From assembly GCA_012032555.1 (NCBI GenBank), contig JAAUSR010000047.1:1-41496 (forward strand): DNA of 41,496 nucleotides. The letters run 5' to 3'. Position numbers and translations under genes: made by a program. Shown in pieces: positions 1 to 41,496 of this stretch. The stretch's first letter is position 1, and the number at the start of each line of letters is the position of its first letter. Origin of the DNA: Thioploca sp. Its GTDB lineage: Bacteria; Pseudomonadota; Gammaproteobacteria; Beggiatoales; Beggiatoaceae. Under the pieces are notes generated by a model. It saw only the letters and a program-made list of their open reading frames with translations, was not told the DNA's origin and did no database searches.

Positions 1-141
1 CGGTGGGGGTTGCGATAACATTCGGGTGATGGGGTCATGGCTGATAGCATCAGCCCCTACCGCTGATAAACCCGTCGCGGTTACCGCACCAACCGAACCG
101 ATAAGGTAGTCGAGGTATAAGTCTTGCGCCGGTTCTGTCAT
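1..141 (-). CDS. Transposase, N-terminal part (runs off the left edge)
   Basis: A reading frame starts with ATG at 141 on the minus strand and stays open for 47 codons to the window edge. The translation begins MTEPAQDLYLDYLIGS and continues through TATGLS and AISHDPITRMLS. This resembles the N-terminal helical region of DDE transposases that start with 'DLYxDYLI' and carry a 'TATGLSRLLDGAISHDQxTR' motif (IS4/IS701-like). The catalytic DDE core would lie outside the window, so neither integrity nor exact family can be judged. In the matching part, AVGADAISHDP replaces the more usual RLLDGAISHDQ, which may indicate some decay. A second remnant of a DDE transposase lies at 19021-19323. Confidence 0.55.
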   Translation of the reverse strand, partial: MTEPAQDLYLDYLIGSVGAVTATGLSAVGADAISHDPITRMLSQPPP

Positions 142-359
142 TGTCAAGGACCTCGGTTGTCGAAGGGTTTATAATTATATTACAATAGCCAAGTTTTGGC
201 GTAACGTGAGTAATAACTGTAACCCTGAAAGTTTATTAAAAGGAATCCTGAAAATGAGGATAATCGGTACATTGGGCTAATTGGGGAACTAAATGCACAA
301 AATTGGGTAAGGTGATATTAGATAACGCGGGGATTTCTGAGCCTAATAAAATAACAGTA

Positions 360-648
360 TCACCTCCGTTGCAATCGCTCGGCTAATGCTCTATAGTTAG
401 CTTGTCCTAAAAATTTAAAACGGGGGTGGACTTCTACAACACTTAACCAAAACGCTGTAAATTCTGCTACTGAATTTTCACCAGTTAAAAATTCTTCTAC
501 CATATCAAGGATGATCTCAGCCTCTTCATCCACCCCCTCTTTCTCCATCCGTTTTAACCGTGCGACAACCGACAAGTAAATCGACGCAATTTCTGCGTTG
601 CGTCAATTGCCGTTTCAAGTCAGTAATCCTTTTAATTTGTGCAATCAT
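360..648 (-). pseudogene. Small helical hypothetical protein, apparently frameshifted
   Basis: The uninterrupted frame 575-360 begins at a TTG and gives 71 residues rich in charged helical sequence (LKRMEKEGVDEEAEIILDMVEEF). Read upstream without a start, the same frame continues as RNAEIASIYLSVVARLKR to a TGA at 605-603. A different frame starts at ATG 648 (MIAQIKRITDLKRQLTQ) and would join it smoothly with a one-base shift at about 600-606. The joined product of about 95 residues looks like one continuous amphipathic helix. I recognise no family. An alternative is an intact shorter protein from TTG 575 or ATG 548. No good ribosome binding site is visible for any of these starts. Confidence 0.4.
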
Positions 649-728
649 CACTGGGTAATAGTCTATATTTGGGGAACCAGATTAAACGTTATACCTAATC
701 CTCTTGCCACTTATTAATTTCAAATATA

Positions 729-755
729 GGTCAGGCTAAGCACAGCGTGTCCGAC
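729..755. repeat. Degenerate hairpin-type intergenic repeat
   Basis: A stretch GGTCAGGC...GTCCGAC just downstream of the MFS gene resembles a decayed copy of the 'GTCGGATTA...TAATCCGAC' class of dispersed palindromes. The arms match imperfectly, so this is a weak call. Confidence 0.25.
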
Positions 756-779
756 TTCCTTTTATTTACAATTAAGCGA

Positions 780-1979
780 TTATTTTTCTTCTGGGGGCTT
801 GATGGCTTTGAAGGCTGAATAAAGCAGAATATCGTAACCGATTTTTAACGTGGCACCGATAACTAAGGGAAGTGCTGGGGTAACCGTTTGCATCAACCAA
901 CCGGCTATAGAAGGTGCTATAGCCCAACCACTCATCCGAACTAAGTGTGTCACCCCAGAAGCAAAAGTCCGTTCTTCTGGACGCACTACCGCCATAACAT
1001 AAGATTGACGAGTAGGAACGTCCATTTCTACAAGACCTTCACGCAAGATGAAAAGTAAAGCCGCTATTCCAAAATTGGGGGCAATAGTGACAGTCATCAA
1101 GAGTAAACTGGAAGGAATATGAGTAAATACCATCGTATTGACTAAGCCAATCCGTTTGGCTAACCAAGCAGCACCTAAATGAGAAAGGGCATTAGCGAGC
1201 CGTGCTCCTAAAAACAGTATCCCCAATACAGCTTCATTTACCCCAAAACGTGAGTAGAAGTAAAATGCCATCAGTGCTGTACCAACAAATCCACCAGCTA
1301 GGCTATCCACAGCGAATAAAGCCGAAATTTTGGTTAATATAACTCGACTAGATGGTGATAGAATTAAACGTTTTGGAGCCGATTTCGCCTCCGTTATCGC
1401 TGAAAGGCGAAGATAAGCTAAAAAAACCGGTAGATAAAGACTTGCGTAGAGTAACATCGTGAAACGAAAAGAAATTTCTTCTTCCACACCCAGCAAACGT
1501 AGCAAAGTTGGTATCCCAGCTAATAAACCACCGAGGGCATGACCAACATCCTGTAATAGGTTATACCAAGCGAATACCTGTGTACGTTCTCGATCAGTTA
1601 CCGTTATTGGCAAAATGGCTTGTTCCAACACCATTGACGCACCGCGATCACGTCCCATGCCATTGAGCATTCCTAAAAAAGCAGCCACACTTAGAAGCAA
1701 TAGCTCGGAAAACCAAGTTGCCATAACACCGCCAACTATACTTAATAAAGTTAATAGGAGTAAAACCCGTCGACGTCCCCAACGGTCTCCAAACAAGGTC
1801 ACTATCAGTGTTGCCGCAGCAGATCCCAGTAATCCGGCGCTAATGACTAAACCAATTCCAGCTAAATCAAGACCAACTCGAGCTAAATAAATGCCCAATA
1901 ATACTCCCATCATACCCGTCGCCAAGGCACGCGAAAAGGTACTGAAGTAAAGTAGAGAACGATCATTTATGATTATCAT
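780..1979 (-). CDS. MFS transporter
   Basis: A 399-residue polytopic inner-membrane protein with about 12 hydrophobic segments in two halves. The motif-A loop between helices 2 and 3 is clear (GDRWGRRRVLL, about residues 64-74), which identifies the major facilitator superfamily. A long hydrophilic loop around residues 190-210 (SAITEAKSAPKRLILSPSSR) separates the halves. It probably exports or imports a small molecule using the proton gradient; the substrate cannot be told from sequence. The start is the ATG at 1979 and no strong Shine-Dalgarno sequence is visible. It stands alone: the next gene upstream is about 900 bp away and on the other strand. Confidence 0.85.
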   Translation of the reverse strand: MIIINDRSLLYFSTFSRALATGMMGVLLGIYLARVGLDLAGIGLVISAGLLGSAAATLIVTLFGDRWGRRRVLLLLTLLSIVGGVMATWFSELLLLSVAAFLGMLNGMGRDRGASMVLEQAILPITVTDRERTQVFAWYNLLQDVGHALGGLLAGIPTLLRLLGVEEEISFRFTMLLYASLYLPVFLAYLRLSAITEAKSAPKRLILSPSSRVILTKISALFAVDSLAGGFVGTALMAFYFYSRFGVNEAVLGILFLGARLANALSHLGAAWLAKRIGLVNTMVFTHIPSSLLLMTVTIAPNFGIAALLFILREGLVEMDVPTRQSYVMAVVRPEERTFASGVTHLVRMSGWAIAPSIAGWLMQTVTPALPLVIGATLKIGYDILLYSAFKAIKPPEEK

Positions 1980-2890
1980 ATCAGCGCTAAATCTAAATAG
2001 ATGGTTTTAAATTGACTTATTTTCAGTTATTTGTTCAGTCGAAAAAACAAGCTCCATTTTAACAAAAATCAGTTAACCTTTTAGCGTTTCTATCTCGTTA
2101 AACTTATACATTGTTTTAAAAATTTATCTGCGCTTTTACACACTGGTGAAATTCACGTAAAATAATTAATTTCAGTGATACTAAAACTTATTTTTAATAA
2201 CAGTGAGTAGATAGTTCCTAGGGGTAAGTAAAACAAAAATAATTTACTCGTCCAACGCTTTCAGATAAAAAACACTTATCAGTTTGCCAACTCACCGCAG
2301 ATAATAAAAAAGTGGGCGCGTTACTTTGTCGTTTGGGTGATATTTCCGCCACGGCTTGCATCAAATCCTATTGAGACAGGTTAGGAAAGTATTATTTAAT
2401 TAACTTTATTCCGGTAATTGTATTTTTTATAACAATCACTTGACTGAAATTAGGTACATTTATACCATTTGTTCTAAGCTATTTTAAGCCTACCTGTATT
2501 ACTTCTTCATATAAGACAGATATTATTATTTTATTCTTCTCAGATCCGGCTAGTATCTCCCACGATTAACTGCTAGAGTTATAGGTAGATAGAATTAAAA
2601 TAGCAAGTTATTACTGAATAATAAGTGGATGTTAATAATACCGTGTTTACCAATAATCATTTGTAAAAAAGTGATTTGAAAATAAAACCTTATATAAAGG
2701 TAATTACTCATCAAGTAGACCTTATCGGCAATAAAGGTAGATATTAATTTGAAGTGAAGTAACTCGCTTAATTTATAAGCACACCGGTTATTACCGATAA
2801 TGTCTAGTGAGTTGAATTTTATTACTAAAATTATTCTAACATGACCTTATAAAATTATTTATACATGACCTTAGCTGGAAGGAAAATGCT
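1980..2890. other. Long AT-rich intergenic region
   Basis: About 900 bp between the MFS gene and the pentapeptide-repeat gene, which are transcribed away from each other. It has no convincing gene, tRNA or strong repeat. A 44-codon open stretch without a start codon (2243-2374, ending GDISATACIKSY) is slightly richer in GC than its surroundings and could be a coding relic. Confidence 0.6.
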
Positions 2891-3352
2891 ATGAAAAAAG
2901 TACTGACGATGATATTAATCATGTTACTTGGATTCAGTTTATTGGATCCGATACCGATAACTAATGCTGCTAACAAAGCACATGTTGATACTTTAAAGGA
3001 CACTAAGAAATGTGATCGCTGCAATTTAACGGATGCTAAACTCAATGGTGCTCGGTTAGCACGTGCCCGATTGCGGGGTGCTAATTTACGGGGAGCTAAA
3101 CTTAAAGGCGCTAATTTACGCGGTGCAGATTTAAGAGGTGCTATTCTATCGGGTGCGAGCTTACGTCGAGCTAACCTTCGCGGTGCCAAATTAAGCCGAG
3201 CCAATTTAAGTGGTGCTAACTTAGGTGGTGCTAATCTCCGTGGTGCCGATGTGAGTGGTGCTAATTTTAAAGGAGCAGAAATCAGGGGTGCCAATTTTAA
3301 AGGTGCCAATACTAAAGGTGCAGTTGGTTTACCTGCTGATGTCAATTCTTGA
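2891..3352 (+). CDS. Secreted pentapeptide-repeat protein
   Basis: A 153-residue protein. Residues 1-26 form a signal peptide: a KK pair, a hydrophobic core MILIMLLGFSLL and a likely cut after ITNA. A short Cys motif follows (KCDRCNL, CxxC), then about 20 pentapeptide repeats of the A(N/D)LxG type (GANLRGAKLKGANLRGADL, GANFKGA) filling residues 48-145. These repeats fold into a right-handed square beta-helix, usually a binding or spacer surface without enzymatic activity. Export suggests a periplasmic or surface role. A purine-rich GGAAGG about 8 bp upstream supports the ATG at 2891. The repetitive coding DNA also creates a long antisense frame, which is an artefact. Confidence 0.85.
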   Translation: MKKVLTMILIMLLGFSLLDPIPITNAANKAHVDTLKDTKKCDRCNLTDAKLNGARLARARLRGANLRGAKLKGANLRGADLRGAILSGASLRRANLRGAKLSRANLSGANLGGANLRGADVSGANFKGAEIRGANFKGANTKGAVGLPADVNS

Positions 3353-3591
3353 AATCTAACCCGCTAGCCATTTAGAATCGTTATTGTATCTAACTAGGCA
3401 GTTGAACTGATTATACGATAATAACTGAGGTAAGATTATTTTCCCTTAAACCCGTGTGAAATGAATTATTAACCTAAATAATAAAGTTGAAGCTGATTAC
3501 CTGCTCAAAAATACTAATATAAAATCTCTAAAGAGAGTATAACTTTGCAGAATTTCTTTAAGAGTTGATATATCAAAGTAATTTTCTGGCT

Positions 3592-4962
3592 TTAACTTCG
3601 CAGTAAAGTGGCTAAAAATTCGAGTTCTTCTACCGTTTCATCTAACACTTCCCAAATATCTTGGGAAGATACCTTATTACCCAAATTCGATTGATCTTCT
3701 CGTAACCAACTCAGATCTAATCTATCTTCCTGTTGTGCTATCGTATCACGACTAAAACAATGCCAACGGTTGTCCTCACCGGGTTCATAGCGAACTGATT
3801 TCCCCAATGGCTCATCACCATAAGCTATTTCAAATGATCGTAAATGTTCTCTGTTTAACCGTAAATATTGTCCAAATACCGTAAAACCGGTTCGGGCATC
3901 ATAAAACCAAACTTGCTCAGTTTTTTCCTGATCTGACTGACCCCGCCGAAAAAATAAAACATGTGCCAGGATAGGGTGAGGATAAAAAATACCTTGAGGT
4001 AACCGCAATACGGTATGTAACACACAAGTATTTAGCAAAGTGGTACGAACTTGTTGAGCCGGTCCGGCTGCTCTCAAGACGTTATCAGATAAAATAACGG
4101 CGGCTCGACCACCTGGTTTAAGTGATTGATAAATGTGTTGTAGTAGGGCAAGAGCGGTATCTTGTTTGCCGGGTTCATCATGAAGATCACGATTAAAAAT
4201 CAACATACTGAAAATAACATCGGCTAAACATTCCTCTTCTTGATTAGATAATAAACTATCACCCCATTGTACTGGTACTGGTTGAGAAGAATTAATTTGA
4301 TGTAATAGACAATTCATCAAAGCTAATCTTTGTCGAGTTAAATCTGGTTCTAGCGCAATAAAATCTTTGTTTAGGGATAAGTTATTTTCATCATTATTTT
4401 CTTCCTCGCTCGTTACCTGAATATACTGATCGGCAGCAACGATAAAACTGGCTGTACCAGCAAGCGGATCTTGAATCAATTCGCCTAACTGGGGTTGTGT
4501 TAAAATAATTATGAGATCAATTAAAGAGCGTGGTACTTGTAAGTAACCACCTTCCTGATGAGATCCCTCCTCTAACAATATTTCATATATTTCTCCCCAA
4601 TCTTCCGGCATAAACTCATCAAGGCTAGTCAATGCTGAGATAACCTCAGTCAATTGTTCTGGATGTTTGAAAACAGTACGTGCATGAGCATAAATCCCAG
4701 CAATCTGCGGATCATTAACTTGACGTAACTTCGAAATAATTTCTTGGTAATATTCTAATTGTTGCCAACCTTGTTTTTGAGTTAAAGTTTCCCAACTGCA
4801 GTAAGCAGATGAGAAGGTATTTCCTGGTTTTATCATGGGCATAATTTTAAGCAACCATAACCAAGTGAGTTCTGTCAAATAAGCATGATAAGGAATACCT
4901 TCTTGATACAAACGTTTAGCGGGTGATCCTAGTTTTTGTACAATCTCAGCAATCGTATTCAT
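3592..4962 (-). CDS. HsdM-like N-6 DNA methylase, catalytic motif degenerate
   Basis: About 456 residues from the ATG at 4962. This start matches the typical HsdM N-terminus (MNTIAEIVQKL...YHAYLTELTWLWLLKIM); a frame extension to a TTG at 4992 has no such support. The N-terminal helical HsdM domain is followed by the Rossmann methylase core. The AdoMet motif I is altered (DPLAGTASF instead of DPACGTGGF), and the acidic motif (ALEPDLTRQRLALMNCLLH) and motif KPGGRAAVILSDNVL are recognisable. The catalytic NPPF/NPPY motif is missing: the equivalent place reads ADVIFSMLIFNRDLHDEPG. Active type I methylases need it, so this protein is probably inactive or has another role such as DNA binding. No hsdR or hsdS lies nearby. 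Confidence 0.75.
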   Translation of the reverse strand: MNTIAEIVQKLGSPAKRLYQEGIPYHAYLTELTWLWLLKIMPMIKPGNTFSSAYCSWETLTQKQGWQQLEYYQEIISKLRQVNDPQIAGIYAHARTVFKHPEQLTEVISALTSLDEFMPEDWGEIYEILLEEGSHQEGGYLQVPRSLIDLIIILTQPQLGELIQDPLAGTASFIVAADQYIQVTSEEENNDENNLSLNKDFIALEPDLTRQRLALMNCLLHQINSSQPVPVQWGDSLLSNQEEECLADVIFSMLIFNRDLHDEPGKQDTALALLQHIYQSLKPGGRAAVILSDNVLRAAGPAQQVRTTLLNTCVLHTVLRLPQGIFYPHPILAHVLFFRRGQSDQEKTEQVWFYDARTGFTVFGQYLRLNREHLRSFEIAYGDEPLGKSVRYEPGEDNRWHCFSRDTIAQQEDRLDLSWLREDQSNLGNKVSSQDIWEVLDETVEELEFLATLLRS

Positions 4963-5041
4963 GGATAGTCTGTATAATGTGAAGCTGAACAACTCAACAT
5001 GATAAACAAAATACTTTATTCACATAAGAGGCTAATTGACA

Positions 5042-5485
5042 ATGCTTATCGTCAAAGATTTGATGTGTCATGAATTATATACGCTTAAAACCACCGATAC
5101 GGTCCAACAAGCTCGGGAATTAATGCTAAAACAACAGATACGACATATTCCTATTGTTAATGAAAACAATGAATTACTGGGTTTAGTGAGTAAACGCGAT
5201 ATACTAGCTGCTTCGGTTTCTACTCTAGCTGATTTACAAGAAAGTGAGCGCGATGAAATTGAATCTCATATTCCTATCAGCAAAATTATGATCAAAGAAG
5301 TCGTTATTGCTGAAGAAAATACCCACTTATTTGAAGCCGCCCGGTTTATGTTAGAAACCAAACAAGGCTGTTTACCGGTGATGAATGAATCTAAACTGGT
5401 GGGGGTTTTAACTGAAGCGGATTTTGTGAGATTATCATTATTTTTACTTAAAAAAATGGCAGAATACGAAAATACTAATCATTAA
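5042..5485 (+). CDS. CBS-domain-pair protein
   Basis: A 147-residue protein consisting almost entirely of two CBS domains. The first includes VKDLMCHELYTLKTTDTVQQA and RHIPIVNENNELLGLVSKRDIL; the second includes ISKIMIKEVVIAEENTHLFEA and GCLPVMNESKLVGVLTEADFVRL. Paired CBS domains (Bateman modules) bind adenine nucleotides and act as energy or nucleotide sensors. With no fused effector domain this resembles the AcuB-like stand-alone proteins; its partner is unknown. The ATG at 5042 is preferred over the in-frame TTG at 5036 because an AAGAGG lies 10 bp upstream of it. It lies between the divergent hsdM-like gene and the co-directional mrp. Confidence 0.85.
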   Translation: MLIVKDLMCHELYTLKTTDTVQQARELMLKQQIRHIPIVNENNELLGLVSKRDILAASVSTLADLQESERDEIESHIPISKIMIKEVVIAEENTHLFEAARFMLETKQGCLPVMNESKLVGVLTEADFVRLSLFLLKKMAEYENTNH

Positions 5486-5612
5486 AGTGGTAGAAAATAT
5501 CTATTCATAGCGAATATCTTCTGAAAAGTTAACTATTGAATTTTAGATAATATGCCCTTATTTACCTATTTTATTTGTAAACTATTATGGCACTGACAAT
5601 TGGAGGAATATT

Positions 5613-6704
5613 ATGGTGGGTGTTTCACCGCAACAAATTGAAACCGCACTCAAAGAATACATTGATCCCTATTTACAAAAAGATTTGGTTTCGGCTAAAA
5701 CCGTTAAAAACATCCAGATTGAAGGTAATGTTGTCACAGTTGATTTGACTTTTGGTTATCCAACTAAAGGTTATGATGAGGTACTCACCAAACAGTTACA
5801 GGCTAAGCTCAATGCTATAGAAGGAATTAATAGCGTTAATATTCGTATTGAACATAAAGTGGTTGCCCATGCGGCGCAGAAAGGAATTACTCCTTTACCT
5901 GGCGTCAAAAATATCATTGCCGTGGCTTCTGGCAAAGGTGGCGTGGGTAAATCAACCACCGCCGTTAACTTAGCTTTAGCGCTAGCGGCGGAAGGTGCTC
6001 AAGTCGGGATGTTAGATGCGGATATTTATGGTCCCAGTCAGCCACGAATGTTGGGGGTCAAACAACAACCGGACTCAAAAGACGGCAAATCACTTGAACC
6101 GGTTATGAGCTATAACCTGCAATCCATGTCCATTGGTTACCTAATTGAAGAAGAAACGCCCATGATCTGGCGCGGACCCATGGTAACACAAGCGTTAGAA
6201 CAATTGCTAAAAGATACCCGCTGGCGCGATCTGGATTACCTCATCATTGATCTACCACCCGGTACTGGAGATACTCAATTAACTTTAGCACAAAAAATTC
6301 CGGTGAGTGGGGCAGTCATTATTACCACACCACAAGACATTGCGCTACTTGATGCCCGCAAAGGACTGAAAATGTTTGAGAAAGTCAATGTGCCGGTTCT
6401 TGGTATCATAGAAAATATGAGCATCCACGTTTGTAGCCAATGTGGTCATGAAGAATATATCTTTGGTCAAGGTGGTGGTTTACGAATGGCACAAGAAAAT
6501 GAAGTTGATTTTCTGGGCGCCTTACCCTTAGATATTAAAATTCGTGAAGAAACCGATAACGGTAAACCTTCTGTCATCGCTGACCCCAATGGAAGAATTG
6601 CACAAATCTATCGTGAAATTGCACGCCGTGTTGCCGCTAAACTTTCGTTACAAGCCAAAGACTATACCACGAAATTCCCAACGATTAAAATCTTAAATAG
6701 TTAA
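5613..6704 (+). CDS. mrp: Mrp/ApbC iron-sulfur cluster carrier ATPase
   Basis: A 363-residue P-loop ATPase of the Mrp/NBP35 family that receives and delivers Fe-S clusters to apoproteins in the cytosol. Residues 1-90 form the DUF59/MIP18-like domain. The ParA-type ATPase follows, with the deviant Walker A GKGGVGKS (about 107-114), Walker B-like LDADIYGPSQPRM and IIDLPPGTGD. The cluster-binding CxxC is present (CSQC, Cys274 and Cys277). Length is typical of the gammaproteobacterial form. GGAGG 8 bp upstream fixes the ATG start. dcd follows on the same strand after about 110 bp, an arrangement also seen in pseudomonads. Confidence 0.95.
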   Translation: MVGVSPQQIETALKEYIDPYLQKDLVSAKTVKNIQIEGNVVTVDLTFGYPTKGYDEVLTKQLQAKLNAIEGINSVNIRIEHKVVAHAAQKGITPLPGVKNIIAVASGKGGVGKSTTAVNLALALAAEGAQVGMLDADIYGPSQPRMLGVKQQPDSKDGKSLEPVMSYNLQSMSIGYLIEEETPMIWRGPMVTQALEQLLKDTRWRDLDYLIIDLPPGTGDTQLTLAQKIPVSGAVIITTPQDIALLDARKGLKMFEKVNVPVLGIIENMSIHVCSQCGHEEYIFGQGGGLRMAQENEVDFLGALPLDIKIREETDNGKPSVIADPNGRIAQIYREIARRVAAKLSLQAKDYTTKFPTIKILNS

Positions 6705-6729
6705 CTGAGTACTAAATAAGTAAGACCAA

Positions 6730-6768
6730 GGTTTTTTAGCTGCTCGACTGCTGACAGCTAAGAAAACC
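6730..6768 (+). other. Intergenic hairpin between mrp and dcd
   Basis: The arms GGTTTTTTAGCTG and CAGCTAAGAAAACC are complementary over about 13 bp with one bulged base, around a 12-nt loop. There is no T-run after it on the plus strand, so it is not a classical terminator; it may attenuate or protect the transcript. Confidence 0.45.
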
Positions 6769-6813
6769 CTAACTGCTGTAGCACCAACCAAAATAATATA
6801 GAATTGTCAAGTT

Positions 6814-7380
6814 GTGAGTATCAAATCAGATAAGTGGATTCGACACATGGCAGTAACTGCTCGGATGATAGAACCGTTCATACCCTATCAAGTCAGTCGA
6901 AATACCACCGGAGCGGTTATTTCTTACGGAACTTCAAGTTATGGTTATGATGTGCGTTGTGCCAACGAATTTAAACTCTTTACTAACATTAATGCCACTA
7001 TTGTGGATCCGAAAAATTTTGATGCGACTAGCTTTGTTGATGTGGTAGCAAACGTTTGCATTATTCCACCTAACTCCTTTGCTCTAGCTCGTACTATTGA
7101 ATACTTTCGACTCCCGCGAGAAGTATTAGGTATTATCTCGGGTAAAAGCACCTATGCGAGAATGGGTATCGTCGTTAGCAACACTGTTATTGAACCTGAA
7201 TGGGAAGGACATATTACGTTAGAATTTTCTAACACTACCCCCCTACCCGCTAAAATTTATGCCAATGAAGGCGTTGCTCAACTTTTATTTTTAGGAGCAG
7301 ATGAACTGTGTGAAACTTCCTACCAAGATCGAAAAGGAAAATATCAAGGACAAACTGGGGTAACTTTACCGAAAGCCTAA
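6814..7380 (+). CDS. dcd: dCTP deaminase
   Basis: A 188-residue enzyme that deaminates dCTP to dUTP, the precursor for dTTP synthesis. It aligns end to end with the Pseudomonas-type Dcd: start [10 protein letters not shown], then [32 protein letters not shown], and C-terminus [14 protein letters not shown]. The catalytic Ser and Arg (GKSTYAR, Ser112 and Arg116) and the catalytic Glu (TLEFSN, Glu137) are present. The segment [13 protein letters not shown] differs slightly from the usual GIIVNVTPLEPEW. The start is a GTG at 6814, chosen because it gives the conserved N-terminus; no clear Shine-Dalgarno sequence precedes it. It probably shares transcription with mrp. Confidence 0.95.
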
Positions 7381-7450
7381 CCGACACCGCTGTGGTTGCT
7401 AGGTTGAGCCAACCAGGTAGGGTCACTGCCATTAAGTTAAACCTAAAAAA

Positions 7451-7473
7451 GTAGGGTGGGCATTGCCCACCAT
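7451..7473. repeat. REP-like palindrome, GGTGGGC type, copy 1
   Basis: GGTGGGC (7455-7461) and GCCCACC (7465-7471) form a perfect 7-bp stem with a 3-nt loop, preceded by GTAG. This GC-rich hairpin contrasts with the AT-rich surroundings and recurs 40 bp downstream and at 41401-41429. Confidence 0.7.
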
Positions 7474-7502
7474 GAGGGTAAGATCTCGGCTTAGACACCA
7501 GT

Positions 7503-7525
7503 TAGGGTGGGCGATGCCCACCCTA
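7503..7525. repeat. REP-like palindrome, GGTGGGC type, copy 2
   Basis: TAGGGTGGGC and GCCCACCCTA form a perfect 10-bp stem around GAT. The same family as the copy at 7451-7473, here with a longer stem. Confidence 0.75.
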
Positions 7526-7546
7526 CTCAGCTACTCAGCTACTCAG
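7523..7546. repeat. Tandem 8-mer repeat (CTACTCAG x3)
   Basis: Three exact copies of CTACTCAG follow directly on the palindrome at 7503-7525, overlapping its last three bases. They are followed by a T-rich run. This is a short microsatellite-like tract and is not coding. Confidence 0.8.
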
Positions 7547-7602
7547 TTTTTTCCTTTTTTTCAAAGTAGAAAATAAAGCGCTTAACTTAATAGCATTGCA
7601 GC

Positions 7603-7625
7603 GTAGGGTGCGTTATTAACGCACC
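7603..7625. repeat. REP-like palindrome, GGTGCGTTA type, copy 1
   Basis: GGTGCGTTA (7607-7615) and TAACGCACC (7617-7625) are perfectly complementary around one base. The GTAGGGTGCGTTA...TAACGCACC family is widespread in genomes of this kind; other copies lie at 7688-7713 and at the right edge. Confidence 0.75.
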
Positions 7626-7687
7626 GAGAACTTTAAAATGAACTGGCTTAATTGTTGGCAAAAGGGTTTGAATGATATTTTTAATAT

Positions 7688-7713
7688 GGTGTGTTACGCT
7701 TCGCTAACGCACC
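7688..7713. repeat. REP-like palindrome, GGTGCGTTA type, copy 2
   Basis: GGTGTGTTA and TAACGCACC form a 9-bp stem (one G-T pair) around an 8-nt loop. It is a looser member of the family at 7603-7625. Confidence 0.65.
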
Positions 7714-7756
7714 TTACTTGGCTGATATTCAAACATATTTTTAAAATATAGCTATA

Positions 7757-7944
7757 GCACGAGTAGGCTGAGTTGAGGAACAAAACCCAGCTTTCTATAA
7801 CTCGGTAAAGCACGGCGATGTTAATCCGGTGAGAAAGTTGAGTCGCTCATGGTGTTGATCCAATGGCTTGGATTACCCATAAATAATCATGGGATCGACA
7901 TGGCTTTTGAATAAGCTGGGTTTCTCAACCCAGCCTACTCGTGC
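7757..7944. mobile_element. MITE-like 188-bp element with terminal inverted repeats
   Basis: The left end (7757-7793) starts GCACGAGTAGGCTGAGTTGAG and ends ACCCAGCTT. The right end (7913-7944) is its reverse complement in slightly shorter form, ending CAGCCTACTCGTGC. The outermost 14 bases match exactly, and the inner parts match with small gaps. The central 120 bp carries no significant reading frame. The element abuts a transposase relic at 7945. It could be a miniature inverted-repeat element or a REP-type intergenic repeat. Confidence 0.55.
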
Positions 7945-8335
7945 TTTTTGCCCTTGTTGAGGACGTTCTATGGGTTGTTCCGTGACATCAATAACAAGTG
8001 TTCCAATCGGGTTCTCAAATAAGGATTTTTACCCACATTGCCGACATTTTATGGTAAATTTTGTGGGCATAAGACTCACTGATGCCAAATTGTAGTCTTA
8101 ACTGGATAAAAGTCGGATAATCTCTTAAGTAAAGTAAGGTCAATAAAACTTGATTTTCGAGGCTTAATTCCGATTTGAGTCCTCGTTTCTTTAAAGGGTT
8201 GTGATCTTTTGGAACTTGGAGAACCGCCCGAGTTGGTTCAACTAGGTACTGAAATTTCTCCAGCGATAACCCAACCGTATGCACGAAATTATCACGATTT
8301 GGTTGTTTATACTTGTCAAAAGGATTCATAGTCAT
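7945..8335 (-). pseudogene. IS5-like transposase fragment, frameshifted and truncated
   Basis: From the ATG at 8335 (or 8329) the frame gives 106 residues (MTMNPFDKYKQ...SENQ-like helix-turn-helix ...FGISESYAHKIYHKMSAMWVKILI). This resembles the N-terminal DNA-binding region of IS5-group (ISL2/IS1031-like) transposases with a DDE_Tnp_4 catalytic domain. It stops at a TGA near 8015. A shift of one base continues with ENPIGTLVIDVTEQPIERPQQGQK, the expected beginning of the catalytic domain ('DVTEQPIERP'). The reading then runs into the inverted-repeat element at 7944 and ends. The gene therefore has both a frameshift at about 8005-8012 and a loss of the C-terminal two thirds. Confidence 0.75.
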
Positions 8336-8761
8336 GAGTTTTAGAGAATTAGTGGACTTAAACTCAATAAATTTTTGATAGAGTAAAATTATTTAGGAAA
8401 GAAGTCTATTGAAAATTTTTGGCAACTTCAGTTGGCATGGGATACTGAATAGTTACTTTCTGACTTTGAAATGAATGAACTTACTTTCATACAGATAATT
8501 GCGATTTCCGATCCTTGTCACGATGGTAAAGTGTTTCATTGTGAACCGGGACATAACTAAATCTAAAATAATTCGATTGACTATCGAGGATTCCTAATGG
8601 CTATTTGAGATACCAAGAATAAGTAAAAAAGCCTATTTGAGGTGAGTAACATTTATAACCCATTCAGTTGTTAACTGGTTAGCCCAAAAAGGCTTTAAAA
8701 ATAATACACTGAAATAACTAAAGCTTTCCTGGGCGTTTTTTCTAAATGTTATTCACTTCAG
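8336..8761. other. Intergenic region, no gene seen
   Basis: About 425 bp of AT-rich sequence between the transposase relic and cysQ. A small inverted repeat (AGCC-CAAAAA-GGCT, 8681-8694) could serve as a weak terminator for cysQ on the minus strand. Nothing else was recognised. Confidence 0.5.
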
Positions 8762-9583
8762 TTATTCAGTGGCATGCGCGAGATAATGTGACCAATTTTT
8801 ACACTTATCACCAAAGACTAAAAAGTAGGGATTAATCAATGATTCTTTAGTGTTATAGCGTAGTGGTTGTAATTGGATGTCTGTTAAATATCCACCGGCT
8901 TGTTCGACCACACATTGAGCAGCCGCTGTATCCCATTCTGAAGTTGGTCCAAAGCGTGGATAAATGTCGGCTTTCCCTTCGGCAACTAAACAAGATTTTA
9001 AAGAACTACCAATACTCACTAATTCGATTTCAACGCCTAATCCCTCAATAAATTTTTGCAAAGATTGACCAGCATGTGAGCGACTACCCGCAACGGTTAG
9101 ACGATTTTGGGGACAAGATCGCGTCCTTATCGATTCTGGTGAATGTTCAGGCAACCATTTAAATGCACCTTGACCAACCGCTGCAAAATAAGTGATCCGC
9201 GTAACGGGAACGTAGACTACACCGAGTATTGGTTGATGATTTTCAATTAGGGCAATGTTAACGGTAAATTCACCGTTACGCTTAATAAATTCTCGAGTTC
9301 CATCAAGTGGATCAACTAACCAGTAACAGGGCCATTGAGTACGTTCTTCATAAGGAATGCTAGCAGATTCTTCAGATAAAATGGGCCAGTGAGGAACTAT
9401 CTCTTGTAATCCGGTTACAATCGTGTCGTGAGCGGCCATATCAGCTTTAGTCAGAGGAGATTTATCATCTTTATGTTTAACATCAAAATCCGTTTCATAA
9501 ATTTCCATAATTTGGTTACCAGCTAACTGTGCGAGTTGGTTAACTGTTGCTAATAACTCATTCATATCAAAGTCATTTGGCAT
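8762..9583 (-). CDS. cysQ: 3'(2'),5'-bisphosphate nucleotidase CysQ
   Basis: A 273-residue phosphatase of the inositol monophosphatase superfamily. CysQ removes the 3'-phosphate of PAP (and PAPS), a by-product of sulfate assimilation. The Mg/Li-dependent motifs are intact: SEES (about 70-73), DPLDGTREFI (91-100, metal-binding Asp91 and Asp94) and EWDTAA (Asp218). The DPLDGTxEF form and the overall length fit CysQ better than inositol monophosphatase. GGGAG six bases before the ATG at 9583 supports that start over the internal MNELL. It is divergent from purH. Confidence 0.92.
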   Translation of the reverse strand: MPNDFDMNELLATVNQLAQLAGNQIMEIYETDFDVKHKDDKSPLTKADMAAHDTIVTGLQEIVPHWPILSEESASIPYEERTQWPCYWLVDPLDGTREFIKRNGEFTVNIALIENHQPILGVVYVPVTRITYFAAVGQGAFKWLPEHSPESIRTRSCPQNRLTVAGSRSHAGQSLQKFIEGLGVEIELVSIGSSLKSCLVAEGKADIYPRFGPTSEWDTAAAQCVVEQAGGYLTDIQLQPLRYNTKESLINPYFLVFGDKCKNWSHYLAHATE

Positions 9584-9672
9584 GTTTTACTCCCATTGCT
9601 TTTAATTCCAGTGTATTTTTAATCGGGCAGAGTTGAAAATCATAGTAATTTATTTTACACCATAAGTTAGTC

Positions 9673-9806
9673 GTTATCAGTTATCAGTTATAATGTTTAT
9701 TGGGTTATCAATTATTAAGCGATAGTTATCCACTCTGGCCGGTCTGTTATCAATCTTTAGGTTAACTTATTCATTGATAACTGATAACGGGTAACCGATA
9801 ACTGAA
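9673..9806. repeat. TAACTGA heptamer repeat block upstream of purH
   Basis: The left arm (9673-9694) carries GTTATCAGTTATCAGTTAT. The right arm (9774-9806) carries the complementary GATAACTGATAACGG plus CGATAACTGAA. Together they can form a long stem around about 80 bases. The 3' arm ends just before the purH ribosome binding site (AGGAGA at 9812), so it would lie in the 5' leader of any transcript starting upstream. Confidence 0.8.
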
Positions 9807-9822
9807 ATAATAGGAGAATAAT

Positions 9823-11396
9823 ATGGTCGGTATTAGACGGGCTCTCATCAGTGTGTCAGATAAAACCGGAATTGTTGAATTTGCTCAGGCTTTAGTTCAT
9901 TACGGGATTGAAATCTTATCAACCGGTGGTACGGCTCAATTACTTTCAGCGAGCGGTATTCTAGTAAGAGAAGTTGCTGAATATACCGGTTTTCCGGAAA
10001 TGATGGCCGGGCGGGTTAAAACCTTACATCCTAAGATTCATGGTGGTTTATTGGGTCGACGTGGGATAGATGAGACTATCATGAAGGAACAGGGGATTGA
10101 ACCAATTGATTTATTAGTTGTTAATTTATATCCATTTGCACAAACTATTGCTAAACCAGGGTGTGATTTAGCTGAAGCCATTGAAAATATTGATATTGGC
10201 GGACCAGCGATGCTCCGTTCTGCCGCTAAGAATTATCAAGCTGTTACTGTAGTAGTCGATATTCATGATTATGATCGAGTGTTAATAGAAATGGCGACAA
10301 ATAATGGCGTGATAACCGCAGCAACCCGTTTTGCTCTAGCACAGAAGGTGTTTACTCATACGGCTGTTTATGATGGCGCTATTGCTAATTATTTAGGTCA
10401 AATGAGCAGTGTTAATGAAATCGGCTTTTCCCCGCTATTGACTTTACAATATCAAAAGAGACAAGCCATGCGGTATGGTGAAAATCCTCACCAATCAGCT
10501 GCTTTTTATGCTGATCTCAATCCACCAGCTGCCGGTATCGCGACTGCTCAGCAATTACAGGGAAAAGAATTATCTTATAACAATGTTGCTGATACCGATG
10601 CTGCTTTAGAGTGCGTAAAATCTTTTGAGGAACCGGCTTGTGTCATTGTTAAACATGCTAATCCTTGTGGTGTGGCAATTGGAGAAAATATTTTAGCAGC
10701 TTATGAACGGGCTTTTAAAACCGATCCAACTTCTGCTTTCGGGGGCATTATAGCGTTTAACCGTTCCTTAGATGCGCCAACCGCTAAAGCGATCATTGAG
10801 CGCCAGTTTGTTGAAGTCATTATTGTTCCCCAAGTGACTGAAGAAGCTAAACCCATTTTAGCAATTAAGGCTAATGTACGAGTATTGATGTGTGGTGATT
10901 GGAATAATAAGATAGTATCACCAATAACAAATGACTGGGATTTTAAGCGGGTGAATGGCGGGTTATTAGTACAAGATCGTGATCGTGGTACTGTTACTCA
11001 AGCCGAGTTAAAAATAGTGACCGAACGACAACCCACTGATCAAGAATTGCAGGATTTACTCTTTGCTTGGAAAGTAGTCAAATTTGTTAAATCCAATGCG
11101 ATTGTTTACTGTAAAGACGGCATGACTATTGGCATTGGTGCTGGACAAATGAGTCGCGTTTATAGCGCTAAAATTGCGGCAATTAAGGCTACTGATGAAC
11201 AGCTAGAAGTAAAAGGATCAGTTATGGCATCGGATGCTTTTTCCCTTTTCGGGATGGAATTGATGCCGCTGCTCGGGTTGGTATTACCGCAGTTATTCAA
11301 CCGGGTGGTTCAATGCGTGATAATGAAGTTATCGCTGCTGCTAATGAACAAAATATAGCAATGGTTTTCACCGGTATGCGTCATTTTAGACATTGA
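9823..11396 (+). CDS. purH: PurH, AICAR formyltransferase/IMP cyclohydrolase (frameshift near 3' end)
   Basis: A bifunctional enzyme for the last two steps of purine synthesis (AICAR to FAICAR to IMP). The MGS-like cyclohydrolase domain comes first ([39 protein letters not shown]). The formyltransferase domain follows ([38 protein letters not shown]). After VMASDAF the frame reads SLFGMELMP and ends at 11358. Adding one T to the T-run at 11238-11242 restores the family ending: [11 protein letters not shown]...GGSMRDNEV...[11 protein letters not shown], stopping at 11396. The corrected length is 524 residues, close to the usual 520-530. AGGAGA five bases upstream fixes the start. The frameshift is either real or a homopolymer sequencing error; the gene is normally a housekeeping one. 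Confidence 0.93.
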
Positions 11397-11398
11397 TT

Positions 11399-11588
11399 CA
11401 GTTATCAGTTAACTGGACCACTACATTTAAACTTTGTTTATTTCAATAAGTTATTATAGTTAACCTAAAAATTAAAGAACGAACAAGAAGTAAACAATTA
11501 TCAGTGAATAGTTATTGATTATCAGTTATAATATTTAATAGTTATCAACAATAACTGATAACTGATAACGGGTAACTGATAACTGAAA
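11399..11588. repeat. TAACTGA heptamer repeat block between purH and the cyclase gene
   Basis: It contains TCAGTTATCAGTTAACTGG (from 11399), GTTATTGATTATCAGTTATA (from 11511) and a tandem ATAACTGATAACTGATAACG followed by GGTAACTGATAACTGAA (11551-11587). The last part differs at only one position from the block end upstream of purH over 31 bases. The cyclase ATG at 11589 follows the repeat directly, leaving no room for a normal Shine-Dalgarno sequence. Confidence 0.8.
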
Positions 11589-12698
11589 ATGTTTCTAGAC
11601 TTAATTCAACTGCTACTTCGTGAGCAAAAAATTGGTTATGCTATGGTTGATTCGCAGCTAACCGTATTGGCTTATGAAGGCGAATTATCTTTATTTAATG
11701 GTCTTAAAGGGACTAGAAAATTATATTTACTTGATTTAGTTCCGGAATTAATGGGTTGTGAAGACCTATTGCAAGAAATATTACGGGGCGAATTACCCCG
11801 TTTTGAGCTAGAAAATCTTAACCGTACCGATTCTGCTAATAATATTCGTTATATCACGGTGGCGATCTTACGCCATATTTGGGAACATATTGAACAACCT
11901 ATATTGTTGGTCACTTTAACGGATACTTCTGAATGGGTAAAAACCCAGCAAATACTCACTCAACAACGTAATGAACTCAGTCTGTTAAAACAAAATCTAG
12001 CCGAAACTAACCAACGTTTAGAATTTATTTTGCAGCGTTATGTTCCCAAAGAGGTTGGTGTGGCTTTAATGGAAAAACGCATTTCGCCTGAATTGGGGGG
12101 AGCAGCCAGAGAAATCTCGGTTTTATTTGCAGATTTACGTAATTACACCAGTATTAGCGAGAAGCAAACGCCCAAAGAAACAATTGACATGTTGAATATT
12201 TGTATGGATATCGCTAGTACAGCTATTGCTGAAGCCGGTGGTGTTATCGTGAATTATATGGGTGATGGAATCATGGCTATTTTTAATGCACCCGATAAAC
12301 AACCTAATCATGCTCAACGAGCGGTTAAAGCGGGGTTAACGCTACAAAAAATAGCGAAACTTTATCAACAATATGAAGAAATCGAAAAATATCCCCCCTT
12401 TCATTTTGGAGTGGGAATTAATACCGGCGTGGCACTGGTTGGTAATATTGGGGCACAATGGCATTATCAATATTCAGCCGTAGGTGATACCGTTAATGTA
12501 GCTTCACGGATTTGTAGTCATGCTAAACCGGGTGAAGTCTTAATTGGTGCTAATACCTACAGTCAAGTTAAAAATAGTGTGGTTGCTAAAGCTCTCCCAG
12601 CAACTCAATTCAAAGGGAAAAGTGAAGCGTTAGTTACTTATCAAGTTATTGAGTTATTTGAAGATAACTTTCCGTTTAAACTGGGAAATCCAAACTAA
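11589..12698 (+). CDS. Class III adenylate/guanylate cyclase with N-terminal PAS-like sensor
   Basis: A 369-residue cytoplasmic protein that should make cAMP or cGMP. Residues 1-115 form a PAS-like sensor (YAMVDSQLTVLAYEGELSLF). Residues 118-148 form a coiled-coil linker (QQILTQQRNELSLLKQNL), then comes the catalytic domain (about 168-355). The two metal-binding Asp are present (FADLRNYT, Asp182; MGDGIMAIF, Asp226), as are the transition-state Asn and Arg (VNVASR, Asn303 and Arg307). In the position just before YMGD, where a substrate-selecting Lys is common, there is Asn, so the base specificity is open. The start follows a TAACTGA repeat without a ribosome binding site. It converges with the hybrid kinase gene, 27 bp apart, and shares its sensor-linker layout. 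Confidence 0.88.
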   Translation: MFLDLIQLLLREQKIGYAMVDSQLTVLAYEGELSLFNGLKGTRKLYLLDLVPELMGCEDLLQEILRGELPRFELENLNRTDSANNIRYITVAILRHIWEHIEQPILLVTLTDTSEWVKTQQILTQQRNELSLLKQNLAETNQRLEFILQRYVPKEVGVALMEKRISPELGGAAREISVLFADLRNYTSISEKQTPKETIDMLNICMDIASTAIAEAGGVIVNYMGDGIMAIFNAPDKQPNHAQRAVKAGLTLQKIAKLYQQYEEIEKYPPFHFGVGINTGVALVGNIGAQWHYQYSAVGDTVNVASRICSHAKPGEVLIGANTYSQVKNSVVAKALPATQFKGKSEALVTYQVIELFEDNFPFKLGNPN

Positions 12699-12725
12699 TT
12701 TAACAACTGACCGGTTTATTTAGCG

Positions 12726-14261
12726 TTAACACTTACAGAGTGTTCGCTCAGTCACGGCTAACAATTGTTCGATGTTAATGGGTTTAACTAAATAATCACT
12801 ACATCCGCTGGTTAAGGCATACAGTCGATCATGCTCGAAATTAGATGCGGAAATAGCAATAACCGGTTGAGTAAATTGCTGTTCACGTAATCGTTGTATC
12901 ATAGTGTAACCATCCAGATGGGGCATTAATAGGTCCATTAAAATAAGATCGGGTTGAATTTGTCGAGTCAACTGAATAGCATCCCGACTATCATAAGTAC
13001 TCACCACCAGATATCCTCTTTCCCTTAAAGTCGTTTCTATTAAACTACAATTAACTACGTCATCATCGATAATTAAGATTCTAGCCAGCGAAGTAGTTGT
13101 AATAATTTGACTCGTTTCTGCAACAACCGGTATATAGCCAGTAGCGGGCGCTTGAATAAATCCGCTAAATAGAGAACCGACTGCGGGTGTTGATTTGATT
13201 TTTAATTCTCCACCCATGAGTTGGATAAGATTGAAACTCATTGTTAATCCTAAACCCACCCCGGGTAAATGATAAGCTATCTTCTCACGATGAAACGTCG
13301 TAAGAATTTTGGCTTGTGATTCAGGCGAAATACCCGGTCCACTATCAGCAACAGCAAATTTAAGCTGATCATCTTGCCAATCTAGTGTCACTTTAATGAA
13401 ACCTTGTTCAGTAAATTTTATCGCATTGTTAACCAAGTTAATTAATACTTGCCGAAAACGTAAGCCATCTATCATAACGAAAGAAGGGATAGTCGGTTGA
13501 CTTTCTAGAGTAAAAGTTAATCCCTTTTCTTGAGCGAGTGGTAAAAATAAATTTTCTAATTCTTTTAAAGTTTGTTTAACCTCACACCGGCTGGGACGGA
13601 GCACGACTTGACCGATTTCTAATTTAGTTTGTTCCAAGCTGTTATCAATGAGTGATAATAGATGATCCGCATTATTTCTTATTGTTGTTAAATAATGGGT
13701 TTCATATTCTTCAAGCGGTATATCGAGTAAGTCAGTATTGTTGATAATGGATGATAAGGAAGCACGCAATTCATGCGAGAGCGTAACAAAAAAACGACCT
13801 TGTGCTTGACTAATTTGTTCAAGTTGCTGTTTTTCTTCGGTTAAAGCTTGCCAAGTCTCTTCCATTTGTTGAATCAATCGGCTTTGGCGATAATTTAGGA
13901 TGCTTAATTCATTGGCTTGTTGTTGCACTTTTTGTTGACGATCATGTTCAGCCGTAGCATCAAACAGTAATACCCAAGTATGGCTTTGATAAGGAACAAT
14001 ATGAACATGAGCACTATTACTGGTACCCACTCGTAAAAATTGGATTACTTCAGTATGAACGACTGGCAACAAGCCTTCTAAAAAAGAAATTTGTTCCGTG
14101 GCTTGTTTGCCGATAACTAAATTAACTAGGCCATAATAATTGGGATACCCCCCCCAATCTACTAATTGACCTTGGGCATCAATATGTAGGTAAGTTATCA
14201 CCTTCTCTGACATCCAGAGAAAACGGACATATTTTATGATGCTAAAAGGAATTCTAGCCAT
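12726..14261 (-). CDS. Hybrid sensor histidine kinase/response regulator
   Basis: A 511-residue soluble kinase with no membrane segments. The order is a PAS-like domain (about 20-105), a coiled-coil linker (QQKVQQQANELSILNYRQSRL, 109-129), HisKA with the phosphoacceptor His163 (FFVTLSHELRASL), HATPase with the N box (NLVNNAIKF), DSGPGI and GVGLGLTMS, and a C-terminal receiver (393-505). The receiver has the acidic pair IIDDD, phosphoacceptor Asp443 (LILMDLLMP) and Lys493 (LVKP). The linker resembles that of the cyclase next door. The gene lies 49 bp downstream of the small-GTPase gene on the same strand, so it probably belongs to that operon. A second start at Met17 (14213) is possible; neither has a clear ribosome binding site. 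Confidence 0.88.
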   Translation of the reverse strand: MARIPFSIIKYVRFLWMSEKVITYLHIDAQGQLVDWGGYPNYYGLVNLVIGKQATEQISFLEGLLPVVHTEVIQFLRVGTSNSAHVHIVPYQSHTWVLLFDATAEHDRQQKVQQQANELSILNYRQSRLIQQMEETWQALTEEKQQLEQISQAQGRFFVTLSHELRASLSSIINNTDLLDIPLEEYETHYLTTIRNNADHLLSLIDNSLEQTKLEIGQVVLRPSRCEVKQTLKELENLFLPLAQEKGLTFTLESQPTIPSFVMIDGLRFRQVLINLVNNAIKFTEQGFIKVTLDWQDDQLKFAVADSGPGISPESQAKILTTFHREKIAYHLPGVGLGLTMSFNLIQLMGGELKIKSTPAVGSLFSGFIQAPATGYIPVVAETSQIITTTSLARILIIDDDVVNCSLIETTLRERGYLVVSTYDSRDAIQLTRQIQPDLILMDLLMPHLDGYTMIQRLREQQFTQPVIAISASNFEHDRLYALTSGCSDYLVKPINIEQLLAVTERTLCKC

Positions 14262-14310
14262 TGCAAATGATCTTTATTTAAAAGATTTCCTGTTTGGAAT
14301 TAAAGAGGAT

Positions 14311-14817
14311 TTAGTCAAGTGGATTATTCAGCAATTTCATTGCCAATTGCATAAAGGCTTCCTCAACACCAGTACCGATTTTAGCGCTGGTATGAATGAC
14401 CGCTCGACCCTGCTGCAATTGTTCAGTAATATCAAGATTATTGATTTCCCATTGTTCTTGTAAATCAGCTTTATTTAATAAGAAAATAAAAGGTTTATTG
14501 CCAATCTGGGAATTCACGAGTTCTTGTAAATTTAAGGCCGTATCCCACGTTGGTTTACGGGTTCCATCTACCACGAGTAAATAACCGGCTGCACCCCGTA
14601 AATAAGAGGCGGTTACTGTGCTTAACGCATCACTGCCGGCAATATCCCATAAGATTAATTTAATTTGCTGTTGAGACAAGTTAATTAATTTGGTATCAAT
14701 TTTAACGCCAATGGTCGTTAAATACTTATCTGAAAAAGTTTGACGCACAAAACGCGCCACTAAAGAGGTTTTGCCTACGGCAAAGTCACCGATCATGCAA
14801 ATTTTCTTTTGTATCAT
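14311..14817 (-). CDS. Ras/Rab-like small GTPase
   Basis: A 168-residue single-domain GTPase that resembles eukaryotic Rab/Ras proteins more than translation GTPases. All five motifs are visible: G1 GDFAVGKTS (10-18), the switch I Thr (TTIGVKID, Thr34/35), G3 WDIAGS (Asp58, Gly61), G4 NKAD (115-118) and G5 TSAK (143-146). The Gln that follows DxxG in Rab/Ras (Gln61) is replaced by Ser62, so intrinsic hydrolysis may be slow and depend on a partner. There is no C-terminal Cys for lipid attachment. It overlaps the 3' end of the OmpA gene by 32 bp, which implies translational coupling and a shared function. It is probably a cytoplasmic switch acting on the OmpA protein's cytoplasmic half. Confidence 0.9.
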   Translation of the reverse strand: MIQKKICMIGDFAVGKTSLVARFVRQTFSDKYLTTIGVKIDTKLINLSQQQIKLILWDIAGSDALSTVTASYLRGAAGYLLVVDGTRKPTWDTALNLQELVNSQIGNKPFIFLLNKADLQEQWEINNLDITEQLQQGRAVIHTSAKIGTGVEEAFMQLAMKLLNNPLD

Positions 14818-17800
14818 GGCCAGAATCTTTATTGTTACTGGATTTTTTAACCACTACCCGAAAAGTCACTTTTCTTTCCTCCCAGTCAGGTTCTTGTTTA
14901 CCAAAACGGATAACTGGGGGGAGAGTAACAACCAAATAATGCGCTGTTATCCCTTGCGAAATTAGCCATTGATAGACTGTTTTTGCCCGTCGGTTACTTA
15001 AGTCCTGATTAGATTCTTGTGTACCTAATCCGTCGGTATCACCCATGATTTGTAAAGTGAAATCTGCTTGGATAGCTTGCAATTGTTGTAAGTATTGATG
15101 TAATTTTTGTAAAGTAGGCTGTTGTCCTGCTTTGAGTTCGGTATCTTCATTAAAATAAATAACCAGTTGTTCAATCTGGTGAATGAGTAAATTGAGATCG
15201 ATTAATTCTTGAGTATCTATACTAGCAAAACCCTGTAACGCTTGTATACGTTGTTGTAACTGTTCAATCGTATTTTTATCAGTGTGCCCGGTTATCTTTA
15301 GCACGCCTTGGTCAACCGTTAAAGTTACTTGTGGCGGTGGTTCTAGTTTATTTTGGGCTTGTATCAATAAAAACTGATCGGTTTCTAATAGCAACTCGCG
15401 ATTAATTTGGTTAATCCCGGCGATACCTTGAACTTCACGAATGGCTTTATCTATCCAAGCTTGGGAAGCGTGACCGCTAAGAGATAATACATCGCCTTTT
15501 AACTGTAATTTGACCGTAGCCGGTGGATTTAAGCGTCGCCGTAGCCGTTTTTCCACAAAATCTGGCGTTAAATCTTGATAAGAACGCCAACGCATTACTA
15601 AATTATTTTTAACCTTATCACTGAGTTGTAGCTGTTGTGCCATGAGTAACGGATCTTTTGCTAAAGGATCGCGTAATCCAGTTATAATTCTTTGATTTCC
15701 ATCTATTTCATTAGAAGTAATCACAATACCTAGCGTGTTTTGTAACGCTTTGAGATAACGATCAAACTCAGCTTGAGTTTGAGAAAAAAAAGCATTATTA
15801 TCAATTAGTTCTTTAGTGTCAAGCCGTGAAATACCTAATGCCACAATACCCTGATTTTTAACTTTATTTATCCAATCTTGATCGGCATGACCCCGTAAGT
15901 ATAACACCGAATTAGCTACCGATAACTGTACAGTGTTAGGTGGCGCAAGCCACTGTTGGAGCCGCTGTTCTACAAATTGAGGATGTAAGTCTTGGTAAGA
16001 TTGCCATTGACCGATGATTTCTTGCTCAGTTAAACCTAATTGTTGAGCCATTTTTTGCGGATCAGCGGCTAACGGATCCCGTAATCCTTGAACGATTAAT
16101 TGACCACCCTGATAATGGGTAGAAATTAACACAATACCGGGAGTCGTTTGCAGTCGGTTAACATATTTATCTAAAAGCTGCTGATAACGCCAATGAAGGT
16201 AACCCCATCCAAGTAGCCAGAACAACAGAATACTAAACACGACTATAAATGCTGGAGAAAATAAGCGATTTTTTTTAGCCTGCATTTCCGGCTTCAGTTC
16301 TGACTGGAGCGTTTTTTGTAGCAATGGTTTACAGGGTTCTAGCGAAGCACTATCACCGGCAAATTGCCGTAATACCTTACCATAGCGGGCATGAATTGCT
16401 TCTAGATTCATGCGCATGGTTCTTTTAAAATCATAGGGTGCAATCCCACGAATAACGCAAGCTAACACCGCATAAGGTCCACGTTCCATCCAGACGGTAT
16501 AATCACCCACTTCTACACTATCCAATTCTTCGGTTTTCTCGGTTGAAAAGGAATCGCGAATAAAATCTTGAATAGCGGTTAGCATCCCTGATATCGCTTC
16601 ACTATCACCGATTTGAGTCCCATCTTGACTTTGATGTTGCATTAACAAACCGGTTTCACGATGAATTAAGAACACTTGTTCAACGCGGTATACCAAAGTA
16701 TTTTGCAACACAATATCCGAAAAAGGTCGCCCACTTTGCCAAGCTTCTAACCGCCAACCCAACCCTTGAAGCGATAAACTTCGTTCTAGCGAGGTATTAA
16801 TATTTTGAACGATAGATTTAAAGGTTTCATTAATCGATTTCCGAATTGCTGGTCCCATCACCGGGAATAAAATATCAGCAAAACTATGTGCATCTCGCTC
16901 CACCGAAGACTTAATACAATATTCTATCGGCATCTGTAAAGATTCGGTTAATTCTTCTTCCCTACCAACTGTTTGAATTTCAGTAGCCGTTGCAGTTTCT
17001 GACTGAGTTGCTTGACGAATTGCTTTTGGTAAAAATTTGACTAATTCATCAACCCGCTTTTCTTCATTGCCTAAAGAAGTTTCTAGAGAAGCTAAACGCT
17101 CAACGAGTTGATTAACCTGCTCTTGTTCAAGATGATTAACATGATTATCTATGTAACTGACTTTATTGACGAGTAGGTTGATTTTCGAGCTTTCTAAAGT
17201 ATTAATACGTTGTTCTAGGCTATTGGTTAAAGTGGTTTCTAGCTGACTTAAACCTTGTTCCAGATCAGTAAAACGAGCCACCAGTTTACCCATTTGTTCC
17301 TGTTCAAGATGATTAACCTGATTATCAAGGTAACTAACCTGATTAACTAGTTGGCTAAGCTTAGAACGTTCTAATGTATTAATACGTTGATCTAAGTCAT
17401 TTAAGTAAGCAACAGCTTGCTCAATATAACTCAATCGGTTCAGTAAATCAGTGATTTGTCCTTGTTCTAACTGACTAATACGATTATCTAAATGATTAAT
17501 ACCCGCTTGTTGCTCATGTAAAAATTCGCGGATAGACTTAAAAGCATCCGCAACGGTTTTTCGTAAGACCGGTACCATAACTGGCATAATTGCTTTAGCG
17601 AAAGTTTTGGGATCTTGTTGTACAGACTGTTTTACACAATGACTTACCGGTACTTGTAAAGCCAAGATTAAATCGGCTTGATTCGGTGAAGAACGTAAAG
17701 CCGAGGGTAATACCTCAGCAACATCATGTGTCCGTTGCTGGTAGTCATTAAAACGGATTTCTAATTGTTCTAACCGCTGCTGTTCAGATTCCAGTAGCAA

Positions 17801-17833
17801 ATTGCGTAACTGAGTATATTCTTCCATTACCAT
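14786..17833 (-). CDS. Inner-membrane OmpA-domain protein with large cytoplasmic half
   Basis: A 1015-residue protein without a signal peptide. Residues 1-260 are mostly coiled coil, with a repeated block (RINTLERSKLSQLVNQVSY at 150 and RINTLESSKINLLVNKVSY at 209). A motif of about 48 residues is present twice (56-103 and 296-343; FAKAIMPVMVPVLRK and FADILFPVMGPAIRK). Residues about 380-480 form an alpha/beta domain (VYRVEQVFLIHRETGLL, SGMLTAIQDFIRDSF, YTVWMERGPYAVLACVIRG) that recalls longin/roadblock folds. One membrane helix lies at about 525-547. The outer half holds two GLRDPLA(A/K)DP repeat units with BON-like strands (564-660, 698-797), a third BON-like unit and a C-terminal OmpA-type peptidoglycan-binding domain (MGDTDGLG...LSNRRAKTV). 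This topology would connect a cytoplasmic GTPase with the cell wall. Confidence 0.85.
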   Translation of the reverse strand: MVMEEYTQLRNLLLESEQQRLEQLEIRFNDYQQRTHDVAEVLPSALRSSPNQADLILALQVPVSHCVKQSVQQDPKTFAKAIMPVMVPVLRKTVADAFKSIREFLHEQQAGINHLDNRISQLEQGQITDLLNRLSYIEQAVAYLNDLDQRINTLERSKLSQLVNQVSYLDNQVNHLEQEQMGKLVARFTDLEQGLSQLETTLTNSLEQRINTLESSKINLLVNKVSYIDNHVNHLEQEQVNQLVERLASLETSLGNEEKRVDELVKFLPKAIRQATQSETATATEIQTVGREEELTESLQMPIEYCIKSSVERDAHSFADILFPVMGPAIRKSINETFKSIVQNINTSLERSLSLQGLGWRLEAWQSGRPFSDIVLQNTLVYRVEQVFLIHRETGLLMQHQSQDGTQIGDSEAISGMLTAIQDFIRDSFSTEKTEELDSVEVGDYTVWMERGPYAVLACVIRGIAPYDFKRTMRMNLEAIHARYGKVLRQFAGDSASLEPCKPLLQKTLQSELKPEMQAKKNRLFSPAFIVVFSILLFWLLGWGYLHWRYQQLLDKYVNRLQTTPGIVLISTHYQGGQLIVQGLRDPLAADPQKMAQQLGLTEQEIIGQWQSYQDLHPQFVEQRLQQWLAPPNTVQLSVANSVLYLRGHADQDWINKVKNQGIVALGISRLDTKELIDNNAFFSQTQAEFDRYLKALQNTLGIVITSNEIDGNQRIITGLRDPLAKDPLLMAQQLQLSDKVKNNLVMRWRSYQDLTPDFVEKRLRRRLNPPATVKLQLKGDVLSLSGHASQAWIDKAIREVQGIAGINQINRELLLETDQFLLIQAQNKLEPPPQVTLTVDQGVLKITGHTDKNTIEQLQQRIQALQGFASIDTQELIDLNLLIHQIEQLVIYFNEDTELKAGQQPTLQKLHQYLQQLQAIQADFTLQIMGDTDGLGTQESNQDLSNRRAKTVYQWLISQGITAHYLVVTLPPVIRFGKQEPDWEERKVTFRVVVKKSSNNKDSGHDTKENLHDR

Positions 17834-17887
17834 AAGATATCGGAAAATTAGCTCATTTATCTGCTGGCTAGAATTTTATATAACCTA

Positions 17888-18556
17888 TTAATCATTTTCT
17901 ATTGGATTAGTATTAAAATCCTTGTTTAATCGTAAAGCAAACTCAGTAAAAAACGCTGCTAGATCACTTCGAGCTAATTTTTCTTCTTTCAGTTGTGCTA
18001 CCTCTTGTTTAATTAATAAAGTCAAATTATCTTTCTGCTGGCGGAATTGCACGATTAATTCTTGAAGTTGATTTTGAAATTGTTGACGAAGTTGCTTAAT
18101 ATCCTTACTGACTTGTTCATCGAGTTGAACGAATCGATTATTAATTTCGGTTTTCAATGAATTCATTTCACGGATAAAATCTTGATTAGCTTCATAACGT
18201 TCTTGACGTTCCAACTTCATTTTTTCAGTTAAACCTTCGGTCTCGCTCATGAGTAAATCTTCTAACGATTTGACTCGTTGTAACAATTCATCACGTAGTT
18301 GGACATTTTCTTGAGATAAACGTTCTTCAAGGCGTCTAAAGCGTTTTTCATAGTCACGAATCTGACCACCAAATAGAATTTCTCGAATTTTATCTAGATT
18401 ACCGATATTGGTCGCAACGACAGTATCTATGGAGGATGATTCGAGTATTTTCTCTTTCTCTAATTTGGGTTCACCCTGTTGTAGATTCAATTCAGTTGCA
18501 CGTAGCTGTTTATCGAGGGTTATCAAATTCATTTTTTCAGATTTTTCATTAACCAT
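17888..18556 (-). CDS. Conserved coiled-coil protein upstream of the OmpA/GTPase genes
   Basis: About 222 residues from the ATG at 18556, chosen because AGGAGA lies 8 bp upstream; the frame also extends to 18595 without support. The N-terminal 60 residues are polar and probably disordered. From about residue 60 the protein is nearly continuous coiled coil (REILFGGQIRDYEKRFRRLE, then heptads to about 195). It ends in a short helical cap (ARSDLAAFFTEFALRLNKDF). I recall similar 'IRDYEKRFxRLEERL ... LAALFTEMALRLN' proteins next to OmpA-family genes in other bacteria, but no function is known to me. It is the first gene of the presumed four-gene operon, 54 bp before the OmpA gene. It may be a scaffold or an adaptor of the GTPase module. 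Confidence 0.8.
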   Translation of the reverse strand: MVNEKSEKMNLITLDKQLRATELNLQQGEPKLEKEKILESSSIDTVVATNIGNLDKIREILFGGQIRDYEKRFRRLEERLSQENVQLRDELLQRVKSLEDLLMSETEGLTEKMKLERQERYEANQDFIREMNSLKTEINNRFVQLDEQVSKDIKQLRQQFQNQLQELIVQFRQQKDNLTLLIKQEVAQLKEEKLARSDLAAFFTEFALRLNKDFNTNPIEND

Positions 18557-18595
18557 AGGATGGTCTCCTAAGTAGAGCAAAGCGAAACTTATCAA

Positions 18596-19020
18596 TATTA
18601 ACTCAATGTTGGGTTATTTGATTCATCTAGTCATGCATCAAATCAGATGATTTAAACGAATAGATATGAAGCGGAATCCAGCACAACTCAATTCCTTTGT
18701 TTTTTATAACATATTGATGTTAGTATACTTCAAGCATCTTGTCTAAATCGGCATTTTCAAAATTAACCTATTGACGAAATAAAGTGGTTAAACTTCAGTT
18801 AAATTCTGTAAATCCTTCTATCCTAAAAATCTTGATTCAGCTAATTGCAAGACGATAAAATATTTGTTTTCAATTAGTTGAATAATTTAATGATTTAAAT
18901 ATTATAATTCAACGGTTCAGACGGTTTTTACTCTGAAAATCATATTGAAGAGCGAGAACCCCATCTATGAGATAATACCGTGATCCCAAACCAGACTATC
19001 CATTTTCAGAGCCGGTTCTC
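18596..19020. other. AT-rich intergenic region, probable promoter region of the GTPase operon
   Basis: About 425 bp upstream of the coiled-coil gene (minus strand) and of the transposase relic (plus strand). No gene or RNA was recognised. GAGAACC (18954-18960) and GGTTCTC (19014-19020) are inverted copies near the left end of the transposase relic and may belong to it. Confidence 0.45.
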
Positions 19021-19323
19021 ATGAATTTATTAGAAATCATTTTGCTACAAATGTCTAGTGTAACCAAAGTGCTAGATAAGTTTCTAGTCGTGATGTTGAC
19101 TAACTTGAGGTGTTTATGGGGTAGAGCCAACTTCCGTCACTTAAGCCGCTATAGCGATTATCACGAACCGACTCGCGTGGTTATCGCCGTGACTTCGATT
19201 TGGTCAAATTCAACCGGCTTAGTTTGAGCACACTTGGCAATCAGTGACACCGATTTTATTGACCGTGTACTCAATAATATCGCCAAACTTGGGCAAATTA
19301 ATCAACCTGTTACGATTGAGTAG
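19021..19323 (+). pseudogene. DDE transposase relic, frameshifted and internally deleted
   Basis: The first frame from the ATG at 19021 gives MNLLEIILLQMSSVTKVLDK and ANFRHLSRYSDYHEPT, typical of the N-terminus of IS4/IS701-like DDE transposases. It then goes out of frame; a shifted frame gives YRRDFDLVKFNRLSLS, the expected continuation. From about 19239 a third piece reads ISDTDFIDRVLNNIAKLG to a TAG at 19321-19323 and resembles a transposase C-terminus. The central catalytic part is absent, so this is an internally deleted remnant. Confidence 0.6.
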
Positions 19324-19416
19324 TGGTGAAGGCATTGATTTTAGAGAAGGTATTGTACTTGATTGAGTGGCAATAGTGCACCAATCACCCTAGGGCACAA
19401 GATTAGCCTAATTGAG

Positions 19417-19785
19417 TTATTCAAATAAAAGTGCTGCTGCAACTTTCCGTCCTTCTGCCATAAGAATCATGTAAGTTCGACAAGCAGCGGGAGTATCCAT
19501 CACTTCTACCCCAATTCCATCATCTATTAAAGGTGTCAATAACGCCGGCGTGGGAAAATATATTTTAGCTCCCGTTCCCAATAAAACTACCTCCGGGCAC
19601 AAAGCACGCACTCGTTGAAAATGAGATGGTTCTAAAGCACTAAAACTTTTTACAGCCCATTCACTGAGATACTCTGGCATGAGAATAATACTTTGAGTAT
19701 AAATTTGGTCATTAATAGTCACACTTTGTGAATCATAACGTCGTATTTGATAAGTGGCTTGCCCAAAGTCTAATTGAAATTTCAC
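19417..19785 (-). CDS. Mth938-like (DUF498/Xcc1710-like) protein
   Basis: A 122-residue single-domain protein. The family signature is clear: VVLLGTGAKIYFPTP, GIGVEVMDTPAACRTYMILMAEGRKVAAAL. This is the Mth938 fold, related to the mitochondrial complex I assembly factor NDUFAF3; the bacterial role is not established. The length is typical. It lies 55 bp downstream of the TPR gene on the same strand and is probably co-transcribed with it. Confidence 0.85.
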   Translation of the reverse strand: MKFQLDFGQATYQIRRYDSQSVTINDQIYTQSIILMPEYLSEWAVKSFSALEPSHFQRVRALCPEVVLLGTGAKIYFPTPALLTPLIDDGIGVEVMDTPAACRTYMILMAEGRKVAAALLFE

Positions 19786-19840
19786 GTAACCCTTTCCAAT
19801 TATTTAATTATATTCAGAAATTATGGCTAACTCCTAACGG

Positions 19841-20170
19841 TCAACGGTTGTTAACCATTTTTTGTAATCGCTTTAAAAAAACCATCATTTCTTTAGCAGC
19901 TTGTTTATCACCTTGTTCTTCTGCTACGGTAATTCCTTGCGTGTAAACTTCAATAGCTTCTTGAATCTGTTGATTTTCGCTTAGAGCTTTACCATAATTT
20001 TTCCAAGCTGCAGAATACTTGGGGTTAAATTCAATAGCTTTGGCAAAATGCTGCGCTGCTTGTGCAAAATCCTTTTGTTTGAAATAGGCATTACCCAAAC
20101 CAAAACGAAGTAAGGCATTGTCTTGCCCTTGTGTTAACAAAGCTTCAAAATTCTTGATCAGTTCATTCAT
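19841..20170 (-). CDS. Small TPR-repeat protein
   Basis: A 109-residue, all-helical protein with about three tetratricopeptide repeats: NALLRFGLGNAYFKQKDFAQA, AAQHFAKAIEFNPKYSAAWKN and YGKALSENQQIQEAIEVYTQG. TPRs mediate protein-protein contacts; no signal peptide is present, so the protein is cytoplasmic. Its partner is unknown. It sits between rnpB and the DUF498 gene, all on the minus strand. Confidence 0.85.
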   Translation of the reverse strand: MNELIKNFEALLTQGQDNALLRFGLGNAYFKQKDFAQAAQHFAKAIEFNPKYSAAWKNYGKALSENQQIQEAIEVYTQGITVAEEQGDKQAAKEMMVFLKRLQKMVNNR

Positions 20171-20285
20171 GGGCTACTACCGGTGAAAGAAACTTTAACT
20201 ACAATGGGATCGAAATATTACCGTCTAAAAGAAAAGCGAGATGAGGCAGGAAATTAATAGCCAAAAAATAGACCATTAAAAAATA

Positions 20286-20742
20286 AAGGTAGTTGATCGA
20301 TAAGCCGGGTTCTGTTCATTACTTATAGCAAGCAATGTAGCAGTCATTCATCTGGGGTATTTGTCACCAAATACCTCTAGCAACCTACCCGGGAATAATG
20401 CGGACCACATCGGTAGTCGCCTTAGCGGCGTCTACTATTCCCCTATTTGGTCTTGCTTCAGGTGGGGTTTACCTTGCCATTGATGTTACCACCAACGCGG
20501 TGCGCTCTTACCGACACCTTTTCACCCTTACCTCTTTCAGTTAGCAGTTAGCAGTTATCACAATTAATTATCTAATATTCATTGATAACTGATAACTGCT
20601 AACTGAAATTGGCGGTATATTTTCTGTGGCACTTTCCGTAGACTTACGTCTCCCAGGTGTTACCTGGCACCTTGTCCTGTGAAGCCCGGACTTTCCTCTG
20701 TATTTTAAATAAATACAGCGACTGCTTAACCAACTACCTACC
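20286..20742 (-). ncRNA. rnpB: RNase P RNA (class A) with TAACTGA-repeat P12
   Basis: The catalytic RNA that processes tRNA 5' ends. Conserved regions are all present on the minus strand: GAGGAAAGTCCGGGC near the 5' end, GTGCCAGGTAAC...CCTGG, AGGTAAGGGTGAAA, GGTAAGAGCGCACCGC, GGTAAACCCCACC, AGCAAGACCAAATAGGGG, GATGAATGACTG and ACAGAACCCGGCTTAT at the 3' end. Helix P1 pairs GGTAGTTGGT (5') with ATCAACTACC (3' end at about 20289). Between ACCGCC and GGTAAGGGTG, where P12 belongs, there is a 74-nt hairpin of TAACTGA-type repeats. This makes the RNA about 455 nt, longer than the 377 nt of E. coli. Confidence 0.95.
20535..20608 (-). repeat. TAACTGA-type repeats inside rnpB (P12)
   Basis: On the RNA strand the 5' arm reads TTTCAGTTAGCAGTTATCA (20608-20590). 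The 3' arm (20560-20535) reads TGATAACTGCTAACTG and then CTAACTGAAA. The arms pair perfectly over at least 16 bp and enclose about 29 AT-rich bases. The 3' arm has one extra heptamer, so the helix can slip in register. Confidence 0.85.
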
Positions 20743-20748
20743 GGACAC

Positions 20749-20754
20749 AGTATA
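20749..20754 (-). promoter_or_regulatory. Probable -10 box of rnpB
   Basis: TATACT on the minus strand lies 7-9 bp before the expected 5' end of RNase P RNA (about 20742). No good -35 box at the standard spacing was found. Confidence 0.45.
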
Positions 20755-20782
20755 AATTTTTCTTTCACCAATATCTACCTGC

Positions 20783-21012
20783 TTATAAAAATAATTCTGG
20801 TTTGCCTATCCCAAATCCTTGAGCAAAATCAACCCCGATAGCTTTTAAAGCTAGTAAAGTCGCCTCATTTTCTACCCACTCGGCAATGGTTTTTAGTTTC
20901 ATAACATGTCCAATTTGAGTGACTGCTTCTACAATCGCATGATCGATTGGATCAATGACCATATCTTTCACAAAACTACCATCTAATTTGAGATAATTCA
21001 CCGGTAATTGTT
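20783..21012 (-). CDS. C-terminal part of the EAL domain, separated by a frameshift
   Basis: This frame continues the EAL domain of the gene at 21013-23406. Including upstream codons it reads YLKQLPVNYLKLDGSFVKDM, then HAIVEAVTQIGHVMKLKTIAEWVENE and FAQGFGIGKP. The Lys-Asp pair (LKLDGSFV) and the Glu (TIAEWVE) are residues that EAL phosphodiesterases use. A free-standing product from ATG 21001 would be a useless 72-residue piece. It should be read as one gene with its upstream neighbour; the joined product would be about 874 residues. Confidence 0.8.
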
Positions 21013-23406
21013 TTAAATAACCAATGATGATACCCCACTACCAAAATCGTCTAGCGCAAAACGGAATCCAAGTTGACTCATTTCTTGCATAAATTCGACG
21101 GCTTTATCTAAAGACGAAATAGCAGTCGTTTCAGTAATCTCAAAACACACTAATTGAGTTGGTACGGCTAAAATTTCTAATTCATCACGGATAAATTGAG
21201 CAAAACTAGGGTCATTTAAGGTGGCGCCGGATAAATTAATAGCAATAAAATCAGATAATTTATCCGCTTGAGGCTGGTTAGCGAGATGGGTGAAAACCTT
21301 ATGTACTACCCATCGATCAATTCTGGGCATTAGATTATAACGTTCTGCCGCCGGTAAAAAACTGCCGGGAAAAATTATTTTTCCATCTTCATCGCGCATT
21401 CGTATCAAAATTTCACCATGCACTTCTGATTGTTTGTTAGGGTCAACCGGTGCAATTTTTTGTTTGTATAATACTAATCGATCTTCTTCTATGGCTTTGA
21501 TAATGCGACTTACCCACAGCATTTCTCCTTGCCGTAGGGTTACTAATTTTTCATCTTCACCGATAGAAACATGGATACAATTACGTCCTTTATCTTTAGC
21601 GGCATAGCAAGCGAGATCAGCATTACTCAATACCGCAGCTATATTTTCAGTTTGAACATTAATCGGTACAACCCCAATACTGACTCCAATTTCAACGCTT
21701 CTATCTTCCCAAACAAAGCGAAAGTCACGTACCGCGTTCAGATAGGCTTCTGCTACTACCCCCGCATATTCGATGGAACAATCTTTTAATAAAATCCCAA
21801 ATTCATCCCCACCTAAACGGGCAAAGATATCACCATGACGTACTCGTGTTTGCAGAACCGTAACAAGTTGTTTTAACAAGGCGTCGCCGGCGGCATGTCC
21901 TTGAGTATCATTGATGATTTTAAATTGATCAAGGTCAAGGTAAAGAAAGGAATGTTCTTGATCTTCTATTTTAGTGTTATTGATTAAACTCGTTAATTGG
22001 TATTCAAATTCACGACGGTTATATAATCCGGTCAAGGCGTCATGACTCGCTTGGTGAGATAATTGTTCGCGTAATCGATGTTCTTTACTCACATCATGGA
22101 ACACCATAATAACACCTTCAATTTGACCATAACGGTCACGGATCGGTGCCACTGAATTTTCGATGGCAATAGTTTGTTGTTGGTGATTAATTAATAAACT
22201 TTGTTGAGGAGGATTAACAATACCACGTAAACATCGTGTCACTAAGTTTTCTATTGTACCCTCATCTGAGCTTTTAAGCTGAAACAAGGTAGTAATGGGT
22301 TGGTTAATCGCTTGATAATTAGTGTAACCAATTAATTCTTCTGCCACCGGGTTGAGGTAAGTAATTCGACCTTGGTTATCCGTGGTAATGACAGCGTCTG
22401 CAATAGAGTGAAGGGTGTTATTGGCGAGTTCTTTTTCTTTATGTAAATTTTCTTCGGCTTGATAACGTTCCGCGTAAGCAGCGGCAACCAGAAAGGCCGT
22501 AAAAGAAGTAATACTAATAAACCCAATTTCTAAAAGTAAGTCACTGGTTTCGATAAATTCTCCAGTCGGATAAATTCGATTGAGCCCACCACTTAAGAGG
22601 ATAGTGGCTATAACGAGTGCTGCGAGAGTCGCACCATGTTGTTGAAATCGAACTGCTGCCCAAACCGCAAATGGTAAAATAAGATATAGAAAAATCAGTC
22701 TGTTACCATAGTCAACTTTTAAAGTAAGACTACTTACTAAGGTGAGACATAATAATACCGCGATGCCTTCGAATAAATGCCAATAATTATAACCTTTTAA
22801 CGGCAATTGTCGCCACACGAGTAAAGTAGAGGTTAACACCAGCATACTGATACCATCATTAAACCAACTGGTTAGCCAAATCTCACTCAGATATTCGCTC
22901 GGGATATCGTTTTCTATGAATAAACCGATCATCGCTACACTGGCTCCTAATAGAGGGGCAATGATAAAGACGACGATTCCAAATAAAAAAGTATCACGTA
23001 CATGGGCAAGATTAATTCGAAATTGAAAGTATTTCAGGATTTGCGTCGCAAAAATCGCCTGAACAATAGCACCGAGTGCTGAAAAGCTAGTCAACATGAG
23101 GGGAACATTCATGTCAGTGTCTAACCAGGACAGGATTGGAATGGTCTTTAAGTTAGTATTGAGTAAAAACAATCCTACCACAATCCCTGGCCATAGATGT
23201 ACACTAAAAAGTAATAAAGCCGCTAAAGCAATGCCCGCCGGCAACGGGATAGGCATAACGCCACGTTGTCCACCTTCGAGCACAAAGCCAATATAACCAG
23301 CCACATAATAAATGATAGCCAGTAAGGTCATATGCCATACACCAGTCAGTCGATATCGCCAAGGTGAAGAGCGAATTGACTTTAATTTATTGATTTTATT
23401 TTGCAT
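21013..23406 (-). CDS. MASE1-PAS-GGDEF-EAL protein (c-di-GMP turnover), 3' end frameshifted
   Basis: The frame gives 797 residues. Residues 1-310 form a polytopic MASE1-like sensor with about 8 membrane helices. A PAS domain follows (about 325-440; ADAVITTDNQGRITYLNPVAEELIGY), then GGDEF (450-615; catalytic GGDEF at 532-536, with an RxxD inhibitory site at 523-526) and the EAL domain (EILIRM, INLSG, FEITETTAI, ALDDFGSG). The frame ends SSLVI* inside the EAL domain. One extra G at 21021-21022 would give SSLGYLKQLP and join the next piece. Both the cyclase and phosphodiesterase motifs are intact once joined, so the protein could make or break c-di-GMP at the membrane. Confidence 0.9.
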   Translation of the reverse strand: MQNKINKLKSIRSSPWRYRLTGVWHMTLLAIIYYVAGYIGFVLEGGQRGVMPIPLPAGIALAALLLFSVHLWPGIVVGLFLLNTNLKTIPILSWLDTDMNVPLMLTSFSALGAIVQAIFATQILKYFQFRINLAHVRDTFLFGIVVFIIAPLLGASVAMIGLFIENDIPSEYLSEIWLTSWFNDGISMLVLTSTLLVWRQLPLKGYNYWHLFEGIAVLLCLTLVSSLTLKVDYGNRLIFLYLILPFAVWAAVRFQQHGATLAALVIATILLSGGLNRIYPTGEFIETSDLLLEIGFISITSFTAFLVAAAYAERYQAEENLHKEKELANNTLHSIADAVITTDNQGRITYLNPVAEELIGYTNYQAINQPITTLFQLKSSDEGTIENLVTRCLRGIVNPPQQSLLINHQQQTIAIENSVAPIRDRYGQIEGVIMVFHDVSKEHRLREQLSHQASHDALTGLYNRREFEYQLTSLINNTKIEDQEHSFLYLDLDQFKIINDTQGHAAGDALLKQLVTVLQTRVRHGDIFARLGGDEFGILLKDCSIEYAGVVAEAYLNAVRDFRFVWEDRSVEIGVSIGVVPINVQTENIAAVLSNADLACYAAKDKGRNCIHVSIGEDEKLVTLRQGEMLWVSRIIKAIEEDRLVLYKQKIAPVDPNKQSEVHGEILIRMRDEDGKIIFPGSFLPAAERYNLMPRIDRWVVHKVFTHLANQPQADKLSDFIAINLSGATLNDPSFAQFIRDELEILAVPTQLVCFEITETTAISSLDKAVEFMQEMSQLGFRFALDDFGSGVSSLVI

Positions 23407-23894
23407 CTTGAAATTACCCCTATTTAATAAGTGGTCATTTTAAATGGGGAATTATAATATAGGGTAATATTAGTCGAATAAATAATTTTTGCAAACTATA
23501 AAAATTAACTAATTTATTCTATATAACATAATATTATTATTCTCTAAAATAAAAAATAACCATTTCCCTTTACACACTAACCAAAATGATTGTATCAAAG
23601 TGGTTACGTTAGGGAAATAGCATTTTTAATTGGATTGAAAAGTAGAACCCTATAATGATAAGAAAACAACCACAGATTTGTAGTTTTTAGATGACTAGAA
23701 TTAAGCTTTTCGCTTGATGGTGCGATTTTTTCGTTGTGCTTGCTCTCTTTAGCATAATTTGGGGTATCTTGTATTTAAGATTGGCTCAATGTACGATAAA
23801 TTTTTTCACCAAAAAACAGAACCCTTAAACGATTTGAGATAACGGTGTTAGAAAGAAATATAAAAAAAACCTTTGAGCATAGTTAGTTTCGTAA
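23407..23894. other. AT-rich intergenic region
   Basis: About 490 bp between two divergently transcribed genes; it must contain promoters for both. No gene, RNA or clear repeat was recognised. Confidence 0.5.
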
Positions 23895-25031
23895 ATGAAA
23901 TTATTATTAATTAATTATGAGTATCCACCCGTTGGAGGCGGTGCCGCTAATGCCATGTGGAATATAGCGCGTGAATTAGTTAAACAAACTCACCAAGTGA
24001 CTATTCTTACAGCAAACTATAAAGAATTGCGGGGTTGGAAAGAAGAACAAGAAATACGGGTATACCGTTGTCGAGCTTGGCGCAGATCTGCTCACCGTTC
24101 TACCTTGCTAGAACAATTATCGTTTGTGATGTCAGCTTTGTTTGTGTTACCAAAGATATTACGAAATTGCCAAATTGAAGCGATCATTATTTATTTCTCA
24201 ATGCCATGTGGTCCTATTGGATTATGGGGTAAAATGTTATTTAACAAACCTTATGTGATTTCTTTACGTGGAGGAGATGTACCAGGAATCGACGCCAGGG
24301 TTAGTAAATTGCATCGCTTGCTCATGCCGGTTCGTAGAGCCGTGTTAAAACACAGTTATGCCATTGTAGCTAACTCAATAGGATTAAAACAATTAGCTGA
24401 ACTCGCTGATCCTTACCCGGTAAAAATTATACCCAATGGAGTAGATACTGAATTTTTTTACCAGAAAATACACCAAAATGACATTTTTAACTTTTTGTTT
24501 GTAGGCAGATTTCAGCCACAAAAGAATTTGTTTTTTCTGTTAGAGCAACTGAGTCAACTAAAAAAGTCAGTGACCATTCCATTTATATGTCATTTAATAG
24601 GAGATGGTCAACTAAAAGCAGCATTGCAAGAGTATGCCGTGAAACTTCAATTAGATTCAATTCTTAGCTGGCATGGCTGGCTAGATAAAGAACAACTTCG
24701 TAAAATTTATCAAGGTACCGACTGTTTTTTAAATTTATCCCGGTATGAAGGAATGCCCAATGTGGTTTTAGAAGCGATGGCTTGTGGTTTGCCGGTGATT
24801 GCCAGTCAAGTCATAGGAAATACCGAAGTGGTGCGATCGGGGATAACCGGATATTTAGTTGATTTGCAAAAGCCCCAAGATATTCAACAAGCTTTGTGCA
24901 CACTCTTAACTCATCGTGAACAAGCAGCACGATTTGGCCAAGCTGGACGAGAATGGGTGATAAAAGAATTTTCTTGGACGAAGGTAGCTAGTGAATATGT
25001 CAATTTGTTTAGCGAGCCTAAAATGCGTTAG
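23895..25031 (+). CDS. Glycosyltransferase family 4
   Basis: A 378-residue GT-B fold glycosyltransferase. The N-terminal acceptor domain starts LLINYEYPPVGGGAANAMWNIA, a typical GT4 opening with the glycine loop. The C-terminal nucleotide-sugar domain has IIPNGVDTEFF, FVGRFQPQKNL and the E-x7-E motif (RYEGMPNVVLEAMACGLPVIAS). It transfers a sugar from an NDP-sugar to a glycan or lipid; the substrate cannot be predicted. The protein is cytoplasmic, perhaps membrane associated. It is the first of four co-directional genes, two of which encode nuclease-like proteins. Confidence 0.9.
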   Translation: MKLLLINYEYPPVGGGAANAMWNIARELVKQTHQVTILTANYKELRGWKEEQEIRVYRCRAWRRSAHRSTLLEQLSFVMSALFVLPKILRNCQIEAIIIYFSMPCGPIGLWGKMLFNKPYVISLRGGDVPGIDARVSKLHRLLMPVRRAVLKHSYAIVANSIGLKQLAELADPYPVKIIPNGVDTEFFYQKIHQNDIFNFLFVGRFQPQKNLFFLLEQLSQLKKSVTIPFICHLIGDGQLKAALQEYAVKLQLDSILSWHGWLDKEQLRKIYQGTDCFLNLSRYEGMPNVVLEAMACGLPVIASQVIGNTEVVRSGITGYLVDLQKPQDIQQALCTLLTHREQAARFGQAGREWVIKEFSWTKVASEYVNLFSEPKMR

Positions 25032-25114
25032 GCATGCCTATTTAGTGCTGTAATGCTCTATTTCTATGCTGGCTTGCTAAGATATTGAGAATATACTTAA
25101 CGGACGCTTTTCTG

Positions 25115-25720
25115 ATGTCTTTTACTTGTTACAAAACCCTAAGCCAAGTGTTACAAACTTTTCATATTTCTTATCAAGAACAGAATTTTATTCAAATAAA
25201 ACCCTTTGAAATTAGTGATTATTTACGAGCTGAATTACAGTTTAATCTGATTGAACTCGTGGTGGATAGTTCTGAGTATGCTCTCTGTGAAAATCTTATC
25301 TACCCTATTCTGCGAGAAATTTGGAAGGCTTATAAAACCGATTTTATGTTGTGGAGTCATCATCCAATTGGGGAAAGCGACGAATTATCAGGCGTACCCG
25401 ATTACTTGATAACAAAACGTTCGCCATTGGGTAAAATCGTGTTTGAACAGCCTTATTTTATTGTAATTGAAGCTAAAAAAGATAACTTTAGCGAAGGTTG
25501 GGGACAGTGTGCCGCAGAATTAGTCGCTATACAACAGATCAATAATCATCCTGAGCAGACTCTATTTGGAGTAGTAACTAATGCTGACCGTTGGGAATTT
25601 GCTAAATTGCAACCGGAACTTTTCACCAAGAATCTAAATGGTTATCATATTGAGAATTTAGATGAATTATTTGCCGCAATTAATTATTTGTTTCTGGAAA
25701 GCCAGCGGCAAATTCAATAA
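25115..25720 (+). CDS. PD-(D/E)XK-like protein of unknown function
   Basis: About 201 residues from the ATG at 25115; the frame extends to a TTG at 25085. The central part has the layout of a restriction-endonuclease-like fold: GVPDYLITKRS (the Asp), then YFIVIEAKKDNFSEGWGQCAAEL (the ExK). Proteins of this type occur in many copies in cyanobacteria and large sulfur bacteria, and their function is not established. It lies between a glycosyltransferase and a methyltransferase gene, 18 bp before the latter, so it is probably co-transcribed. Whether it cuts DNA is unknown. Confidence 0.65.
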   Translation: MSFTCYKTLSQVLQTFHISYQEQNFIQIKPFEISDYLRAELQFNLIELVVDSSEYALCENLIYPILREIWKAYKTDFMLWSHHPIGESDELSGVPDYLITKRSPLGKIVFEQPYFIVIEAKKDNFSEGWGQCAAELVAIQQINNHPEQTLFGVVTNADRWEFAKLQPELFTKNLNGYHIENLDELFAAINYLFLESQRQIQ

Positions 25721-25738
25721 ATAACTTGGTAATTAAAT

Positions 25739-26527
25739 ATGCAATTCGATTTTGGTAAAAATTGGTTAGATTTCTCCAGAAAGGCCTTAACCGCCGCGAA
25801 AGTGACTCAAGCCCAAACAGATTTTGAAAAATTATTTCAAGGTATGGACCTGACGGGCAAAACTTTCTTAGATATTGGTTTTGGACAAGGTTTGAGCTTG
25901 TTGATTGCTAAACAAAAAGGCTCAATTGTTATCGGTTGTGACGTCAATCCTAAATGCCAAGAAGCATTACAACAGACAGCAAGCTTATTTTCCACCGGTA
26001 CGAACGAAATCCCTGTCATTATTGGTTCTATTTTAGATAAAGCCGTTTTGCAACAGTTGAAAATTAATGATAATCAACAGTTTGATATTGTCCACTCTTG
26101 GGGAGTTCTACATCATACGGGTAATATGCAATACGCCCTTCAACAAGCAGCCTCCTTAGTTAAAGAAAATGGATATTTAGTTATTTCAATCTATAATCGA
26201 CACTGGACTAGTCCTATTTGGCGAATTATCAAGTGGTTATACTGTCATTCTCCTTCTTTACTTCAAAAGGGATTAATTTATTTATTTTATCCTATTATTT
26301 GGTTGGCTAAATATCTGGTAACCGGAAAAAATCCTAACAAAATGACTCGCGGCATGGATTTTCTCTATAATGTGGTTGATTGGGTAGGTGGTTATCCCTA
26401 CGAATATGCTTCTATCGAGGAAATAGAACTGTTGTTAAACAAACAGGGATTGGTGATGGTGAAAGCGATACCTTCTCAAGTACCGACTGGATGTAACGAG
26501 TTTGTTTTTAATAATACTACGCTATGA
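25739..26527 (+). CDS. Class I SAM-dependent methyltransferase
   Basis: A 262-residue methyltransferase. Motif I is FLDIGFGQGLSLLIA (about 43-57), the acidic loop at the end of beta 2 is VIGCDVN, and motif IV/post-I is FDIVHSWGVLHHTGNMQYAL. After the core comes an aromatic, amphipathic segment (SLLQKGLIYLFYPIIWLAKYL) that may touch the membrane. The glycosyltransferase neighbour suggests glycan or lipid modification, but this is only context. Its stop codon overlaps the start of the Uma2 gene by 4 bp (ATGA), which indicates translational coupling. Confidence 0.87.
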   Translation: MQFDFGKNWLDFSRKALTAAKVTQAQTDFEKLFQGMDLTGKTFLDIGFGQGLSLLIAKQKGSIVIGCDVNPKCQEALQQTASLFSTGTNEIPVIIGSILDKAVLQQLKINDNQQFDIVHSWGVLHHTGNMQYALQQAASLVKENGYLVISIYNRHWTSPIWRIIKWLYCHSPSLLQKGLIYLFYPIIWLAKYLVTGKNPNKMTRGMDFLYNVVDWVGGYPYEYASIEEIELLLNKQGLVMVKAIPSQVPTGCNEFVFNNTTL

Positions 26528-27036
26528 TTGATCTTCTTACAACAGAATCAGTTGAAAATGAAGAAAATTTTGATATGGGTTCATGGAATCATGCACTGGT
26601 TCAAAGCCGTTTGAATCGGTTGCTACCGGACGATAAATTTACGTTGGTGACGGAATTAAGCTTGGATATAAGCACCATTGACTTAAGTCAATTTAACCTT
26701 AAAGCCAGAGGAGAACTTAAACCTGATATTTGCCTATACCCGCCGACTCGACGTGGATTAAGTAGACCCACTGATATTTTGAAGATGTCCGAGATGCCGC
26801 TGTTGGCAATTGAAATATTATCTCCTACCCAGGGGATGTATGAGATTAAAGAAAAATTCAAAGTGTATTTTGCGTTAGGTATTAAATCTTGTTGGTTGGT
26901 TGCGCCTGAAATTGGAGTCATAACGGTCTACTCCTCCCTAAATCAGTTTAAAAACTTTGATCTATTAAGTGAGAATCACGAGGTGATTGATGAAGTACTA
27001 GATATTCAGTTATCTCTTGAAAAAATTTTCGACTAA
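26524..27036 (+). CDS. Uma2-family (DUF820) endonuclease-like protein
   Basis: A 170-residue protein of the Uma2 family, a PD-(D/E)XK fold. Landmarks are SWNHALVQSRLNRLL, ELKPDICLYP (the Asp), MPLLAIEILSPTQGMYEIKEKF and YFALGIKSCWLVAPEIG. The usual family form is 'VVEVLSPSTxxxDxxxKxxxYxxxGVxEYWLVDP'; here the ExxSP and Lys positions are kept. Uma2 proteins are amplified in cyanobacteria and sulfur bacteria, and their biological role is unproven. It overlaps the methyltransferase gene by 4 bp and ends the four-gene run. Confidence 0.85.
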   Translation: MIDLLTTESVENEENFDMGSWNHALVQSRLNRLLPDDKFTLVTELSLDISTIDLSQFNLKARGELKPDICLYPPTRRGLSRPTDILKMSEMPLLAIEILSPTQGMYEIKEKFKVYFALGIKSCWLVAPEIGVITVYSSLNQFKNFDLLSENHEVIDEVLDIQLSLEKIFD

Positions 27037-27381
27037 AAGTCAAAACGATAATCTTGAAAAGAAATTAACCTCCTGTATCAGTAAAGATACAAGCTTGGCA
27101 GTGGCTTAACAAAATTTTAAACCATTTTAAGTTGTTAGGATCGTAACTCACACCGTCGTTTGGCGATTTTATAAACTGATGTCTGAAAATGACGTTTATG
27201 AAAGCTCTGTTTATTATGCTGAAACTCAATTAGAGTCTATAAGCATCCCAAATTTTTAAATTTACTTACACAAATTTAAGCGCTTTTGATCACTTTTTGT
27301 TTACGAATTATTTAGGGTTTCTATATTATCATCAAAGACGCACGCACCGAACCGGTACTTCATCTTATGTGTGAAAATAAA
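27037..27381. other. Intergenic region, no gene seen
   Basis: About 345 bp between the converging Uma2 and apbE genes. A weak hairpin (TGTATC/GATACA, 27074-27091) follows the Uma2 stop and could end transcription poorly. Nothing else was recognised. Confidence 0.45.
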
Positions 27382-28139
27382 TTACAGCGGAGCAGTTAGT
27401 ACTACTTTGGGTGGTTGCTGAGTTTGAAATTGAATGCGTTTAGCCATAGCGGGATTCATATGAACCGTTGCCGATTCGTCTACTACCATGACATATTTAA
27501 TTCCCATTTGTCGAGCAATTCGATGCCAATCAGATAAACCCGCTACAGTCAATGCGGTAGCTGCAGCATCAGCACGTGTACCACTGGGATCAATTACCGT
27601 TACAGAAGTGATACCTCGAACGGGCATACCATTACGTGGATCAATGATATGAGAATAATGTACTCCCTTATGTTCACGAAAACGCTCATAATTTCCGGAA
27701 GTAATTACACTTTCTTCGCCACTCACTAGAATAGCGGCTAACACACCTTGACTATTGGGATGACGAATGCCGATTCGCCAAGGTTCAGTACCTTTCTTTC
27801 CCACTACTTTTAAATTGCCACCCGCATTAATAATCGCATTGTGAATACCCTGCTGTTTTAACTTTTCAATAGCCAAATCAATAGCATAACCTTTAGCAAT
27901 GGCACCAAAATCGAGTTGTACCGCTCGATTGCGTGAAGAAACTTGATTACCTTTTATTTGAAGATCAGCCATACTCGGCGCTTGTGCGATTAAGGTAGCT
28001 AGAGTAGTTGACAGGGGCAGTGGCGTATCGTCAGGAAACTCGTTACGGTGAAATCCCCACAATTTAATGAGTTGTCCAACTGCTGGATTAAATAATCCTT
28101 CGCTTTGCTGAGAAAACAACTGCGATTGTTTAATTAAAA
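27382..28139 (-). CDS. apbE: ApbE flavin transferase, main C-terminal part (frameshifted)
   Basis: This frame holds most of the FAD:protein FMN transferase: SEGLFNPAVGQLIKLWGF, LDFGAIAKGYAIDLAIEKL, NAIINAGGNLKVVG, WRIGIRHP, TSGNYERF and HIIDPRNGMPV with the metal-binding Thr/Asp region ADAAATALTVAG. ApbE attaches FMN to Thr residues of subunits such as those of the Na+-pumping NADH dehydrogenase and RNF complexes. Its N-terminus is out of frame at 28140-28427. Restoring one base at about 28140-28142 would give one lipoprotein of about 348 residues, the usual length. Confidence 0.9.
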
Positions 28140-28427
28140 TAGTAACGAATTGTCTTCAACAGTCCAAACTTGTCCAGCGGCTATAGCCTTATTAAGATCA
28201 ACTAAAGGTCCTGGTTCCCAAGCATGCCAACGATGGTGCATACTTTGAAAGTCATGTGCAATCGTATCGATCGCTTGCTTCGCTTGCTCGGTTGGAACTC
28301 CCCAAATATTAACATTGACGAGGGTACCAAAGACATAGAATCCTTCTTCATACAAGAGGTTTTGTTGACTGCAGCCAGTCAAACTGAATCCAATTAATAA
28401 AATCCAAATAAAGCGGCGCAAGTACAT
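28134..28427 (-). CDS. apbE: ApbE N-terminal part with lipoprotein signal (frameshifted)
   Basis: A 97-residue frame starting at ATG 28427. It has a lipoprotein signal peptide with the lipobox LTGC (MYLRRFIWILLIGFSLTGC), then YVFGTLVNVNIWG and MHHRWHAWEPGPLVDLNKAI, the normal beginning of mature ApbE. It stops shortly after VEDNSLLF at a TAA. The next frame continues ILIKQSQLFSQQSEG, so a single missing base separates the two parts. ApbE as a lipoprotein works at the periplasmic face of the inner membrane. Confidence 0.85.
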   Translation of the reverse strand: MYLRRFIWILLIGFSLTGCSQQNLLYEEGFYVFGTLVNVNIWGVPTEQAKQAIDTIAHDFQSMHHRWHAWEPGPLVDLNKAIAAGQVWTVEDNSLLF

Positions 28428-28919
28428 ATCAGTTTAAAATATACCATTAAAATCAAATAGTTCATAGCTGGAAAAGTGTCAATACCATTCGGCATAAGCC
28501 TAAGCATCATCTAAATAAAGCGTTATCTCCGGCGTTATCGAAACCAGTTTGATTCGCTGGCTTTCACTCTTGACTTTATTTTTCAGTCGATTCCGCTATT
28601 TACTCGGTACGATAACTTAAGAATACTACTATATATTGACGCACCATTCAATCTGCTGCCGATTTGCGCCAACTCAACCCAGTTTAACTCGCTGCATAAT
28701 GGAGAGTTATTTAGAAGTCTTATAGCGGCTGCTCTAATCGCTGTTAACTCAAGATTCAGTAAACAATAATAACCAGAAATACCGGTATTTTAGAGTTATA
28801 ATGATTATTTTTAGAATAGACATGAGTAAGCAATGTTGTACCTTTTCTAACCAAGTTTAACTTCATGGCATTCGATTGTTATCAACCTAACTTCAATATC
28901 AGGCAAAGTTAACAGAGTA
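28428..28919. other. Intergenic region between divergent apbE and polA
   Basis: About 490 bp that must contain the promoters of both genes. The part 28500-28700 is less AT-rich than usual for spacers here, but its frames are short. No gene, RNA or repeat was recognised. Confidence 0.5.
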
Positions 28920-31634
28920 ATGGCTAATAACGACACACTTTTTTTAATTGATGGCTCTAATTATCTCTACCGTGCTTTCCATGCCCTACCACCACTTAGT
29001 AATTCTCAAGGTGTGCCCACGGGTGCCGTCTATGGCATAACGAATATGCTTAAGAGTTTATTAGCGGAATATCAACCTCAATATGCAGCGGTAGTATTTG
29101 ATGCCAAAGAAAAAACTTTTCGTGAGGAACTTTATCCGGATTACAAAGCCAATCGTTCAGCCATGCCAACTGAATTAGTTTCACAAATTTCACTAACTCA
29201 TGAAATGGTTCAAGCTTTAGGTTTGCCTTTATTGATGGTCAGTGGAGTAGAAGCAGATGATGTTATCGGAACCCTCGCTAAACAAGCTGAATCGATGGGA
29301 ATGTCAACCCTGATTTTCACCGGTGATAAAGATTTTACTCAATTAGTTAATAACGCCATTATTTTAATTGATAGCATGAAACAGACTCGTCTTGATGTGC
29401 AAGGGGTGACTAATAAATTCGGCATTCCTCCCGAACGCATGTTAGATTATTTGTGTCTTATTGGTGATAGTGTCGATAATATTCCCGGTGTTGATAAAGT
29501 TGGCCCTAAAACGGCGGTAAAATGGTTAACCACATATGGTTCTTTAAATCAAATAATCGCCGTGGCAGATAATATTAAAGGTAAGGTGGGCGAAAATTTG
29601 CGCACGGCTTTGCCTCATTTACCGTTAACTCGGCAGCTATTAACCATTCGAGATAATGTGCCTTTGGCTTATACACCCCGACAATTGCAGGTAAATCCTT
29701 ATGATATCAGTAAATTACGACAATTATTTACCCAATTAGAATTCAAAAAATGGTTAGCCGCGTTACCGGTGGAGGAAATTCCGGTCACGGGTGATGAAAC
29801 GGAGCATCCAGCTAAAGAGGTTGCTAAATCAAACTATCATACGGTGTTAACTCAAGCTGAATTTGATGATTGGTTGAAGCGATTACAAACTGCACTGCTG
29901 TTCGCGATTGATACCGAAACCACCAGTCTTGATTATCTGGAAGCGGCAATCGTGGGAATCTCATTAGCAGTACCAGCTGGGGAAGCAGTCTATGTGCCTT
30001 TAGCGCATGATTACCTCGGCGTACCGTCCCAATTACCACGTGAGCAGGTGCTCGCTGCCCTGAAACCCTTATTGGAAAATCCGCAGCACCTGAAAGTAGG
30101 ACATCATTTAAAATACGATGCTCACATTCTCGCTAATTATGGCATTGAATTACACGGTATCGCTTTTGATACCCTATTGGAATCTTACGTACTCAATAGC
30201 ACGGCTATTTCGCATAGTTTGAATGCTTTAGCGAGTCAATATCTTCAGGTTGAAACGATTACTTTTGAAGAAATCGCGGGTAAAGGTAAAAAACAACTCA
30301 CCTTTAATCAAATTCATTTGGATAAAGCTACCGCTTATGCCGCTGCTGATGCAGATATCACTTTACAATTACATCAAAAATTATGGCCACAACTGCAACA
30401 ATTTCCTCGAGTTCAACAAATTTTTACTGAAGTGGAGATACCCTTAATTTCTGTTCTGAAACGAATAGAGCGCCACGGCGTTCTTATTGATGCCACACTA
30501 TTACACGAACAAAGTATTCGGTTAGCTCAACGTTTACAAACGCTAGAGCAATCAGCTTATGAACTGGCAGGAATAGAATTTAATCTCAATTCACCCAAAC
30601 AATTACAAACCATCTTATTTGACCGTCTAAAATTACCCGTTCTGCAGAAAACTCCACATCACGACCCTTCCACAGCGGTTGAAGTCTTAGAAGAATTAGC
30701 TACCGATTATCCGTTACCGCAACTGATTTTAGAATATCGTCAACTCAGTAAACTCAAATCGACTTATACCGACGCGTTACCGCGACAAATTAATCCCCGA
30801 ACCGGACGCATTCATACTTCTTATCATCAGGCGGTGGTAGTGACTGGACGATTATCTTCAAGTCAGCCTAATTTACAAAATATTCCTATTCGAACTGCCG
30901 AGGGGCGACGAATTCGACAAGCTTTTATTGCCCCACCCGGTTATCAGTTATTAGCCGCCGACTATTCTCAAATTGAATTAAGAATCATGGCGCATTTGTC
31001 TGGTGACCAAGGTTTGCTAGCGGCTTTTACCAGTGGGCAAGATATTCATCGTCATACCGCCGCCGACATTTTTGCTGTCCCGATTGCAGCGGTTACGACT
31101 GACCAACGTCGCCAAGCGAAAGCGATTAATTTTGGTCTGATGTATGGAATGCAAGCCTTTGGTTTAGCCAAACAATTAGGGATACAACGCGATGAAGCAC
31201 AAACTTATATTAAAACCTACTTTACCCGTTATCCAGCCGTTAAAACTTACCTGGAACAGGTTCGGAATAAAGCTAAACAAAGTGGTTACATTGAAACGGT
31301 ATTAGGACGACGCTTATTTATTCCCGACATTCATTCGCGTAACCCCCAACGTCGGCAGTATGCAGAACGTAGCGCCATTAACGCGCCGATGCAGGGCACG
31401 GCAGCTGATTTAATTAAAATGGCTATGTTGAAAATCGATCATTGGATTCAAACCCAGCACCCCGATATCAAAATGATTATGCAAGTCCACGATGAACTCG
31501 TGTTTGAAGTAGCCGAAGCCACTCTAGCAGAAGCTCAAGCGGTTATCATTGCCGCGATGAGTCAGGTTGCGCAATTACAGGTACCACTCGTTGTGGATAT
31601 TGGTATCGGTATGAATTGGGAAGAAGCGCATTAA
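28920..31634 (+). CDS. polA: DNA polymerase I
   Basis: A 904-residue enzyme for Okazaki-fragment processing and repair. The N-terminal 5'-3' exonuclease domain (FLIDGSNYLYRAFHALP, VFDAKEKTFREELYPDYKANR, GVEADDVIGTLA, GDKDFTQLV) is followed by the 3'-5' exonuclease domain, then the polymerase. The exonuclease retains the acidic residues (FAIDTETTSLDYL, KYDAHIL, YAAADADIT), so proofreading is probably active. The polymerase motifs are A (DYSQIELRIMAHLSGD), B (RRQAKAINFGLMYGM) and C (QVHDELVFE). The length is close to that of E. coli PolI (928). The ATG at 28920 has only a weak AGAG before it. Confidence 0.97.
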   Translation: MANNDTLFLIDGSNYLYRAFHALPPLSNSQGVPTGAVYGITNMLKSLLAEYQPQYAAVVFDAKEKTFREELYPDYKANRSAMPTELVSQISLTHEMVQALGLPLLMVSGVEADDVIGTLAKQAESMGMSTLIFTGDKDFTQLVNNAIILIDSMKQTRLDVQGVTNKFGIPPERMLDYLCLIGDSVDNIPGVDKVGPKTAVKWLTTYGSLNQIIAVADNIKGKVGENLRTALPHLPLTRQLLTIRDNVPLAYTPRQLQVNPYDISKLRQLFTQLEFKKWLAALPVEEIPVTGDETEHPAKEVAKSNYHTVLTQAEFDDWLKRLQTALLFAIDTETTSLDYLEAAIVGISLAVPAGEAVYVPLAHDYLGVPSQLPREQVLAALKPLLENPQHLKVGHHLKYDAHILANYGIELHGIAFDTLLESYVLNSTAISHSLNALASQYLQVETITFEEIAGKGKKQLTFNQIHLDKATAYAAADADITLQLHQKLWPQLQQFPRVQQIFTEVEIPLISVLKRIERHGVLIDATLLHEQSIRLAQRLQTLEQSAYELAGIEFNLNSPKQLQTILFDRLKLPVLQKTPHHDPSTAVEVLEELATDYPLPQLILEYRQLSKLKSTYTDALPRQINPRTGRIHTSYHQAVVVTGRLSSSQPNLQNIPIRTAEGRRIRQAFIAPPGYQLLAADYSQIELRIMAHLSGDQGLLAAFTSGQDIHRHTAADIFAVPIAAVTTDQRRQAKAINFGLMYGMQAFGLAKQLGIQRDEAQTYIKTYFTRYPAVKTYLEQVRNKAKQSGYIETVLGRRLFIPDIHSRNPQRRQYAERSAINAPMQGTAADLIKMAMLKIDHWIQTQHPDIKMIMQVHDELVFEVAEATLAEAQAVIIAAMSQVAQLQVPLVVDIGIGMNWEEAH

Positions 31635-31899
31635 GGAGCTAAACTCAATAGTCTATTAAAGCGTCAATCAACCTAATTTAGAGTGCTGCTGGTAGTACAC
31701 CTATAGCTTAGTTATGCTGACATACCCATAAATAAATGGCTATCAATGGCGCACTGTTTGTCTTCGGAAGTAAGATAGATTTGGTCACTTCTTTTATTTT
31801 AGTTAATTACACTGGATTGGCTACTGTTTAGCTCTTAATCCACATTTAAATTCAATCAAGAAAATCAACAATTCATCTTGTTTAAATGATAAGAAAATC

Positions 31900-33621
31900 T
31901 TATTCAGTGCTCGCCAATTCAAAACAGACTTGTCCTTCAGTGTTATCAATAATTTTTAAGCTGTACCCGGTATGAGCGAGTTGTTTAACGGCTTGATAAA
32001 GACCAATACCAAAGCCATCACGAGACGAAACCGGTTGTGTTAACAAAGAGGAATAAATTTCATCTGGGATAGGGCTACCATCATCACATATCATGAATTG
32101 GACATGGCGTTTGCTTATATGAAGTTCAGCTCGAATATGGAGATTGGGTTCACGTTTACGTTTAGTGAGGGCATTTTGTAATAAATTCTCTGAAACATTA
32201 TCAAATAGATCTTCAGGTACCAACACATTTTCTATATCAGTATTACTGAAAAATTCAATGTTACTTTTACGATAACGTGCTTTGAGATTACCCCACCAGA
32301 GGCTAACTGGAATGTGAGAATAAGAAAATTCGGCTGGTTTTTGTAATTTATCTAAAGTTCGTTTCAAGCGTTGAGTTAAGTGTGGCATTTGACCTTGTAG
32401 GAGTCGCTGGGTATCACCAAATTGATTGGGGGGGTAAGTTTCAATAACGGAAGTAATCGCATGTAAAGATTGTAATAAATTTTTAATATCGTGAGTTAAC
32501 TTAGCTCCAGTTTCATGAATGGCTTGTAAGTGCATTTGTTGTGCAAAAGCGGCTTCTCGACGTTTAGCTTGATGAAAATACTCCAGCAGTTGAATTAAAA
32601 TTTTGATATGAAAATAGTGACTACCACTAATACGAGAATGAGCATAAACCTTAACTTCAAGGGATTGTACGAGGATAGTTACAGAATAGTTATCTTCTTT
32701 ACCAACCGTGTTTTCTCCATAAAGAGACTGCCAAGCAATGCCTGAAATCCAAGGCAAAGTAACCAGTTGTTCAAAACCAGCATGTAGGAATTCTTGTGGG
32801 GTTAAATTTCTATAATTATTAGGTTGAGCTAGGTGGTCTAACCATTGTTCAAAGGTATTACCGATATTAAGTAAATGTCGTGTCCAGAGTTGGTCAATAT
32901 TTTCTTCACCGGCAAAAGCTAACCATAACCAACTCGTTATAAATATAAATAAAGTAATAACTAAACAAGTTTGAAATAAAGCGAGGGGATAATTAATACC
33001 AGTATAAGATACTAAGGTTAAGCTACCCAAAATCATAATAATCGTTAACAGCGTAAATATTAACCCATGAAGAAAATCAATATGATATCCAAATTCAGTA
33101 TTATCGGCAGAAACCAGTAAAAATATCATCGGTATAAAAATTAATCCATAATAAAATCCCTGTATAACTGTTGGCATCGTTTGATTAAGTAACATTAATT
33201 CTTGAATAGCCAGCAAATGGGGAATATTAATGATAACGAGTTCTAAAATGAGAAAAATAATAGCGACTATATTGATAACTCTATCGCGAACCTGAGATAA
33301 ATCACGTCCACCTAGCAGTGCCAATAAGACAAATTGCCATAAAGTAATTAAGAGGAGGTGGGGAAAAACGATGAAAATAATTCCAATAACCGTTAGGATA
33401 ATTAACCCTTGTAAATGAGGTGGATTAAGTCGTCCCCATAAAGGTTGCCACCAAGCAACCATACCAAAATGAATTATTATTAAAATACGTAATAGAAGGT
33501 CAAAAAATGGTAAATTAGATGAAATTTCGCTTACTATAACCAAATGTAAGCTGATTAATACTAAACCGAGCAACCGATGTTCATGTTGAGGTGAAACAAA
33601 ATCAATTAAGTAACGTAGCAT
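31900..33621 (-). CDS. Membrane sensor histidine kinase
   Basis: About 573 residues from the ATG at 33621 (AGGA 9 bp upstream); the frame extends to a TTG at 33648. The N-terminal 250 residues contain about 7-8 membrane helices. A soluble, roughly GAF-sized region follows (FEQLVTLPWISGIAWQSLYG, about 280-360). The dimerisation/phosphoacceptor helix is ETGAKLTHDIKNLLQSLHAI, with His in the HDIKN motif. The ATPase domain has SENLLQNAL (N box), CDDGSPIPDE and DGFGIGLYQAVKQ. I see no adjacent response regulator. The DIKNLLQSL form resembles PrsK/NtrY-like kinases, but the assignment is open. Confidence 0.85.
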   Translation of the reverse strand: MLRYLIDFVSPQHEHRLLGLVLISLHLVIVSEISSNLPFFDLLLRILIIIHFGMVAWWQPLWGRLNPPHLQGLIILTVIGIIFIVFPHLLLITLWQFVLLALLGGRDLSQVRDRVINIVAIIFLILELVIINIPHLLAIQELMLLNQTMPTVIQGFYYGLIFIPMIFLLVSADNTEFGYHIDFLHGLIFTLLTIIMILGSLTLVSYTGINYPLALFQTCLVITLFIFITSWLWLAFAGEENIDQLWTRHLLNIGNTFEQWLDHLAQPNNYRNLTPQEFLHAGFEQLVTLPWISGIAWQSLYGENTVGKEDNYSVTILVQSLEVKVYAHSRISGSHYFHIKILIQLLEYFHQAKRREAAFAQQMHLQAIHETGAKLTHDIKNLLQSLHAITSVIETYPPNQFGDTQRLLQGQMPHLTQRLKRTLDKLQKPAEFSYSHIPVSLWWGNLKARYRKSNIEFFSNTDIENVLVPEDLFDNVSENLLQNALTKRKREPNLHIRAELHISKRHVQFMICDDGSPIPDEIYSSLLTQPVSSRDGFGIGLYQAVKQLAHTGYSLKIIDNTEGQVCFELASTE

Positions 33622-33786
33622 AGTCGAGTATCCTAAATCGGTAGGCAATCCATTTTGGTTATTTTAAAGTAAAATGTGAATTAAGATCTTAAACATTATT
33701 TTGTAAATCAATAAACTATGTTGGTCAAATTCAGTTTAGTAAGCTATGCTCAGTTATTTGGTTAACTAATTTTTACCCGGTTAGGA

Positions 33787-35004
33787 CTAAAACCGAACGG
33801 GTAATGAGTGAAAACCCCTAAACATAAGACTTTCAGCTTTAAGCTGAGGCAGTTTATCTTCGGCAAAACGTAAATTCGGCAGCCGCTTAAATAAGTTTTC
33901 CAAACCGATTTTCAATTCTAGACGAGCTAAATGCGCACCTAAACACATGTGCGGACCGATAGCGAAGCTAAGGTGCTTGTTATCCTGGCGAGTAATATCG
34001 AATTGTTCTGGAGAGTTGAACACGTCATCATCATGGTTGGCTGCCGCTAAACTGAGCAAAACAATTTGCCCAGCTTGAATTCGTTTATTTCTCATGGTGA
34101 GATCCACTTTAGCTAGGCGCTGAGTAAACGGGACTGACGTGTTGTAACGCAGAATTTCTTCTACCGCATTATTCATTAGGTTGGGATTACTTTGTAATTG
34201 TTTTAGTTGCGATTGATGCTGTAACAAATCGTGAACACCATTAGCGAATTGATCAACCGTTGTGACATGACCAGCTACTAATATTTGGATACATTGCGCG
34301 CAAAGTTCCTTTTCATCCATTTTGCCCTCTTCATAGCCGGTAATTAACAAACTCATTAGGTCGTCACCTAACTTTTGGCGGCGTTCAATCAGCAGTTCAT
34401 TAAAGTAAGATTCTAATTTAATTACACTTTCGTTAGCTGAATGCGCATCTTCTTCCAAATTACCGAAGCTACCGCCAAGGAATTTGACAATCGCATTGGA
34501 CCATTTTTGGAACATTTCTCGGTCAGTTGCCGGGATAGCAAACATTTCGGCAATAACCGTGGCTGGAAAGGGTTCAGCTAAATCGCTTACCATATCCATC
34601 TCACCAACATCTTGTATTTTATCCAAGAGATCATTAGCCACTTGTTGCACCAATAATTGCCAATGTTTTAATGCCTTGTGAGTAAATCCTTGACTAGCTA
34701 TTTTACGCAAGCGGATGTGTTCAGGAGGATCTCTCATGGCCATTCCTTTGCCAAAAACGTGTAGATAGTTATCGAGAATACCTAAATCTAGTTGGGGTAG
34801 GTGTAATCGGGCTAATGTCTCCAAGCGTTCCGAACTCAAACGCAAGTCAAGCAATGCGGTAACGACATCATTATAACGTGTCAATATCCAACATTGGAAA
34901 GTTTCCGACCAATAAACTGGTGCTTCCTCACGCAGCTTACGGTAAATCGGGTAAGGGTTAATCAGTGCTTCTGGACTAAGTAGATTATAGGATAATTCTG
35001 GCAT
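33787..35004 (-). CDS. Cytochrome P450 with unusual I-helix
   Basis: About 405 residues from the ATG at 35004, which matches the usual bacterial P450 beginning (LSYNLLSPEALINPYPIYRKLREEAPVYW); the frame extends to a TTG at 35037. The C-helix region is RDPPEHIRLRKIASQGFT. The K-helix ExxR (EEILR, Glu283 and Arg286) and the heme-binding loop FAIGPHMCLGAHLAR (Cys354) are present. The loop normally begins FG; here it is FA. The I-helix reads AGHVTT instead of AGHETT, so the acidic residue involved in oxygen activation is Val247. Substrate unknown; no ferredoxin or reductase gene is adjacent. Confidence 0.92.
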   Translation of the reverse strand: MPELSYNLLSPEALINPYPIYRKLREEAPVYWSETFQCWILTRYNDVVTALLDLRLSSERLETLARLHLPQLDLGILDNYLHVFGKGMAMRDPPEHIRLRKIASQGFTHKALKHWQLLVQQVANDLLDKIQDVGEMDMVSDLAEPFPATVIAEMFAIPATDREMFQKWSNAIVKFLGGSFGNLEEDAHSANESVIKLESYFNELLIERRQKLGDDLMSLLITGYEEGKMDEKELCAQCIQILVAGHVTTVDQFANGVHDLLQHQSQLKQLQSNPNLMNNAVEEILRYNTSVPFTQRLAKVDLTMRNKRIQAGQIVLLSLAAANHDDDVFNSPEQFDITRQDNKHLSFAIGPHMCLGAHLARLELKIGLENLFKRLPNLRFAEDKLPQLKAESLMFRGFHSLPVRF

Positions 35005-35037
35005 AAAAAATATCTTTTTGGTTAATATCTTCGCCAA

Positions 35038-35361
35038 CTGATTTAGAATCAGATTAACCTGATTAAAACTTCATCGTACCGTTCTAGGATCTTGGAGAGG
35101 CTTTCAATAGAATGATTAATAACGGATATCAATTCTTTAATTCATTTAATCTAGTTCCAAACGGTTTAAATTGGCGAAAGGATTATCTAATGAAATTGAA
35201 TAAAATGGCATTTAACCATTAATCGTAATTCTTTGACAAGCTTTAGAGTAACTACTATTTGCTCACCTGGAGCGAATTAATCTACCGGCTACCTTGAAAT
35301 AATGGTGAAGGTCTTATTGGAGACAAGAATTAAACCCACTAAGTAGTTGATAGCGACTGAC
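35038..35361. other. Intergenic region, no gene seen
   Basis: About 320 bp between the P450 and the DUF3782 gene, both on the minus strand. It has no recognisable RNA or repeat; it should hold the P450 promoter. Confidence 0.5.
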
Positions 35362-36204
35362 TTACTCGGTCAATTCGACTTCATCGGTATAAGAATACAC
35401 GGTAATTCCCAACTTAGCCGCGACTTCTTGAGCTTTGTTGTCCACCATGGGAGAAATGACAATCAATCGCTGGGCAGTACGCTGATGCCGGTTTTCATAG
35501 AAGCGAGCCTTGCGCTCAAATAGATACATATCACCTCGACTCATCGAGGATTTAATTTCGACAATCAGTAATTGACCATTGCGAATAATCAAATCTAATT
35601 CAATTTGATCCGGACGACCAAACACTTCACCGGTGTCATCAAACTCATTGACATGAATCACTTCCACTCCGCTTGGAAATTCTTGTAAGATTCCACTAAT
35701 CGCATTACGGAAAGTGTCTTCCGAGTGTAATCCCCAACGGGTACCGAGTGCACCCAGGGTTTGATCATATTTTTTATCGATCTTATTATCGAGGTGACGG
35801 ATCGATTCTAACATTTCGTTAATGACTCGTTGATTAGCTTCCCAACGTTCATCGCTTTCCCGTTTGATCTCCCGCCACTGGCGTTGATTAGCTTCCCAAC
35901 GTTCATCACTTTTTTGTTCCAGTTCCCGCAACTGGCGTTGGTTTTCATCCCATTTACGATTTTGTTCATCCCATTTACGCTCTTGTGCTTCCCATTTACG
36001 CTCTTGCGTTTCCCTCAACTGCCGAATTTCAGCCAGTTGCTGCTGGATAATCTGCATCATTTGGTCAAAACGGCTTTCCGTAGCAGCTTGTTCGGCAAAT
36101 TGAGTACGCCCAATCGTTAATACCCATTCCCGCAAGCTGCTATCTTGTTGGATCAAAGTAGGTAATTCTTTCAAAATGAGTTCTTTAAGTTGCTGCGGTT
36201 CCAT
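35362..36204 (-). CDS. DUF3782 protein: coiled coil plus PD-(D/E)XK nuclease-like domain
   Basis: A 280-residue protein. Residues 1-60 are helical, and residues 60-150 are a highly charged coiled coil built of repeats (EAQERKW DEQNRKW DENQRQL, then SDERWEANQRQWREIKRE and SDERWEANQRVINEM). The C-terminal domain (160-280) has the nuclease-like pattern IELDLIIRNGQLLIVEIKSSM, with Asp and ExK in the right places, and RLIVISPMVDNKAQEVA. DUF3782 proteins occur in large numbers in filamentous cyanobacteria and sulfur bacteria, without a known function. It is divergent from the leucine-rich-repeat gene. Confidence 0.85.
   Translation of the reverse strand: MEPQQLKELILKELPTLIQQDSSLREWVLTIGRTQFAEQAATESRFDQMMQIIQQQLAEIRQLRETQERKWEAQERKWDEQNRKWDENQRQLRELEQKSDERWEANQRQWREIKRESDERWEANQRVINEMLESIRHLDNKIDKKYDQTLGALGTRWGLHSEDTFRNAISGILQEFPSGVEVIHVNEFDDTGEVFGRPDQIELDLIIRNGQLLIVEIKSSMSRGDMYLFERKARFYENRHQRTAQRLIVISPMVDNKAQEVAAKLGITVYSYTDEVELTE
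35828..35936 (-). repeat. 54-bp tandem repeat in the coiled-coil coding region
   Basis: Two copies of an 18-codon unit (DERWEANQR...) start at 35828 and 35882. The first 29 bases of the copies differ at about one position; the rest diverges. A 21-bp (heptad) periodicity follows between about 35940 and 36010. This suggests the coiled-coil length changes by slippage. Confidence 0.7.
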
Positions 36205-36417
36205 CTTTAAGCCTTTATGGTTAGCCCAGTGATTAAATTAATTATACGCTAATTTTCAAAGGTTTTGGTTTCTCAAACCGGACCGGTTTTTAAAACTGGT
36301 CAGGTTTAACACGCCGCTTGTCTCTCTGGGTTAATTATTTTAGACTAACTACGTGAATTATTTTTAACCCTTACTTGGTAGAAAAATTCAATTAAAACAA
36401 TTATTAAAAGCATTAAT

Positions 36418-39400
36418 TTGTGCAACTACCCCGACTGCTTCTGTTTCTGGCTACTGTCACTCGTATTACTATTTTATTCCAGCGGCAGTTGGGCTGACCC
36501 CACCGCCTTTTCTTGTAATCAAGTCACCGATATTTCTCAAAGTGAATGCGAAGCCTTAGTCGCTTTTTATAATCAAACTGCTGGTGAGCATTGGCTCAAT
36601 CACAGCGGCTGGCTGAGCGACACGACCGCCGCTAATTGGTATGGCGTGACGGTCACCAACAATCAAATCACGGAATTAACGCTCGATGACAACCATTTGG
36701 TTGGCACTTTACCGCTAGAGTTATGTCAACTGAGTCAGTTACAAGTTTTGCACTTAGGGCATGATAATCCCGAATCCACTAACCAATTAAGTGGTGAGAT
36801 CCCGGCTTGTTTAGGTCAACTGAGTCAGTTAAAGAGGTTATCTTTAGCGAACAATACGTTGAGTGGTTCGATTCCCGAAACCCTGTGCCAATTAACGCAG
36901 TTGCAATATTTAGATCTCAGTGCGAATGAGTTAATTAATGGCTTAATTCCCAGTTGCTTGGGGGCGAATTTATCTCAATTACGCAGCCTCAATTTGCAAC
37001 AACTCAGTTTAAGCGGTGCGATTCCAACTTCGTTGTGTCAACTCACGTCATTACAAGCTTTACGGCTACAAAGTAATCAATTGAGTGGTGCGATTCCGTC
37101 CTGTTTAGGTCAATTAAACCAGTTAGTGATTTTGTGGCTGTATCACAATCAGTTAAACGGAACCATTCCACCCGAATTATGTCAATTATCGGCGTTAGAA
37201 TATTTGGGCTTAGGACGCAATCAGTTGAGCGGTGCCATTCCAGCGTGCTTGGGAGAAAGTTTATCGAAGTTACAAATTTTGTATTTGAGTTATAACCAAT
37301 TAACCGGTGCGATGCCAGCGACGTTGGGACAGTTGACGGCGTTACGGCAATTGTATTTAGATAACAATCAGTTAGTTGGGCCATTTCCCGAAGCGTTAGT
37401 GGACATGGCTTCTAGTAACACCGATTTTATTCAATTTCATCTCGACAATAATTGGTTGGGTTATGGTGAATGTCAACCGGTACAGCGGTTGATAGCACGA
37501 GGTGGATGGGTGGATACGATTCCTGGTTGGTTTGATGGCGGGTTGGTGCATAGTCCACAAAAGTCGATTTCAGATTTTGAACAGTATTGTCCACCATTGG
37601 CACCGACTTTAACTATCACCAAGGTGGGGTCGGGAACGGTGAGTGGCGAAGGTATTGATTGTGGTGATGATTGTGCCGAAACTTATGAACCTAATCAAAC
37701 AGTGACTTTAACGGCGATTCCTGAACCTGACTTTGAATTTACGGTTTGGGGTGGCGATTGTTCTGGAACTGAATCCACCATAACTTTTTCAATGGATGCC
37801 CATAAAAATTGTCTAGCGCATTTTAATCAACCAGCTTCCTTTATCTGTACCGATGTGCCGCCAAATGAATGTGATGCTTTAGTTACTTTGTATCAACAGA
37901 CTGGTGGAGAAAGTTGGACGAATAAGAGTGGCTGGCTAACTGAAATGTCGGCGAGTAAGTGGTATGGTATTACTGTTACTAATGGGCATGTCACTGAGGT
38001 TAGATTAAGTAAAAATCAATTGGTAGGTAAATTACCCACTGAAATTTGTCAATTGAGCCAATTACAACAGTTGAATTTAGGTGAGTATCGCTCGGGGAAT
38101 CGATTGATTGGTGAAATTCCAATTTGTTTGGGTGAGCTATCTGAACTGCAATTACTTACCTTAGCCTCTAATGAATTTAGTGGTGAAATTCCGCCCCAAT
38201 TAGGTCAATTAAGTCAATTAATTACGTTAGATTTACGCGATAATCCCTTAGAAGGAAGCTTACCAGAGACGCTTTGTGAATTAACGCGCTTAGAGAATCT
38301 ATACCTTGGTGTTGAAATCGACCGGCTAGGATATGCAGGGAGAGGAAAATTAGGTGGATCGATTCCAAATTGTTTTGGAAACTTACTTAATCTAAAAAAA
38401 TTAGATCTTTATTTTTCTCAGTTTGCTGGAGAAATTCCAACTTCCCTCTGTCAACTCGTTAATTTACAAGATTTGGATTTATCGGTAAATTATTTATTAA
38501 GCGGTGAAATTCCAGCTTGCCTTGGCGAACTTACTAATTTAACTAATTTATCATTTTATGTTAACAAATTGACTGGTTCGATTCCAATTGAACTCTGTCA
38601 TCTGAGTCATTTAAACACTTTATCACTTGACCGTAATCAATTAAGTGGAGAAATACCCGATTGTCTTCAAGATTTAACTTTATTAGGCAGCTTAAGTCTT
38701 TTTTCCAATCGGTTTACCGGTCATATTCCTACCGCAATTTGCAACTTAACTCAACTATATCATTTGAGATTGGAAGATAATCAATTAGAGGGTAAAATTC
38801 CAACCTGCATAGGAAACCAGTTATTAAATTTACGGTATTTGTACTTACGAGCCGGTGGTTTTACTGGTCAATTACCTTCTTCCTTTGGTAATCTAATCAA
38901 TTTAAGGAATTTACATCTTAGTAGCAACAAACTCGACAACCAATTACCAGATGAATTTGTTAACATGGTGTTTGCTAATCCGAATTTAGTTCGATTGTCT
39001 TTACAGTATAACCATTTCAATAGTCAAGACTGCCGAGCGCTCCAAATCTTACGTTCGCGAGGTAAGTGGGACATATTTAATCACAGCCCCCAAAACAACG
39101 GCTTCGACTTTGAAGTCGATTGCGCCGCCCTCTCCCTCCACGTCCTTACCGTCACTAAAACTGGCGATGGCAGCGGCACCATCACCGGCGACGGCATCAA
39201 CTGCGGCACCGACTGTGTTGATGCCTACCAAGCCAATACTCAAATTACCTTAACCGCCACTCCGGATGCTAACTCCATTTTTACTGGCTGGATCGGCAAC
39301 TGCCAAGGAACAGATATCACTACCACTTTCACCCTCACCGGCGACCAAACCTGTAACGCCCAGTTTGAACTCCAACCGTTATGTCAGCGAGTAACTGATA

Positions 39401-39837
39401 TTGAATCGGCAGAATGTGAAGCATTAGTGGCTTTTTACCAAGGTAGCGATGGAGATAACTGGAATAATCACGACGGTTGGTTAACCGCGACAACCGTCAA
39501 TGATTGGCATGGCGTCACCGTTCACGATGGGCAAGTTACTGAACTACATCTAGAAAATAACCAATTAGTCGGAACTTTACCAACCGTTGTATGTCAACTG
39601 AGCCATTTAGAAAAATTAACCTTAAATACCAATCAATTAAGCGGAACCTTACCGGCTTGCCTAGGAAGCTTAACTCAACTTGACCTTCACGATAACGCCT
39701 TTACTTCCCCGTTAACTGAAGACTTGATTCAAACGATAGTGTCCAATCTACAACTTCGCCAACTAAATCTCGCGCACAACCAATTGGGTCTGCCCGATTG
39801 CACCGCCATCCAAACTTTGAAACAGCGCGGTGATTAG
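36418..39837 (+). CDS. Giant secreted LRR/B-repeat protein, part before an in-frame TAG
   Basis: A 1139-residue reading frame from a TTG at 36418; no ATG lies in the open frame upstream. A hydrophobic N-terminus (FCFWLLSLVLLFYSSGSWA) looks like a signal peptide. The protein is built of three similar modules. Each has an N-terminal cap (SECEALVAFYNQTAGEHW...GWLSD...WYGVTV), plant-type leucine-rich repeats (NQLSGAIPSCLGQLNQL), a C-terminal cap (RGGW...HSPQ...C) and a B-repeat domain with two Cys pairs (IDCGDDC, GWxGxCxG...C). The modules begin at about residues 32, 477 and 989. The third is cut by the TAG at 39835-39837, and the frame continues on the other side. It is probably a surface or secreted binding protein. 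Confidence 0.85.
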   Translation: MCNYPDCFCFWLLSLVLLFYSSGSWADPTAFSCNQVTDISQSECEALVAFYNQTAGEHWLNHSGWLSDTTAANWYGVTVTNNQITELTLDDNHLVGTLPLELCQLSQLQVLHLGHDNPESTNQLSGEIPACLGQLSQLKRLSLANNTLSGSIPETLCQLTQLQYLDLSANELINGLIPSCLGANLSQLRSLNLQQLSLSGAIPTSLCQLTSLQALRLQSNQLSGAIPSCLGQLNQLVILWLYHNQLNGTIPPELCQLSALEYLGLGRNQLSGAIPACLGESLSKLQILYLSYNQLTGAMPATLGQLTALRQLYLDNNQLVGPFPEALVDMASSNTDFIQFHLDNNWLGYGECQPVQRLIARGGWVDTIPGWFDGGLVHSPQKSISDFEQYCPPLAPTLTITKVGSGTVSGEGIDCGDDCAETYEPNQTVTLTAIPEPDFEFTVWGGDCSGTESTITFSMDAHKNCLAHFNQPASFICTDVPPNECDALVTLYQQTGGESWTNKSGWLTEMSASKWYGITVTNGHVTEVRLSKNQLVGKLPTEICQLSQLQQLNLGEYRSGNRLIGEIPICLGELSELQLLTLASNEFSGEIPPQLGQLSQLITLDLRDNPLEGSLPETLCELTRLENLYLGVEIDRLGYAGRGKLGGSIPNCFGNLLNLKKLDLYFSQFAGEIPTSLCQLVNLQDLDLSVNYLLSGEIPACLGELTNLTNLSFYVNKLTGSIPIELCHLSHLNTLSLDRNQLSGEIPDCLQDLTLLGSLSLFSNRFTGHIPTAICNLTQLYHLRLEDNQLEGKIPTCIGNQLLNLRYLYLRAGGFTGQLPSSFGNLINLRNLHLSSNKLDNQLPDEFVNMVFANPNLVRLSLQYNHFNSQDCRALQILRSRGKWDIFNHSPQNNGFDFEVDCAALSLHVLTVTKTGDGSGTITGDGINCGTDCVDAYQANTQITLTATPDANSIFTGWIGNCQGTDITTTFTLTGDQTCNAQFELQPLCQRVTDIESAECEALVAFYQGSDGDNWNNHDGWLTATTVNDWHGVTVHDGQVTELHLENNQLVGTLPTVVCQLSHLEKLTLNTNQLSGTLPACLGSLTQLDLHDNAFTSPLTEDLIQTIVSNLQLRQLNLAHNQLGLPDCTAIQTLKQRGD

Positions 39838-41376
39838 CTTGACAATGGTTTCATCCACAGCCCCCAAACCAACAGCTTCAACTTTGACACCGATTGCCCA
39901 ACTTTCGCTACCCTAAATATCACCAAATTAGGCAACGGACGTGGTACCGTTAAAGCCAAACGTTCTGGTGATGACTGGACCATCGATTGCCCCGCTACTT
40001 GTACTCAAGCTAGTGAATCCTATGACTTTGACAGTGAAATCCTTTTAAAGGCTATCCCCGCCACTGGTTTTCAATTCGATCACTGGGAGGGCGATTGTAG
40101 CGGCACTCAAAAATCAGTAACGCTGCACCTTGACACCGATAAAACCTGTCAAGCTTATTTTAATCGCGATCCCAACGTGGTCATGCACTCACTAACCCTC
40201 AACACCGTCGGTCAAGGCACAGTTATCAGTCAACCCCTGGCTGGAATTAACTGCCAACCCCAATGTCAAGCCGATTATCTTCCTAATCAGAAAGTCAAAC
40301 TTCAAGCCCAACCGGATCCCAATTACCTCTTCCTCGGCTGGAGTGAAGATTGTCAAGGACTCAATCGCCAAACCACCGTCGTCATGGATGCCGCTAAAAC
40401 TTGTACGGCTACTTTTCAACTCTACAATCCCACCGACTTATTCACCTTAACCCTTACCAAAACCGGTTTAGGACGAGGGAAAATTTGGGGTCGTGTCCAA
40501 GCTGAAAAGACCTCGCTGGCTTGTCAATCTAAATGTCAGCAAATTCAACAAACTTACGCTGCTGGTAGCCCAGTTATCTTAACGGTGCATCCTGATAACG
40601 GGTTTATTTTTACCGGTTGGAGCGGTGATTGCAGCACCGTGGAGGCGAAAACGATAATCCTGATGACTGCGGCGAAAAATTGTACGGCCAATTTTGACCT
40701 GGATCCCAACCTGCCACTTTATCCGTTAACCGTTCAAATCATTGGCACTGGCAAAGGCAAAGTCACCGGACCCGCTTGGGCTGGTGGTCAAGACTGTGGC
40801 AACGATTGCACCGCTTATTACCCGGCTGACGATACCGCTCGATTACGTGCTCGTCCGGCACCGTGTTCAACTTTTCTCGGCTGGAGCGGGGATTGTCAAG
40901 GTGACAAACTGGGCACGACGTTAACTATGACCAAAGAACAAGTCTGTTACGCCCACTTCCAAAGTGAATTGGAACAAGTGGCAACCAGTTTAATTGACGA
41001 ATTTTATGCTCAAGCAACTTTGTCAAGTGGAGCAATTGCCGAACGCTATCCACGAGTTAACAATGAACTGCGCTTAAAAGAGGCTTTCTGGCTAGCGCAA
41101 GTACCGCTGATGCAAATCGATCAACATTTACAAGCCACGCAACTTTGGCCGAGTCAATTTAATGATTTAACTCAATATGGTATGGAACCAGTGGGAGAAT
41201 ATACGCACAGTTTGACCATTCGATCTCAATGGCTAGAGATTCAAGTGGAATTGCAAAATGCTCAGGGCGTAGCGGAATTGGTGGGGATTTTAGTGTATTA
41301 TGGTTTGACACCACCACCGGCGGCGGGAGATTTGGTGCCGGTGTGGTTGCCACGGGAGGTGTTGGGGCAGTGGTAG
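39838..41376 (+). CDS. Giant LRR/B-repeat protein, part after the in-frame TAG
   Basis: The same frame as 36418-39837, continuing for 512 codons. It begins LDNGFIHSPQTNSFNFDTDC, the rest of the LRR cap, so it is the true continuation. Four B-repeat (InlB-like/bacterial repeat) domains follow, each with a 'GW/HW..DC.G' core: FDHWEGDCSG, FLGWSEDCQG, FTGWSGDC and FLGWSGDCQG. A C-terminal domain of about 130 residues (LEQVATSLIDEFYAQATL ... LPREVLGQW) is not recognised. The first ATG in frame is at 40177 (MVMHSL), but this is inside the repeats and has no signal peptide, so a separate functional product is unlikely. Confidence 0.8.
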   Translation, partial: LDNGFIHSPQTNSFNFDTDCPTFATLNITKLGNGRGTVKAKRSGDDWTIDCPATCTQASESYDFDSEILLKAIPATGFQFDHWEGDCSGTQKSVTLHLDTDKTCQAYFNRDPNVVMHSLTLNTVGQGTVISQPLAGINCQPQCQADYLPNQKVKLQAQPDPNYLFLGWSEDCQGLNRQTTVVMDAAKTCTATFQLYNPTDLFTLTLTKTGLGRGKIWGRVQAEKTSLACQSKCQQIQQTYAAGSPVILTVHPDNGFIFTGWSGDCSTVEAKTIILMTAAKNCTANFDLDPNLPLYPLTVQIIGTGKGKVTGPAWAGGQDCGNDCTAYYPADDTARLRARPAPCSTFLGWSGDCQGDKLGTTLTMTKEQVCYAHFQSELEQVATSLIDEFYAQATLSSGAIAERYPRVNNELRLKEAFWLAQVPLMQIDQHLQATQLWPSQFNDLTQYGMEPVGEYTHSLTIRSQWLEIQVELQNAQGVAELVGILVYYGLTPPPAAGDLVPVWLPREVLGQW

Positions 41377-41400
41377 TGGGGGTTTAGTGGCAAAATTTGG

Positions 41401-41429
41401 GGTGGGCAACGCGGCGCTTTTTGCTCACC
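41401..41429. repeat. REP-like hairpin, GGTGGGC type, downstream of the LRR gene
   Basis: GGTGGGCAA and TTGCTCACC pair over 9 bp with one G-T pair around an 11-nt loop. It lies 24 bp after the stop codon and could work as a transcript end for the LRR gene. It is related to the copies at 7451 and 7503. Confidence 0.6.
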
Positions 41430-41460
41430 CGACTGGGCTACTCGGCTCGGCTAAATGGCA

Positions 41461-41496
41461 GTAGGGTAGGGTGCGTTAGGCGGTAGCCATAACGCA
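41461..41496. repeat. REP-like palindrome, GGTGCGTTA type, cut by the window edge
   Basis: GTAGGGTAGGGTGCGTTA followed by TAACGCA at the very end is the same family as 7603-7625. The last bases (expected CC) lie outside the window. Confidence 0.65.

Follow-up and report, generated by a model that had tools for sequence, protein, structure and literature searches.

TAACTGA-type heptamer repeats in the P12 helix of RNase P RNA in a Thioploca genome, with similar arrays in cyanobacteria and Bacteroidota

The window analysed here is the whole of a 41,496-nucleotide stretch, positions 1 to 41,496 of contig JAAUSR010000047.1 from the Thioploca sp. assembly GCA_012032555.1. On its minus strand, at 20285-20737, lies rnpB, the gene for the bacterial class A RNase P RNA, found by cmscan with Rfam model RF00010 at 324 bits (E 1.6e-105) against a gathering score of 100. 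The match covers positions 1-367 of the covariance model, its full length. Two minus-strand neighbours flank the gene: downstream an ORF at 19841-20170 that we take to be TPR-like, and upstream a presumed GGDEF/EAL-like gene at 20783-23406, read as two ORFs. Both occupy the same places beside rnpB in a second genome of the genus, G001, when ORFs are compared by eye. The GGDEF/EAL-like gene falls into two frames near 21001-21013 in the Thioploca genome and is continuous there in G001; the split is a frameshift, possibly a homopolymer assembly error. The genome that contains the window (G000; 5.55 Mb, 99.69% complete) has a single RF00010 match, this rnpB, and encodes rnpA (one match). Because no other rnpB match occurs in so complete a genome, and because rnpA is present, rnpB is presumably functional with the insert described below.

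The cmscan alignment places a large insertion in the P12 helix of this RNA, between ACCGCC and GGTAAGGGTGAAA. A sequence-only reading of the window had put a 74-nt hairpin of heptamer repeats at this position, at 20535-20608, and cmscan and RNAfold confirm it exactly, on the minus strand. The hairpin has two 26-nt arms and an AT-rich tip of 22 nt at 20561-20582, delimited by sequence. In RNA sense the 5' arm (20583-20608) reads TTTCAGTTAGCAGTTATCAGTTATCA, that is, TTT followed by three CAGTTAK-type heptamers and CA, and the 3' arm (20535-20560, delimited by sequence and pairing) reads TGATAACTGCTAACTGCTAACTGAAA. The junction of arm and tip, GTTATCAATGAATA, spans 20576-20589. Each arm consists of three heptamers plus five further bases, and the two are equal in length and register. 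RNAfold pairs them over 16 bp, a 1x1 mismatch (U.C) and a further 9 bp, giving 25 pairs over 26 positions where at least 16 bp had been proposed. An additional heptamer, formerly assigned to the 3' arm, is absent; it appeared because only exact copies of TAACTGA had been counted, two on the plus strand and one on the minus strand, while TAACTGC is a variant unit within the arms. The minimum free energy is -41.6 kcal/mol for 98 nt (z = -9.4), a value equalled by none of 200 shuffles, and the hairpin matches itself on the opposite strand at 82% over 74 nt.

Some 23S rRNA intervening sequences are excised, giving fragmented or rejoined RNA. A 25-bp helix such as that of P12 might plausibly be an RNase III substrate, and the insert could on this account be a removable spacer, transcribed with rnpB and then excised to leave a mature RNase P RNA that is fragmented or rejoined; we give this account almost no credence.

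Heptamers of the same type occur well beyond rnpB. The window contains 38 copies of TAACTGA, where 6.19 would be expected (sd 2.62); the largest count in 100 shuffles was 13. The sequence-only reading had named two blocks with the heptamers of P12, at 9673-9806 and 11399-11588, and both are borne out. Each, on the plus strand, has TCAGTTA-type units at its left and TAACTGA-type units at its right. The first lies upstream of an ORF at 9823-11358 (plus strand) that we take, from its sequence, to be purH-like; the second, which we delimit at 11398-11588, abuts the ATG of the ORF at 11589-12698. The purH-like ORF appears to lose its frame near 11240, and another frame is readable to about 11397, with what is presumably the expected C-terminal end of the protein. 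By eye, some TAACTGA arrays stop a few bases before start codons, for example at window positions 11580-11591 and at some other loci in the genome.

Searched against G000, the 82-nt block of P12 gives 53 local matches at E<=0.01, self on both strands included. The string GTTATCAGTTATCAGTTA has 44 occurrences in this genome and its reversed control none, and TAACTGATAACTGA has 108 against 2 for the control, overlapping positions being counted separately. The junction between arm and tip recurs as well. Its pattern, GTTATCARTGAATA, is found at 11 places in G000, namely P12 and ten others, and at 4 places in G001, with none for the reversed control in either genome; several of these sites are followed by AT-rich sequence. 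That P12 has its heptamer and its arm/tip junction in common with ten other sites in the genome argues against an alternative in which the P12 repeat grew in place, by slippage combined with selection for pairing, and came to resemble the dispersed heptamers by convergence. We consider growth in place unlikely, and return below to the observations in its favour.

Array sites in G000 were also seeded with a pattern from one arm alone. At 13 of the 26 such sites an inverted partner lies no more than 150 bp away, the remaining 13 lack one, and every one of the 13 inverted pairs has the polarity of P12, with TCAGTTA at the left and TAACTGA at the right. A frequent arrangement of the family is a palindrome with a TCAGTTA-type left arm, an AT-rich tip and a TAACTGA-type right arm. 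The one-arm sample supersedes an earlier count, biased because its loci had been picked by similarity to an inverted query, in which 16 showed the P12 polarity, 2 ran in the same direction and 1 was opposite; the lone opposite case consists of the facing ends of two adjacent arrays 131 bp apart. In a small sample from G056, 2 of 9 seeds had an inverted partner, and 5 same-direction neighbours were seen. The folding energy of P12, -34.5 kcal/mol over 82 nt, is per base within the range of the 13 genomic inverted pairs, one of which is stronger per base than P12. No Rfam match at the gathering score was found in 20 array loci (L074-L093, of 30 loci). As judged from sequence, the assignment of the P12 hairpin to the dispersed heptamer family of G000 is supported.

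In being short, dispersed, noncoding palindromes that form hairpins, these elements resemble MITEs and repetitive extragenic palindromes, and terminal inverted repeats of the kind found in MITEs are present in P12 and in 13 of the 26 seeded arrays. Unlike those of MITEs, the arms here are tandem heptamers of variable number, the interiors are mostly unshared, and no target duplication was identified. Copies elsewhere in G000 share with P12 the arms and the arm/tip junction, not a full common interior; of the interiors compared, the junction alone recurs between copies. A search for an empty site with target duplication found none, and no site among those compared was a clean empty site. With neither a target-duplication site nor a full common interior, a classical mobile element is not established.

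Repeats of this sequence have been described before. MacGregor (2015; PMC4679880) reports TAACTGA repeats in Beggiatoaceae, cyanobacteria and Bacteroidetes, so that the heptamer, the bacterial family and the spread over three groups are the same as those found here. As that paper describes them, the repeats of the BOGUAY genome are mostly intergenic direct repeats close before start codons, with one inverted repeat. The array described here differs in its location, within an RNA gene, and inverted pairs make up half of the arrays seeded in G000. By the terms of the same paper, the series TAACTGA-TAACTGC-TAACTGA at 20586-20606 in P12 is a split set; its position inside rnpB is not the intergenic, pre-start-codon position of the BOGUAY repeats, which some other copies in the G000 genome do occupy. 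MacGregor suggests horizontal transmission by a mechanism that was not evident, and proposes an unknown factor that binds TAACTGA repeats near start codons (PMC4679880). P12 heptamers might accordingly be under selection for a function, such as binding this proposed factor, which would link RNase P to its network, and the arrays of G000 that stop, by eye, just ahead of a start codon, as at the ORF at 11589, are in keeping with this. The comparison among relatives that follows weighs against selection for function, which we regard as very unlikely.

The order set comprises 42 genomes. Matches to rnpB were found in 37, and P12 was read in all 37, with a second partial copy in G013 excluded; the five genomes with no rnpB match, three of which are repeat-rich (G009, G031 and G038), stand outside the association test. 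Heptamers in P12 are clear in G000, in the same-genus G001, where the array is shorter, and in G033 (genus g21), and are present in decayed form in G030 (g20). G034 and G035, from the genus of G033, have a short, T-rich P12. Set against the abundance of the repeat, these are 3 clear cases and 1 decayed case among the 10 genomes with at least 20 tandem TAACTGA counts, and none among the other 27. The one-sided Fisher p is 0.015, or 0.003 with the decayed G030, values that are uncorrected for kinship and serve only as a guide; at thresholds of 10 and 40 counts p lies between 0.001 and 0.021. P12 heptamers in a repeat-poor relative, the observation named in the sequence-only reading as one that would speak against it, were thus sought in this order and not found, and their absence from all 27 is a second point against growth in place.

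Abundance alone brings no invasion, since an ordinary short P12 is found in six of the ten repeat-rich relatives; one of them, G029, has 679 counts and no P12 heptamers. The same six of ten speak against selection for function, as does the variation of arms and copy number within genera; the polarity of P12, moreover, is one that the inverted pairs of the genome already show. The proposal that the RNA is a sink of the repeat family fits these data, P12 heptamers being confined within the order to repeat-rich genomes, and the converse proposal, that it is a source, is unsupported given the ordinary P12 of six repeat-rich relatives. As for the claim that the repeat had entered a tolerant arm of an essential RNA, a family member does occupy an outer arm of rnpB, a gene that is single-copy and apparently functional; its entry and its tolerance belong to the scheme proposed further on.

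Outside P12, the rnpB genes of G000 and G001 share 95% identity. Comparison by eye of the outer 13 positions of P12 finds ten unchanged, two with double changes and one at which the pair is lost in G001. The double changes, from G000 to G001, are U-A to G-C and A-U to C-G, and preserve pairing. The pattern suggests that the helix has been maintained between the two genomes, although exchange between the arms could give the same result. A MAFFT alignment of the two P12 regions put the 5' arm of G001 wrongly and was left unused.

A tree of rnpB built without P12 pairs G000 and G001 with support of 100/100, and the four rows with heptamers need 3 changes on it. The node that joins g1 and g21 is weak (81/76), the bootstrap had not settled and long branches were flagged; given the weakness of this node, one gain of P12 heptamers with losses is possible. 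The tree also places two Bacteroidota rows within the order, at the end of a very long branch; we regard this placement as an artefact. Acquisition of the whole rnpB from a cyanobacterium was ruled out: once P12 is removed, the gene is placed beside that of G001 within the order, and the cyanobacterial rows, seven in number, have a branch to themselves.

The position of heptamers within RNA genes was surveyed by a tandem scan of the order set and a cyanobacterial sample, in which 104 of 128 rnpB loci could be bounded. At a threshold of at least 13 of 14 positions, below which G001 and G033 fall with their few units, period-7 tandems occur in P12 in 16 cases (L001 among them), in the 5' part of rnpB in none and in the 3' part in one. 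For periods of 4 to 15, the only one that occurs in bounded rnpB besides 7 is 14. The single 3'-part case, L035 (G032), was rejected as an example of heptamers in another helix, being an A-rich low-complexity stretch near P16-P17. This rnpB measures 477 nt and has large AT-rich inserts at two places, near P16-P17 and ahead of the 3' end, with no TAACTGA units visible by eye. For tmRNA, 37 matches over the cut-off in the Beggiatoa order measure 330-382 nt and show no comparable expansion. None of the 30 of these that were scanned has a period-7 tandem at threshold, those of G000, G001 and G033 being judged by length only; L333 (G011) gives a single tandem match with two mismatches.

P12 arrays outside the order were sought in genome_contigs, a collection described as holding a single genome per species for 84,980 species; the pattern required two TAAC-type units in the P12 3' arm. 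Since the pattern itself sets the polarity of its matches, that polarity is not used as evidence. Of 33 matches, 32 have heptamer-like P12 arrays by eye, some of them degenerate: 27 from cyanobacteria, 4 from Bacteroidota and 1 from a Guaymas gammaproteobacterium which, by its P12 sequence, is G033 itself. The Clostridium match was rejected as fortuitous. Of the 33 loci, 14 were checked against RF00010, and all 14 gave a match. The cyanobacterial arrays include those of Microcystis, Microcoleus and Crocosphaera. Among the Bacteroidota, Adhaeribacter, Rufibacter and Pontibacter have TAAC-type units, degenerate in Rufibacter, and Hymenobacter has another heptamer. Twenty of the 33 loci were picked by hand for genome-wide counts of exact TAACTGATAACTGA, in which copies from P12 itself are included (one of two in G046); it occurs in 18 of the 20 genomes and in neither Hymenobacter nor Rufibacter, so the tie between heptamers in P12 and TAACTGA across the genome is not absolute outside the order.

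These wider data contain what speaks for growth in place. Five Microcystis loci have a P12 of 111-184 nt, measured from CACAGAAA to GTAAGGG, a range within one genus that argues for gain and loss of units in place. In Rufibacter the P12 units are of TAAC type, yet the rest of the genome contains no exact tandem copies, and other cyanobacteria hold quite different heptamers there, of GGGGACT, GGAGATT and GGGTAAT type.

Polarity was examined in a sample of the cyanobacterial phylum that had not been chosen for its heptamers. It contains 126 genomes, of which 124 have rnpB; 91 were read, and 69 were bounded by anchors, some of the P12 limits reaching too far upstream (L131). Eight of the 69 bounded P12s, centre genome included, have at least two TAACTGA-type units with at most one mismatch, and these units lie in the 3' half in all eight and in the 5' half in none. 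Constancy of this kind in an unselected sample is what selection for function might produce. Many of the cyanobacterial P12s among L039-L071 pair a CAGTGAA-type 5' arm with a TGATAAC-type 3' arm, which leaves four regular pairs and a short run of mismatches per heptamer turn in place of a perfect helix. The reversed control AGTCAATAGTCAAT is frequent in G047 (136 + 196) and also in G042, G045 and G059, which suggests another heptamer family in those cyanobacterial genomes.

In the order of G055 (Pontibacter), rnpB was found in 77 of 78 genomes; all 77 were read and 69 bounded. Period 7 occurs in one P12, period 8 in one, and neither elsewhere in the gene. G055, which had been found through its heptamers, is itself below the period-7 threshold. 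By eye, P12 in L282, L290, L246 and L264 from this order resembles degenerate repeats of about 8 bases, of GTGAGTTA type.

Heptamers in the rnpB of heterocystous cyanobacteria are already known. These short tandem repeats, called STRRs, are said to be heptamers that lengthen P12, that differ or are unrelated between close strains, and that are reportedly dispensable for activity in vitro. The title of Vioque (1997) places STRR sequences within rnpB of heterocyst-forming cyanobacteria, and that work is cited in a passage of PMC2858038 for the statement that P12 is sometimes dispensable. The passage gives cyanobacteria as an example, and its statement counts further against selection for function. 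Tandem heptamers inside rnpB are common to the STRR case and ours, and here the same family is also dispersed across the genome. The host differs from the heterocystous cyanobacteria in being a gammaproteobacterium, and similar P12 arrays are found in Bacteroidota and in cyanobacteria outside the heterocystous genera, the non-heterocystous status of Microcystis, Microcoleus and Crocosphaera resting on genus names. RNase P and rnpB give no match in the main text of MacGregor (2015; PMC4679880), and RNase P gives none in the available text of a Thiomargarita paper that counts TAACTGA. Among the literature matches listed, none deals with rnpB heptamers in Beggiatoaceae or Bacteroidota. What is new here is the case in Gammaproteobacteria, and the analysis adds that such arrays are more widely spread, constant in polarity and concentrated in P12.

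We think it probable that the P12 arm is a copy of the dispersed, heptamer-armed palindrome abundant in G000, tolerated as an extension of P12 that is most likely neutral. A copy of the palindrome would have entered the tip of P12 in the ancestry of the genus or before it. The insert may have been tolerated because outer P12 is far from the catalytic core, and because a palindrome would simply extend an existing helix. Pairing would afterwards have been preserved either by selection on the RNA or by mutual correction of the arms, while units were gained and lost, and comparable invasions of P12 may have taken place separately in cyanobacteria and Bacteroidota. Insertion is favoured over growth in place by the shared junction and by the link, within the order, between P12 heptamers and repeat-rich genomes, and neutrality is suggested by the absence of heptamers from P12 in six of the ten repeat-rich relatives and by the variation within genera. 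The repeat is most likely a neutral extension of P12, and the presence of similar repeats in this arm in many cyanobacteria and some Bacteroidota marks P12 as a site where they have landed repeatedly.

A more speculative reading, which we hold to be highly unlikely, makes P12 a preferred target. A system common to Gammaproteobacteria, cyanobacteria and Bacteroidota would add seven-base units to inward-facing 3' ends, for example at broken DNA or at the tips of hairpins. Such a system would account for the seven-base unit, the constant polarity of the pairs (13 of 13) and their variable interiors, as well as for the polarity of cyanobacterial P12s (8 of 8) and the near absence of the repeats elsewhere in rnpB and in tmRNA. 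The one exception of opposite polarity and the Bacteroidota with other units lower its odds. If P12 is indeed a preferred target, RNase P RNA would be a natural recorder of the unit-adding activity.

The finding extends a phenomenon described in heterocystous cyanobacteria to the giant sulfur bacteria and to Bacteroidota, where both the helix and the heptamer type are shared. It also calls for caution in rnpB annotation and in structure models, where the length of P12 can mirror repeat invasion and not adaptation. Because rnpB is single and essential, P12 offers a comparable, phylogenetically anchored site at which the gain, loss and growth of repeats may be timed, and a test site for the means by which these repeats spread.
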